A stretch of DNA of 52,845 bases from Acidobacteriota bacterium (GTDB lineage Bacteria; Acidobacteriota; Terriglobia; Terriglobales; Acidobacteriaceae): contig JAGWNX010000016.1 in NCBI GenBank assembly GCA_028872955.1, forward strand, positions 1-52,845. The letters run 5' to 3'. Under the pieces are notes generated by a model. That model had not been told where the DNA came from. It searched no databases and saw nothing but the letters and a program-made list of their open reading frames with translations. Both the position numbers and the translations under genes were made by a program. Position 1 is the stretch's first letter. Each line of letters begins with the position of its first letter. Below are positions 1 through 52,845 of this stretch, one piece after another.

Positions 1-32
1 AGAGCGAAGCACTCAGACAGCGTAAACACGCC

Positions 33-800
33 CTAGATGGCTTTCTCATAGATGCCACCTCCACAGAATTTCAGCATGTTTGCGTCTCGCAAAAACTGGA
101 GTTGCTGTCGAATTTTCGGTCTGATGTTGCGATTGTTTGGAAATAAAACCTGAAGCTCCCCCTCGTGGTTGTATAGGTCGCTAAGTGCGAAGCGTCCAGA
201 GGGGATTCGTTCAATGAGTCGAAGAACGATCGACATCCAGTTCCGACTATTGCTGGATAGCTCCGAAAAGCTCTCGAGACGTGAAAAGGCTGCGCGCGGA
301 CCCTCCTTTGCATACGCCACGCCGCCCACTACCAGCGGAATCTGGCCTTGCATCGCCACCGCAGTAAGCAGAATGTTGCACCCAATCCAGCCGGCTCGTT
401 TGGCGGTGATTGCTAACGGCTTGCGAGCCTGAATTGCTGTCTCTGTGACAAGAGTGTGGTGAATTGCTCGCAGCCCGGTGATCGACCATGCCGTCGTGTA
501 TTCCAAGAGCAGAAAGGTGGGAGTGCGCCTTGAGCGAATTGTGGCCAGCATCGTGTCATAGGAGCCGTCCACAACACTGCGAGTAAAGGCGCCTCGCTTA
601 CTCTTCAGTTCGTATTTGTGTCGGCAGTGAATACAAATAAAGTCGCAAGTTCGCGTATTCGCGCGGGTCTGAGAAAGTCGATCCGAGTTGCAGTTGAGGC
701 AGTAGGCGTTGCGACTGATCCAATCTTCGCTGATCAGGCGCGCTTGTTGTGCTGGACTTGTATACCCACGTGCTACTTCGATATTGCCAATCAGTTCCAT
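33..800 (-). CDS. DpnI-like methyl-directed restriction endonuclease
   Basis: The 255-residue product aligns along its whole length with DpnI (254 residues), which cuts GATC only when adenine is methylated. The key positions coincide in numbering: the PD-(D/E)XK catalytic set D53, E64 and K66; a zinc ribbon formed by C34, C37, C56 and C59; and W138 within the RAGWIGCN motif. The C-terminal ~70 residues match the winged-helix domain that also reads the methylated site in DpnI (family knowledge). No DNA methyltransferase lies beside it, as expected for an enzyme that spares unmethylated DNA. The gene is clearly less GC-rich than its neighbours, which suggests transfer. The start is the ATG at 800, with only a weak upstream GAG as ribosome site. 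Assignment is from remembered sequence, not a search. Confidence 0.92.
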   Translation of the reverse strand: MELIGNIEVARGYTSPAQQARLISEDWISRNAYCLNCNSDRLSQTRANTRTCDFICIHCRHKYELKSKRGAFTRSVVDGSYDTMLATIRSRRTPTFLLLEYTTAWSITGLRAIHHTLVTETAIQARKPLAITAKRAGWIGCNILLTAVAMQGQIPLVVGGVAYAKEGPRAAFSRLESFSELSSNSRNWMSIVLRLIERIPSGRFALSDLYNHEGELQVLFPNNRNIRPKIRQQLQFLRDANMLKFCGGGIYEKAI

Positions 801-818
801 AGCAATCTCATATCTCTA

Positions 819-840
819 TCGAGGAATGACGGCTCCTCGA
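819..840. repeat. Inverted repeat upstream of the DpnI-like gene
   Basis: Perfect 7-bp arms TCGAGGA and TCCTCGA are separated by 8 bases, beginning about 20 bases upstream of the endonuclease start. It could be an operator or a leader hairpin; no controller-protein gene is seen nearby. Confidence 0.4.
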
Positions 841-881
841 GAAGTCTATAAAAGAGCAGAAGACACCTCTATCCTAAAGCC

Positions 882-2105
882 CTAAGCCTCTTCTCCTGCG
901 GCGTTGGCTGAGGCCCAGGCCCATTGGAAGTTGTAGCCGCCCAGCCAGCCGGTGACATCGACGACCTCGCCGATGAAGTGGAGGCCGGGGTGGTTGCGGG
1001 CGGCCAGGGTGCGGGCGTCGAGTACGGCGGTGTCGACTCCGCCGGCGGTTACCTCGGCCTTGGCGAAGCCCTCGGTGCCGGCCGGGATGAGGCGGAAGCT
1101 GTGCAGGGCCTGCTCAAAGGCCTGCAGCGCGGCGTTGGTGTAGCCGGTGGGCGGGTGCAGTTGCAGCCAGCGGTCGGCGAGCCGTGCGGGTAGCGCGGCG
1201 CGCAGGGTTTGCAGCAGGTTGGCGGCGTCGCGGCGGGCGCCTGGTGCCAGTAGCGGGTGCGTTACATTGCGGCCGGGGGCCAGGTCCAGCAGGATGGACT
1301 CGCCCGGCTGCCAGTACGACGAGACCTGCAGGATGGCTGGCCCACTGAGGCCACGATGGGTGAAGAGCAGCTTCTCTGGAAAGACGGGAAGCGGGCGGCG
1401 CGGGTTGGGGCGCGCGGGCAGGGCCGTGGCGGTGACCCCGGTGGAGACGCCGGCCAGCGGCACCCAGTGGTCGGCGTCCTGGGGCGAGAAGGTGAAGGGC
1501 ACCAGCGCCGGGCGCGGATCGACGAGGGGCAGGTCGAAGTCCCGGGCGATCTGGTACCCAAGGCCGGTGGCACCGAGCTTGGGGATGGAGAGGCCGCCGG
1601 TGGCGACGATGACCGAGGTGGCCAGGTGGTCGCCGGTGGTGGTGCGCACGCGGTAGCGGACGTTGGCGGCAGCGCTGGCGGGCTCGACGGCGGTGACGGT
1701 GGTATTGGTCTGCAGGCGGACTCGGGCGGCCTCGCACTCGGCCAGCAGCAGATTCAGAATGTCGTGGGCAGTGCGATCGCAGAAGAGCTGGCCCAGCGTC
1801 TTCTCGTGGTAGGGGATGCGGTGTTTGTGGACCAGCGCAAGGAAGTCCGCTGGAGTGTAGCGGGCCAGGGCAGACTTGGCGAAGTGCGGATTCTCGGAGA
1901 GGTAGTTCGCGGGGCTGGCGTGCAGATTGGTGAAGTTGCAGCGTCCTCCGCCGGAGATGAGGATCTTCTTGCCGGGGCGGTCGGCGTGGTCCAGCACCAG
2001 CACGGAGCGGCCGCGCCGGCCTGCGGTGAAGGCAGCGAAGAGGCCAGCGGCGCCTGCGCCCAGCACGATGACGTCGTAGCGTTGTAGGTCTTTGCTCACC
2101 AGCAT
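882..2105 (-). CDS. BaiN/HI0933-family FAD-dependent oxidoreductase
   Basis: This 407-residue flavoprotein begins with a Rossmann dinucleotide fold (GAGAAG near residue 16) and has the family motif GGGRCNFTN around residue 53. It ends with the GEVVDVTGWLGGYN segment typical of the HI0933/YhiN/BaiN family. Members are soluble FAD proteins; BaiN acts in bile-acid reduction, but most have no established substrate, so the reaction here is unknown. A TTG at 2117 opens the frame, but it sits directly against the AAGGGG ribosome site, so the ATG at 2105, 13 bases downstream of that site, is preferred. The DpnI-like gene follows on the same strand after about 80 bases. Confidence 0.85.
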   Translation of the reverse strand: MLVSKDLQRYDVIVLGAGAAGLFAAFTAGRRGRSVLVLDHADRPGKKILISGGGRCNFTNLHASPANYLSENPHFAKSALARYTPADFLALVHKHRIPYHEKTLGQLFCDRTAHDILNLLLAECEAARVRLQTNTTVTAVEPASAAANVRYRVRTTTGDHLATSVIVATGGLSIPKLGATGLGYQIARDFDLPLVDPRPALVPFTFSPQDADHWVPLAGVSTGVTATALPARPNPRRPLPVFPEKLLFTHRGLSGPAILQVSSYWQPGESILLDLAPGRNVTHPLLAPGARRDAANLLQTLRAALPARLADRWLQLHPPTGYTNAALQAFEQALHSFRLIPAGTEGFAKAEVTAGGVDTAVLDARTLAARNHPGLHFIGEVVDVTGWLGGYNFQWAWASANAAGEEA

Positions 2106-2255
2106 TGTGTTTGTCAATCCCCTTTTAGGTTCTCACGTCCGAAATGGAACGCAGCGTAGGCTCGAAGCAGAGAGATGGCTCCGCAGGTGGCGGTGTGGCA
2201 GCAGGTGTCTGTTGCGGCAGCCCCGGGGCGTCTCTGCGGCGAGGACGTGACCAGG

Positions 2256-4139
2256 ATGAAGCGAATGATGACGGCGAAGGCAGGGCGCAGTGTAACCAGG
2301 AGAGCCGGTGCAGGTCTGCTGCTGCTGGCAGCGTCTGCCGGCCTGGGTGGCTGCGCGATGAGCGGCGCGGGCAGCGCGGTCTCGCCGTCAGCGGCAACGA
2401 CTGGCATTCATGGCAAGATCTACGGCGGCAATCAGCCGGTGACCGGGGCCACGGTTCAGCTGTTCGCGGTGGGTACCAACGGCTATGGCACGGCGGCCAC
2501 ACCGCTGCTGACCACGCCGGTGACCACGTCGAGCGGCGGCTTCTTCAACATTACGGGCGACTACAGCTGCCCATCGTCCGGAACGCCGGTGTATCTGCTG
2601 GTAACGGGTGGCAACCCGGGCATGAGCGCCGGCACCTATAACTCGGCGCTGGCCATGATGACCCTGCTGGGACCGTGCGGCAACCTGGGACCCAGCACCT
2701 TTGTGGTGATCAACGAACTGACAACGGTGGCCGCGGTGTGGGCGATGGCGCCGTTCATGGTGGACTCCACCCACATCGGCACCAGCTCCACCAATCTGCA
2801 GGGGCTGCAGAACGCAGTTGCCGTGGCACAAAACCTGGTGAGCACCGCTACAGGCACAGCGCCGGGCAACGCGCCCGCACTTGCCACGTTGCCGACCAGC
2901 GAGCTGAATACGCTGGCCGACATTCTCTCTGCCTGCGTGAACTCCAACGGCAGCACGGGCAGCGGTACCAGCTGTGGCCAGCTCTTTACTGCGGCCACCC
3001 CGGCGGGCGGCGTCGCCCCTACGGATACGGTGCTGGCGGCGCTGGATATTGCGCGCAACCCGAGCCACGACGCGGGTGCCATCTACAGCACGCTTGCCTC
3101 CAATGGCCCGTTTCAGCCGACGCTGAGCAGCGCGCCCAGCGATTGGACGCTCGCGATTACCTATACCTCCAGCGCGTTTGCTACACCCAGTGATCTGGCG
3201 ATCGACTCACAGGGCAATGCCTGGGTGGTCGCTACGCCGGCCAACTCTTCAAACAGCGTCGTGAGCGTGTTGAACTACAACGGCGTGGCGGGCAGCTACA
3301 CGTTGCCCAACTCGTCGCTTAGCCGCATTGCGCTGGATGCGAATGATGATCCGTGGTTGAGCAGCACGATCAACTCCAACCTGGTGCTGCTGACCAACTC
3401 TGGCACGCGCGTGGGCAATGCCATTACGGCGGGCGGCATCAACGGGCCCGGGCAGCTGGTGTTTGATGGCAATGGCTATGTCTGGGTGGCAAACAACAAC
3501 GCCACCATGACCAAGCTGACGCCGAGCGGAACCGCCTATCAGGGCTCGCCCTATGCGACCGGTGCGGCGGCCGGTCCCGTAGGCATTGCCGTGGATACCA
3601 CGGGTGCGGTGTGGGTGGCCAACAGCGCCAGCAACTCGGTAACTGTGCTGAGCAGCAACGGCACGCAGGCCTTAGGCTCGCCGTACACGGCAGGCGGTTT
3701 GAATGGTCCGTTCTCGCTGGCGATTGACTCCACCAACGGCGCCTGGGTGGCCAATGAGGTGGGCAGCAGCCTCAGCCGCCTCTCCAACTCTGGCGACGGC
3801 ATTGCGGGCAGTCCGTACTACGGTGGCGGTCTGAATACGCCCATCGAGCTGGCGCTGGATGGCCTGGGCAACGTGTGGCTGGTCAACTCCGGCAACAACA
3901 GCGTCTCGGAGTTCCTCAGCTCGGGCAAGGCACAGTCTGGCCTGGGCGGCTATGGCAGCGCGACGCTCTCCACGCCTTATCGGCTGGCGCTGGATCGCTC
4001 GGGCAATGTGTGGGTTGCGAGCCTGGGCAGCACGTCGACGGGCGCAGGAAAGATCACCCAGATTGTGGGTGCGGCAGCCCCGGTGGTGACACCGGCGTCG
4101 CTGGCTATCCAGAACAACGCGCTCAACCAACGTCCTTAG
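2256..4139 (+). CDS. Propeller lipoprotein, paralogue A (NHL/SMP-30-like)
   Basis: The 627-residue product is predicted to be exported as a lipoprotein: an Arg-rich start, a hydrophobic core and a lipobox LGGC with Cys33. Next comes a beta-sandwich-like region (IHGKIYGGNQPVTGATVQL), then a helical region with NELTTVAAVWAMAPFM, paired cysteines and IARNP. The last ~330 residues repeat LAIDSxGNAWVVA-like units about every 40 residues, typical of NHL/SMP-30 beta-propellers. The tail reads AAAPVVTP...QRP. Two paralogues lie at 10310-12205 and 19140-21020. The frame is open from 2175, but the ATG at 2256 fits the signal peptide. Function is unknown; surface binding or carbohydrate-related roles are guesses. 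Confidence 0.85.
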   Translation: MKRMMTAKAGRSVTRRAGAGLLLLAASAGLGGCAMSGAGSAVSPSAATTGIHGKIYGGNQPVTGATVQLFAVGTNGYGTAATPLLTTPVTTSSGGFFNITGDYSCPSSGTPVYLLVTGGNPGMSAGTYNSALAMMTLLGPCGNLGPSTFVVINELTTVAAVWAMAPFMVDSTHIGTSSTNLQGLQNAVAVAQNLVSTATGTAPGNAPALATLPTSELNTLADILSACVNSNGSTGSGTSCGQLFTAATPAGGVAPTDTVLAALDIARNPSHDAGAIYSTLASNGPFQPTLSSAPSDWTLAITYTSSAFATPSDLAIDSQGNAWVVATPANSSNSVVSVLNYNGVAGSYTLPNSSLSRIALDANDDPWLSSTINSNLVLLTNSGTRVGNAITAGGINGPGQLVFDGNGYVWVANNNATMTKLTPSGTAYQGSPYATGAAAGPVGIAVDTTGAVWVANSASNSVTVLSSNGTQALGSPYTAGGLNGPFSLAIDSTNGAWVANEVGSSLSRLSNSGDGIAGSPYYGGGLNTPIELALDGLGNVWLVNSGNNSVSEFLSSGKAQSGLGGYGSATLSTPYRLALDRSGNVWVASLGSTSTGAGKITQIVGAAAPVVTPASLAIQNNALNQRP

Positions 4140-4160
4140 CTCGGGGCCAGCGTTGCGGCC

Positions 4161-4188
4161 GGCTGGTCGCAGCAGGCTGGTCGCAGCA
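4161..4188. repeat. Perfect 14-bp tandem duplication
   Basis: The unit GGCTGGTCGCAGCA occurs twice head to tail between the lipoprotein stop and the methyltransferase start. It is probably a replication-slippage product with no evident function. Confidence 0.6.
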
Positions 4189-4216
4189 TTCAGGGCGGCT
4201 GTGCGACCATACAAAG

Positions 4217-5488
4217 ATGTTCGAAGGCATAAAGGGACGTAGTCCGCGTCTGGGTTCGGCGGAGTCATATGGTCCGGCGGCGCTGGTGGCGCGGCGCGCG
4301 GCAGAGCGTGTGCGAGCCGGTCACCTTTGGGTGTACCGCTCAGACGTGGAGACGCTGGTGCCCGCACAGGGCGCAACCGAGCTTGAAGCGGGCAGCGTGG
4401 TCACGGTGCTGGATGGGCGCGGACTGCCGCTGGGCTCTGCCCTCTACAGCGCGTCTTCTCAACTCATGTTGCGAATGGTCTCGCGCGAGACCGGGCTGAC
4501 GCGTGCGCAGTATGTGGCGCAGGTTGGCCTGCGGCTGCGTGCCGCGCTGGCACTGCGTCAGCAGCTGGCACCGGCGAGCGCAGAGGACAACGCCTGCCGG
4601 CTGGTCTTCAGCGAGGCGGATGGCCTGCCCGGCATCGTCGCCGACCGGTACAACGACCTGGTGGTGGTGCAACTGCTGACCCAGGGCACCGCCCGGCAGG
4701 ATGTTCGCGCGGCGCTGGTGGAGGGGATGCAGGAGCAGTTTGGCGCGAGCATCACGCTGTGGGAGCGGCCCGACCCGAAGATCCGCGAGCTGGAGCAGCT
4801 GGAGCCGCCGCCCGCGGGTCCGCTGCTGGGCGATGCCGCCCGCACCAGCACTCGCTTTCGCATCAACGGCACCAGCTTTCACTACGACGCGGGCGCTGGC
4901 CAGAAGACCGGCGCGTTTCTTGATCAGCGGCTTAACTACGCGGCTGCGGCGCAGTACGCCCGGGGCACGGCACTTGATATCTGCACCTACCAGGGTGGCT
5001 TTGCGCTGCACCTGGCGCAGCATTGCACGGCGGTGACCGGGGTGGACGCCAGCCGCGCTGCACTGGAGGTGGCAGATCGCAATCGCGAGCTGAACCCCGC
5101 CGTCGCAGGACGCGTGGACTGGCTGGAGGCCGACGCCTTTGAGCTGCTGCGCGAGTACGAGTCGACAGGCCGCAGGTACGACACCATCGTGCTTGACCCG
5201 CCAGCCTTTGCCAAGACCCGACGGGCGGCAGAGAATGCGCTGCGCGGCTACAAGGAGCTGAACCTGCGTGCCATGAAGATGCTGCGCCCGGGCGGTACGC
5301 TGGTCACTTGTTCCTGCTCGCACCACGTCGGCCTGCCCGCGTTTCTGGATGTGGTGGCGGCCGCTGCCAGTGACTCCGGCCGCCGCGTGCAGTTGCTGGA
5401 GGTGCGCGGTGCCGCGCCCGACCACCCAGCCGTGCTCACACTGCCGGAGACCAGTTATCTGAAGTGTCTGATCTGCCGCGTAGATTAG
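4217..5488 (+). CDS. rlmI: Class I rRNA large-subunit methyltransferase, RlmI-like
   Basis: The 423-residue protein has an N-terminal PUA-like RNA-binding part (RAGHLWVYRSDV near residue 35), a central RlmI-type linker domain (EADGLPGIVADRYND), and a Rossmann methyltransferase domain with LDICTYQGGFALHLA as the SAM-binding motif I and LDPPAFAKTR as motif IV. This is the layout of RlmI/YccW, which makes 5-methylcytosine in 23S rRNA from S-adenosylmethionine. A Cys-containing TCSCSH motif fits the Cys-dependent mechanism of m5C enzymes. The frame stays open upstream to 3875 inside the preceding gene, but homology begins after the ATG at 4217. The exact target base cannot be read from sequence. 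Confidence 0.85.
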   Translation: MFEGIKGRSPRLGSAESYGPAALVARRAAERVRAGHLWVYRSDVETLVPAQGATELEAGSVVTVLDGRGLPLGSALYSASSQLMLRMVSRETGLTRAQYVAQVGLRLRAALALRQQLAPASAEDNACRLVFSEADGLPGIVADRYNDLVVVQLLTQGTARQDVRAALVEGMQEQFGASITLWERPDPKIRELEQLEPPPAGPLLGDAARTSTRFRINGTSFHYDAGAGQKTGAFLDQRLNYAAAAQYARGTALDICTYQGGFALHLAQHCTAVTGVDASRAALEVADRNRELNPAVAGRVDWLEADAFELLREYESTGRRYDTIVLDPPAFAKTRRAAENALRGYKELNLRAMKMLRPGGTLVTCSCSHHVGLPAFLDVVAAAASDSGRRVQLLEVRGAAPDHPAVLTLPETSYLKCLICRVD

Positions 5489-5584
5489 CAACGTAATGCA
5501 TTACAAATAGCACAGCCGAGGCGCACGGCACGGTCGCGGCCTGCTCAGCGTAGACAGCGCCGGGCGTCACCGGTAAAGTGCTTG

Positions 5585-7114
5585 ATGATGAGTCCCCGAA
5601 CGCTGGAGCTGCCGTTTGTCCTGCAGGCGCAGGGCTGTGCCGGGCGCGTCGCCGTTGCCGATGCCGCCGGTGTCCACACGTATGACGCACTGCTCGCGGC
5701 CAGTGGCCGCGTGGCGGCTGCACTGCTGCAGGGTCGCCAGGACCTGGCCGAGGCACGCATCGCCTTTCTGGTGGTGCCGGGCTTCGCCTGGGTTGCCACC
5801 CTCTGGGGCATCTGGCGGGCCGGCGGCGTCGCGGTGCCGCTGGCGCTTTCTGCAGCCCGCCCGGAGCTGGAGTACGCCCTGGCCGACACAGCCGCCGAGG
5901 CGCTGCTGTGGGACGAGGCCAACGCCGAGACGGCCGCACCGCTGGCCGCGGCGCTGCACCTGCGCGGCGGTGGCTTTGAGCAGCTGGTGGGGGCGGAGCC
6001 ACCGGAGGCGCTGCCCGCTGTCGCCGAGGGCCGGCGCGCCATGATTCTGTACACCAGCGGCACCACCAGCCGGCCCAAGGGCGTCGTGACGACCCACGCC
6101 AACCTGCAGGCGCAGATCACCAGCCTCATCGCCGCGTGGGAGTGGACCGCAGACGATCGCACGGTGCTGTGCCTGCCGCTGCATCATGTGCACGGTATTG
6201 TGAACGTGGTGAGCTGTGCGCTGTGGGCAGGGGCGCGCGTAGAGATGCTGGCGAAGTTCGACGCCGTGGGCATCTGGCAACGCATGCAGCGCGGCGAGTT
6301 GACGCTCTTCATGGCGGTGCCCACCATCTACGTGCGTCTGATCGCCGCGTGGGAGGCCGCTGACGAGGCCACGCGCCAGGCCTGGAGCGCTGCGGCACAT
6401 CGCCTGCGCCTGATGGTCTCCGGCTCTGCGGCGCTGCCCGTCAGCACGCTGGAGCGGTGGCGGGAGCTGACCGGGCAGACGCTGCTGGAGCGCTATGGCA
6501 TGACTGAGATCGGCATGGCGCTCTCCAACCCTCTGCACGGCGAGCGACGCGCCGGCAGCGTAGGCATGCCGTTGCCCGGCGTACAGGTGCGCCTGGCGGC
6601 GGAGGATGGCAGTGCGGTGCTGAGCGAAGGCACACCGGGCGAGATCGAGGTGCGCGGCGCCAACGTCTTTCTGGAGTACTGGCGCCGGGCAGAGGCCACG
6701 CAGGAGGCCTTTCGCGACGGGTGGTTCCGCACCGGCGATACGGCCGTGGTGGAGGATGGGCGCTACCGCATCCTGGGCCGCACCAGCATCGATATCCTGA
6801 AGACGGGTGGGCACAAGGTCTCTGCGCTGGAGATTGAGGAGGTGCTGCGCGAGCACCAGTCGATTGCGGAGTGCGCTGTGGTGGGCTTGCCGGATGCGGA
6901 GTGGGGCGAACGCATCTGCGCCGTTGTGGTGCTGCATCCCGGGCAGCAGCTGGAGCTTGACGCGTTGCGCGGCTGGGGCCGCGAGCGGCTGACGGCGCAC
7001 AAGCTGCCGACTCGTCTGCTGGTGCTGCCCCAACTGCCACGCAACGCCATGGGCAAGGTCGTGAAGCCTGAGGTGACCAGGCTGGTGGTGGCCGCTGAGG
7101 ACACCGGGCGATGA
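5585..7114 (+). CDS. matB: Malonyl-CoA synthetase-like acyl-CoA ligase
   Basis: A 509-residue ANL-family adenylating enzyme. It shows the P-loop YTSGTTSRPKG near residue 157, HHVHG near 200, the A5 motif RYGMTEIGM near 303, followed by SNPLHGERRAGSVG, and WFRTGD. The C-terminal domain ends with RNAMGKV, whose Lys is the catalytic A10 residue. The stretch after A5 matches MatB and human ACSF3, which ligate malonate and CoA using ATP, so malonate is the favoured substrate. Possible starts are TTG 5582, ATG 5585 or ATG 5588. The stop overlaps the start of the MFS gene as ATGA, so the two are translationally coupled. A methylmalonate or other short dicarboxylate ligase is the main alternative. 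Confidence 0.75.
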   Translation: MMSPRTLELPFVLQAQGCAGRVAVADAAGVHTYDALLAASGRVAAALLQGRQDLAEARIAFLVVPGFAWVATLWGIWRAGGVAVPLALSAARPELEYALADTAAEALLWDEANAETAAPLAAALHLRGGGFEQLVGAEPPEALPAVAEGRRAMILYTSGTTSRPKGVVTTHANLQAQITSLIAAWEWTADDRTVLCLPLHHVHGIVNVVSCALWAGARVEMLAKFDAVGIWQRMQRGELTLFMAVPTIYVRLIAAWEAADEATRQAWSAAAHRLRLMVSGSAALPVSTLERWRELTGQTLLERYGMTEIGMALSNPLHGERRAGSVGMPLPGVQVRLAAEDGSAVLSEGTPGEIEVRGANVFLEYWRRAEATQEAFRDGWFRTGDTAVVEDGRYRILGRTSIDILKTGGHKVSALEIEEVLREHQSIAECAVVGLPDAEWGERICAVVVLHPGQQLELDALRGWGRERLTAHKLPTRLLVLPQLPRNAMGKVVKPEVTRLVVAAEDTGR

Positions 7115-8412
7115 GCGCGAGCGGACCGGGGCTGACGAAGGGACAACGCACTCCGCTGACGCGCGCGCAGAAGACCGGCTTCTGGGGTGCGTGGGCCGGG
7201 TGGACGCTGGACGGCATGGACTCGGTCATCTATGCCCTGGTGTTGTCTCCGGCGCTGGCGGAGCTGTTGCCGCGCTCTGGCATGGCGGCCACACCGGCCA
7301 ACATCAGCATGACGGGCTCGCTGCTCTTTGGACTGTTTCTGGTGGGCTGGGGGCTCTCCATGGTGTGGGGGCCGGTGGCCGATCGCTTTGGCCGCACGCG
7401 CGTGCTGGCGGCCACCATCTTTGTCTATGCCATCTTCACGGCGGCGGCCGCCATGGCGCAGACGGTGTGGCAGCTGGGGCTGTTCCGGCTGCTGGCCGGG
7501 GTGGGCATCGGCGGGGAGTGGGCGCTGGCCGGAACCTATGTGGCGGAGGCCTGGCCGGAGGATCGGCGCAAGATGGGCGCGGGCTATCTGCAGACCGGCT
7601 ACTACGCGGGCTTCTTTCTGGCCTCGGCGCTGAACTACACCGTAGCCGCGCACTTTGGCTGGCGGGCTATGTTCTGGTGCGGACTGTCGCCGGTGCTGGT
7701 GGCGTTCGTGGTGCTGTTTCGGGTGAAGGAGCCGGAGCGCTGGCAGCAGGCGGAGCACACCGCGCCTGCCGGGCGCGGGGCGGCCCTGCGTGGCATCTTC
7801 GCTGCGCCGTATCGCCGCCGCACGGTGGTCAACTCGGTGCTGGTGTGGGCGGCGATCTGCGGTTTGTGGGCTGGCGCGGTGTACACGCCGGCAGCGATTG
7901 CCACCATGGCGCGGCGCGCGGGCATGTCGGCGCTTGCGGCGGTGCATGCGTCGTCCTACGGCATGGGGCTGCTCTCGCTGGGCACCATAGCCGGGTGCCT
8001 GGTGGCGCCCTGGCTGGCGGAGCGCGTTGGCCGTCGCGCGGCTCTGGCGGTGTACTTTGCGGGCATGGCGGTCAGCATCGCCTTCTGCTTTGGCTGGGCG
8101 TTCTACCGGCCCGATGGGCTAAGCCTCTTCCTGGCAGGGCTTACCGTGCTGGGCTTCTTCGGGGGCAACTTCGCCATCTTCAGCTTGTGGCTGCCGGAGC
8201 AGTACGGTACCGCGGTGCGCGTCACGGCGTTTGCCTTTGCCACCTCGGTCGGCCGATTCCTGGCGGCCGGGGTCAACTTCGGGCTGGGCGCCATGATCCG
8301 GCGGGTCGGCTCGCTGGGGGTTCCCGTCGCCATGACGGCCCTGGCCTTCCTCGTCGGCCTGGCCGTGCTGCCGCTGGCGGTGGAGACGCGGGGAGAGCGA
8401 CTGCCGGAGTAG
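7111..8412 (+). CDS. MFS transporter, aromatic-acid/sugar-type symporter
   Basis: The 433-residue protein has about 12 hydrophobic segments and the MFS loop-2 motif GPVADRFGRTRVL near residue 90. The N-terminal WAGWTLDGMDSVIYA and the IGGEWALAGTYVAE region resemble the metabolite:H+ / acid:H+ symporter branches, in which the acidic Asp of helix 1 and the Glu of helix 4 are conserved. It lies in the inner membrane. The gene overlaps the acyl-CoA ligase by four bases (ATGA), so it probably imports the substrate that the ligase activates, possibly malonate; that link is inference. Transcription ends at the strong hairpin at 8434-8467. Confidence 0.85.
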   Translation: MSASGPGLTKGQRTPLTRAQKTGFWGAWAGWTLDGMDSVIYALVLSPALAELLPRSGMAATPANISMTGSLLFGLFLVGWGLSMVWGPVADRFGRTRVLAATIFVYAIFTAAAAMAQTVWQLGLFRLLAGVGIGGEWALAGTYVAEAWPEDRRKMGAGYLQTGYYAGFFLASALNYTVAAHFGWRAMFWCGLSPVLVAFVVLFRVKEPERWQQAEHTAPAGRGAALRGIFAAPYRRRTVVNSVLVWAAICGLWAGAVYTPAAIATMARRAGMSALAAVHASSYGMGLLSLGTIAGCLVAPWLAERVGRRAALAVYFAGMAVSIAFCFGWAFYRPDGLSLFLAGLTVLGFFGGNFAIFSLWLPEQYGTAVRVTAFAFATSVGRFLAAGVNFGLGAMIRRVGSLGVPVAMTALAFLVGLAVLPLAVETRGERLPE

Positions 8413-8433
8413 GCCTGGCCTGCTGCAACGACA

Positions 8434-8467
8434 AAAGGACCGGAGCCGCACTGGCCTCCGGTCCTTT
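8434..8467. terminator. Bidirectional hairpin terminator
   Basis: A perfect 12-bp stem (arms AAAGGACCGGAG and CTCCGGTCCTTT) surrounds a 10-base loop. It sits between two convergent genes, the MFS transporter and the DUF4382-type lipoprotein, and has A/T-rich ends on both strands. Confidence 0.8.
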
Positions 8468-8511
8468 CGCGTTGGTAGGTATGCTTACGTCGGCACTGGC
8501 GGCCGAGCGCG

Positions 8512-9927
8512 TTAGTTCAGGTCGTCGACGTGGCGTGCCAGCAGCACCGGCGTCCCGGTCACGGGGTCTTTCACCAGCAGGCCCACCACGCGGATCGTTG
8601 TGCCGGCGGTACCGGCCGAGGTCACGTCCGTCAGGCTGTTCAGGCCATCGCGGAAGTCGGCCGCTCCGGCGATGTACACCGTCAGCGGACTGGGCACCAG
8701 CAGGCCGGCGAAGCCGTTCACGTTCATCTGGAACGTGTTGGTGGAGGTGTTGACGCTACCGGGTACGATGGTGCCGTTGAAGCCCCAGTTGCGCAGCACC
8801 ACGCGTTTGACGGTCACGTTGCTGGCACTGGTGGCACCTGTCGCCGGGCCGCCAATGGAGACGAACTGACCGGGCAGCAGTGCCGCCGAGTTGAACAGAT
8901 AGCGCGTCAGCGGGTTGTGCATCCAGTAGAGGAAGTACTTCTCGTTGCCGGTCAGGTTTACCGTGGCAATCTGGCCCAGGCTGACTCCGGTGGTGGCGGG
9001 CAGTACGGCACGCGTGTACAGGTCAAAGCTGGTCGCTGTGCCTGTGACAGGCTGCACATAGGTGACGTTGCCGGCAGCGTAGAAGCCGTCCTGCGAGAGG
9101 ATGCCAACTTCGTCGGCGGTGATGGTCGAGGTGGCCTTCTGGATGGAGCCAGAGATCTCGACGATGCTGGTGTTGGAGAGCTGGGCCAGGGTCTCGCCGT
9201 TCTCAAAGACGGTCGAGCCGGTGACCTGCACGGTGAACTGGCGGCCGTGCGGCCCCTGCACCACGAAGGACTGGCCGGTCGCATCGACGCTGACGACGCC
9301 GGCATCAAAGTCGTCGATGTGCGCACCGGTGGCGCTCGGGGTCACTACGCTGACGTTGAAGGTAGGCGTTACGTTGCCGGTGATCTGCCCGGCGGTATCG
9401 ACCTGAATGGACTTGTACAGGTCAAAGTCCATGCGCAGACCGACGGGGCTGCTCTGCGAGATGACCAGCGGAGTGGCGAGCGTGACGTTGACCGTATTGG
9501 TGGAGAGGTTCGCGTTTTGCGTCTGGATGCTGGGTGCTGCGCCGGCGGTGGTGTTCAGGTAGCCGATGGTGGCCGTGCCCAGCGTGATGGTGACGGTGTT
9601 GTAGGTGCCGACTGGGACATCGTTGATATCCAGCAACGTCTGCAGGCCGTTGAAGCGGGCGAAGTCGACGGTGGGCGAGCCGGAGAGCAGCGACACCGTG
9701 TTGCCGCTGCTGTCGGTCGCAGTCACAGACTGCACCTGCGCGTTGAACGACACGACACTGGCCGCCGGAGCATCCGTACCGATGACGAACGCCTGGCCGG
9801 TGACGGCATTGGGGCTGACGGCGGAGCTGGTAAGCCCACCACCCGCGCCACAGCCAGAGGCCAGCACGGCAGCAACAGGTAGAGTGAGCAACGAGAGAAA
9901 CGCTTTGCGTGGGGCGAAGCTGAGCAT
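8512..9927 (-). CDS. Secreted lipoprotein with DUF4382-like and DUF5666-like regions
   Basis: The 471-residue product starts with a lipoprotein signal (LASGCGAGG lipobox). The region FVIGTDAPAASVVSFNAQVQSV, through NDVPVGTYNTVTITLG, resembles DUF4382, a beta-sandwich family of secreted proteins. The rest contains repeated beta-rich units (DDFDAGVVSVDATGQSFVVQ, VEISGSIQ, VKRVVLRNW) like DUF5666. It is probably periplasmic or on the outer-membrane surface; no biochemical role is established. The frame is open to 10185, but the ATG at 9927 has a GGAAAGG ribosome site 8 bases upstream and begins the signal peptide. It is followed by a strong convergent terminator. Domain names are from memory. 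Confidence 0.75.
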   Translation of the reverse strand: MLSFAPRKAFLSLLTLPVAAVLASGCGAGGGLTSSAVSPNAVTGQAFVIGTDAPAASVVSFNAQVQSVTATDSSGNTVSLLSGSPTVDFARFNGLQTLLDINDVPVGTYNTVTITLGTATIGYLNTTAGAAPSIQTQNANLSTNTVNVTLATPLVISQSSPVGLRMDFDLYKSIQVDTAGQITGNVTPTFNVSVVTPSATGAHIDDFDAGVVSVDATGQSFVVQGPHGRQFTVQVTGSTVFENGETLAQLSNTSIVEISGSIQKATSTITADEVGILSQDGFYAAGNVTYVQPVTGTATSFDLYTRAVLPATTGVSLGQIATVNLTGNEKYFLYWMHNPLTRYLFNSAALLPGQFVSIGGPATGATSASNVTVKRVVLRNWGFNGTIVPGSVNTSTNTFQMNVNGFAGLLVPSPLTVYIAGAADFRDGLNSLTDVTSAGTAGTTIRVVGLLVKDPVTGTPVLLARHVDDLN

Positions 9928-10309
9928 GGCAGTACCTTTCCAAAGATAGAGATGGGGCCGACTCACGAGCAGTCTTCGCTGCGGGGCGCAAGGGGGCCAT
10001 TCGCTGCGGTGTCGCCAATATGGGCGAGCACCGGCTGCGAGAAAACACAAAGGCAGATGGTCGTGTATCACGCTACCGAGCGGAAGAGACCGCCGCGCGC
10101 GATGAAGATGCAAAGCAAGGCCGACGTGCTGCAGGCAGGCTGCGCTCGCGTGGCGCAGCCGCTCTGTCTGTGGGTAGGAACCCACGCGTCTCGAAAATGT
10201 CTCGCAACGATACGCGAGAATCTTCAGAGTTTTTTAAGGATGCAGCCAGGCTGGGCCATCCAGCCGGGATCGCAGAGCGCCCCCAACGCAGACCTGCACC
10301 TTCTGCAGA
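9928..10309. other. 382-bp intergenic region
   Basis: No convincing gene is seen; two short plus-strand frames here lack ribosome sites and recognisable products. The region must hold the promoter of the minus-strand lipoprotein gene starting at 9927 and the terminator of the gene ending at 10310. No clear -35/-10 pair was found by eye. Confidence 0.5.
10200..10219 (-). terminator. Possible weak terminator hairpin
   Basis: Six-base arms TCTCGC and GCGAGA enclose 8 bases. Read on the minus strand the hairpin is followed by CATTTTC, about 90 bases after the propeller lipoprotein B stop codon. Confidence 0.35.
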
Positions 10310-12205
10310 CTACGGACGCTGCCCGTAGCTGTGGGGTGAGAGCGGCGTGACCACAGGCGCGGCCAGGCCGTAGAAGACCGTGATGGAGTTGGCCGTGAAG
10401 TTGGTGACCCAGATGTTGCCGGAGCCATCAATCGCCAGGCCGTGCGGTGACTGCAGCCCGGTGTAGCCGGCTACGGTCGGGTCCAGCGGGTCCTGCCCGG
10501 AGGGGATAAAGCCGGTGGCGGGCGAGAAGGCCGTGCCGTCGTTATTGAAGGCAGAGATGGACTTGCCGTCGCGGTTGGCGACCCAGATGCGGTTGGCTCC
10601 GTCCACGGCAATCTGCGCCGGGAAGTTGAGGCCGCCACCCGTGTAGCCGGTGCTGGGCGAGACCAGCTTGCCGGTCGAGTCTACGCGGCCAATGGAGTTG
10701 CCCTTGCCGCTGGTGAACCAGACATTGTCGTTGGCATCGATGGCCAGGTTGTTCAGATCGCCGGAGACGGCAGAGATGGACTGGCTGTATGCGGTGACGG
10801 AGTTCGGCAGGGTGAGCTTGTACAGGGCGTGGTTCAGGCCCACCATCCACCCGTTGCCTTTGCTGTCAATCGCCAGTCCAGAGGCGCCGGCCGTCACGCT
10901 GAACTGGCCGAGCGGCGAGCCGGAGTTGTACACCGCCGTCACACCGGTTGAGCCCGCAGTCCAGATGTTCTGGTTGCCGTCGATGGCCACGGCAACGCAG
11001 TTGGGCGCGCAGCTGGTGGTGCCCAGCGTGGCTCCTGAGGCCGAAAAGTGGGACGCGGACGCGCTGGTGGCACCGTAGCTGTAGTTCACCACCCAGGCGG
11101 CCTGCGTGCCGTCAATGGCTACCGCGTAGGGCTGATTGAGGTTGCCCAGAAAGCCCGCCGCGCCAGAGATCGGCACGCCCAGCGGGTTGTACTCATACAG
11201 CGCGTTGGCGGGGAAGGAGGGAACCCACAGGTTGCCGGCGTTATCGATCGCCGGATAGTACGGGCCGGCCATGCTGTCCGAGTAGAACGTGACGGCAATC
11301 GTCCAGTCATTAGGAGCCGCGGGCAGGCTGGGCTGGTAGGGCGGGTTGGCGTTGGCCAGGGCAAACAGAGCTGCCACGTTGGCGCCGGGGTTGTGGGCGA
11401 TATTGATGAGCGCGGTGACGGTGTCGGTGGGCACGGTGCCGTCGGGGGCCTTGGCGTTGGTAAACAGCGTGTTGCAGGTGGGCGAATTGCCGGTCGAGTT
11501 GACGCAGGAGGCGATCAGATTGGCCAGGGTGTTGATGGTCTTGGCCGGCGGCACCGCGTTGAACGTAAAGGACTGCGCCGCGCCTGAGACCGGGTCCACC
11601 AGCATCTGCACGTTGTTGAAGGCGTTCTGCAGGCCGGTGTAGGCCAGTGCGGAGCCGCCCGAGCTGAGGTGGGTGGCGTCCGTCATAAACGACGCCAGCG
11701 CATACACGGCACCGACCGTGGTGACCTCAGAGATATTGATGAGCGGCAACACACCGGCCAGCGTTCCGGCGGTGGGGCAGGGCCCCAGGGCGCTCATTAG
11801 CCGCAGCGCAGGATTGGTGACGCCCGGGGCCAGGCCTGGGTTGCCGCCAGCGGCCAGCAGGTAGATCTCATCGCCCGGGGTGCAGTGGTAGGCGCTGGTG
11901 ATGGAGAAGTTGCCGCTGGCGTCGGTGGTGACGTAGCTGCCCAGGCTGTCCGTTGCCACGCCGGGGAAGGTGGGGTTGAGCAGCGAGACGGACGCGCCGC
12001 CGTAGCCCGTGCTGCCCGCAGCGAACAGATAGATATGCGCCCCGGAGACGGACTGGCTGCCACCATGAACGCGCCCTTGCAGATCCAGCCCGGCCGTGGC
12101 CGCGGTGGAGAGGTGGGTCGCCGGGACGGCACCACAGCCAGCCAGGGCCAGCAAGAGCAGGCTAAGTGTAGCTATACCAGTACGTTGAGCGAGGCGCTGC
12201 ATCAT
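10310..12205 (-). CDS. Propeller lipoprotein, paralogue B (NHL/SMP-30-like)
   Basis: The 631-residue product has a lipoprotein signal with lipobox LAGC (Cys24), then LQGRVHGGSQSVSGA, the helical region with ISEVTTVGAVYALASFM and LANLIASCVNS, and IAHNPGANVAALFALANA. About 330 residues of propeller repeats follow (AIDGTQAAWVVN, AIDANDNVWFT, AVDGANRIWVAN, AIDGSGNIWVTN). The tail FYGLAAPVVTP...YGQRP resembles that of paralogue A. Six blades seem likely. The ATG at 12205 follows a GAGGGAG ribosome site; an in-frame upstream extension to 12337 would hide the signal peptide and is rejected. It diverges from hsp20. Function is unknown. Confidence 0.85.
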   Translation of the reverse strand: MMQRLAQRTGIATLSLLLLALAGCGAVPATHLSTAATAGLDLQGRVHGGSQSVSGAHIYLFAAGSTGYGGASVSLLNPTFPGVATDSLGSYVTTDASGNFSITSAYHCTPGDEIYLLAAGGNPGLAPGVTNPALRLMSALGPCPTAGTLAGVLPLINISEVTTVGAVYALASFMTDATHLSSGGSALAYTGLQNAFNNVQMLVDPVSGAAQSFTFNAVPPAKTINTLANLIASCVNSTGNSPTCNTLFTNAKAPDGTVPTDTVTALINIAHNPGANVAALFALANANPPYQPSLPAAPNDWTIAVTFYSDSMAGPYYPAIDNAGNLWVPSFPANALYEYNPLGVPISGAAGFLGNLNQPYAVAIDGTQAAWVVNYSYGATSASASHFSASGATLGTTSCAPNCVAVAIDGNQNIWTAGSTGVTAVYNSGSPLGQFSVTAGASGLAIDSKGNGWMVGLNHALYKLTLPNSVTAYSQSISAVSGDLNNLAIDANDNVWFTSGKGNSIGRVDSTGKLVSPSTGYTGGGLNFPAQIAVDGANRIWVANRDGKSISAFNNDGTAFSPATGFIPSGQDPLDPTVAGYTGLQSPHGLAIDGSGNIWVTNFTANSITVFYGLAAPVVTPLSPHSYGQRP

Positions 12206-12379
12206 GGGGGCTCCCTCGGCAGGCACACGCAGGCTGCATGTGCGTCGCCGCAACACGAGGGTACGGCCTGCGGGCGGAAAAGGCAGTAGCACGGAGGTGG
12301 GAGCCTCATCGCGAGAATATGAGCAAAATACACTCACATTTTATGCAACCGATGATGTAGTATTACGTCTAAGCAAGTA

Positions 12380-12444
12380 GCAGGCAGTGGGCCCTGCGCT
12401 CACGCCCACCTGGAAACCACAGTGATCTGTAAGGAGTGTGTGCT
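12380..12444 (+). promoter_or_regulatory. Candidate RNA thermometer in the hsp20 leader
   Basis: The hsp20 leader could fold into two hairpins. One has GCAGG (12380) against CCTGC (12393). The second pairs CACGCCCACCT (12401-12411) with AGGAGTGTGTG (12432-12442), which contains the ribosome site, with two mismatches and one G-U pair. Its loop holds a 4-bp ACAG/CTGT stem. Sequestering the ribosome site in an imperfect stem is how ROSE and fourU thermometers control small heat-shock genes. Folding was done by eye only. Confidence 0.4.
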
Positions 12445-12957
12445 ATGACCACGATGACTCGATTTGTCCCCCTGCGTACGCCGTTTGAGGATGTCACGGT
12501 ACTGCGCAACCAGTTGAACTCGCTGTTCAACGAGTTCACGCGTCCGGCCACCCTGACCGATGAGGCCAGCGAGGTTCGCACCGCCAGCAGCTTTGTTCCG
12601 GCGGTGGATGTCTATGAGGACGAGAAGCAGATTGTGCTGAAGCTCGAGGTTCCCGGCGTCAAGCTCGAAGACCTGGACCTTCGTCTGGAGAATAGCCGCC
12701 TGACCATTAAGGGCGAGCGCCGCTTTGAGAATGAGGAGAAGGCGGAGAACTATCACCGCATTGAGCGTCGCTTCGGCAGCTTTGCCCGCAGCTTTACGCT
12801 GCCGCGTACGGTCGATCAGGATGCTGTGGCGGCGGCGTATGATGCTGGCGTGTTGACTGTGACTCTGGCCAAGAAGGCCGAGGCGCAGCCGCGGCAGGTG
12901 AAGATCGACGTCGGCACTGCCGCAACGGCCAGGCAGGTTGAGGGCTCGGCAAGCTAA
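12445..12957 (+). CDS. Small heat-shock protein, Hsp20/alpha-crystallin family
   Basis: The 170-residue protein has a short N-terminal arm, an alpha-crystallin domain from about residue 45 (FVPAVDVYEDEKQIVLKLEV) and the signature A-x-D-A-G-V-L near residue 133. A short charged, variable tail follows. Members are ATP-independent holdases that keep unfolding proteins soluble in the cytoplasm until ClpB and DnaK rescue them. The ATG at 12445 lies 8 bases after an AAGGAG site; the frame opens 9 bases earlier at a GTG. clpB follows on the same strand after 90 bases, which fits a heat-shock operon. The leader may act as a thermosensor. Confidence 0.93.
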   Translation: MTTMTRFVPLRTPFEDVTVLRNQLNSLFNEFTRPATLTDEASEVRTASSFVPAVDVYEDEKQIVLKLEVPGVKLEDLDLRLENSRLTIKGERRFENEEKAENYHRIERRFGSFARSFTLPRTVDQDAVAAAYDAGVLTVTLAKKAEAQPRQVKIDVGTAATARQVEGSAS

Positions 12958-13047
12958 GCCCGGCAGTCGCAGCAAAGGGGTCGTGATTCCAGCAGGGGGC
13001 CTGCCGCAAGGCGGGCTCTCTCTATTCCAAACGAGGAGCATAGAGCG

Positions 13048-15696
<2,649 letters not shown>

Positions 15697-15716
15697 GCTG
15701 GACGTACAGCAAGCAC

Positions 15717-15760
15717 AAACGGGATGGCGCAGCGAACCTGCTGGCCATCCCGTTTCTTTT
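15717..15760 (+). terminator. Intrinsic terminator after clpB
   Basis: A perfect 12-bp stem (AAACGGGATGGC / GCCATCCCGTTT) with a 15-base loop is followed by CTTTT. The A-rich upstream arm means it could also serve the convergent J-domain gene. Confidence 0.85.
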
Positions 15761-15783
15761 GGCGTAGAGCCGGGTGATTGCGG

Positions 15784-16668
15784 CTAGACCGGCGAGGGCA
15801 GGCGCGGCACCTGGGGCTTGTTGTAGTTGGCCTGTTCGGCCTCAAACGCCTCGGCCCCGAGGAAGGTGATCTCGAAGCTGTTGTTGTCGCTGCGGCGTAC
15901 AAACTTCTGCTCCGAGAGCATCCAGAAGGCGAACTGCAGGTGCTCGTTCGGGCAGCCCAGCATCTCGGCCAGGTCGCGGCCGGTCAGGCCCGGGCTGTTG
16001 GGTTCGGTCAGGCGGCGCGTGTATAGCAGGCGCAGCACACCCTCGCGCTTGCGAATCTCGGCCTGCACGCCGAGCGAGCTCTCCAGCGAGTCAAAGATGC
16101 GGTGGCGGGTCTTGTCTTCGTCGGCGAGGCTGACGTCGTAGGCGGCGCGACGCTCGGGGTCGCTCAGCACGGCGTGCGCGGTCACCACCTGGCGGAAGCG
16201 TAGCTCACTGCCGGTCTCGGCATTATCCGGGTGGTAGCGCTGGGCAAGGATGTGGAAGACGCGGCGAATCGTATCGAAGTCTGCCTGGCGGCTGACCTGC
16301 AGAATCTCGTAGAGGTTGATGCCCTCGGCCTCTTGAAAGGCCGGCATGGCGGGGTCGCTCTCGGCACGTGTAACCGGTGCGAGTGTGGCCAGGTAGCGGC
16401 CCTCGTGAATGAGGTTGCAGGCGAGCACGCGGTAGCGGCCCAGCAGCGGGCGCTGGTCAAAGTAGGCGTCCGGGTCGGCAGCCAGCTCCAGCGAATCCTG
16501 CGGCAGCAGCAGGGCACTGATCTGGATCTGAATGGATCGCTCGGACTGTTGCAGCAGCAGGGCATGCATTCTTTGTGGAGCTGTGCCGGGTCGAACCACG
16601 GTGACCTGAAGGTCGGGTTGCCGATCGGGGATGTGGTTGGTGTCCAGTCGCGTTGCGGACGTCTGCAT
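15784..16668 (-). CDS. J-domain protein with winged-helix-like C-terminus
   Basis: The 294-residue product has an N-terminal ~110 residues of unknown fold. A J domain follows at about 117-182 (NLYEILQVSRQADFDTIRR, HPD at 146-148, SDPERRAAYD). From about 205 to 275 there is a winged-helix-like region (VLRLLYTRRL, LTGRDLAEMLGCPNEHLQF, KFVRRSDNNSFEITFLG). J domains stimulate DnaK ATPase; the Gly/Phe and zinc regions of true DnaJ are absent, so this is a specialised co-chaperone. The ATG at 16668 follows AGGAGGCGCT, a strong ribosome site. It is convergent with clpB, placing it next to the heat-shock pair. Whether the tail binds DNA or protein is unknown. Confidence 0.8.
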   Translation of the reverse strand: MQTSATRLDTNHIPDRQPDLQVTVVRPGTAPQRMHALLLQQSERSIQIQISALLLPQDSLELAADPDAYFDQRPLLGRYRVLACNLIHEGRYLATLAPVTRAESDPAMPAFQEAEGINLYEILQVSRQADFDTIRRVFHILAQRYHPDNAETGSELRFRQVVTAHAVLSDPERRAAYDVSLADEDKTRHRIFDSLESSLGVQAEIRKREGVLRLLYTRRLTEPNSPGLTGRDLAEMLGCPNEHLQFAFWMLSEQKFVRRSDNNSFEITFLGAEAFEAEQANYNKPQVPRLPSPV

Positions 16669-16830
16669 AGCGCCTCCTGTCTCCTCATCGTTGCACTGCT
16701 GGCCGCCAGACTGGCACTCCACTTTTGTGGGAGCGTTACGCCGTTACGTTGGCGAACCTGAGTAGCAAAGCCCTGCCGCGCCGAATCGCGGGGAATCGCT
16801 GCCGATTCTTCGTATACTCAAAGGCTGGAT

Positions 16831-18534
16831 ATGGGGCAGCAGACGCAGCGGCAGGCGATCATTATTGGTGCAGGTCCCGCGGGCCTGACGGCAGCGCTGG
16901 AGCTGTTGCGGCGCACGGACGTGGTGCCGATTGTGCTGGAGGCCAGCGACGAGATCGGCGGCATCTCGCGCACCATCCGCTACAAGGGCAACCGCATGGA
17001 CATTGGCGGGCACCGCTTCTTCTCCAAGAGCGACCGCGTGATGCAGTGGTGGATGGACCTGATGCCGCCCGCCGTGGATGAAGACGCACCGCCCGTGATC
17101 AGCTACCAGGGCAGCAAGCGCGTGGTGGAGGTGCCGGCGCACCTGCAGGATGAGCCGGTTCTGCGTGGCGCGGGCCCCAAAGACCCCGAGGCTGCCGAAG
17201 AGCTGGACCAGCCGCTGCCGGAGCCAGCCGTGGACGAGGTCGCCGAAGAGATTGTCGTGGAGACGCCGGCCGACCCCGACCTGGTGATGTTGATCCGCCC
17301 CCGCAAGAGCCGCATCTACTACCTGCGCAAGTTCTTTGACTATCCCATTACGCTGACGGCGACGACGCTGGGCAACCTGGGTGTGGTGCGGACGTTCAAG
17401 GTAGGCACCAGCTATCTGCTGTCGCGGGTACGTCAGGTGAAGCCGGAGAAGAGTCTGGAAGACTTTCTGATCAATCGCTTTGGTCGCCAGCTGTATCTCA
17501 CCTTCTTCAAGAGCTATACGGAGAAGGTGTGGGGCACGCCCTGCCACGAGATCTCTGCCGAGTGGGGTGCGCAGCGCATCAAGGGCCTGAGCCTGACCAC
17601 GGCGGTGAAGCACTTTGTGAAGAAGCTGTTTGCCCGCCGCCCCAGCACGGCAGACGTCGCGCAGAAGGGAACCGACACCAGCCTGATCGAGCGGTTTATG
17701 TATCCCAAGTTCGGACCCGGCCAACTGTGGGAGCACGTCGCAGATCAGGTGGGGTCACGCGGCGGACAGATTCATATGGGCTGGAAGGTGGATCGCATCC
17801 TGTGTGCGGGTAGCCAGGTTACGGCGATCGAGGCGGTCAACCAGCAGGGCGAGCGACGTCGCTTCGCCGGCGAGTACTACTTCTCCACCATGCCGATGCG
17901 CGAGCTGGTGCAGGCCATGGATGCGCCGGTGCCGGCCAATGTGCGCGAGGTGAGCGACGGGCTGCAGTACCGCGACTTTATTACCGTGGGGCTGCTGGCC
18001 GAGCGCCTGAAGGTGCAGGAGCCAGACGGCGGCCTGCTGAAGGATACCTGGATCTACGTGCAGGAGCCGGATGTGCTGCTGGGACGGTTACAAATCTTCA
18101 ATAACTGGAGCCCGCACCTGGTGGCTGATCCGGACAAGGTGTGGATTGGCCTGGAGTACTTCTGCTACGAGACCGATGAGCTGTGGCGGATGCAGGACGA
18201 TGCCCTGCAGCGCTTTGCCATCGCCGAGGTGGCAAAGATCGGCATCCTGCGCGCAGAGGATGTGCTGGACGGACACGTGGTGCGCGTGCCCAAGACCTAC
18301 CCGGCGTACTTTGGCACCTACGAGCGCTTTGACGAGCTGCGCGAGTTCACCGACAGCTTTGAGAACCTCTTCCTGGTCGGCCGCAATGGCATGCACAAGT
18401 ACAACAACCAGGACCACAGCATGCTGACCGCAATGAGCGTGGTCGATGGTATCGTGGCGGGCAAGGTGGATAAGGCCGGTCTGTGGCGGATTAACACCGA
18501 GCAGGAGTACCACGAGGAGAAGGCAACGTCTTGA
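16831..18534 (+). CDS. FAD/NAD(P)-dependent oxidoreductase, amine-oxidase-like
   Basis: The 567-residue flavoprotein starts with a Rossmann motif GAGPAG (residues 13-18) and [12 protein letters not shown], then [10 protein letters not shown]. The C-terminal part has [20 protein letters not shown], the second FAD contact. It resembles a group of uncharacterised enzymes related to protoporphyrinogen oxidase and UDP-galactopyranose mutase. Between DLMPP and [15 protein letters not shown] there is an acidic, proline-rich stretch of about 60 residues that looks like an insertion. The start is ATG 16831, with AAGG upstream and a TATACT box at 16813-16818. The stop overlaps the TTG start of the next gene. 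Substrate unknown. Confidence 0.75.
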
Positions 18535-18932
18535 GGCGCATCGCCACCTACGGCACGTTGTTGCTGGTGGCGCTGGTGCTGATCGTGTATCGACAGCGGC
18601 TGTTTGTGCGTGACCCCCTGGCGCGGGTGGAGCGCAACGGCATGCGGGTGCACGGGGCGCAGGTGTACTTCAACTACTACAACGATATTCTGGTACAAAG
18701 CCCGGGCGCGGGCGGCTGGCTGCTGGTGCAGGCGTACAACGGCAAGCCCATGGTTCCGGGCGTGCCCCGGCACCTGGTCTGTCTGCGCGGGCTGGTCTGC
18801 CTGACCGAGCGTAACTACGCGCCGGTGTGGCCGCTGGGCGAGCCAGGCTACGAGGGTGCCGTGGAGATGACCAACGCCTACGTGGTGCTGGTGGATGGCA
18901 ACGACGCAGCGATCCGCGTGATGCTGCGCTAA
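18531..18932 (+). CDS. Small membrane-anchored protein of unknown function
   Basis: A 133-residue protein with one N-terminal membrane segment (residues ~7-20, [12 protein letters not shown]) followed by a soluble region that should lie outside the cytoplasm. The probable start is TTG at 18531, which overlaps the stop of the oxidoreductase as TTGA, with GAGGAGAAGG just upstream. The first ATG in frame is residue 38, which would lose the anchor. The stop-start overlap implies translational coupling, so it may work with the flavoprotein. No family was recognised. Confidence 0.7.
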
Positions 18933-18945
18933 GAGGAGAAGAACC

Positions 18946-19098
18946 ATGAGCGACGGACGCGAAGAGCGCGCCGAGCAGGAGGCGCGGCGCAAGTGGCAGA
19001 GCGAGCAGGACTCGCAGGAGAGCCGCTACGACCGCGAACGCCGGCAGTCCGAGGGGCTGGCGCGCCGTGAGTGGGAGCCGGAGCGCCGCGACTCGTAA
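18946..19098 (+). CDS. Arg/Glu-rich 50-residue microprotein
   Basis: An ATG 13 bases after the preceding stop, behind AAGAGGAGAAG, opens a 50-residue frame ending in TAA. The product is very hydrophilic, about half Arg, Glu, Gln and Asp, with Trp at 17 and 43 and no hydrophobic stretch. It may be a single charged helix. It is the last gene of the run begun by the FAD oxidoreductase. The strong ribosome site is the main support; no homologue is known to me. Confidence 0.55.
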   Translation: MSDGREERAEQEARRKWQSEQDSQESRYDRERRQSEGLARREWEPERRDS

Positions 19099-19139
19099 TC
19101 CGGTGTGCCGCGACTCCTGAGCCTGATGCGGGCCAGACC

Positions 19140-21020
19140 CTAAGGTGCCTGCGCCGGGCCCACCCGTGGTGACTTGACCGGTGCGGCCAACCCAACAAAC
19201 TGGGTGATGGACTTGTTGGTGAACTCCGGGATCCACAGGCTGCCCGAGGCATCGATGGCTACAGCGTAGCCCTGATGCAGATTGGCGTCGGGCCCCCAGC
19301 CTGCGTTGGGAGAGAGTGCCGCACCGCGCTGCGTGGCGCTGGCACCGGCAAACTCGCTGATGGAGTTGCCGTGCAGGTTTGCGACCCAGACGGTGCCTGC
19401 GCTATCCACGGCAATGCCTTGCGGGTAGCTGAGCCCACCGCCGGTGTAGGTGGGGTAACCGACTCCGGAGGCAGAGGTGGAGAGGAGCGAGAGGGTGTTG
19501 CCCAGGTAGTTGGCGACCCAGACGTTGTCGCTGGAGTCGATGGCAATGCCTGCGCTGTCGTTGCAGCAGGGATGCGGCGTGACTGTCGTGCCCGTGGGGG
19601 AGACGCTGTAGACGCTGGTTCCGCTCTGGCCGACCCACGCGTTATGGCGGCTGTCCACGGCGATGGAGATGGGGGACCCAAGCGAACCCTGCCCGAAGCC
19701 CGGCGCGGCAGAGACGGCTGTGCCGGTGGTGTTGATGAGGCTGACGGTGGACGATCCGTTGTTCGCCACCCAGATCGTGCCGTTGGTATCTGTCGCTACT
19801 GCGACGGGATGATCGAACTGGCTGAGGCCAAAGCCGCTGGCGCCGGAGATGGACTGCCCCGCGCTGTTGAGGGCCGTTACAGCTCCCAGGCCGTTGTTAA
19901 CCAGGGCGGTGGAGTACTCGTCGGGCATCCAGGCGTTGCCTGCGCTGTCGAGTGCGATGCCGTAGACGTCGCTGAGTCCGCCGGCGGTGTAGCCGGTGCT
20001 GGTGAGGGGTTTGCCCGCGGGCGACAAGACCGAGACGGAGCCGTAGTAGTTTGACACCCAGAGGTTGCCGGAGGCATCGACGGCGACTCCAGTGGGCGAG
20101 TTGAGCCCGCCGCCGGTGTAGCGGGTGGCAAGAGTCCAGTCCGGCGGGGGCGTAGCCAGGCCCGCCGCAAAGACCGCGGGTGCGGGCGCAAGGGCAAACA
20201 GGGCCCCGACGTTGTTGCCCGGGTTGCGTACGATGCTGAGCGCAGCCTGGAAGGTATCTGCCGGTGCCGTGCCCGCAGGCGGCGTGGCGGCCGCAAACAA
20301 GGCGGTGCAGGGTGCCGCGCCGGTGCTGTTGACGCAGCTGGCCAGGACGTTGGCCAGAGCGTAGATCTTTGCGGAGTTGATGGTGGCGTTGGCCGGTGCT
20401 GCTGCGGCAGGCGAGGTGCCACTGCCGGAGTCGGCAAGGATGGCGGCCGTGGCAAAGGCGTTGCTGAGGCCGGTCAGGTTGGTGGCCGCAGCACCCAGCC
20501 TGGTGGCAGACTGGGCAAATGGCGCCAGCGCCCAGGCCGCGGCGGCCGTGGTCACCTCGTTGACGGTGATGGCGGTCGATGCCGTCAGGCCGGCACAGGA
20601 GCCCAGCGCGGTCACCATCACCAGCCCGGCGTTTGCCGAGCCGGACGCCGAACCGACGCTGCCACCGGAGGCCACCATGTACACAGGCGCGCTGTCGGCC
20701 GGGCAGGTGTAGGCACTGGACGTGGTGAAGTGGCCGCTGCTATCCGTCTGCGCAGGCGTTGCCAGCAGTGCCGTGGCGGTTGAGCCGTTGCCGGTAAGCC
20801 CCGCAGCGTAGAGCTGGACGGAGGCCGCAGCGACCGTCTGCGAGCCGCTGTTGACCACGCCGCTCAGCGCGATGAGGGTGGGGGTGGGGGTGCCGGTGGA
20901 GCCAGAGCTTCCCGTGCTGCCAGCACCGCCGCACCCGGCCAGCATCCCCGTCACCAGCAGGGCAAAGGACGAACGCAGCAGGGAGTGGCGAAACCAGGCA
21001 AGGGCGGCGTGCAGAGGCAT
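19140..21020 (-). CDS. Propeller lipoprotein, paralogue C (NHL/SMP-30-like)
   Basis: The 626-residue product has a signal peptide and lipobox LAGC (Cys30), a Gly/Ser/Thr linker, then ALSGVVNSGSQTVAAASVQLYAAG. The helical domain carries VNEVTTAAAAWALAPF, LANVLASCVNS and IVRNPGNNVGALFAL. At least seven propeller-type repeats follow (VAVDASGNLWVSN, IALDSAGNAWMPD, VATDTNGTIWVAN, IAIDSSDNVWVAN and others). It ends KSITQFVGLAAPVKSP, like its paralogues. The frame opens at a TTG at 21068, but the ATG at 21020 fits the signal peptide; no strong ribosome site supports either. An NTF2-like gene lies upstream on the same strand. Confidence 0.83.
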   Translation of the reverse strand: MPLHAALAWFRHSLLRSSFALLVTGMLAGCGGAGSTGSSGSTGTPTPTLIALSGVVNSGSQTVAAASVQLYAAGLTGNGSTATALLATPAQTDSSGHFTTSSAYTCPADSAPVYMVASGGSVGSASGSANAGLVMVTALGSCAGLTASTAITVNEVTTAAAAWALAPFAQSATRLGAAATNLTGLSNAFATAAILADSGSGTSPAAAAPANATINSAKIYALANVLASCVNSTGAAPCTALFAAATPPAGTAPADTFQAALSIVRNPGNNVGALFALAPAPAVFAAGLATPPPDWTLATRYTGGGLNSPTGVAVDASGNLWVSNYYGSVSVLSPAGKPLTSTGYTAGGLSDVYGIALDSAGNAWMPDEYSTALVNNGLGAVTALNSAGQSISGASGFGLSQFDHPVAVATDTNGTIWVANNGSSTVSLINTTGTAVSAAPGFGQGSLGSPISIAVDSRHNAWVGQSGTSVYSVSPTGTTVTPHPCCNDSAGIAIDSSDNVWVANYLGNTLSLLSTSASGVGYPTYTGGGLSYPQGIAVDSAGTVWVANLHGNSISEFAGASATQRGAALSPNAGWGPDANLHQGYAVAIDASGSLWIPEFTNKSITQFVGLAAPVKSPRVGPAQAP

Positions 21021-21084
21021 GCCATTAAAGATAGCTGGGGACAAGCCCACTTGCGAGGCATTGCACAACAGAATTATCGCGGGT

Positions 21085-21447
21085 CTAGAGCGGCAGCTTC
21101 GGCACCACGGTTCCCTGATGGAAGAGGATCTGCCAGCAGCCCCTGCGTTGCACCCAGATGGAGGATCGCAACGTGGTGGTAAGCAGCATGGTGGTGTGAT
21201 AGTTCACCAGCGCCACGTCTGGCGCCAGCAGCGTGAGCTGGAAGTAGACGATCTCTGCGTGGCGTACCGTGCTGTGCAGCAGAACGTCGATGGCCTGCTC
21301 GCGGTTGAAGATGCGACCGGAGCAGCCAAACTCCTTGAACTCGTCGGCCAGCAGCGGCAGCAGCGCCGTGCGGTCTGCCTCGCGGTCCGGGTGCAGCAGG
21401 CGCTCTTCCTGGCGGAAGAGGTGTTCCTGGAGCTGTTGTGTCGTCAT
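21085..21447 (-). CDS. NTF2-like (SnoaL/DUF4440) protein
   Basis: The 120-residue protein has the cone-shaped NTF2 fold pattern: helices at the start (QLQEHLFRQEERLL, LLPLLADEFKEFG), then strands with AEIVYFQLTLLAPDVALVNYH and a closing WQILFHQGTVV. It resembles DUF4440 proteins, many of which are small cytoplasmic proteins binding hydrophobic ligands or acting as accessory enzymes. GAGGA lies 8 bases before the ATG at 21447. The partner or ligand cannot be read from the sequence. Confidence 0.78.
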   Translation of the reverse strand: MTTQQLQEHLFRQEERLLHPDREADRTALLPLLADEFKEFGCSGRIFNREQAIDVLLHSTVRHAEIVYFQLTLLAPDVALVNYHTTMLLTTTLRSSIWVQRRGCWQILFHQGTVVPKLPL

Positions 21448-21532
21448 GGCGGAGTCCTCGTGTCTGGCAGGTTGGACGGAAGCGGGCCCGGGACGGGATG
21501 TACGCGCCCATGAGTGTACGCGTTAAAACAGC

Positions 21533-21556
21533 AAGGCGGCCATTGCTGGCCGCCTT
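21533..21556 (-). terminator. Terminator after the TonB receptor gene
   Basis: A perfect 10-bp stem (AAGGCGGCCA / TGGCCGCCTT) with a 4-base loop lies 20 bases past the receptor stop. Read on the minus strand it is followed by TGTTTTAA. Confidence 0.8.
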
Positions 21557-21575
21557 GGGTTAGGTTGCAGTTGGG

Positions 21576-24500
21576 TTAGAAGGTGAACTTGCCCGCGAGC
21601 TGGAAGATGCGGGCGGCCTGTGACGACGTCGCGTAGCCAAAGGTGCTGGAGTTGAGCGAGGTCGTAAAGCCGTTGAAGTTCGGGTGATTGAGGATGTTGA
21701 AGCCCTCGAACCGGAGGTTGAAGGCCAGACGCTCGTACAGATCGAACTGGCGGCTGATCGAAGCATCCAGATCGTAGTAGGCCGGCTGCCGGAAGGCGTT
21801 GCGGCCCAGGTTGCCGAAGGTACCGGTCGCATTGGCCTGGAATGCGCCAAACGAAGCCGCCGACAGGTACTGCAGGTTGCCACCTGATGCCTGCTGGGTG
21901 ATCTTCGTGTGCGAGTATACGGCGTTGGGGTTGATCAGGTTCGGACGATCCAGGCCGATACCCGTGAGCGAGTTGTCGCTGCCAGTGGTTACGTTCAGGG
22001 GTGCGCCGCTCAGGATGCGGACGAGCGGTGCAACCTCCCAGCCATTCGCCAGCAGACGGGCGGTGTGCGACATGTTGTTGAAGTGCGTCTTTGCGATAAA
22101 CGACGTGTTGAAGATGTGCCGAATATCGTAACCGCAGTTGGAGCGGTCCCCACGCGGATTGGCAGGGTTCTCATAGGTGCCGTTGGTTACGTCGCCATTT
22201 GCATCGCCGGGGCTGATGCAGTGCGACCAGGTGTAGTTGATGAGCAGGCTGTAGTTGTTCGACATGCGGTGCTGCGCGGCCAGGATCACGCCGTTGTAGT
22301 TGGCGTTTGCCTCGTCGTCGATGTAGGTCATGCCCACGTTGTAGTACGCGCCCTGCACGGGGTTCAGCAGTGCCAGCTTGGTACGGTATGCGGTGTTGCC
22401 CGTACCGGAGCAGTTCTTGCCGGTGCCCGGCGAGACCGTCAGAGCGCCGCAGGAGCCAGCGCCCGTCCAGGTGCCGGGGATGTAGGTAGCCGGGTTGGGC
22501 GACTGACCGAGCCACAGGTGGGTGGTCTTGTTGCCCAGGTAGTTGATGGAGGCGCTCCAGCCATGGCCCAGGTCCTGCTGGATGCTCGCCGTCCACTGGT
22601 TGATGACCGGAACCTTCAGGTTCTTCGGGATGAGGATGAACAGGCCCGAAGTGGGGAAGGTTGCCGAGGCGTCGGGCGGGAAGACACCCGGGAAGGGGTT
22701 GCCGCCCGGATAGTTGCTGTAGGGGTTTGCCAGGCTGATCTGGCCCGTCTGGTCGATCTCGTTGACGACCGGCGGGTTGGAGGTCATACGCTGGGTGGAG
22801 AAGAGGCCGGGCGTGTCATACATAATGCCCATGCCGGCGCGGACGACCGTCTTGCCCTTGCCTGTGGGATCGTAGGTAACGCCGAGACGTGGCGAGAAGT
22901 TCGCAACGCTGTTGTTCGCATACGACTTCGGCACGCCTGGGTCGCCGTAGTAGAACGATCCGGCTGGTGCGTTGGGGTACACGGTGCTGTGCTGGTTGTT
23001 GTTGAAGGCGGTCAGGTCAAACGTGCTGCCGCGTGCCTTCAGGTCGGTTGGGACGAAGTACGGCTCCCAGCGGACGCCGGCGCTGAGGGTGAGACGCGAA
23101 GTCGCGTGCCAGGTGTCCTGCGCGTAGAAGCCGTAGACGCTCTCACGGTACGCGGTCAACTGGGCGCGGCTCTGGCCAAAGGCGTTCTGCTGGCCGGTGA
23201 TGAAGTCGATCAGCGGCTCGCCCTTGTTGCTGTTGTTGATGCCCGACAGGCCACCGGAGAAGCTGAAGTTTCCGTTCTGCAGGTAACCGGCATTCGTGTT
23301 CTGACCTATGCGCTGAAACTCCACGCCGAAGCTGATCTGGTGCTTCCCGTGCAGCCAGTTCAGGTCGTCGTTGTAGTCCTGACCGTAGGTGTTGAAGAAG
23401 CCGGGCGAGCAGATGCCGCAGCCGACGTTGAAGTAGTTGCTGACCGAGAGACGGAAGTCCGCCGGTACGTAGGTGTAGATGTTGATGCCGAAGTGCTGCG
23501 CGTTCAAGCCGCCGGCCGTTGGTCCGCGGTTGTCGCGGCGGCGCCAGAAGCCACCGTGGAAGGTGTTTACCAGGTTCTGCGAGATGATGTACGTTTCGCC
23601 CAGGGTGTAGTTCATCACGCGCTCATCGGTACCGGCTGTCGTGGTGAGCAGCAGGTTGGTGGGCGAGTAGAAGGCCGGAGCAAAGTAGTTGGTGACGTAG
23701 GCACGGAAGAACGCAGAGTGCTTCTGGTTGATCGTGTAGTCTACGCGTCCCACGTACTGATCTTCGCGGTTGATGGCCGGCAGCGCGACCTGGATGAGAC
23801 CGGAGACCGGGTCAGCCTGCGAGAGCGGCAGTGTGGCTGCAATCGCCGTTGCCTGGGGAACGATGCTGCTGGTAGGTACCTTGCGGTAGTTGGGCAGCGA
23901 GGGGTTGGTGGTGTTGATCACCAGACCCGTGGAAGGATCGACGAGGGTCTTGCCAGCCGCAATGACGGTCTGCGAGCAGTTGCCGCTGGTAGGCTGCTGG
24001 CTGAAATCGCCCGACAGCTCTGCCGCGGTAGGAACGCAGCTCTTTGCAGCGTTGGTGGCCTGCGACTCGCGCGTACCCTGGTAACCGCCGAAGAAGAACA
24101 GCTTGTCGGTGATGATCTTGCCGCCGATGGTGCCGCCGAACTGGTTACGGTGCAGCGTGTCCTTCTTGGTAGCGAAGAAGTTGTTCGCGTTCAGGTAGTT
24201 GTTGCGCAGGAACTCGAACGCCGAACCGTGCAACTGGTTGGTGCCGGAGTTGGTGACGACGTTGACCAGTGCGCCCGGGTGCAGGCCGTTGCTGGCCGGC
24301 AGCGAGTTCGACTCGACCGAGAACTCACGCAGCGCATCGGGGAAGGGGAACGGCAGGTTGACGTTGGTAAAGACGTCGACGTTGCTGGTGCCATCGAGCA
24401 CGTAGTTGTTGTAGTTGCCCTGGCCGCCGGCCACCGCGATTACCACGGAGCTGGCGTAGTTCTTGCTGGTGGTCATGTCGTTGCCGGGCGTGTTGACCGC

Positions 24501-25019
24501 GCCGCCGGAGATGAGCAGCAACTGCGTGGCCTGGCGGCCATTCAGCGGCAGCTCCGTAATGCTCTGCTGGTCGATCACCTGCTTGTAGGTGCTGCTGTCG
24601 GTCTCAATGGCGACGCCACTGGCCTGCACTTCGACGTGCTCGCTGGAGGAACCGACCTTCAGGTTCGGGTTGATCTGCAGCGCGTTACCGACTTCGAGGG
24701 TGCCCTTCTGCACGTAGCCCTGGAAGCCGCTGGCTGCAACCGTGAGCGTGTACGGCCCGACGGTCACGTTCGGCATGGAGTAGATGCCCGCGCCATCGGT
24801 GACGGCGGTACGGCTGGCGTGCGTATCAGTATTGGTGAGTGTCACCGTTGCATTGGGAATTGCAGCGCCGGATGGGTCGGTTACCGTGCCCTGGATGCTG
24901 GCGGTACCTGCGACCTGTGCGTACGCAGCAGGCGCAAATCCAGCAACCGACACGGGAATCCCGACCGCAATGGCTGCGAAGAGTGAGATCTTCAGGCCAC
25001 CTGAAAAGATTCGGTACAT
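21576..25019 (-). CDS. Oar-type TonB-dependent receptor with carboxypeptidase-like domain
   Basis: The 1147-residue product begins with a signal peptide (to about residue 34, AAYAQ), then a carboxypeptidase-regulatory-like beta-sandwich (SIQGTVTDPSGAAIPNATVTL, residues 42-115). A plug domain follows (ITELPLNGRQATQLLLISGG) and then a long outer-membrane beta-barrel ending in AGKFTF with a C-terminal Phe. This is the large acidobacterial family related to Oar of myxobacteria; such receptors usually take up oligosaccharides or other large ligands with TonB-ExbBD energy, but no ligand can be assigned. GAGGA lies 12 bases before the ATG. It has its own promoter (25111-25140) and terminator and appears monocistronic. 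Confidence 0.92.
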   Translation of the reverse strand: MYRIFSGGLKISLFAAIAVGIPVSVAGFAPAAYAQVAGTASIQGTVTDPSGAAIPNATVTLTNTDTHASRTAVTDGAGIYSMPNVTVGPYTLTVAASGFQGYVQKGTLEVGNALQINPNLKVGSSSEHVEVQASGVAIETDSSTYKQVIDQQSITELPLNGRQATQLLLISGGAVNTPGNDMTTSKNYASSVVIAVAGGQGNYNNYVLDGTSNVDVFTNVNLPFPFPDALREFSVESNSLPASNGLHPGALVNVVTNSGTNQLHGSAFEFLRNNYLNANNFFATKKDTLHRNQFGGTIGGKIITDKLFFFGGYQGTRESQATNAAKSCVPTAAELSGDFSQQPTSGNCSQTVIAAGKTLVDPSTGLVINTTNPSLPNYRKVPTSSIVPQATAIAATLPLSQADPVSGLIQVALPAINREDQYVGRVDYTINQKHSAFFRAYVTNYFAPAFYSPTNLLLTTTAGTDERVMNYTLGETYIISQNLVNTFHGGFWRRRDNRGPTAGGLNAQHFGINIYTYVPADFRLSVSNYFNVGCGICSPGFFNTYGQDYNDDLNWLHGKHQISFGVEFQRIGQNTNAGYLQNGNFSFSGGLSGINNSNKGEPLIDFITGQQNAFGQSRAQLTAYRESVYGFYAQDTWHATSRLTLSAGVRWEPYFVPTDLKARGSTFDLTAFNNNQHSTVYPNAPAGSFYYGDPGVPKSYANNSVANFSPRLGVTYDPTGKGKTVVRAGMGIMYDTPGLFSTQRMTSNPPVVNEIDQTGQISLANPYSNYPGGNPFPGVFPPDASATFPTSGLFILIPKNLKVPVINQWTASIQQDLGHGWSASINYLGNKTTHLWLGQSPNPATYIPGTWTGAGSCGALTVSPGTGKNCSGTGNTAYRTKLALLNPVQGAYYNVGMTYIDDEANANYNGVILAAQHRMSNNYSLLINYTWSHCISPGDANGDVTNGTYENPANPRGDRSNCGYDIRHIFNTSFIAKTHFNNMSHTARLLANGWEVAPLVRILSGAPLNVTTGSDNSLTGIGLDRPNLINPNAVYSHTKITQQASGGNLQYLSAASFGAFQANATGTFGNLGRNAFRQPAYYDLDASISRQFDLYERLAFNLRFEGFNILNHPNFNGFTTSLNSSTFGYATSSQAARIFQLAGKFTF

Positions 25020-25110
25020 TGATTTGTAGTCCTCGGTTCGTAGTTAGTTAGGCATTGGTCTGACCGGTCGTTTTGAGCGCGCAAGCCGGTGTCATTCCTA
25101 GTGCCGTTGA

Positions 25111-25140
25111 ACTATATGGAGCGGCGAGAAGCACTGTCAA
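25111..25140 (-). promoter_or_regulatory. Sigma-70-type promoter of the TonB receptor gene
   Basis: On the minus strand TTGACA (25140-25135) and TATAGT (25116-25111) are separated by 18 bases. That predicts a transcript start near 25104 and a leader of about 85 bases. It is the best match to the consensus found in this window. Confidence 0.75.
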
Positions 25141-25142
25141 TG

Positions 25143-25193
25143 AAAATTAAGGGCTTAATGGGACTCCGTTAGCGCTGACCTTAGCCCTATTTT
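25143..25193 (-). terminator. Imperfect terminator after prmC
   Basis: AGGGCT (25150-25155) and AGCCCT (25183-25188) pair, with outer AAAAT/ATTTT arms and small bulges. On the minus strand the structure ends in AATTTT and lies between prmC and the receptor promoter. Confidence 0.45.
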
Positions 25194-25244
25194 CGGAGGA
25201 ATCGTCTTCTCCAGCCGAGGCTGGCGTCCCCGCACGGCGGCCCG

Positions 25245-26090
25245 CTAGCTACGCCAGGCCATACACGTGCGGACGATTCCCTGCAGATCCTTGAGCGTCA
25301 GGATGTCATACCAGTCCGTCAGCAGATCGCGGACTGCTGCGGCTTGTCCCTGGCCAAACTCCAACGCCAGCAGACCGCCCGGGCCCAGCGCCGCCCGCGC
25401 CTGCGGCAGCAGCTGCCGGTATGCGTCCAGCCCATCCGGCCCGGCAAACAGGGCGCTATGTGGTTCATAATCAGCAACCTGGGGGTGAAGTTCGGGCAGG
25501 TCGCCGGTGGGGACATAGGGCAGGTTGGCGACTACGGCGTCAAACCGCTCGCCAGCCACTGCGCCCAGCAGGTTGGAGTGGAGCAGCCGCACGCGCGGCT
25601 CCAGCCGGTGGGTGTGGGCGTTCCTGCGCGCCACGGTGAGTGCCTCCGGGGAGAGGTCGAGCGCGGTCACCTCGGCCAGCGGCAGATGCGTGGCCAGCGC
25701 CAGGGCAATGGCTCCGGAGCCGGTGCCGACGTCAGCGATCTTCACCGGCCGGTCACGGGGCAGGCGCTCCAGCACGGCCTCTACCAGCAGCTCGGTCTCT
25801 GGCCGCGGGATGAGTACCGCCGGAGTAACGGCCAGTGCCAGGCCATAGAACTCCTGCGTGCCGGTGATGTACTGGATGGGTTCGAGCGTCAGCCGCCGCC
25901 GCAGGGCATCTCTATATAGAGAGAGCTGCCCAGGGGTGAGCGGCAGCTCCGGCGCGCTGTAGAGCGCCGTACGCGGCAGGCCCAGTGTGTGCAGCAGCAG
26001 CAGCTCGGCGTCGCGCTGGGCGGTCTGCTGCAGCTGCGGCTGCGCGGCAAGCTGCGCGGTGGCTTCCGTAAGGGCCTGGCGGAGGGTCAT
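25245..26090 (-). CDS. prmC: Release factor glutamine N5-methyltransferase
   Basis: The 281-residue protein has an N-terminal helical domain (ELLLLHTLGLPRTALYSAPE) that binds release factors and a Rossmann methyltransferase domain with DVGTGSGAIALALA (motif I). The catalytic motif reads NLPY instead of the usual NPPY, a variant also seen in other PrmC proteins. RPETELLVEAVLERL, just ahead of motif I, is characteristic. PrmC methylates the Gln of the GGQ motif in release factors, and prfA is encoded at 35367-36440. Ribosome site before the ATG at 26090 is poor. Length is normal for the family. Confidence 0.93.
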   Translation of the reverse strand: MTLRQALTEATAQLAAQPQLQQTAQRDAELLLLHTLGLPRTALYSAPELPLTPGQLSLYRDALRRRLTLEPIQYITGTQEFYGLALAVTPAVLIPRPETELLVEAVLERLPRDRPVKIADVGTGSGAIALALATHLPLAEVTALDLSPEALTVARRNAHTHRLEPRVRLLHSNLLGAVAGERFDAVVANLPYVPTGDLPELHPQVADYEPHSALFAGPDGLDAYRQLLPQARAALGPGGLLALEFGQGQAAAVRDLLTDWYDILTLKDLQGIVRTCMAWRS

Positions 26091-26161
26091 AGCGGCGGTG
26101 CGTGCGGGCTGGTTGGCCGCGCACGCCTGTCGCAGTGTAGCAGGGCAGGCTGCTGCCTGCG

Positions 26162-27565
26162 CTACTTCGCCGGGTCCACCAGCGCACCGTATACGGCGGA
26201 GCGGCTGCGGTACTCCAGGTTGGGGCTGTCCGGGCCCAGCATTCGCTGAATCATGCCGATGAAGACGATGTCGTTGGTGGGGTCTACCCAGAACCAGGTG
26301 CCGGCGGCGCCGTCCCAGAAGAAGGTGCCTTTGCCCTCGGGCAGGCCGGCGGTTGGCGGGTCAAACACCACGGCGCAGTTGTAGCCGTAGCCAAAGCCCG
26401 GGCGCATGGTCTGGTAGCCAATGCCGAACTGGCCTGTCAGCAGCTGCGGTGCCAGGTGGTTGGAGCTCATCAGCGTAACCGAGGCCGGCGCCAGCACGTG
26501 TGCGCCGTTCAGGCTGCCGTGCTGCCGCAGCATCTCGGTAAAGCGATAGTAGTCTGCGGCGGTGGAGACCATGCCGCCGCCGCCGGAGGGCATGGCAGGC
26601 TGCTCCGCGTAGTCGGTGGAGATGCCGTTGACCGTGGGGAAAGCGCTCAGCTGGCCATGCGCGTCAGACTGGTAGCGCGTAACGAAGCGGCTGCGCTTGG
26701 CCGGTGGTACAAAGAAGCCCGCATCGCGCATGCCCAGTGGCTGAAAGATGTGGTGCTGGTAGAAGTCCGGCAGCGACTCGCCGGAGAGCTTCTCGATAAT
26801 GTAACCCTGAATGTCCATGGAGATGCTGTAGGTCCAGCCCTTGCCCGGCTGGTACAGCAGCGGCAGCTTCGCCACCTTCTCAATCATCTGCTGCAGGCTG
26901 GCGGAGTGCAGCACGTCGGCCTGCCGGTAGAGCGCATCCACAGGTGTGTTGCCGAAGAGCCCGTAGGTAAAGCCGGCGGTGTGGGTCATCAGCTCGCCCA
27001 TGGTGGGCGGGTGCTCGGGCTCAACCAGCTTCATGGTGCCGCTGGCGTCCACCCCGGCAAAGACCTTCAGGTGGGCAAACTCCGGAATGTACTTGGCGAT
27101 GGGGTCCGAGGGCAGCCACTTGCCCTGCTCGTACAGAATCATCATCGCCACGGCTGTTACGGGCTTGGTCATGGAGTAGTCGCGGAAGATGGCGTCCCTG
27201 GTCATGGGCGCGGCGGTGGCCATGTCGCGCTGGCCGTAGGTGCGGTAGTCCACCACCTTGCCGTGCCGGGCCAGAATGGTGACGATGCCGGCAATCTGCT
27301 TCTGGTCCACGGCCTGCTGCAGGATGGCGTGCAGGTTCTCGAGCCGCGCGGCAGAGAAGCCGACAGACTCCGGCGCGCTGACCGGCAGGTCTGTCGCCTC
27401 AGTATGTGCGGCGGTGTGCGCGGCTGTGCGTGCCGCAGGCTGGGCTGGGCTTTGTGCTGGCGTCTGTGCGGCGCAACTGGCGGCAAACAACGTGGCAACC
27501 GCGCCCAGCAACATAGCGCGGCGAACCTGCAGGCGGTGCGAAGGCAGCATGGGCATCATGGACAT
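26162..27565 (-). CDS. Exported serine hydrolase, class-C beta-lactamase-like
   Basis: The 467-residue product has an N-terminal export signal ending near LFAASCAAQ; the Cys may be lipidated although the lipobox is not canonical. A Ala/Thr/His-rich linker follows (~35-57). The catalytic motif SMTK lies at 131-134, in the penicillin-binding-protein/beta-lactamase fold, and TYSIS supplies the Tyr of the second motif. The family (EstB-like) includes esterases, DD-peptidases and lactone hydrolases acting in the periplasm; the substrate cannot be deduced. An AGGAGA site lies 10 bases before the ATG at 27565; the frame is open further to 27688. Other nearby ATGs (e.g. 27559) are possible starts. 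Confidence 0.85.
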   Translation of the reverse strand: MSMMPMLPSHRLQVRRAMLLGAVATLFAASCAAQTPAQSPAQPAARTAAHTAAHTEATDLPVSAPESVGFSAARLENLHAILQQAVDQKQIAGIVTILARHGKVVDYRTYGQRDMATAAPMTRDAIFRDYSMTKPVTAVAMMILYEQGKWLPSDPIAKYIPEFAHLKVFAGVDASGTMKLVEPEHPPTMGELMTHTAGFTYGLFGNTPVDALYRQADVLHSASLQQMIEKVAKLPLLYQPGKGWTYSISMDIQGYIIEKLSGESLPDFYQHHIFQPLGMRDAGFFVPPAKRSRFVTRYQSDAHGQLSAFPTVNGISTDYAEQPAMPSGGGGMVSTAADYYRFTEMLRQHGSLNGAHVLAPASVTLMSSNHLAPQLLTGQFGIGYQTMRPGFGYGYNCAVVFDPPTAGLPEGKGTFFWDGAAGTWFWVDPTNDIVFIGMIQRMLGPDSPNLEYRSRSAVYGALVDPAK

Positions 27566-27995
27566 CGTGAGGGCTTCTCCTGGCGGGAATCGCAAAGCTG
27601 TGCGCGCGGCCGCAACCCGCTGGCGTACAGCGCACGCACAGAACGCCGGGCAGCGACGTGCCAGTCTATACCGAAGCACGTGTTGCATGACCAGTTGCCT
27701 TGTGTGACGAGTGGTTGAATCTGCTCTGCAGCCGGGCAGCTTATGCTTCTCATCCTCTGACCGCCACTACCGCTCGGGTGCCCCATCCTTCGCAGTATCA
27801 CCGCGAAGGGTGGGAGAGAAGAAAGCCTGAAGTGTATGGTTGGAGTGGGTTGCGCAGAAAGTCCCTACTTCCCATTCTTCCCAAAATGCGCGAAGGATGG
27901 GGCACCTGTGCGGTAGTGGCTGGTTCTAAATACGGGCCACCCGCCGATGCACTTGTATCCAGGCTAGCTACTGGTGAGAACGACTTGGGCCTTAC
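27566..27995. other. 430-bp intergenic region with a repeat element
   Basis: The first ~200 bases should contain the promoter of the minus-strand hydrolase, none of which stands out. The rest is a palindromic element (27763-27920). A 99-residue plus-strand frame crosses the element and is not considered a gene. Confidence 0.6.
27763..27920. repeat. 158-bp element with 31-bp terminal inverted repeats
   Basis: The left end (27763-27793) and right end (27890-27920) are inverted copies matching at 29 of 31 positions. The shared motifs are GCCACTACCGC and GGTGCCCCATCCTTCGC. A third copy, GCGAAGGGTGGG, lies inside, facing the left arm as a second hairpin. No coding sequence is carried. It looks like a miniature, non-autonomous mobile or REP-type element. 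Confidence 0.75.
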
Positions 27996-30461
27996 TTAGA
28001 ACGGTCCCGATCCAATCGGACCCGACACCAGCGGGCCGCCTCCGTTTTTGCATAATCCGGTCCAATCGCTTGAATATACGGCGTAGTTGGTATTGCCACT
28101 CGCCTCGTAGGTAATGACTTCAACGTCGCACAACGCGACGTCCTGGTCGGTAGTGGATCCGTTGATGCTTCCTGGGCCTGTAGAGGTTGTAGTAACCGAT
28201 CCTGTAAATGCAAAAGAGGAGCCATTACCTATTGAGGTCCATACGGGCTGGGAATTACCCGCGTTGAAAGCCGTACAGACTGTACCGGTATAGCTCGACG
28301 AGCCAGACGCCGAGGTGCCACTGGGAGTGGACGCCGAAAAGGAAGCGCTGACGGACTGTCCGCAGTCAACACCTTGGAATACGATCGTATAGGCATAGGT
28401 AAAAGACTGTTGTGGCGGAGCCGGGGATACAACGACACTAAAGCTACCGGTGTAGCCCGTTGACTGGTCGAGGGCGTTTACGGCGTATGTGCCGGCAGGT
28501 GTGCCAGCGGCCACGGTCACATTGCCCGAAGTGCTGTTGACCGACAACCCTGAAGGTGATCCTGTGGGTAACGAGAACTCGACGTCCGGAGGCCAGAGTG
28601 TCGGATTGCCCTTGTCGTCCAGTGCAGACATCTGCGGAGTACCCGACCCGCCAAGCGTTGTGAACGTGAGTGGGTTCGGTGAAAATTGAAGGGTTACCGC
28701 GCAGTTGGTAAGCGTTGCATCCTCACATACGCCAACGGCTTTCGGTGCAAAGTTCCAGGTGGCCAGCATCTCTCCGCCCTCTATCCCTATGCCGCCAGCC
28801 GTGAGACTGGCATTGCCGATACCAATCACTCCTTTTAGAAACTGGTTCTCCATAAAGTTTGCATAACCAGACAAAAACGAACCTAAAGAACCTAGCACGC
28901 TTGAACCGCCAGCAGGGTTGGCTCCAGCTAGGCTTGCGGGAAGTCCGATGTTAGCGCCGCACGCTGATACGTTTCCAACGACAGAGGCTAGAGCAGAAAG
29001 ACTGGCTAGGGGGCCGCTTGGCCCCAGAGTAGCCCACAACTGCGACTGGAAGGTGGATGCGCTGGTATTCGCGACAAGGGAAGCTATCTTTGTAGGCGGC
29101 AGGAGATAATTGACGACCCCGCTCACGCAATTCAAAGCCGGACTAGCTTTGCCAGCCGTGTAGTACGAGATAACGGTGGTAACTATATCTTCAGTAAGAG
29201 CGATGGCATTCGCCCTTTTTGAGATGGTGTTTTGTTCCAAAGTCAGATTGAATGCGTAGGGTATGCCGGATACAGCCACGCTGCTGATCGATCCAACACC
29301 GACGCGCGCCAGTAGGCCGGTACGACCCACGAGAACAGAGCAGTCAGGATTATACTTAGGAGCACTCCCCGGGGTAGCGCAGCCCAGCAGGTTCCCACTC
29401 GTATCCGCCGAGGCGAGTGACCACGCAATGAATGTCGTATTTTGTACATTCACGCTTCCGTCGGAGTTTGCTCCGGTAACTCCCAGCGACCCGGTAGAGG
29501 TTGAAGTGCCGGGCAGTGACGGAAACGAATACAAAGTGTATGGGCTGTCCAGAGGTGCGTCGAACGAGACGTTGCTGCGCACTTTGCGGGCAATGCTTGC
29601 GGAGGAAGAGACTGCCGCCGATGGCAGTTGGCTGCTTACGGTCAGTATGGCCGCGTATACGGCGTTCTGGGTGCTGGGTGCAATGCCCTGGGCCAGCGCG
29701 CTATTGATCGCCGATAGCAGTGCCGGATAGCCTGCGGTTGCCTGGATTGCCCCATCGAGCAGCGCCGGATTGGAACCTTCGGGCACCGCTCCTAACGACA
29801 TGCGAACGAGTGCAATCGCAGTGGAATCGGCAGTCAGGTTGGCTGATCCTGAAGCGGTATCGGCAGCCAGCAGCATATTGCCTGAGGCGTCGACGGCTAC
29901 AACGAGGGTTACGCCACCAGCCTCGCTCACCGGAACGTACAGGGGCGAACCCGGCTTTGCCGAGTCTAAAACCGAGTCGACGCTCACAATCGCATTGACC
30001 GCACTCGCTGGTACGGCCGGGTCGATCGTGACGGAACTCGAAGCGGCATTCACCGTGGTCGCTGTGCCGGCAACGCAAGATATCTGCACAACTACACTGC
30101 CGGTGCCGATCGTTCCGGATGATCCAACTGGCGTGCATGTCTGAACCGGATTGATCGGCTGAGTGTTGACGCTCAAAGAATAGGCGGTTCCACTGGCTAG
30201 GCCGGAGGCAGCATTAACGGTGCCGTTCGCACTTACGGGGATGCTTTGCCCGCCGTTCAGGATAAGGGACAGGCCGGTTCCGCTTAAGCCCGATACATTG
30301 GCCGCTATCGAATAACTCTGCGTATTGGTGCTCGTACTCGTGAAGGTAGCAGCGCCACCCCCACCCCCAGAACAGCTGCTTATCAGGAGACTTGTGACAG
30401 CAACGAGAAGCAGTCGAGTTACGACTCCTCCGGCACGCCTTGCAATGGATTGCTCATGCAT
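27996..30461 (-). CDS. Large secreted lipoprotein of unknown function
   Basis: The 821-residue product starts with a lipoprotein signal (LLISSCSGGGGG) after a strong GGAGGT ribosome site. Residues ~45-135 form an Ig-like segment (SIAANVSGLSGTGLSLILNGG). The middle contains SISSVAVSGIPYAFNLTLE and a helical stretch. Near residue 620 comes an Ig-fold segment (GLSVNSTSGNVTVAAGTPAGTYAV), as in Big/putative-Ig domains. The last ~130 residues are Ser/Thr/Gly-rich, with paired cysteines. It should sit on the cell surface. Base composition is lower in GC than the neighbouring genes. No enzyme motif is visible. Confidence 0.7.
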   Translation of the reverse strand: MHEQSIARRAGGVVTRLLLVAVTSLLISSCSGGGGGAATFTSTSTNTQSYSIAANVSGLSGTGLSLILNGGQSIPVSANGTVNAASGLASGTAYSLSVNTQPINPVQTCTPVGSSGTIGTGSVVVQISCVAGTATTVNAASSSVTIDPAVPASAVNAIVSVDSVLDSAKPGSPLYVPVSEAGGVTLVVAVDASGNMLLAADTASGSANLTADSTAIALVRMSLGAVPEGSNPALLDGAIQATAGYPALLSAINSALAQGIAPSTQNAVYAAILTVSSQLPSAAVSSSASIARKVRSNVSFDAPLDSPYTLYSFPSLPGTSTSTGSLGVTGANSDGSVNVQNTTFIAWSLASADTSGNLLGCATPGSAPKYNPDCSVLVGRTGLLARVGVGSISSVAVSGIPYAFNLTLEQNTISKRANAIALTEDIVTTVISYYTAGKASPALNCVSGVVNYLLPPTKIASLVANTSASTFQSQLWATLGPSGPLASLSALASVVGNVSACGANIGLPASLAGANPAGGSSVLGSLGSFLSGYANFMENQFLKGVIGIGNASLTAGGIGIEGGEMLATWNFAPKAVGVCEDATLTNCAVTLQFSPNPLTFTTLGGSGTPQMSALDDKGNPTLWPPDVEFSLPTGSPSGLSVNSTSGNVTVAAGTPAGTYAVNALDQSTGYTGSFSVVVSPAPPQQSFTYAYTIVFQGVDCGQSVSASFSASTPSGTSASGSSSYTGTVCTAFNAGNSQPVWTSIGNGSSFAFTGSVTTTSTGPGSINGSTTDQDVALCDVEVITYEASGNTNYAVYSSDWTGLCKNGGGPLVSGPIGSGPF

Positions 30462-30611
30462 GACTCTACCTCCAAAGCCTGATATCGCTGACTGGTTCTC
30501 ATCACGTTCTTTCAGGCGTCAAGCGCCTCGGTCGCTGGCTGCGGCGCGTCTGCTGGAGTAGAGCGCGCCGCTACCGAGCTACCTGATAAAGCCTTCCGGG
30601 CATTGGCAGCC

Positions 30612-31370
30612 TCAGAATTTGTATCCAAATCCGAAGCGTAGTACCGGGTAGAACTGGAACGGCTTCAGGTCAGAGTTCAGCTTTGTCTGTTCTGCCTGAA
30701 TGTCGCTTTGTGCGGTTGTGTTCGTACTGATCTTGGAGCAGCCCGTGGTCGCCGTTGTGCAGGTGCTGCCAAGCAGGTTGAGCGCAACGGCGGGCGACCC
30801 TTGAAATACGACTCCGATATCGGAGTTGAAGGTAAAGTGACGGTTGCTGCGCGGCAGCAGGCTGCCGAAGCCGATGAGCACCTCGGGCGCGGCCTTGCGA
30901 ACCGTAATGGTGCCGGTTCCGGTTACAGGATCGGCCGCATCGCTGTAGTAGGTGTTGCTGTTGAGGGTAAACGAGCTGCCGCCCGGCACGTTGACGTTGC
31001 CGCTGGCCTGGAAGCCGTTGTAGATGAGCGCGCCGCCGCTCAGGTGGAAGGGGCCGAAGTGCTGGTCTAGCAGCAGTTCGCCCGATGCCAGACGCAGCGT
31101 GCCACTGTAGGTCAGGTTGTCGCTGCTGCGGGTGCCGCTCAGGCTGTAGCTGAAGTAATTGAACCCGCCGCGCACATCGGTATGCTTCGCCAGGGCCGTT
31201 GCGGCCTGGATGCCAGCGCCTAACGAGCCGACGGTAAGCTGGACGCCAAAGCGGGGCAGAGGCTGCTCCGGAGCGGACTTGGCCTGTGCAAGGGCAGCGT
31301 GACTGGAGAACAAGGCAGTGAGCAAAGGAGCTAGGCTCCCAAAGACACGTGCGAGTGAATGTATCTTCAT
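30612..31370 (-). CDS. Putative outer-membrane beta-barrel protein
   Basis: The 252-residue product has a signal peptide ending at SHAALAQ (about residue 29). Alternating beta-strand patterns follow (FGVQLTVGSLGAGIQAA, VRGGFNYFSYSLSG, GSFTLNSNTYY-like segments), and it ends in RFGFGYKF with a C-terminal Phe, the signal for outer-membrane assembly. A single Cys pair (CTTATTGC) lies near residue 205. GGGAGA lies before the ATG at 31370. It may be a small porin or OmpA-like barrel; no ligand is indicated. The LuxR-type regulator gene just upstream runs in the same direction. Confidence 0.7.
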   Translation of the reverse strand: MKIHSLARVFGSLAPLLTALFSSHAALAQAKSAPEQPLPRFGVQLTVGSLGAGIQAATALAKHTDVRGGFNYFSYSLSGTRSSDNLTYSGTLRLASGELLLDQHFGPFHLSGGALIYNGFQASGNVNVPGGSSFTLNSNTYYSDAADPVTGTGTITVRKAAPEVLIGFGSLLPRSNRHFTFNSDIGVVFQGSPAVALNLLGSTCTTATTGCSKISTNTTAQSDIQAEQTKLNSDLKPFQFYPVLRFGFGYKF

Positions 31371-31472
31371 GGATCTCTCCCACAGTGAATGAGATGGAAT
31401 GACTACTGTGGGGAATCTAGCGGGGTATCCAGTGCCACGTCATCTACCAAACGGTATAAATCGCCTAAGAAT

Positions 31473-32606
31473 TTAAGAGTCTGCAACTGCTGCGGTGACT
31501 GCATTCTGCGGCAGCGTCATGAGCAGGCGGACCATGTCGGCCTGGCGGGTGCAGGCGGTCTTCTGCAGCATGGCCTTTACCTGCTGGCGCACCGTGGAAG
31601 CGGACACGCGACGCAGGCAGGAGATCTCGACCGGGGAGTATCCCATCAGCAGGCCGCTGGCGATCTCGGTTTCAGCCGGGGTAAAGCTGTAAAGGCTGCG
31701 CAGGGCTCCGTCATGAAGGTGTACGGGCTTATCCGGGTCATTGACCAACAGCAGCAGGTCGGCCCGGGTTGCCTGGCGGTCTTTCTCTGCCAACGGGGTT
31801 GTGATCAGGTTCAGAGGCCGCTTGCGGCCTGTGCGGTGCAGGGCGAGGACGTTGCCTCGTCCCGCGCATGACAGCAAGGCAGCCAGTCCGGCGGCCTGTG
31901 TGCTGTTGGTGGCGGCAAGCCTGCCCTGCTCCAGGCAGAGTCCATCGCGTGCGCGCAGCAGCGCTTCCCCTGCTGTATTGGCCGACTCGATGCGGCCGTC
32001 GGCCCTGAGGGCGAAAACCGGGTCCGGATTGGCGTTGGCCAGCAGTTGGGCAAGCGCCAGCAGATGATTGGCTGCGCCCAGCGCGTGGCGAAACTCGAGT
32101 GCGCTGCGGATATGCGGCAGCAGCAGCTCCAGCAGGCGGCGGGAATCCGGGTCGAGCGGCCCCTCCTGTTCGCTGCGCCAGATGCTGATGGCCTCAAACC
32201 GGCAGAGTGAGACGTTGAGGGCGACCAGTGCACCGTAGCGAAGATTCATCGGGACGTGAACGGCCTGGTAGTACGGACTGTCTACGAGGGACTCCGCAGG
32301 CACCAGGTCGTCCTCGGAGTAGACGCCGACGGGGTCGCGGTGGCGGGCAAGCGCAATAGCTGCGGCGCGGAAGGGGTCCTGCCGTGCATAGCCATTGTTG
32401 TAGGCCTGCAGCATCATGCGGCTCTGCAGGGTGCCGCCTTCGGCAATCACGACAAAGCCAGCCTTGGTGCTGGCTGAGAAAAAATACCCGCTGGTGAACC
32501 CGGTATGGTTACAAACTGAAGTTAGAAATCGCTGCCATTGTTCTTTATGAAGCGGGGCAGAGTAAAGCATTTGCAGCAGCTCAGAAAAGGCTTCAACCGA
32601 AACCAT
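31473..32606 (-). CDS. LuxR-family transcriptional regulator with PAS-like domain
   Basis: The 377-residue protein ends in a LuxR-type helix-turn-helix (residues ~305-365, FTPAETEIASGLLMGYSPVEIS, VSASTVRQQVKAML). Ahead of it lies a PAS-like region (LLANANPDPVFALRADGRIESAN, near 195-225). The N-terminal 150 residues are an uncharacterised sensor. It is a cytoplasmic DNA-binding regulator; the signal is unknown. No autoinducer-synthase gene is nearby. The start is uncertain: ATG 32606 or the ATG at 32657, neither with a good ribosome site. It could control the adjacent barrel gene or itself. Confidence 0.8.
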   Translation of the reverse strand: MVSVEAFSELLQMLYSAPLHKEQWQRFLTSVCNHTGFTSGYFFSASTKAGFVVIAEGGTLQSRMMLQAYNNGYARQDPFRAAAIALARHRDPVGVYSEDDLVPAESLVDSPYYQAVHVPMNLRYGALVALNVSLCRFEAISIWRSEQEGPLDPDSRRLLELLLPHIRSALEFRHALGAANHLLALAQLLANANPDPVFALRADGRIESANTAGEALLRARDGLCLEQGRLAATNSTQAAGLAALLSCAGRGNVLALHRTGRKRPLNLITTPLAEKDRQATRADLLLLVNDPDKPVHLHDGALRSLYSFTPAETEIASGLLMGYSPVEISCLRRVSASTVRQQVKAMLQKTACTRQADMVRLLMTLPQNAVTAAVADS

Positions 32607-32764
32607 GCGGCGTATCCAATTGTTGGAAGTAGTGGCCCGAGCGCACAGTATACGCATAAGGCGCTTCTTTACAAGGACTCTTTATACTCAAAGAGAGACA
32701 CGCGCACCCGCGGCAGGGCTGCGGTGCGTGGTGTCGCCGGTAGGTACTTTGAGGAGGGGCAGAT

Positions 32765-33340
32765 TTGGCAGCACTGACAGAAGCGATTCATATCAAGCGC
32801 AAGATGATGTTCGAGTACGAGGGCGCGCCGTACGCGTGTCTGGACTCCGATATCTCCACCCCGACGGCGCGTGGCGGGCAGACGCTGGTGCGTCTGAAGA
32901 TGCGCAACCTGCTGACGCAGGCAGTGTTTGAGAAGACTTTCAAGGCGCAGGAGAAGTTTGCGGAGCCAGACCTGGCGCTGGTGCCAGCGTCCTACCTCTA
33001 CAGCGACGGCGAAGGCTCGCACTTTCTGGATCAGGAGAGCTTTGAAACGCTCACTCTGGACGAGGCCATGCTGGGCGATGCCATGGACTACCTGACCGAA
33101 GGCCTGATGCTGCAAGTGCACAAGTACAACGGCAACCCCATCGGGCTGCAACTGCCCATCTTTGTGGAGCTCACAGTGACCGAGACCGAGCCGGCGTCGC
33201 GTGGCGACTTCTCCAGCGGCAGCGGCACCAAGGCGGCCAAGGTGGAGACCGGCCTGGAGCTGCGCGTGCCGCCCTTCATCAAAGAAGGCGAGAAGATCAA
33301 GATCGCCACCGAGACGGGCGAGTTCAGCGGAAGAGCGTAG
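32765..33340 (+). CDS. efp: Elongation factor P, EfpL/YeiP-like loop
   Basis: The 191-residue protein has the three EF-P beta domains and relieves ribosome stalling at proline runs. Its tip loop reads STPTARGGQTLVRLKMRNL rather than the PGKGQ loop that carries the modified Lys of classical EF-P. The loop is like SPTARG in E. coli EfpL/YeiP, which works without modification. The start is a TTG at 32765 preceded by GAGGAGGGG at a normal distance. It lies divergent from the LuxR-type regulator and ends at a strong palindromic terminator. No EpmA or EarP gene is in this window, but that is weak evidence. Confidence 0.9.
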   Translation: MAALTEAIHIKRKMMFEYEGAPYACLDSDISTPTARGGQTLVRLKMRNLLTQAVFEKTFKAQEKFAEPDLALVPASYLYSDGEGSHFLDQESFETLTLDEAMLGDAMDYLTEGLMLQVHKYNGNPIGLQLPIFVELTVTETEPASRGDFSSGSGTKAAKVETGLELRVPPFIKEGEKIKIATETGEFSGRA

Positions 33341-33351
33341 AAGCTAGCTAT

Positions 33352-33385
33352 TAGCCGTTAGCTTAAAGCTACTAGCTAACGGCTA
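33352..33385. terminator. Bidirectional terminator between efp and htpG
   Basis: A perfect 12-bp stem (TAGCCGTTAGCT / AGCTAACGGCTA) with a 10-base loop is followed by GCTTTTGC. It lies between two convergent genes. Confidence 0.75.
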
Positions 33386-33400
33386 GCTTTTGCTTGCCCT

Positions 33401-35266
33401 TTACAGCGAGAGCGCCAACACCTGGTTCAGGCGCTGCACAAAGCTCGCGGGGTCCTGCAGCGGAACGCCTTCCAGCAGCAGAGCCTGGTCAAACAGCAGC
33501 CAGGCGGCGTCCTGCGCGATAGGCTCAGCGGCGCGCGGCAGCAGCTTCTTGACGATCTCGTGGTCGGGGTTGATCTCCAGCGTTGGCTTCGGCGCGGGAA
33601 TATCCTTCTGCCCCATCGCGCGGAGCATCTGCTGCATCTGCAGCGAGGGCTGCTCCTCGTCGGAGACGATGCAGGACGGGCTGCCGGCCAGCCGCACCGA
33701 CGCGCGCACCTCCTTCACTCGATCACCCAGCGTGGCCTGGATGGCGTCGAGCAGGGGCTGGATGGCCTCGGCGCTGGCTGCGGCGTTCTCGTCCTTCAGG
33801 TCGTCGCTGGTGGCGCTCTTGTTTACGGCCTTCAGGTCTGTCTCGGCGTACTTGTCGATGCTGGAGAAGACGATTTCGTCGATCTCGTCGTCGAGAATGA
33901 GCACCTCAATGCCCTTCTTCTTGTAGATCTCCAGCAGGGGCGAGTTGCGCAGCAGCGTCTCATTGCCGCCGGTGATGTAGTAGATGGCCTTCTGCTCGCT
34001 CTGCATGCGGGCCTTGGCCTCCGCCAGGCTGGTCAGGCCCTCCACTGCGGTGGACTTGACGCGGATCAGATCCAACAGCGTCTCGCGGTTGGCGAAGTCG
34101 CTGTACAGGCCCTCCTTCAGCGGACGGTTGTACAGCTGGATGAAGGTCTTGTACTCCTCGGGCCGGTCAGCGGCGATATTCTTCAGCTCCGTCAGAATCT
34201 TTTTGACGCTGGCGGTGCGGATGGTCGTGAGCACGCGGTTCTGCTGCAGAATCTCGCGGCTCACGTTCAGCGGCAGGTCTTCGCTGTCGATGATGCCGCG
34301 CACAAAGCGCAGGTACTGCGGCAGCAGCTCCTTGGCGTCGTCCATGATGAAGACGCGCTTGACGTACAGCTTGACGCCGCCCTTATAGTCCGCCTGGTAC
34401 AGATCCATCGGTGCCTTGGCGGGGATGAAGAAGAGCGTGGTGTACTCCAGGCTGCCCTCGGCGCGGGTGTGGAACCAGAAGAGCGGGTCCTCCCAGTCGC
34501 CGGAGAGGGACTTGTACAGCTCCTTGTAGTCTTCGTCCTTCAGCTCGCTCTTGGGCCGCCGCCACAGGGCGCTGGCGGCGTTCACCTGCTCGGTGGTGCG
34601 GGACTTCGTGGACTTCTTCTCTTCCTCGTTCCACTCCGACTTGTCGTAGGTGAGGTAGATGGGGAAGGCGATGTGGTTGGAGTACTTCTTGACCAGTTCG
34701 CGCAACCGCCAGCTGCTGGCATACTGCTGGCCCTCGTCGTTGAAGTGCAGCAGGATGGTGGTGCCGGCTGCGGCGCGCTCGGCGGGCTCAATCTCAAAGC
34801 CGGTCTTGCCATCGCTGATCCAGCGCCAGGCCTTGTCTTCACCGGCCTTGCGGGAGGTGACCTCAATGCGATCCGCCACCATGAAGGCGCTGTAGAAGCC
34901 CACGCCAAACTGGCCGATCAGGTTGGAGTCCTTGCGCGCATCGCCCGAGAGCTGGGCGAGAAAGTTCTTGGTGCCAGAGCGCGCAATGGTGCCGAGGTTG
35001 GCCGTCAGGTCCTCTTCGTTCATGCCGATGCCGGAGTCCGCAAGGGTCAGCGTCTTCGCCTCTTCATCCAGCTCCAGGTCAATGCGCGGCTCAAAGGGGA
35101 GCGCCTTGTACGTCTCGTCGGTCAGGGTCAGGTAGCGCAGCTTATCCAGTGCGTCAGACGAGTTGGAGATCAGCTCGCGGAGAAAGATCTCCGGGTGCGA
35201 GTACAGGGAGTGAATGATGAGCTGCAGGAGTTGACTGACTTCTGTCTGAAATTCACGCTTCGACAT
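33401..35266 (-). CDS. htpG: Molecular chaperone HtpG (Hsp90)
   Basis: The 621-residue protein carries the N-terminal GHKL ATPase motifs: ELISNSSDALDKLR near residue 21, DSGIGM near 83, and GQFGVGFYSAFMVADR near 115. The middle and C-terminal dimerisation regions follow. Length is normal for HtpG. It is a cytoplasmic ATP-driven chaperone that folds clients after DnaK. The ATG at 35266 sits 11 bases after AAGGAG; an upstream in-frame start at 35317 has no ribosome site and lies in the repeat region. It is separate from the hsp20-clpB operon and has its own upstream repeats. Confidence 0.97.
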   Translation of the reverse strand: MSKREFQTEVSQLLQLIIHSLYSHPEIFLRELISNSSDALDKLRYLTLTDETYKALPFEPRIDLELDEEAKTLTLADSGIGMNEEDLTANLGTIARSGTKNFLAQLSGDARKDSNLIGQFGVGFYSAFMVADRIEVTSRKAGEDKAWRWISDGKTGFEIEPAERAAAGTTILLHFNDEGQQYASSWRLRELVKKYSNHIAFPIYLTYDKSEWNEEEKKSTKSRTTEQVNAASALWRRPKSELKDEDYKELYKSLSGDWEDPLFWFHTRAEGSLEYTTLFFIPAKAPMDLYQADYKGGVKLYVKRVFIMDDAKELLPQYLRFVRGIIDSEDLPLNVSREILQQNRVLTTIRTASVKKILTELKNIAADRPEEYKTFIQLYNRPLKEGLYSDFANRETLLDLIRVKSTAVEGLTSLAEAKARMQSEQKAIYYITGGNETLLRNSPLLEIYKKKGIEVLILDDEIDEIVFSSIDKYAETDLKAVNKSATSDDLKDENAAASAEAIQPLLDAIQATLGDRVKEVRASVRLAGSPSCIVSDEEQPSLQMQQMLRAMGQKDIPAPKPTLEINPDHEIVKKLLPRAAEPIAQDAAWLLFDQALLLEGVPLQDPASFVQRLNQVLALSL

Positions 35267-35299
35267 ATGTTTGTATTCTCCTTGGTTACAAAAGTGGCC

Positions 35300-35334
35300 G
35301 TGTTGCAAGTGTTGCAATGGCTCGGGTGCTGCAA
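35300..35334. repeat. GTGTTGCAA direct repeats upstream of htpG
   Basis: The 9-mer GTGTTGCAA occurs at 35300 and 35309 in tandem and again as GTGCTGCAA at 35326. They lie 30-70 bases ahead of the htpG start, in the region expected to contain its promoter. They could be regulator binding sites. Confidence 0.5.
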
Positions 35335-35366
35335 GGTTGTGTGCCGACCTGCGCTGCGCAGCGCGG

Positions 35367-36440
35367 TCAGGCGTTCTCTGCCTCGGCCCTCAGCTTCTCG
35401 GCCGTGTAGTGGGCAATCAGTGCGTCCACGGTGGGCTGCAGCATGCCCTCCATCACCATGGCGAGCTGGTGGTTGGTCAGCCCGATGCGATGGTCGGTCA
35501 TGCGGTTCTGCGGAAAGTTGTAGGTGCGGATCTTCTCTGACCGGTCGCCGCTGCCCACCTGCGACTTGCGCGCGGCGGCCTGCAGCGCGTGCTGCTTTTC
35601 CATCTCCACCTCGTACAGGCGGGCGCGCAGCACACGCATGGCCTTCTCGCGGTTCTTGATCTGCGACTTCTCGTCCTGGCAGCTCACCACCGTGTTGGTG
35701 GGCAGGTGCGTAATGCGCACGGCGGAGTACGTGGTGTTCACGCTCTGCCCGCCCGGGCCCGAGGAGCAGAAGGTGTCCACGCGCAGGTCCTTGGCCTCAA
35801 TCTTCACGTCCACCTCTTCGGCCTCCGGCAGCACGGCCACCGTAATGGCGGAGGTGTGCACGCGGCCCTGCGTCTCCGTGGCCGGCACGCGCTGCACGCG
35901 GTGTACGCCGGACTCGTACTTCATCTGCGAGTAGACCTTGTCGCCTTCAAAGATGGCGGTCACTTCCTTCAGGCCGCCCACCTCAGAGGGCGACTCCGAC
36001 AGCACCTCGACGCGCCAGCGATGCTGCTCCGCAAAGCGCAGATACATGCGGAAGACCTCTGCGGCAAACAGCGAGGCCTCGTCGCCGCCGGTGCCGGCGC
36101 GCACCTCGATGATGATGTTCTTGTCGTCGTTCGGGTCCTTGGGCAGCAGCAGCACCTTCAGCTGCTCTTCCAGCTCGGGGATGCGCGGCTCCAGCGACTG
36201 CAGCTCGGCCTCGGCCATCTCGCGGATGTCGGCGTCGGAGTCGGCCAGCATGGCCTTGGCCTCGGCGATGCCGTTCTTCACGGTGCGGTACTCGCGGAAC
36301 TTGTCGACCACGGGCTCCAGCTCGCGGTGCTGCTTGGCCACGGCCTGGAACTTCTTCTGGTCCTGCACCAGGGTGGGGTCAGACATCTGCTGGCCGAGGT
36401 CTTCGTAACGGGCTTCGAGCTGGTCGAGGCGATCAAACAT
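35367..36440 (-). CDS. prfA: Peptide chain release factor 1
   Basis: The 357-residue protein has the helical N-terminal domain, the stop-codon recognition region with [15 protein letters not shown] (the PxT tripeptide position reads PAT), and the catalytic GGQ motif ([12 protein letters not shown], about residue 230). RF1 recognises UAA and UAG and releases the nascent chain. The ATG at 36440 follows GGAGAACCACC. Its Gln is the expected substrate of the PrmC encoded at 25245-26090. It lies 100 bases upstream of htpG on the same strand, though htpG probably has its own promoter. Length is normal. Confidence 0.96.
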
Positions 36441-36530
36441 GGTGGTTCTCCATCCTGCCGGGCAGGGCACAAGTCTATAAGGATCAAGGGGAAAGGGGGG
36501 AGACAGGGCCGGGGCGCAGCTAGGCAAAGT

Positions 36531-36550
36531 CGTGACGGCGCGGCGTCACG
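36531..36550. repeat. 7-bp inverted repeat upstream of prfA
   Basis: Perfect arms CGTGACG and CGTCACG flank GCGCGG, about 90 bases ahead of the prfA start. The surrounding 36441-36717 stretch otherwise holds no gene or clear promoter by eye. Confidence 0.4.
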
Positions 36551-36717
36551 CTGGGGGCGGTCACCGGGTTGGCAGCAGCACGCAGCATATCTCTACTTAA
36601 AGATGTTACCGCGAATGCCCGGGATGCAGCAGGGGCGCAGGTGCGAAACCCGGTTCGGAGGCAGGGGCGGATGAGGGGAGGGCGTTTATGGGTTCTAACT
36701 ACGTTGGCTAGCCCAAT

Positions 36718-37041
36718 CTATTGATTCTCTTCGACGTAGTCCTTGTGATTCTCCTCGACGTAGTCCTTGCAGCCTTCAGCAAATGATGGGGAGTTTGAGT
36801 TGTCCCCAGCGATGTCGCAGTCATCCTCATCATCGATGTCCTTATCCTTTGCCCAATCATACCCAGCTTGGTGACCGCTTCCCCAATCACCGATTGCGGT
36901 AGATGAATCATCGGCGTCAGGCCCATCTGCGTTCGGATCGGACGAGGTAGAGTACAAACGTGGATGTGGCTTTGGGGTATCGTCCCGAAAGGCAAAGTAC
37001 AGGATCGCTATAACGACCAGCAGAAAAGCTAGCTTTTTCAT
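36718..37041 (-). CDS. Small membrane-anchored acidic protein
   Basis: The 107-residue product has one N-terminal hydrophobic segment (residues ~3-17, KLAFLLVVIAILYFAF) and an acidic extracytoplasmic part rich in Asp. It includes the pattern GYDWAKDKDIDDEDDCD and SFAEGCKDYV with two Cys. The C-terminus is an exact-length duplication of eight residues (KDYVEENH then KDYVEENQ), caused by a 24-bp tandem repeat. The start chosen is ATG 37041; GGAG lies unusually close upstream. An in-frame ATG at 37089 is possible but would weaken the signal. Gene is low in GC and lies in the accessory patch. No function can be assigned. Confidence 0.6.
   Translation of the reverse strand: MKKLAFLLVVIAILYFAFRDDTPKPHPRLYSTSSDPNADGPDADDSSTAIGDWGSGHQAGYDWAKDKDIDDEDDCDIAGDNSNSPSFAEGCKDYVEENHKDYVEENQ
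36723..36770. repeat. 24-bp tandem duplication in coding sequence
   Basis: Two 24-base copies (36723-36746 and 36747-36770) differ at two positions and encode the C-terminal octapeptide repeat of the small acidic protein. Confidence 0.75.
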
Positions 37042-37108
37042 CGCTCCGGGCCTCGCCGTCATATTCGCAGGATGCGATCCTGCCTGCAATGAAAAAGCAT
37101 CTTACCAA

Positions 37109-37200
37109 GTGCCCCAGATGTCGATTCTGAGATGTGGGTTTGCAGGATGCTCGTCTCCAGCCTCAAACTAGAGCTTCCGTGAACGGCGTTTATCGTTCCT
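37109..37200. repeat. 92-bp direct repeat, copy 1
   Basis: The stretch from GTGCCCCA to TATCGTT recurs 550 bases downstream at 37659-37750, with about 8 differences (roughly 91% identity). This copy has a degenerate palindrome at its left end. Confidence 0.8.
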
Positions 37201-37247
37201 AATCCAGGGTAAGTGGACGATCAACAGCCTTCTACACTGGTTCAACT

Positions 37248-37643
37248 ATGACTATCGGTATGGACTTTCATGACGCACGACTGCTTGAGCTCGTTTGCAA
37301 TTCGGATGGCGGGGGGCATGCTCTACTCCGTGCGTGTATTTTCAAATCTAACGGCATTGTCTTCGAAGATGCACAAGAGTCCGGCTGGCAGAACTGCCGC
37401 CTGGTCTTCCAAGGCATGCGAGTTCAGGGTACACCGGCAGAACTCGGCGCATATGCTAGCGAGGGAGATATGCGGGTGGATGGAAAAAGTCATGGCGGTT
37501 TGATCCTTCTTCCTGCGGATTATCAAGGCAGCATACAAATCAATCTCGTGCTGTCGCCACTCTTCGAAACCTTGACCATTCACGCTCAAAGAATCACTTC
37601 GTTGCTTGAGGGTCCATGGGAGCTCGAAGCAACTTGGGAGTGA
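37248..37643 (+). CDS. Hypothetical protein between direct repeats
   Basis: The 131-residue protein starts at ATG 37248 and lacks signal or membrane segments. It opens with MDFHDARLLEL and a Gly-rich turn (NSDGGG), has mixed charge and alternating hydrophobics suggesting a beta-rich fold, and ends with GPWELEATWE. It sits alone between the two 92-bp repeats, which suggests it moved or was duplicated as a unit. GC content is lower than in the neighbouring conserved genes. I do not recognise the family; similarity to immunity proteins is only an impression. Confidence 0.55.
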   Translation: MTIGMDFHDARLLELVCNSDGGGHALLRACIFKSNGIVFEDAQESGWQNCRLVFQGMRVQGTPAELGAYASEGDMRVDGKSHGGLILLPADYQGSIQINLVLSPLFETLTIHAQRITSLLEGPWELEATWE

Positions 37644-37658
37644 GGCCGGCGCAGCCGG

Positions 37659-37750
37659 GTGCCCCACATCTCGATCTTGAGATGTGGGTTTGCAGGATGC
37701 TCGTCTCCAGCCTCAAACTAGAGCTTCTGTGAGGGGCGTTTATCGTTACT
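37659..37750. repeat. 92-bp direct repeat, copy 2, with palindrome
   Basis: Second copy of the repeat. Its left end has a perfect 10-bp inverted repeat CCCACATCTC / GAGATGTGGG around six bases, directly after the core GGGTGCCCCA that also occurs in the element at 27763-27920. Confidence 0.8.
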
Positions 37751-37801
37751 GATCAGCTCAAATCTGCACAATGATGACCTCATGGGACTCGGAGGTCTGC
37801 T

Positions 37802-38224
37802 TCAGTAGAGCGTATAGAGTGGCGGTATAAACAGCGCACGAATACGTTGTCTGTAGATTCCAGGTGGGTCGTGGGGCCAAGGCCGCTTATCATCGTTCGC
37901 CTTCTCGGAATCAGATAGTGAAAACTCAGAGATGATAAGGACCTGGCAGCCATCAGCGTTCCCATTTGTGCTAAATGTCCAGTGCCCTTCACTGGTTTCG
38001 ACAGATTTCGCTAGCAACGGATGGCCGCTCACAATCTCCACCTTGGATACGTTTCCAGAGGAACCGAACTCAAGACGGGAAATTACTGCTCCTTGCAGGC
38101 GGGCGGCTTTCGCAATTGGCGGGTAGGCTGGTGCAACAACGTTCACTGGCTTCATCGCGCACCAGTGGGAGCCAAAGCAAACGCCGGGTGCGAAGAATAG
38201 AAGTATCAGTAGTCGTTTGATCAT
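37802..38224 (-). CDS. Stand-alone TonB C-terminal domain protein
   Basis: The 140-residue product has a short signal peptide (LLILLFFAPGVCFGS) and then PVNVVAPAYPPIAKAARLQGAVISRLEFGSSGNVSKVEIVSGHPLLAKSV. That matches the C-terminal domain of TonB, which binds receptors; the motif is YPPxAKxxxxxGxV. It lacks the usual N-terminal membrane anchor and Pro-rich arm, so it cannot transmit energy in the standard way. It probably acts in the periplasm. It belongs to the low-GC patch; the ribosome site is weak. The many acidobacterial TonB receptors make a link plausible. Confidence 0.75.
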   Translation of the reverse strand: MIKRLLILLFFAPGVCFGSHWCAMKPVNVVAPAYPPIAKAARLQGAVISRLEFGSSGNVSKVEIVSGHPLLAKSVETSEGHWTFSTNGNADGCQVLIISEFSLSDSEKANDDKRPWPHDPPGIYRQRIRALFIPPLYTLY

Positions 38225-38382
38225 TCAGGCGCTGTCCTACGGTCTCAGGCAGTTGTCACCAGCAGCGTCCAGTTTCCCGCAAAGACAGCGTAAACAGCAA
38301 CTTCGATCAGTACCGTGAAGCCGCCTTCCCCTCACCAACCCAGATCAGCCGGGCGGGCTGGCTGCGGGTTGCTTTGCCGTGC

Positions 38383-38613
38383 TTAGCCGGTGCGTTTGGT
38401 GCGGATGATGTCTTCGCAGTTGAAGCAGAGGCGCTGGCCGGGGGCGTGGCCGCCGTTCAGGTAGCGGACGCGGCGGTGGCGCGGGATGGCCTGCAGGCGG
38501 GTGCACTTCTCCGTGGTGTGGTACACGTCGCTGCCCTCGCACCAGGTGGGCGGAATCTCGGGCGTCAGCTCGGGCTGGTCCGGAAAGGCGAGGCTGGGCT
38601 GCGGCGAGGGCAC
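38383..38613 (-). CDS. Small zinc-ribbon-like protein
   Basis: A 76-residue frame starting at GTG 38613, whose first base is the last base of the upstream stop (TAGTG), with AAGGA 6 bases before. The product has a Pro-rich N-terminus and four Cys: one after PTW, one in EKC near the middle and a CFNC pair at the end. The pattern suggests a zinc site. Coupled translation with the preceding zinc-ribbon gene implies a joint role. Upstream in-frame ATG at 38748 lies inside that gene and is unlikely. Function unknown. Confidence 0.6.
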   Translation of the reverse strand: MPSPQPSLAFPDQPELTPEIPPTWCEGSDVYHTTEKCTRLQAIPRHRRVRYLNGGHAPGQRLCFNCEDIIRTKRTG

Positions 38614-38837
38614 TAGCTGTCCTTGCGGTAGAGCAGGTTCCGCATGGCGGCGCGGCGCGACTCGGCTGCTTCCTTGACGCCGGAGAGGGTATCGGCGTTC
38701 ATGGCGCGGGTGGCCAGCGTATCCTCGGGCTCGTCGTTCACGCTGCACTCCAGGCAGCGGTTGGCGAAGCCGGGCTTGCCGGGCTTCAGCTCGAACTCCT
38801 CACCGCAGACGGCACAGGTTTTGATTGGGAACGGCAT
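38613..38837 (-). CDS. Small zinc-ribbon protein
   Basis: The 74-residue product opens with KTCAVCGEEF and later RCLEC, giving two Cys-x2-Cys pairs 17 residues apart, a typical zinc ribbon. The rest is helical and charged (AMNADTLSGVKEAAESRRAAMRNLL). It starts at ATG 38837 and its stop overlaps the next start by one base. Such proteins are often small nucleic-acid- or protein-binding accessories, but no role is known. It is divergent from the aldo-keto reductase. Confidence 0.7.
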   Translation of the reverse strand: MPFPIKTCAVCGEEFELKPGKPGFANRCLECSVNDEPEDTLATRAMNADTLSGVKEAAESRRAAMRNLLYRKDS

Positions 38838-38898
38838 AGCTCTATTTTAGCCACTTCGCGATAGCCGCGGCGGCCCTTGCTCGTGCATCCTAGGGTGC

Positions 38899-39933
38899 AT
38901 GGAATATCGCGTGTTGGGCCGTTCAGGATTGAAGGTGCCGGAGCTGTGCTTCGGTGCAGGGACGCTGGGAACCAGCGGGGAGTTCTTTGAGGCATGGGCG
39001 AAGACCAGCGAGGCCGAGGCCGACCGCATTGTGGGCCTGTGCATGGATGCGGGGCTGAACTTCTTCGATACCGCAGACATCTACTCGTTCGGCTCCAGCG
39101 AGCAGGCGCTGGGCAAGGCGCTGGCGAAGTATCGGCGCGAGGATGTGCTGATCTCTACCAAGGCGACGTTCCGGTTTGGCGAGGGGCCGAATGATGTGGG
39201 CTCCAGCCGCTACCACCTGATGCAGGCGTTGGAGGGCAGCCTGAAGCGGCTGGGCACGGACTACATCGACGTCTACCACCTGCACGCGTTTGACGCGACC
39301 ACGCCGGTGGAGGAGACGCTGAACACGCTGGACCGTATGGTGCGCGACGGCAAGGTGCGCTACCTTGCGTGCTCCAACTTCTCTGGCTGGCACCTGATGA
39401 AGTCGCTGAGCGTGAGCGAGCGGTACGGCTGGGCGCGCTACGTCGGGCACCAGGTGTACTACTCGCTGGTGGGCCGCGACTATGAGTGGGAGCTGATGCC
39501 GCTGGCGCTGGACCAGGGCGTGGGCGCGCTGATCTGGTCGCCGCTGGGCTGGGGACGCCTGACCGGCAAGATTCGCCGCGGTGTGGGCATCCCGGCAGAC
39601 AGCCGCCTGAACACCAAGGTGGTGGTGGATAGCGGCCCGCAGGTTCCGCTGGAGCATATCTACAAGGTGGTGGAGGCGATCGACGAGGTGGCGGCCGAGA
39701 CCGGAAAGACCGTGCCGCAGATTGCGCTGAACTGGCTGCTGCGCCGGCCCACGGTCTCCACGCTCATCATCGGGGCACGCAACGAGCAGCAGCTGCGCGA
39801 CAACCTGGGCGCGGTGGGCTGGACGCTGACGCCAGAGCAGATGGCGAAGCTCGACGCCGCCAGCGAGGTGCCGCTCGGCTACCCATACTGGCACCAGCGG
39901 CAGTTTGAGGAACGCAACCCGCGCCCGGTGTAA
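38899..39933 (+). CDS. Aldo/keto reductase
   Basis: The 344-residue NADPH-dependent (beta/alpha)8-barrel enzyme shows the catalytic tetrad: D57, Y62, K88 and a His near 127-129 (VYHLHAFD). The C-terminal segment LLRRPTVSTLIIGARNEQQLRDN forms the cofactor pocket. It reduces aldehydes or ketones in the cytoplasm; the loops resemble those of the YajO/Tas-type group, but the substrate is unknown. The start is the ATG at 38899. The gene is followed by a GC-rich hairpin and is convergent with the ABM-like secreted protein. Confidence 0.9.
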   Translation: MEYRVLGRSGLKVPELCFGAGTLGTSGEFFEAWAKTSEAEADRIVGLCMDAGLNFFDTADIYSFGSSEQALGKALAKYRREDVLISTKATFRFGEGPNDVGSSRYHLMQALEGSLKRLGTDYIDVYHLHAFDATTPVEETLNTLDRMVRDGKVRYLACSNFSGWHLMKSLSVSERYGWARYVGHQVYYSLVGRDYEWELMPLALDQGVGALIWSPLGWGRLTGKIRRGVGIPADSRLNTKVVVDSGPQVPLEHIYKVVEAIDEVAAETGKTVPQIALNWLLRRPTVSTLIIGARNEQQLRDNLGAVGWTLTPEQMAKLDAASEVPLGYPYWHQRQFEERNPRPV

Positions 39934-39955
39934 CGACGGGGCTGGACCTGCAACC

Positions 39956-39985
39956 GGGGGGGAGCGTCCGTGGATGCTCCCCCCC
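39956..39985. terminator. GC-rich hairpin between convergent genes
   Basis: A 10-bp stem (GGGGGGGAGC / GCTCCCCCCC) encloses 10 bases between two convergent genes. No clear T-run follows, so it is a possible terminator or attenuator. Confidence 0.5.
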
Positions 39986-39997
39986 TGTGTTTGCGGG

Positions 39998-40894
39998 TTA
40001 GTTTGCTGGCTTGGCTGCGGGTGCGGCTGGCTTGGCCGCGGCCTTCTTCGGGGCGGCGGGTGCCTTCCAGAAGTCCGGCTCGGCAGCCACCCAGTTTGGC
40101 GGCGGGTAGCTCATCTTCGGGTTGAAGATGTAGAGGTTGGTCTGTACAGATAGCACGGTGCTGGCGTTCCAGTCGCGCAGCTTCTTCATGCCGTCCTCGC
40201 CGGCGGCGGCCTCAAACTTCTTGCCCTCGGCGATCTCGGCGTCGGCGTCGGCCAGGCTCTTAAGCGCTGTAAGGCCCAGGTAGACATCGCCGTCGGCCTT
40301 GCCGTAGGCGATCTCAAAGACGCTCCACTTGGCGCCGGTTCCAGCCTTCTGGTGCACGTCTCGGGCGAACTTCACGGACTCTTCGAACTCATGCTCGTGA
40401 CCGGGCCGGATGACGAACGAGACGATCTCGAAGTAGCGTGCGCCCACCAGGTTGGTCTCGTTCAGGCTCAGGTCTTCGCGATGGATGAAGACGCCCTGGT
40501 CCAAATCGCTCAGCAGTTCGCCGTCGGCCTGGATCGCGTGATCCAGTGCCGCCATCAGGGTGGTGTTTCTGCGGTCGGCCTTGATGGAGGACTCCCATGA
40601 GGCCAGCGAGGTGTATCCGGAGAGGAAGAGTGCGCGGGAGGGGCCGGAGAGCGCATTCATGCCCAGGTAGAAGTTGGTGGACTTGCCGTTGGCGAGCGCC
40701 GGAGGAAAGGCGGCCTCGGTCTTGTCGTGGGCGCTGGAGTCTTTGCCGGGCTTCAGGTACTCGCGTTGAATGACGAGCACATTGGGCGGCCCGTCGGAGC
40801 CGTCGTGCTGTGCCAGCAGCGACAAGGGAGCGGCGGCAAGGGTGGAGAGCAGGATGGGCAGAACAACGGATGTGCGCACGGAACGAAGTGACAT
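39998..40894 (-). CDS. Secreted protein with two ABM-like repeats
   Basis: The 298-residue product has a signal peptide (LSTLAAAPLSLLAQ). Two similar halves follow, beginning NVLVIQREYLKPGKDSSAHDK (near 38) and YFEIVSFVIRPGHEHEFEES (near 155). Both resemble ferredoxin-like alpha-beta-barrel (ABM/NIPSNAP-type) segments. The C-terminus is an Ala/Pro/Lys-rich tail, low in complexity. It should be periplasmic or extracellular. GGAGGGCCC lies before the ATG at 40894. No active-site residues can be assigned. It is divergent from the beta-galactosidase across a 329-bp region. Confidence 0.65.
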   Translation of the reverse strand: MSLRSVRTSVVLPILLSTLAAAPLSLLAQHDGSDGPPNVLVIQREYLKPGKDSSAHDKTEAAFPPALANGKSTNFYLGMNALSGPSRALFLSGYTSLASWESSIKADRRNTTLMAALDHAIQADGELLSDLDQGVFIHREDLSLNETNLVGARYFEIVSFVIRPGHEHEFEESVKFARDVHQKAGTGAKWSVFEIAYGKADGDVYLGLTALKSLADADAEIAEGKKFEAAAGEDGMKKLRDWNASTVLSVQTNLYIFNPKMSYPPPNWVAAEPDFWKAPAAPKKAAAKPAAPAAKPAN

Positions 40895-41223
40895 GTGAGG
40901 GCCCTCCAATGGCCTGAGACGCTGCAGGGTGAATCCCGTTGGATGGCGGGCCGGGCACGATGGGAGCAGAAGGATATGGAACTTTGCCCCACGACGCCTG
41001 ACTCGAGGAGTGAATCACTGCACAAGCGGGCCTGAGGTTCAGAGGGGAGGAAGCTACAAGCGGGCGAAACTGAGGGAGTTTCGCCGCGGCTGGCTTCTGA
41101 GCTGTGCAGGAAGAGTGCGCCAATGCGGGGCGGAAAGTCAATGGCTGTAAACGGTTGCATTTCTGCGGGTAGAATGTTGCCTGAATTTCCGGCAGGCGTG
41201 TGACGCTGCCAGGTGAGGTGTCG
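40895..41223. other. 329-bp divergent promoter region
   Basis: No gene is seen. It should contain promoters of the ABM-like gene (minus) and the beta-galactosidase (plus). A LacI-like operator (41146-41159) and a TAGAAT box (41170-41175) lie at its right end. Confidence 0.5.
41146..41159 (+). promoter_or_regulatory. LacI/CcpA-type operator upstream of beta-galactosidase
   Basis: TGTAAACGGTTGCA matches the general LacI-family pattern TGxAAxCGxTxxCA at 13 of 14 cre positions, mismatching only at one W. It overlaps the expected -35 region of a promoter whose -10 could be TAGAAT at 41170-41175. A repressor binding there would block initiation. The regulator gene is not in this window. Confidence 0.45.
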
Positions 41224-43053
41224 ATGACGTTCCGCAGGCAGATTCTTGGGGTGCTGGCCGCAGTGTTGCTGGCAGGTAGTGTGCAGGCACGCGCAGCAGA
41301 GCCGCATACGTTTGGCGTGGCCAACGGCCAGTTCGTGCTGGATGGCAAGCCCTTCCGCATCCTCTCCGGCGAGATGCACTACCCGCGCATTCCGCGCGAG
41401 TACTGGCGGGCGCGGCTGCGCATGGCCAGGGCCATGGGGCTCAACACCATAACCACCTATGTCTTCTGGAACGAGCACGAGACCTCGCCGGGCGTCTATG
41501 ACTTCAGCGGCAACAACGACGTGGCGGAGTTCATCCGCGAGGCCCAGCAGGAGGGGCTCTACGTCATTCTGCGGCCCGGTCCCTACGTCTGTGCGGAGTG
41601 GGAGTGGGGCGGCTATCCTGCGTGGCTGCTCAAGACGCCCGGCATCACGGTGCGCAGCAGCGACCCGAAGTTTATGGAGCCCGCCAGGCGGTGGCTGTTG
41701 CGCGTGGGCCAGGAGCTGGCCCCGTTGCAGATCGGCAACGGCGGGCCCATCCTGCTGACCCAGGTGGAGAACGAGTACGGCAGCTTTGGCGCAGACCACG
41801 CGTACATGGAGTCGATCAAGCAGGCGCTCGTGGCCGCTGGATTTACCCGCTCGCAACTCTATACGGCTGACGGGCCGGAGCAGGTGCCGCATGGCTCGCT
41901 GCCAGAGCTGCCGGTCGGCATCAACTTTGGCGGCGAGCGCGAGGGCGATGCGGAGCGCGCGTTTGCCACCCTCAAGCAGTTCCGCCCGCAGGGACCGTTC
42001 ATCAACAGTGAGTACTGGGCAGGCTGGTTTGATCACTGGGGCAGCGGCCATGCCCACACCAACGCTGAGGCACAGGCGGCTAACCTGCAGTGGGAGCTGG
42101 CGCAAGGCTACTCGGTGAGCCTGTACATGTTCCACGGCGGCACCAGCTTTGGCTGGATGAACGGCGCGAACAGCGACGGCAAGGGCAGCTACGAGCCCGA
42201 TGTGACCAGCTACGACTATGACTCCGTGCTGGACGAGAGCGGGCGCACCACGCCGAAGTACTTCGCCTTCCGCGACATTATTACCAGGGCCACCGGCGTG
42301 CAGCCGCCGGCCGTGCCGCAGGTGCCTGCCCCTGTCAGCGTACCCGCAGCGTCGCTCACCCAGAGTGCCTCCCTGTGGAGCAATCTGCCGCAGCCGATCC
42401 GCAGTGAGCAGGTGCAGAGCATGGAAGAGGTGGGCCAGGCCTACGGATACATTCTGTATCGCACCACGCTGCCGGAGTCGGCGAGTGCGGCGCTGGTACC
42501 GCAGACCGTGCACAGCTATGCCGTGGTGTATGTGGATGGCAAGCAGGTAGGCACCATCGACCGTCGCCTGGGCCAGCGGCAGGTACAGTTGCCGGCCGTG
42601 CACGCCGGCGCACGGCTGGACATTCTGGTGGAGAACACGGGCCGGGTGAACTTTGGCAAGGCGATTGAGGGCGAGCGCGCGGGCCTTACGGGGCGCGTTC
42701 TGCTGGGCGAGGCGGAGCTGCGGGGCTGGCAGATCTATCCGTTGCCGATGACCAACGTGGCGCAACTGCCGTACAGCAACGAGCCCTGCACCGGGGCCTG
42801 CTTCTACCGGGGTGCGCTGCAGGTGAGCCAGCCGGGCGACACCTTCCTGGACACCAGCGCGTGGACCAAGGGCGAGCTGTGGCTTAACGGGCGGGCGTTG
42901 GGCCGCATCTGGGACGCAGGTCCGCAGCGGGCACTGTACGCGCCGGGACCGTGGCTGCGTAGGGGCGCGAACGACGTGATTGTGTTTGATCTGCAGGCAG
43001 CGCCAGGACGCGAGGTGCGCGGGCTGGACCACTCGGTGCTGGACGGGCGCTAG
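41224..43053 (+). CDS. GH35 beta-galactosidase, exported
   Basis: The 609-residue enzyme has a signal peptide (LAAVLLAGSVQARAAE) and a GH35 TIM barrel. The acid/base is E184 in VENEYG and the nucleophile is E263 in NSEYW. MFHGGTSFGWMNGAN follows, as in the family, and the last ~200 residues are beta-sandwich (galactose-binding) domains. It should cleave beta-galactosides in the periplasm or outside, releasing galactose. The ATG at 41224 follows AGGTGAGG; the frame opens at a GTG at 41200. The gene has a LacI-like operator just upstream, so induction by sugar is likely. Confidence 0.93.
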   Translation: MTFRRQILGVLAAVLLAGSVQARAAEPHTFGVANGQFVLDGKPFRILSGEMHYPRIPREYWRARLRMARAMGLNTITTYVFWNEHETSPGVYDFSGNNDVAEFIREAQQEGLYVILRPGPYVCAEWEWGGYPAWLLKTPGITVRSSDPKFMEPARRWLLRVGQELAPLQIGNGGPILLTQVENEYGSFGADHAYMESIKQALVAAGFTRSQLYTADGPEQVPHGSLPELPVGINFGGEREGDAERAFATLKQFRPQGPFINSEYWAGWFDHWGSGHAHTNAEAQAANLQWELAQGYSVSLYMFHGGTSFGWMNGANSDGKGSYEPDVTSYDYDSVLDESGRTTPKYFAFRDIITRATGVQPPAVPQVPAPVSVPAASLTQSASLWSNLPQPIRSEQVQSMEEVGQAYGYILYRTTLPESASAALVPQTVHSYAVVYVDGKQVGTIDRRLGQRQVQLPAVHAGARLDILVENTGRVNFGKAIEGERAGLTGRVLLGEAELRGWQIYPLPMTNVAQLPYSNEPCTGACFYRGALQVSQPGDTFLDTSAWTKGELWLNGRALGRIWDAGPQRALYAPGPWLRRGANDVIVFDLQAAPGREVRGLDHSVLDGR

Positions 43054-43095
43054 GGCCGCAGAGCGGGGCAACACCAGACAGTAAGCTGCACGACT

Positions 43096-43142
43096 ACGGC
43101 CGCAGGGTTTGGGGGAGGGTAACTCCCGGGCCCTGCGGCCGT
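43096..43142. terminator. Long hairpin between convergent genes
   Basis: A perfect 12-bp stem (ACGGCCGCAGGG / CCCTGCGGCCGT) encloses 23 bases containing a second hairpin (GGGAG/CTCCC). It separates the beta-galactosidase and the DHA2 transporter; a GTGTTT follows. Confidence 0.7.
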
Positions 43143-43173
43143 GGTGTTTCGCCAGCGAAGATCTGGCTGAGGC

Positions 43174-44820
43174 CTAGTGGCCGGCCCCGGCGCTGATGTG
43201 CTTGGGAGGACGAGGAATCAGCAGCAGCAGCGGCAACATGCAGGCGCAGAAGATGCTGAGGTATTGGATGATGTCCAGGTAGGCCAGCATGCCGGCCTGC
43301 CGATGCAACTGGCCGTAGATCCAGGCCTGTGCGGCGTGCGAGCCCGGGCCAACCATGGGGTTGCCACCGCCGTGGCCGCCAAAGACTCCCTTGAGCCGGC
43401 TGACCTGGTTGACGAACGCGGGGTCGCCGGAGGTCAGGTTGCGGATCATGTTGGTCTCGTGCGCGGCGCTGCGTCGGGTAAGAAAGGTCGCGACAAAGGC
43501 CGTGCCGCACGACCCGCCAATGTTGCGGGCGAGGTTGGTCAGGCCAGAGACGTCGTTGTTCTCCGACTGCTTTACGCCGATGTAGGCGATGGTATTGATC
43601 GGGATGAAGAGGAAGGCCAGTCCTGAGGCCTGGAAGCAGCGCAGAAAGACCAGTCTGCCGTAGCTGATGTCCAGGTTCATGGTGTGCATGGTCACCAGCG
43701 AGAGGGTCAGCATGGTGAAGCCATAGGCGATCAGCTTACGCGGGTCCACCTTGCCTACCAGGAAGCCCACCACGGGCATCATGGCCATCATCATCAGGCC
43801 AGCAGGCGACAGCACCATGCCAGCCAGCTCTGCCGTGTAGCCCAGCAGCGTCTGCACAAACTGCGGGATAAGGATGGTGGTGCCGTACAGGGTGAAGCCC
43901 AGCACAAACATCAGCAGAAAGCTGATGCTGAAGTTGCGCCGGTCAAACAGTGTCAGGTTCAGAATGGGGCGGTGGTTGGTGCGGAGCTGGCGCAGCTCCC
44001 ACCAGATCATGATCACGAAGGCGACCACCATCAGGACGGTGAAGAAGACGATGAGCGGCGAGGAGAACCAGTCGTCCTCCTGTCCCTTGTCCAGCACAAA
44101 CTCCAGCGAGCCGAAGGTTGCGGCCAGCAGGCCAAAGCCGAGAAAGTCCAGCTTGATGCCACCCTTCTGCGACTCCTTCACCTGCTTCTCCACCCAGGGT
44201 GGATCCTCCACGATGCGGCTGGTGAGGAAGAGCGAGATGAGGCAGATGGGCACGTTGAGGAAGAAGATCCAGCGCCAGTCAAAGTTGTCTGTAATGTAGC
44301 CGCCCAGCGTGGGGCCGATAGCCGGGGCCACCACGACGGCCAGTCCGTACATGGCAAAGGCCTGCCCGCGCTTCTCCGGCGGGAAGGTATCGGCCAGGAT
44401 GGCCTGCTCAGACGGTGCCAGGCCGCCGCCGCCGATGCCCTGCAGCACGCGGAAGAAGACCAGCAGCGGCAGCGAGGGCGCAAAGCCGCAGAGCGCACTG
44501 CTGATGCCGAACAGCGCGACGCAGATCATGTAGAACTTCTTGCGCCCGATGAAGGTGGTCATGTAGGCGCCGGCAGGCAGAATGATGGCGTTGGCCACCA
44601 GATATGCGGTCAGAACCCAGGTGGCTTCATCCTGCGTGGCACCCAGGCCCCCGGCGATGTGGGGCAGGGAGACGTTGGCGATGGAGGAGTCCAGCACCTC
44701 CATGAACGTGGCCAGCGTAACCGTCATGGCGACGATCCAGGGATTGACCCGCGGTCGCCAGGGTTTCACCACTGGCACGGGCTGTGGAGCGTCGTCGAGT
44801 GTGAGCGTTGCAGTACCCAT
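43174..44820 (-). CDS. DHA2-family MFS drug exporter, EmrB/QacA-like
   Basis: The 548-residue protein has about 14 hydrophobic segments. N-terminal ATFMEVLDSSIANVSLPHIAGGL is the helix-1 motif D1 of DHA2 exporters, and GPTLGGYITDNFDWRWIFFLN contains the antiporter motif C. Members export drugs, dyes or solvents in exchange for protons, usually with an EmrA adaptor and outer-membrane channel; neither is next to it here, though one may lie elsewhere. Start is the ATG at 44820 without a good ribosome site. It is divergent from an ECF sigma gene. Confidence 0.9.
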   Translation of the reverse strand: MGTATLTLDDAPQPVPVVKPWRPRVNPWIVAMTVTLATFMEVLDSSIANVSLPHIAGGLGATQDEATWVLTAYLVANAIILPAGAYMTTFIGRKKFYMICVALFGISSALCGFAPSLPLLVFFRVLQGIGGGGLAPSEQAILADTFPPEKRGQAFAMYGLAVVVAPAIGPTLGGYITDNFDWRWIFFLNVPICLISLFLTSRIVEDPPWVEKQVKESQKGGIKLDFLGFGLLAATFGSLEFVLDKGQEDDWFSSPLIVFFTVLMVVAFVIMIWWELRQLRTNHRPILNLTLFDRRNFSISFLLMFVLGFTLYGTTILIPQFVQTLLGYTAELAGMVLSPAGLMMMAMMPVVGFLVGKVDPRKLIAYGFTMLTLSLVTMHTMNLDISYGRLVFLRCFQASGLAFLFIPINTIAYIGVKQSENNDVSGLTNLARNIGGSCGTAFVATFLTRRSAAHETNMIRNLTSGDPAFVNQVSRLKGVFGGHGGGNPMVGPGSHAAQAWIYGQLHRQAGMLAYLDIIQYLSIFCACMLPLLLLIPRPPKHISAGAGH

Positions 44821-44901
44821 GAGCTTATTTGGATTCTACCGGGCAGGGTACGGATTCAGCCACGGACGCAGCTTTGCTGAATCTTTGCGTGATTTTGGCC
44901 T

Positions 44902-44922
44902 GCCCTGCACTATTGGCAGGGC
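44902..44922. repeat. Inverted repeat in the DHA2/sigma divergent region
   Basis: Perfect 7-bp arms GCCCTGC and GCAGGGC flank ACTATTG, 30 bases upstream of the sigma start and about 80 bases from the exporter start. It may be an operator for one or both genes. Confidence 0.4.
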
Positions 44923-44952
44923 TTCAACCGTCCTTACCAGCAGAGGCATAGG

Positions 44953-45555
44953 ATGCAGGCAGCGCTGGAAGTCGTGCCAGAGCAACACCCGAGGGCCGGA
45001 ATGAGCGAGCAGGACCAGTTGCTGACTGAGGCGATCGCTCGCGAGGGCTCGCGGCTGCGGAGCTTCATCCGTCGTCGGGTGCAGGATGTGGGCGATGCCG
45101 AGGACATTCTGCAGGACGTCTTTTATGAGCTGGTGGCCACCTACCGGTTGATGCAGCCGGTGGAGAAGCTGAGTGCATGGCTGTTTCAGGTGGCGCGCAA
45201 CCGCATTACAGACCGCTTTCGGCGGCGACGGCCAGTGTTGCTGGCCGACCTGTCCGCCGCAGATGCGGAGCAAGGTGGATCGCTGGAGGACCTGCTGCCT
45301 TCGGCCGCAGCGGGGCCAGATGCCCTGTATGTGCGCGGCGTGCTGCTGGAGGCGCTGGAGGAGGCGCTGGACGAGCTGCCGCAGGAGCAGCGCGCCGTGT
45401 TTGTGGCGCAGGAGCTGGAGGGCCGCAGCTTCAAGGAGCTGGCGGCGGAGTCGGGCGTCAGCATCAACACGCTGCTGGCGCGCAAACGCTACGCGGTCCG
45501 CCACCTGCGCCGGCGGCTGCAGGGCATCTATGACGAGTTTGTGCGCGAGGAGTAG
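44953..45555 (+). CDS. ECF-type RNA polymerase sigma factor
   Basis: The 200-residue protein has sigma region 2 (RLRSFIRRRVQDVGDAEDILQDVFYELV, then WLFQVARNRITDRFRR) and region 4 (LPQEQRAVFVAQELEGRSFKELAAESGVSINTLLARKRYAVRHLR), with region 3 missing, the signature of ECF sigma factors. It directs RNA polymerase to a small set of stress or envelope promoters. The first ATG (44953) and ATG 45001 (residue 17) are both possible starts. Two small genes follow in tight succession, the first a membrane protein that may be its anti-sigma or sensor. Confidence 0.9.
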   Translation: MQAALEVVPEQHPRAGMSEQDQLLTEAIAREGSRLRSFIRRRVQDVGDAEDILQDVFYELVATYRLMQPVEKLSAWLFQVARNRITDRFRRRRPVLLADLSAADAEQGGSLEDLLPSAAAGPDALYVRGVLLEALEEALDELPQEQRAVFVAQELEGRSFKELAAESGVSINTLLARKRYAVRHLRRRLQGIYDEFVREE

Positions 45556-45602
45556 GGCGCATTGTGTCAGGCAGAGAGTATGGAACAGAAAGAGGAGCAG
45601 AG

Positions 45603-45938
45603 ATGAGGCAAGGCAATCGAGTGGTGCGAGGGTTGAAGGTGGTGGTGCTGGTGCTGCTGGGTGCCGTAGTGATCGGAGTCGTGGTGCGGTCGTTGTGGAA
45701 TGGTCTGCTGCCGCCGCTGTTTGGCTTGCCCGCCATTACCTATTGGCAGGCGCTGGGACTGTTTACGCTCAGCAAGCTGCTGTTCGGTGGCTTCCATCGC
45801 CATGGGGGCGGGGGGCGCTGGCGCGAGCGCATGATGGAGCGCTGGGCCAGCATGAGCGAGGAGGAGCGCGAGCGCTTCCGCACGGCGATGCGCGAGCGGC
45901 GCGGCTGGTGCGCGCCACGCCCGGACACCCAGGCTTAG
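45603..45938 (+). CDS. Small membrane protein downstream of the sigma factor
   Basis: The 111-residue protein has two hydrophobic stretches (VVVLVLLGAVVIGVVV near 13-28 and ITYWQALGLFTLSKLLF near 45-61), then a Gly/His-rich loop (FHRHGGGGRW) and a charged helical tail (MMERWASMSEEERERFRTAMRERRGW). The ATG at 45603 follows AGGAG. It begins 48 bases after the sigma stop, so it may be co-transcribed and act as an anti-sigma or sensor. No anti-sigma zinc motif (HxxxCxxC) is present, which weakens that guess. Confidence 0.6.
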   Translation: MRQGNRVVRGLKVVVLVLLGAVVIGVVVRSLWNGLLPPLFGLPAITYWQALGLFTLSKLLFGGFHRHGGGGRWRERMMERWASMSEEERERFRTAMRERRGWCAPRPDTQA

Positions 45939-45947
45939 GGAGGCAAC

Positions 45948-46181
45948 GTGGCCCTGTTGAATGGTTGGAACGAGGCGAGCGCCCGGCTGCGCAAGCGCCG
46001 CCTGGCGGAGGGCGAAGGGCCTGGCGGTGGCCTGGCCACAAGCTCCAGGGCCGAGGGCGGCCTGTTTGCGCTGGAGCGGGAAAACCTGCGGTTGCAGCGC
46101 CTGACGGCCGAGCTGCTGTTGAAGAACCAGCAGCTCCGCGAGGCACTGGCGAGCCTGCAGCGCGAAGAAGGGATGGCGTAG
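45948..46181 (+). CDS. Small coiled-coil protein
   Basis: A 77-residue frame starts at GTG 45948, 10 bases after the previous stop, behind GGGAGG. The N-terminus is basic (SARLRKRRL), the middle is Gly/Ser-rich, and residues ~40-74 form a leucine-patterned helix (LFALERENLRLQRL then AELLLKNQQLREALASL), most likely a coiled coil. It probably belongs to the sigma-factor run. Its function is unknown; a partner for the membrane protein is possible. Confidence 0.6.
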   Translation: MALLNGWNEASARLRKRRLAEGEGPGGGLATSSRAEGGLFALERENLRLQRLTAELLLKNQQLREALASLQREEGMA

Positions 46182-46316
46182 CGAGCAGCCTGGTCGGGTG
46201 CCACGCTCGGCGCGCCTCATGGAGTGGAGCTCGTTGCACGCCAACCGCTGGCTACGTGCGCGGCGGTGGTTGCGGGTCGTAGTATGTTGAGAGCGAACCG
46301 TAGCGGAGGTGGCGCG

Positions 46317-47096
46317 ATGCATCCGGAGATGATCAAGCTGATGGGGTTGCAGCGGCTCGACGCTGACATCCGTCAGCTGCAGGAAGAGATTGCCGCGCAG
46401 CCGCGCCGAGTGGCTGAGCTGCAGCGCAAGCTTGCTGCGGTAGAGGGCCAGCGCGCCGTGGTGGTGGAGCTGCTGGCCAAGGAAGAGTTGCTGCGGCGCA
46501 AGGAAGAGTTGGAGATCAAAGAGCACCAGGCCAAGGCTGCGCGCCTGCGCAAGCAGCTGGACCTGGCCACCACGACCGCGCAGGTGACCGCGCTGGAGCA
46601 CGAGATCGCGTTTGCCGAGGGCGAGGTGCGACGGCTGGAGGATGAAGAGCTGGCCAGCATGGAGCGCACCGAGGCGATGGAGGCACAGCTGCAACGCGCC
46701 GATGAGGCAGTGGCCGATGCTGCCCAGACGTTGACGCGTGAACGCCAGCGCGCCAGCGAACTGGTGGACCAGCACACCGCGCGACTGGCGGAGGTGGAGG
46801 CGCAGCGCAAGGCGGAGCGGGCCAGCATCGATGCCGATGCGCTGTCGCTCTACGATCGCATTGCGCGCGCCAAGGGTGTTGCCGTCAGCGAGGCGCTCAA
46901 TCAGCAGTGCACGGCCTGTCGCATGATGTTGCGTCCGCAGCGCTGGAACGACCTGCGCGATCGCGATCAGGTGACCGAGATGATGACCTGCGACAGTTGC
47001 GGGCGGCTGCTCTACTACGATCCCGCTCGCGACTCTCCACAGCGTAAGACGGTGCCGGTGGAGAGCATTGCGGCGTCGATTGTGCGTTCGCTGTAG
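46317..47096 (+). CDS. Coiled-coil C4 zinc-ribbon protein, DUF164/CT398-like
   Basis: The 259-residue protein has a long antiparallel coiled coil (residues ~10-175, rich in Leu, Glu, Arg and Gln) and a C-terminal zinc ribbon with CTAC and CDSC pairs near 200 and 225. This is the CT398/DUF164 type, proposed to bind nucleic acids or secretion and flagellar partners; the role is not established. The ATG at 46317 follows GGAGGTGG; the frame is open to 46224 but only this start matches. It sits 135 bases after the coiled-coil gene and 22 bases before the nucleotidase gene. Confidence 0.82.
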   Translation: MHPEMIKLMGLQRLDADIRQLQEEIAAQPRRVAELQRKLAAVEGQRAVVVELLAKEELLRRKEELEIKEHQAKAARLRKQLDLATTTAQVTALEHEIAFAEGEVRRLEDEELASMERTEAMEAQLQRADEAVADAAQTLTRERQRASELVDQHTARLAEVEAQRKAERASIDADALSLYDRIARAKGVAVSEALNQQCTACRMMLRPQRWNDLRDRDQVTEMMTCDSCGRLLYYDPARDSPQRKTVPVESIAASIVRSL

Positions 47097-47117
47097 GCTG
47101 GGTGTGAGGGGTTCTGC

Positions 47118-47663
47118 GTGCGGCTAAAACGGATTGCTGTGGATATGGACGAAGTGATGGCCGATGCCGTGGCCGAGCACCTGGCGCGGTACAACCGCCA
47201 CCACAACGGCAGCCTGACCAAGGATGACCTGCACGGCAAGTGGCTGTGGGACGTGGTGCCGCTGGATCATCATCCGGCGCTCGAAGAGTATCTGCGGGCA
47301 GATGACTTCTTCGACGTGCTGGAGGTGATGCCGGAGTCGCCACGCGTGATGCGCGCGCTGCAGGAGCATTACGAGGTATTCATCGCCACGGCAGCCATGG
47401 AGGTGCCTACCTCGTTTGCCGCGAAGTTCCGCTGGCTGGGTCGGCACTTTCCGTTCATTCCACCGTCGCACATCGTCTATTGCGGCGATAAAAGCATCCT
47501 GCGGGCGGATTACCTGATCGACGACAATCCGCGCCAGTTGCGACGGTTTGAGGGCGAGGGCATCCTGTTCAGCTCGCCACACAACGTGAACGTGACCGGC
47601 TTCCGCCGCGTGCGCGACTGGCTGGATGTGGAGCGGCTGTTTCTGGGCGAGATGCGCAGCTAG
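47118..47663 (+). CDS. HAD-family 5'(3')-deoxyribonucleotidase-like
   Basis: The 181-residue protein matches the NT5C/YorS type of HAD phosphatases: DMDEVMAD (nucleophile Asp and acid Asp) near residue 9, ATAAME near the motif-2 position, and DYLIDDNPRQL near 135 for the magnesium-binding motif. Members dephosphorylate deoxynucleotides in the cytoplasm. The start is GTG 47118, with GAGGGG 8 bases before. It follows the zinc-ribbon gene by 22 bases and may be the last member of that run. The next gene, on the minus strand, ends 6 bases away. Confidence 0.82.
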   Translation: MRLKRIAVDMDEVMADAVAEHLARYNRHHNGSLTKDDLHGKWLWDVVPLDHHPALEEYLRADDFFDVLEVMPESPRVMRALQEHYEVFIATAAMEVPTSFAAKFRWLGRHFPFIPPSHIVYCGDKSILRADYLIDDNPRQLRRFEGEGILFSSPHNVNVTGFRRVRDWLDVERLFLGEMRS

Positions 47664-47669
47664 AGCTGC

Positions 47670-48971
47670 TTATTCCTTTGCCTCACCTTTGACGGCCTTG
47701 GGCGCAGAGTAGCCTTGCCGTGCCTCAAGGTTCAGGCCGGGCCGCTTCAGTGTCACCTTCAGCCGGTGGTAGGCGCCATTCTTCTTTACGGTGTCCATGG
47801 GCAGCTCCAGCAGGTACAGGCATGCGGGCGGTTCCACCAGCGCGCGCAGGCCACCGGCCAGGTCGTTGCTATTGTGGAAGAACTTGCCGCCGGTGCCGTT
47901 GGCCACCTCAGAGAGCGGGTTCTCTGCCAGCGTCGTGGTCAGGCCGTGGGCCTCTTCGCGCGCAATGAAGTTGCTGCCCTGCATGGAGCCCGCGGCCTCG
48001 CTGGCGGTATAGGCGGTGGTGTACAAGCCGCGTGCGTCCAGCGTGTTCAGCGTCAGGTTGGAGCGCACGGCCAGGTCAATCAAGCGCGACTCCTGCGCCA
48101 GCGTGTCGTTTTCAATCGTCATGAAGCCCGGCGAGACCAGCACGATGGTGTGCTGGCCGGGCAGCGTAGCTATCCGGGAGACGATCTGCGTCAATGCGCT
48201 CAGCGTGTTCTGCACATCCTGGTGTCCGACGACCATCATGCGCTGCGCAGCGCCGTCCACCAGTCGTGACGCGATGTCGGTGTCGTGCAAGCCATCCATG
48301 CCGCGATTGCAGTTGAAGACGGATTGGATCAGCGCGTTCTGCATGAGGGTGTTGTGCTTGTTCTCGACCTGATCGGCCTCGTAGTAGTCCAGGGTTGGGC
48401 AGTCGCTGGTATCGCCACGCAGAATCTGCTGCGAGGAGACCTTGGCCAGGGCTTCATCCAGCACGGCGACGTTATTGGTCAGCACGCTGTTGACTCGGCC
48501 CGAGAGCGTCACCACGGCGGCCACGGTGGCACGATCGAGCGTGGCGTGCAGCATGGCGCTGGTCGCCTCACGGGCGCGGACCACCTCACTGGGTGCCAGG
48601 TGCAGGTCGTCCAGCAGCACCAGCAGCACGCGCAACGAGGCCGCCGAAGCTGCGGAGCTTTGTGCTGCTGCGGTGCCACCGCCCACGGTCCGCAGGTGTC
48701 GCTCAATGGTGAAGCCGGAGAGTGGCCGTGCCTTGCCGTTGTCGGTCACCACAAAGTCCTGCGCGGTCAGGTCCGTCACCTCGTTGCCCTGCTTGTCGCG
48801 CACCACGACGGGCACCAGCAGTTTGTCCACCTGAATTTGTAACTGGTAGGTGCCGTTCTGGCCGGTGATGGCCGGCGGCTGCGATGCGGCGTCCTGTGCC
48901 ACGGCAGACGCGGCAAGCGATGCAGCGAGTACGGCGAGGGAGAGCAGCGGACGGTGACGGTGTGTGGGCAT
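47670..48971 (-). CDS. VWA-domain protein, acidobacterial VWFA-related family
   Basis: The 433-residue product has a signal peptide (LAVLAASLAASAVAQ). It then shows YQLQIQVDKLLVPVVVRDKQGNEVTDLTAQDFVVTDNG, a pattern found at the start of the acidobacterial VWFA-related family, followed by a von Willebrand A-type fold (VLLVLLDDLHLAP, TIVLVSPGFMT). The metal-ion adhesion motif DxSxS is not intact. It should be secreted or periplasmic and could mediate protein contacts. No ribosome site is evident before the ATG at 48971; the frame is open to 49067. The family name is from memory. Confidence 0.78.
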   Translation of the reverse strand: MPTHRHRPLLSLAVLAASLAASAVAQDAASQPPAITGQNGTYQLQIQVDKLLVPVVVRDKQGNEVTDLTAQDFVVTDNGKARPLSGFTIERHLRTVGGGTAAAQSSAASAASLRVLLVLLDDLHLAPSEVVRAREATSAMLHATLDRATVAAVVTLSGRVNSVLTNNVAVLDEALAKVSSQQILRGDTSDCPTLDYYEADQVENKHNTLMQNALIQSVFNCNRGMDGLHDTDIASRLVDGAAQRMMVVGHQDVQNTLSALTQIVSRIATLPGQHTIVLVSPGFMTIENDTLAQESRLIDLAVRSNLTLNTLDARGLYTTAYTASEAAGSMQGSNFIAREEAHGLTTTLAENPLSEVANGTGGKFFHNSNDLAGGLRALVEPPACLYLLELPMDTVKKNGAYHRLKVTLKRPGLNLEARQGYSAPKAVKGEAKE

Positions 48972-49029
48972 CGCGGAAGTGGCTTCAGGGCTTGAGTTGG
49001 CAGCATACAGCATCCGCACAGCCAAACAA

Positions 49030-49060
49030 CAATGCCGTGCCACGGTGAGGCACGGCATTG
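49030..49060 (-). terminator. Terminator of the hisS-aspS operon
   Basis: A 12-bp perfect stem (CAATGCCGTGCC / GGCACGGCATTG) with a 7-base loop lies about 45 bases past the aspS stop; on the minus strand TTGTTTGG follows. Confidence 0.75.
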
Positions 49061-49106
49061 GTTGCAAGTAGCTGATTCCGCATCGTTGCGGAGCCCGGCT
49101 GCGGAG

Positions 49107-50960
49107 TTAGTTGCGGACTACGGTGCGCAGGTGCAGCTCGCGCATCTGCTGGGGCGTGGGCTCACTCGGCGCGTCTACCATCAGGTCAATCGCCTTGGCC
49201 GTCTTCGGGAAGGCGATCACCTCGCGCAGGCTGGTGGCACCGGCCAGGATCATGACGATGCGGTCCAGGCCGAGTGCAATGCCGCCGTGCGGAGGCGTGC
49301 CGTACTCCAGCGCGTCCAGGAAGAAGCCGAAGCGCGACTTGGCCTCTTCGTCCGACATGCCGAGCGAGCGGAAGATCTCCGCCTGCACGTCCTGCCGGTG
49401 GATACGGATGGAGCCCGAGCCCAGTTCGGTGCCGTTCAGCACCACGTCATAGGCCAGCGCGCGCACAGCACCCTTGTCGGTCACCAGGCGGCCGGAGGTG
49501 ATGTCGTCCTCGTGCGGCGAGGTGAAGGGATGGTGCGCGGCGTCCCAGGTCTTGGTCTCCTCGTTCCACTCGTACATTGGAAAGTCGGTGACCCACAGGA
49601 AGCGATAGTCCTCGGCGGTGCCCTTCTTCTCAAAGAGCTTGTGCTTGTCGGCGTACTTCTTCGCCAGGTCCAGGCGCAGCTGACCCACGCGCTTCCAGAT
49701 CCACTGCCGGTCGAAGTTCCACATCTCCGGCGTACCCAGCTTGGGTGTCACCACCACCACCAGGTCCTCTGCGGAGATGGTGTTGCCGTTGAAGGCGGTC
49801 AGCTCGGCGTTCAGCGCGGTGGTGATGGCCTCGGCCAGCGGCAGGAAGTCTGCGCTGGTGCGCAGGCGCACGGTGTCCAGCAGGTCCAGGCCAGAGTCGC
49901 CAAACTGCGCGCGCACCTCGCTCAGCAGCGCCTTGCGGGCAGAGCCGGAGAGCTCGCCCACGCTGGGGATGACGAAGCCGAGCACGGGCAGGCCCTGCTC
50001 AATCTTGAGCGTGGTGCGCAGCTCCGCCGGCAGCAGGGCAGAGAGGTCGGCCATCGCAGGCAGGCGCATGTCCGGCTTGTCGATGCCGTACTTGCGGATG
50101 GCCTCGTCGTAGGTCATGCGGGGGAACGGTGCGGCGATGGGCTCGCTGGCGGCGGAGAAGGCCGCTGCCAGGAAGCGCTCCACCACGCCAAACACCTGGT
50201 CCTGCGTAGGGAAGGTCATCTCCAGGTCAATCTGGGTGAACTCCGGCTGGCGGTCGGCGCGCAGGTCTTCGTCGCGGAAGCAGCGAGCCACCTGGAAGTA
50301 GCGGTCGAAGCCGGAGATCATCAGAATCTGCTTGAAGATCTGCGGCGACTGCGGCAGCGCGTAGAAGTTGCCCGGGTGTACGCGCGACGGCACCAGGTAG
50401 TCGCGTGCGCCCTCTGGCGTGGAGCGCGTCATAAACGGCGTCTCAATCTCCAGAAAGCCCTCGTTCGAGAGCGACGTGCGGATGGCCTGCGCAACCTTGT
50501 GGCGCACCAGGAAGTTGTGCTGCATCTCGGTGCGGCGCAGATCAATGTAGCGGTACTTCAGCCGCATCTCCTCGTTGCCGATGGCCTCTTCTGCCGGAGA
50601 GAACGGCGGCGTCTTCGACTCGTTGAGCACCAGCAGTTCGCGCGCCACCAGCTCCACCTGTCCGGTGGGCATGTTGGGGTTCTCGAGCCCGGCGTCGCGC
50701 TTGCGCAGCGTGCCCTTCACGGCGACGACGTACTCCGAACGGGTGGCCTCGGCCTTGGCGTGCGCGGTGGGGCTCACCTCGTGGTCAAACACCACCTGCG
50801 TGATGCCGGTGCGGTCGCGAAGGTCCAGGAAGATCAGGTTGCCGTGGTCGCGGCGACGGTTAACCCAGCCCATCAGCACCACGTCGTGGCCAGCTTGTTC
50901 CATGCGCAGCTCGCCACAGGTGTGGGTGCGCTGCAGGTTGCCTAAAAAGTCGAGAGTCAC
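49107..50960 (-). CDS. aspS: Aspartate-tRNA ligase
   Basis: The 617-residue protein is a bacterial-type AspRS: an N-terminal OB-fold (WVNRRRDHGNLIFLDLRD), class II motif 2 (FRDEDLRADRQPEFTQID near 215-230), a GAD insertion domain, and motif 3 (GIALGLDRIVMILAG near 525). It charges tRNA-Asp using ATP. Whether it also misacylates tRNA-Asn cannot be judged from sequence. The start is GTG 50960 behind AAGGA. It lies 43 bases after hisS on the same strand, forming an operon that ends at the hairpin at 49030-49060. Confidence 0.97.
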   Translation of the reverse strand: MTLDFLGNLQRTHTCGELRMEQAGHDVVLMGWVNRRRDHGNLIFLDLRDRTGITQVVFDHEVSPTAHAKAEATRSEYVVAVKGTLRKRDAGLENPNMPTGQVELVARELLVLNESKTPPFSPAEEAIGNEEMRLKYRYIDLRRTEMQHNFLVRHKVAQAIRTSLSNEGFLEIETPFMTRSTPEGARDYLVPSRVHPGNFYALPQSPQIFKQILMISGFDRYFQVARCFRDEDLRADRQPEFTQIDLEMTFPTQDQVFGVVERFLAAAFSAASEPIAAPFPRMTYDEAIRKYGIDKPDMRLPAMADLSALLPAELRTTLKIEQGLPVLGFVIPSVGELSGSARKALLSEVRAQFGDSGLDLLDTVRLRTSADFLPLAEAITTALNAELTAFNGNTISAEDLVVVVTPKLGTPEMWNFDRQWIWKRVGQLRLDLAKKYADKHKLFEKKGTAEDYRFLWVTDFPMYEWNEETKTWDAAHHPFTSPHEDDITSGRLVTDKGAVRALAYDVVLNGTELGSGSIRIHRQDVQAEIFRSLGMSDEEAKSRFGFFLDALEYGTPPHGGIALGLDRIVMILAGATSLREVIAFPKTAKAIDLMVDAPSEPTPQQMRELHLRTVVRN

Positions 50961-51003
50961 GGTTCGTCCTTACTCGTTACAAGAGTTCTTTCATCGTCGG
51001 TGG

Positions 51004-52314
51004 CTAGCGTGGTTGCTGGGCCACGTGGCGCAGTGTGGCGACGAGCTCGCTGCGCGGTACCTTGGTCTGCTCGCCTGCCTCAAAGTGCTTCACTGTCAGG
51101 ATACCGGAGGCGACCTCGTCCTCGCCTACCAGCACCATGCGATGCGCCAGCTTGTCGGCCGTTTCAAACGACTTGCGCAGGCGGAAGTCGCCGTCGCCCA
51201 CCTCCACCCGCAGTCCGGCGGCGCGCAGCTCCTGGGCCAGTTGCAGCGCGGCAGGGTTCTGCGCCGCGCCCAGCGGGGCCACAAAGGCGTCGAGCTTGGC
51301 GGGTGCGGTCTCCGCAGCCTGGGCCTGCAGGGTCAGTATCAGGCGGTCTTCGCCGATGGCAAAGCCGATGCCCGGCGCCTTGGGGCCGCCCAGCATCTCG
51401 CTCAGTCCGTCGTAGCGGCCGCCGCCCAACAGGGCGTTCTGGGTGCCCAGCCCGCCGCCGTCGGCCACGGTGAACTCGAAGGTGGTACGGGTGTAGTAGT
51501 CCAGCCCGCGCACCAGCCGGGGATTCAGCGTGTAGGGCACGCCGCAGGCGTCCAGCGCGGCCAGCACCTGCGCAAAGTGCGTGCGGGAGTCCTCGTCCAG
51601 AAAGTCAGCGATCTTGGGCAGCGCCTCAATGGCGGCCTGGTCGCCGGGCTCCTTGCAGTCCAGCACGCGCAGCGGATTGGTCTCCGCACGGCGCTGGCAG
51701 TTCTCGCACAGCGTCGCCTTTACCGGCGCCAGCGCCTCGCGCAGGGCGGCGACGTAGCGCGGGCGGTCTGTCGAGGAGCCCACGGAGTTCAGCTGCAGCT
51801 GCCAGCCCTTCACGCCCAGCTCATTCAGCAGCGTCGCCAGCATCTCCAGCACCTCGGCGTCGCGAATGGCGCGCTCTGAGCCCGACCACGCCGGGCCGAT
51901 CACCTCCGCGCCGATCTGCCAGAACTGCCGGTAGCGGCCGCGCTGCGGGCGCTCGCGCCGGAACTGCGGCCCAATGTAAAAGAGCTTCTGCAGCATGCCG
52001 GACTCGTCCATCCGGTGCTCAATATAAGCGCGCACCACGCCGGCCGTGTTCTCCGGCCGCAGCGTCAGGGACTGCGCCTTCTCGCTGGCGGCGCGGGCGC
52101 GGTCCTCCCACGTGTACATCTCCTTGGAGACGATGTCCGTCTCTTCGCCCACGCCGCGGGCAAAGAGCTGGGTGTCTTCCAGAATCGGGGTGCGGATCTC
52201 GCCAAAGCCATAGCGCGCAAAGACGGCGCGCGCCGTGGCCTCCACATGGTTCCACAGCTCTGTCTCGGGCGGGAGCAGATCCCGCGTGCCACGTACTGCC
52301 TTCAGTGTTGCCAT
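51004..52314 (-). CDS. hisS: Histidine-tRNA ligase
   Basis: The 436-residue class II synthetase shows motif 1 near AVRGTRDLLPPE, motif 2 (RPENTAGVVRAYIEH, FRRERPQRGRYRQFWQIGAEV) and the histidine-binding motif LVRGLDYYTRTTFEF near 255. A C-terminal anticodon-binding domain follows (from ~330). It attaches His to tRNA-His in the cytoplasm. The ATG at 52314 has GGTAGGG directly upstream. It is the first gene of the hisS-aspS operon. Length matches the family. Confidence 0.97.
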   Translation of the reverse strand: MATLKAVRGTRDLLPPETELWNHVEATARAVFARYGFGEIRTPILEDTQLFARGVGEETDIVSKEMYTWEDRARAASEKAQSLTLRPENTAGVVRAYIEHRMDESGMLQKLFYIGPQFRRERPQRGRYRQFWQIGAEVIGPAWSGSERAIRDAEVLEMLATLLNELGVKGWQLQLNSVGSSTDRPRYVAALREALAPVKATLCENCQRRAETNPLRVLDCKEPGDQAAIEALPKIADFLDEDSRTHFAQVLAALDACGVPYTLNPRLVRGLDYYTRTTFEFTVADGGGLGTQNALLGGGRYDGLSEMLGGPKAPGIGFAIGEDRLILTLQAQAAETAPAKLDAFVAPLGAAQNPAALQLAQELRAAGLRVEVGDGDFRLRKSFETADKLAHRMVLVGEDEVASGILTVKHFEAGEQTKVPRSELVATLRHVAQQPR

Positions 52315-52386
52315 CCCTACCAGTGTAACGAAGATGCGGCATTGCCTGCGCAGGGCTGGTACGTGACTCGCTCGCCGTGGCGGGGG

Positions 52387-52845
52387 TCAGCGCGGTGCGG
52401 CGGTTGCCTCCGCCAGGTAGATTGCGGTGTAGTCCAGGTAGTTCTGCGCGTACTTCAGGATCGTCTTGCGGTCTTCGTCGCCCAGGGTGCGGCGCACCTT
52501 GCCGGGCACGCCAGCCACCAGCGAGTTGGGCGGGATGATGGTCTGCTCGGGAATCACAGCGCCCGCCGCGATGATGGAGCCCTCGCCGATGCGCGCGTTG
52601 TTCAGGATGGTGGCGCCCATGCCGATTAGCACCGCGTCTTCCAGCACGCAGCCGTGCACGGTGGCGTTATGGCCAATGGTTACCCAGTCGCCGACGATCA
52701 CCGGGTACAGGTAGCGCATGCCGTGCAGCACGGCGCAGTCCTGCACGTTGCTGTTGGCCCCGATGCGGATGGTATTCACGTCGCCGCGCACCACGGCATT
52801 CATCCACACGCTGGAGTTGGCGCCGAGCACCACGTCGCCAATCAC
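52387..52845 (-). CDS. Gamma-carbonic-anhydrase-like hexapeptide protein, truncated by window
   Basis: The visible 152 residues are a left-handed beta-helix of hexapeptide repeats (IGDVVLGANSSVWMNAVVRGD, IGANSNVQDCAVLHG, IGHNATVHGC, IGMGATILNNARIGEGS). The His residues of VLHG, IGHN and VHGC correspond to the three zinc ligands of the gamma-carbonic-anhydrase/PaaY/YrdA family. Whether this member hydrates carbon dioxide or acts on another substrate is unknown. The gene runs off the right end of the window, so its N-terminus is missing. Its stop is 72 bases from the hisS start. Confidence 0.85.
   Translation of the reverse strand: MIGDVVLGANSSVWMNAVVRGDVNTIRIGANSNVQDCAVLHGMRYLYPVIVGDWVTIGHNATVHGCVLEDAVLIGMGATILNNARIGEGSIIAAGAVIPEQTIIPPNSLVAGVPGKVRRTLGDEDRKTILKYAQNYLDYTAIYLAEATAAPR

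Follow-up and report, generated by a model that had tools for sequence, protein, structure and literature searches.

Direct repeats around a 131-residue gene in an acidobacterial genome are probably REP elements linked to a group of Y1 transposase genes

The two direct repeats that bracket a 131-residue gene in an Acidobacteriaceae contig probably belong, as REP elements, to an acidobacterial TnpA_REP-like system whose foot is non-canonical; the pair would have arisen locally and the gene would have been acquired separately. Judging from sequence comparison, we give this reading a probability of roughly three in four. REPs are small bacterial palindromes thought to have been spread by a captured transposase. 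The units are assigned to them because their hairpin is dispersed, its stem shows compensatory changes, it shares a foot with a wider hairpin family and it is linked to a group of Y1 transposase genes. The window, here meaning the whole analysed stretch of 52,845 nucleotides (contig JAGWNX010000016.1 of assembly GCA_028872955.1), contains the following features.

27776 to 27907, no strand: inverted pair of foot hairpins (REPIN-like) with the stem ATCCTTCGC, as found around the RAYT gene of the source genome on contig C113
36580 to 38383, no strand: approximate variable block, from prfA to the following gene that some relatives share
36718 to 37041, minus strand: 107-aa gene of the variable block, no family assigned (ORF list, profile searches)
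37109 to 37204, plus strand: copy 1 of the 96-nt unit, REP-type hairpin plus tail (repeat comparison, own-genome search)
37113 to 37138, plus strand: copy 1 hairpin, mismatched and apparently decayed stem (repeat comparison, folding)
37171 to 37204, plus strand: copy 1 tail motif, also seen apart from the hairpin in certain other genomes
37248 to 37643, plus strand: accessory 131-aa gene between the copies, no family assigned (ORF list, homologue and profile searches)
37659 to 37754, plus strand: copy 2 of the 96-nt unit, REP-type hairpin plus tail (repeat comparison, own-genome search)
37663 to 37688, plus strand: copy 2 hairpin, perfect 10-bp stem, with the foot GGGTGC immediately 5' from 37657
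37721 to 37754, plus strand: copy 2 tail motif
37802 to 38224, minus strand: 140-aa gene with a TonB_C domain, in the variable block (ORF list, Pfam)

An earlier note on this DNA had described 92-bp direct repeats, about 91% identical and 550 bases apart, around the 131-residue gene, with a perfect palindrome in the second copy. Both descriptions hold: the repeats (37109-37204 and 37659-37754) measure 96 nt, with 91% identity and a start-to-start step of 550, and the copy 2 stem, CCCACATCTC / GAGATGTGGG, has 10 bp without mismatch (37663-37688). The hairpin occupies the first ~31 nt of the unit and has the form GGTGCCCCACATCTC-loop-GAGATGTGGG. DNA folding gave z-scores of -1.54 (copy 1) and -2.68 (copy 2) on the plus strand, and of +0.38 and -1.68, respectively, on the minus strand. 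Identity between the copies differs along the unit, being 100% in the middle 32 nt, 88% in the hairpin and 84% in the tail. Since this identical 32-nt middle is at most 81% identical to that of the other three copies in the genome, the window pair appears to stem from a recent common copy or to have been homogenised. The two units lie in direct orientation and thus do not form a REPIN, which consists of two inverted REPs with a spacer.

The source genome (G000; 3.48 Mb in 207 contigs) contains five copies of the 96-nt unit on four contigs, two in the window and three solitary. Uniqueness of the repeat to this site, which the earlier note had named as grounds for giving up its reading, can therefore be set aside. 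Its suggestion that the repeat would recur with other cargo genes is borne out only in part, as the three further copies exist but all are solitary between unrelated genes. Over the aligned part, the solitary copies share 84% (C182), 77% (C193) and 73% (C170) identity with copy 2. Copy 2 starts 16 nt past the stop of the 131-aa gene, the C182 copy 8 nt past a stop codon (ORF reading) and the C193 copy 22 nt past the end of a purK-like gene (named by eye), while the C170 copy adjoins an Mrr endonuclease gene. All five copies are intergenic by ORF-list reading when overlapping small or out-of-frame ORFs are ignored, so that the hairpin is, like a REP, a short palindrome dispersed in intergenic DNA. 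Two solitary units lie beside possibly defence-related genes (L130 299-2304 on C182 and L132 4616-5712 on C170). These neighbours are the Mrr endonuclease and a gene for a 384-aa protein that follows a Gp37/Gp68-like ORF (the latter names by eye); a Pfam search retrieved no match for the 384-aa protein.

The hairpin extends well beyond this genome. A repeat search found matches in 27 of 61 close genomes, namely 27 of the 37 within the genus (own genome included) and none of the 24 outside it, and the matches mostly cover the first 30-45 nt. With a degenerate hairpin pattern allowing at most two mismatches, we detected the hairpin in 37 of 120 family genomes, which represent 24 of 79 genera; the highest count in a single genome was 135 (G150). 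The reversed pattern, used as a control, had no match in the same 120 genomes. Thirty loci from the pattern search, together with the two window copies, gave 32 aligned hairpins (29 distinct). At two stem pairs, the alignment contained 23 cells changed on both sides against 8.3 +/- 2.2 in shuffles, and none of 500 shuffles reached as many. Paired cells made up 95.5% of the total against 89.3% in shuffles. The covariation signal comes from two of the ten stem pairs, three pairs being invariant, and neither the count of doubly changed pairs nor that of further pair types exceeded the shuffles in this alignment. The search pattern did not force the two compensated pairs, because it left both of them free. 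Compensatory changes thus show the stem to be conserved as a structure, as in REPs.

Y1_Tnp (PF01797) was searched in 37 relatives, 26 of which had a match, and in 16 hairpin-bearing genomes, 13 of which did, one genome (G001) being in both sets; 59 Y1 loci were fetched, some matches not being taken as loci. The window hairpin type occurs at 10 of the 59 loci (at most four mismatches; one of these, L211, is a weak match), and at three (L092, L194 and L195) it is present in inverted orientation on both sides of the gene. Many Y1 loci carry hairpins with the constant foot GGTGCCCCA...TGGG, with stems that vary by transposase subgroup. In a tree of 60 Y1 proteins (one of the 61 labelled was too short), we delimited a group of 28 loci as the 'GLKRYQ'-type rows; it was chosen after the tree was seen and is not a demonstrated clade, as midpoint rooting places a well-supported group of 22 rows within it. 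Allowing one foot mismatch, a foot hairpin was found within 500 bp at 25 of the 28 group loci, three having none within that distance, against 3 of the 34 remaining Y1 loci (a set that includes two outside the tree). An inverted pair of foot hairpins around the gene was found at 14 of the 28 and at none of the 34. Control stretches around prfA, in two partly overlapping sets of 78,536 and 100,983 bp, contained 7 and 9 foot hairpins, respectively. Foot hairpins accompany every locus of a 12-row subgroup (support 96/96), which includes six of the nine window-type rows of the tree; the other three (L091, L204 and L211) fall in the other Y1 group, and L205 is outside the tree.

The foot-hairpin family as a whole, and this stem in other species, therefore flank TnpA_REP-type genes, at some loci as inverted pairs, as REPs do. 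The GT[AG]G guide that accompanies REP hairpins is absent, the constant foot being GGTGC(C). REP-like hairpins lacking GT[AG]G are reported for subclass 2.6 and class 3 in the available part of PMC6006769, so GT[AG]G would define the canonical type and not all REPs. The strings GTGC and GGTG did not occur in the individual papers searched for them.

Four Y1 genes were found in the source genome, on contigs C113, C171, C193 and C74. The C113 gene has foot hairpins with the stem ATCCTTCGC and those on C171 and C193 have foot hairpins with another stem, while the C74 gene belongs to the other Y1 group and has no foot hairpin. The C171 protein, a member of the 12-row subgroup, matches Pfam Y1_Tnp, and its best match among solved structures is E. 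coli TnpA_REP (PDB 4er8, 1.2e-11). The RAYT loci on C171 (L134, 893-1554) and C193 (L135, 2401-3062) are 93% identical over 662 bp, both hairpin ends included, which points to copying of entire REPtrons; class 2 genes are described as having low copy number and low identity between copies in the text seen of PMC6006769. The hairpin pair at 27776/27907 consists of two inverted REPs with a spacer, as a REPIN does. The window stem type, CACATCTC, was found beside none of the four resident Y1 genes in the 207 contigs; a locus of another genome (L092 of G001) has it. As no resident transposase with their stem was found, the window units, and with them all five diverged copies, are probably left over, as orphans, from an earlier spread.

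The ~60-nt tail is common to all five copies, and the REP reading does not account for it. Its last ~34 nt recur without the hairpin in other genomes of the genus. With at most one mismatch, they matched at 17 places (four in the source genome) in 12 of 62 genus genomes, only some of these hits looking genuine by eye; the control gave four matches in three genomes. Because the tail occurs alone elsewhere, the 96-nt unit may be two fused elements. Within the window, positions 36681-36698 resemble the tail motif, and a tail-like stretch with five mismatches lies on the minus strand at 38272-38324, just upstream of the TonB_C gene. The motif of the latter stretch is followed, by eye, by a diverged right half of the palindrome described next.

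This second dispersed family, which we call the 'A' palindrome, is 70-80 nt long, with the left half TTCCCg.AAAACGGGGTTTTCGGcAACTTCG and the right half CGAAgTTGCCGAAAACCCGACTTT.CGGGAA. It was detected in 30 of 62 genus genomes with at most three mismatches, against one control match, and 46 of 98 copies had a left half, against one in the control. In some genomes it is clustered every 0.4-3 kb (L246-L256 in G071, G013 and G033). We considered clustered A palindromes (G071, G013 and G065) as cassette arrays and dismissed the idea, as the genes between them vary in size and direction. Two sister genomes compared over 29 kb (99.5% identity) differ by two internal indels of 140 and 2819 bp, neither of which lies at a palindrome.

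The 131-aa gene is accessory. Homologues with 65-68% identity were present in 2 of the 61 other genus genomes; a third genus genome has two pieces of a weak homologue with a stop between or inside them, and four more genomes in a family sample of 250 have distant homologues (27-33%). Pfam, NCBIfam and PADLOC gave only a sub-threshold match to Glycolipid_bind (E 0.12) for the 131-aa protein and none for the 107-aa protein, while the 140-aa protein matched TonB_C and, below threshold, TonB-type NCBIfam profiles. An AlphaFold model of the 131-aa protein built from three sequences had a mean pLDDT of 34 and was set aside. Rfam gave no match for the locus, even with E values as high as 1 allowed, or for four array stretches at the gathering threshold. 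No foot hairpin was found beside the homologues in the seven stretches fetched, of which the Granulicella one (G019) ends with its contig ~340 bases upstream. In Edaphobacter lichenicola (G002), the homologue is located between two same-direction copies of the A palindrome, 573 bp apart (L128, positions 1648 and 2221).

The surroundings of the gene are also variable. GC content is 0.520 at 37001-38000 and 0.608 and 0.625 in the adjoining 1-kb bins, which confirms the low-GC patch seen by the earlier note, and the description as an acquired low-GC patch fits. None of the 107-aa, 131-aa and TonB_C genes had a match in 20 fetched prfA-upstream stretches (E 1e-3; several short, at contig ends). 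Eight of the 20 contain both prfA and an aldo/keto-reductase-like gene (named by eye), and in six of the seven stretches read for ORFs these two genes enclose a 600-725-aa ORF resembling an ATP-dependent DNA ligase (by eye). The gap from prfA to the next shared gene is 578 bp in G014, with small ORFs inside, against 1943 bp here. As these stretches differ among relatives, the block at about 36580-38383 varies between species, and the repeats lie inside it and not at its ends; it contains two genes besides the 131-aa gene. The comparison with genomes lacking an insertion, which the earlier note had recommended, thus upholds a variable locus but not repeats as its borders. Elsewhere in the region, a 26-nt stretch upstream of prfA (36513-36538) is 92-100% identical in several relatives and may be a leader or regulatory element, and a 24-nt tandem duplication lies at 36722-36769, in the 107-aa ORF near its 3' end.

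The earlier note had favoured a gene cassette or a repeat-mediated insertion, a reading that takes the direct repeats as sites for an integron-like or other recombinase that moves the 131-aa gene by site-specific recombination. This we consider unlikely. Two repeats in the same direction with a single small accessory gene between them, in a patch of low GC, would suit it, and its best point is the E. lichenicola homologue, which also lies between same-direction repeats although of a different palindrome family. However, the remaining three unit copies are solitary, so that the same site around different cargo was not found in the source genome, and the flanks of the fetched homologues lack such a hairpin (upstream within the ~340 bases available in G019). 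No integron integrase scored above the curated cut-off in any of 62 genus genomes, and, for the A palindrome, neither sister-genome indel lies at a palindrome and the genes in between vary in size and direction. Weaker tyrosine-recombinase matches are present in all 62, some in proteins of ~305 aa with two good half-matches. A bolder version, in which unrelated palindrome families are interchangeable borders of single-gene cassettes and the 131-aa gene is carried by an unrecognised recombinase, strikes us as most improbable; if true, it would make the REP-plus-tail unit here and the A palindrome of E. lichenicola equivalent borders for the same gene. It is scarcely more credible that a TnpA_REP enzyme moved REP, gene and REP together as one composite unit. 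The same hairpin unit at both ends, the close relationship of the pair and the evidence for copying of a whole REPtron, both hairpin ends included, are in its favour, but REPtron ends are inverted and the window units direct, the source genome has no second copy of the 131-aa gene, no resident enzyme with the window stem was found and homologues elsewhere lack the hairpins.

Repeats kept for their effect on neighbouring genes, as terminators, promoters or mRNA-stabilising hairpins, are also quite unlikely. Three of the five copies start 8-22 nt past a stop codon in the same direction, a terminator-like match lies in the copy 2 tail, and REPs can have such roles according to the part of PMC3733652 seen. 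Against this, a scan of the region found no promoter-like site and three terminator-like sites where 2.0 were expected, not above chance; Rfam gave no match; and copy 1 is upstream of genes on both sides. The REP reading has its own difficulties. At 96 nt the unit is longer than the hairpin and, in contrast to a REPIN, is not paired with an inverted copy. A REP family would be expected to have more than five copies, and the foot departs from the canonical GT[AG]G. Moreover, random scatter would not be expected to place two of only five copies on either side of one gene, 550 bp apart.

Under the REP reading, each 96-nt unit would be an extended REP whose left ~31 nt form a hairpin with the foot GGTGCCCCA...TGGG, of the kind that flanks Y1/HUH transposase genes of TnpA_REP (RAYT) type in this bacterial family. 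By analogy with the mechanism proposed for REPs, the enzyme would recognise the single-stranded hairpin with its foot, cut it and rejoin it, thereby seeding copies into intergenic DNA. Past mobility and recognition of the foot we infer, as we do the origin of the window pair, which would most simply lie in local duplication, in re-insertion beside an existing copy or in homogenisation; the 131-aa gene would have been acquired separately from the flanking units.

The REP/TnpA_REP reading replaces that of a gene cassette, and the finding itself would be ordinary genome decoration in a soil acidobacterium. The family-wide set, with a constant GGTGCC foot and stems that change with the transposase subgroup, is suited to studying hairpin recognition by TnpA_REP-like enzymes in the absence of the usual GTAG guide.

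Among known systems, integron gene cassettes (attC) resemble the locus in having repeats around a single small gene. They differ in that no integrase exceeded the cut-off and the other copies are solitary, and attC core sites were judged absent by eye against a consensus. Class 3 and subclass 2.6 TnpA_Y1 genes, in the portion of PMC6006769 available, likewise have hairpins that lack a GT[AG]G foot. Acidobacteria are given there as a source of class 3, whose foot is CnGA; subclass 2.6 comes mostly from Bacteroidetes. Unlike class 3, which has Y- - - -Q, the proteins here have the Y motif Y-x-H-R-N-P, of the class 2 type (Y- - -NP). No paper on an Edaphobacter intergenic repeat was found in the open-licence PMC literature. 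The nearest published description that we found is the TIRYT group and its TIRtrons, which the accessible sections of PMC3733652 present as a sharply defined acidobacterial Y1 group with flanking inverted repeats, some self-complementary and repeated, in Terriglobus saanensis, Koribacter versatilis, Acidobacterium capsulatum and Granulicella mallensis. These are possibly the same elements; however, the shared motif given there, GGGGWSAS, does not fit the GGGGCACC end here (by eye). The likeness to E. coli REPs with their RAYT or TnpA_REP gene (REPtrons) covers short palindromes present many times between genes, a Y1 transposase flanked by inverted copies and matching E. coli TnpA_REP in sequence, and stems that differ between transposase subgroups. 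For other bacteria, the part of PMC8266576 seen supports co-evolution of TnpA_REP with REP types. What sets the acidobacterial elements apart from E. coli REPs is the foot, GGTGCC against GT[AG]G, and, in the window units, a ~60-nt extension without an inverted partner.
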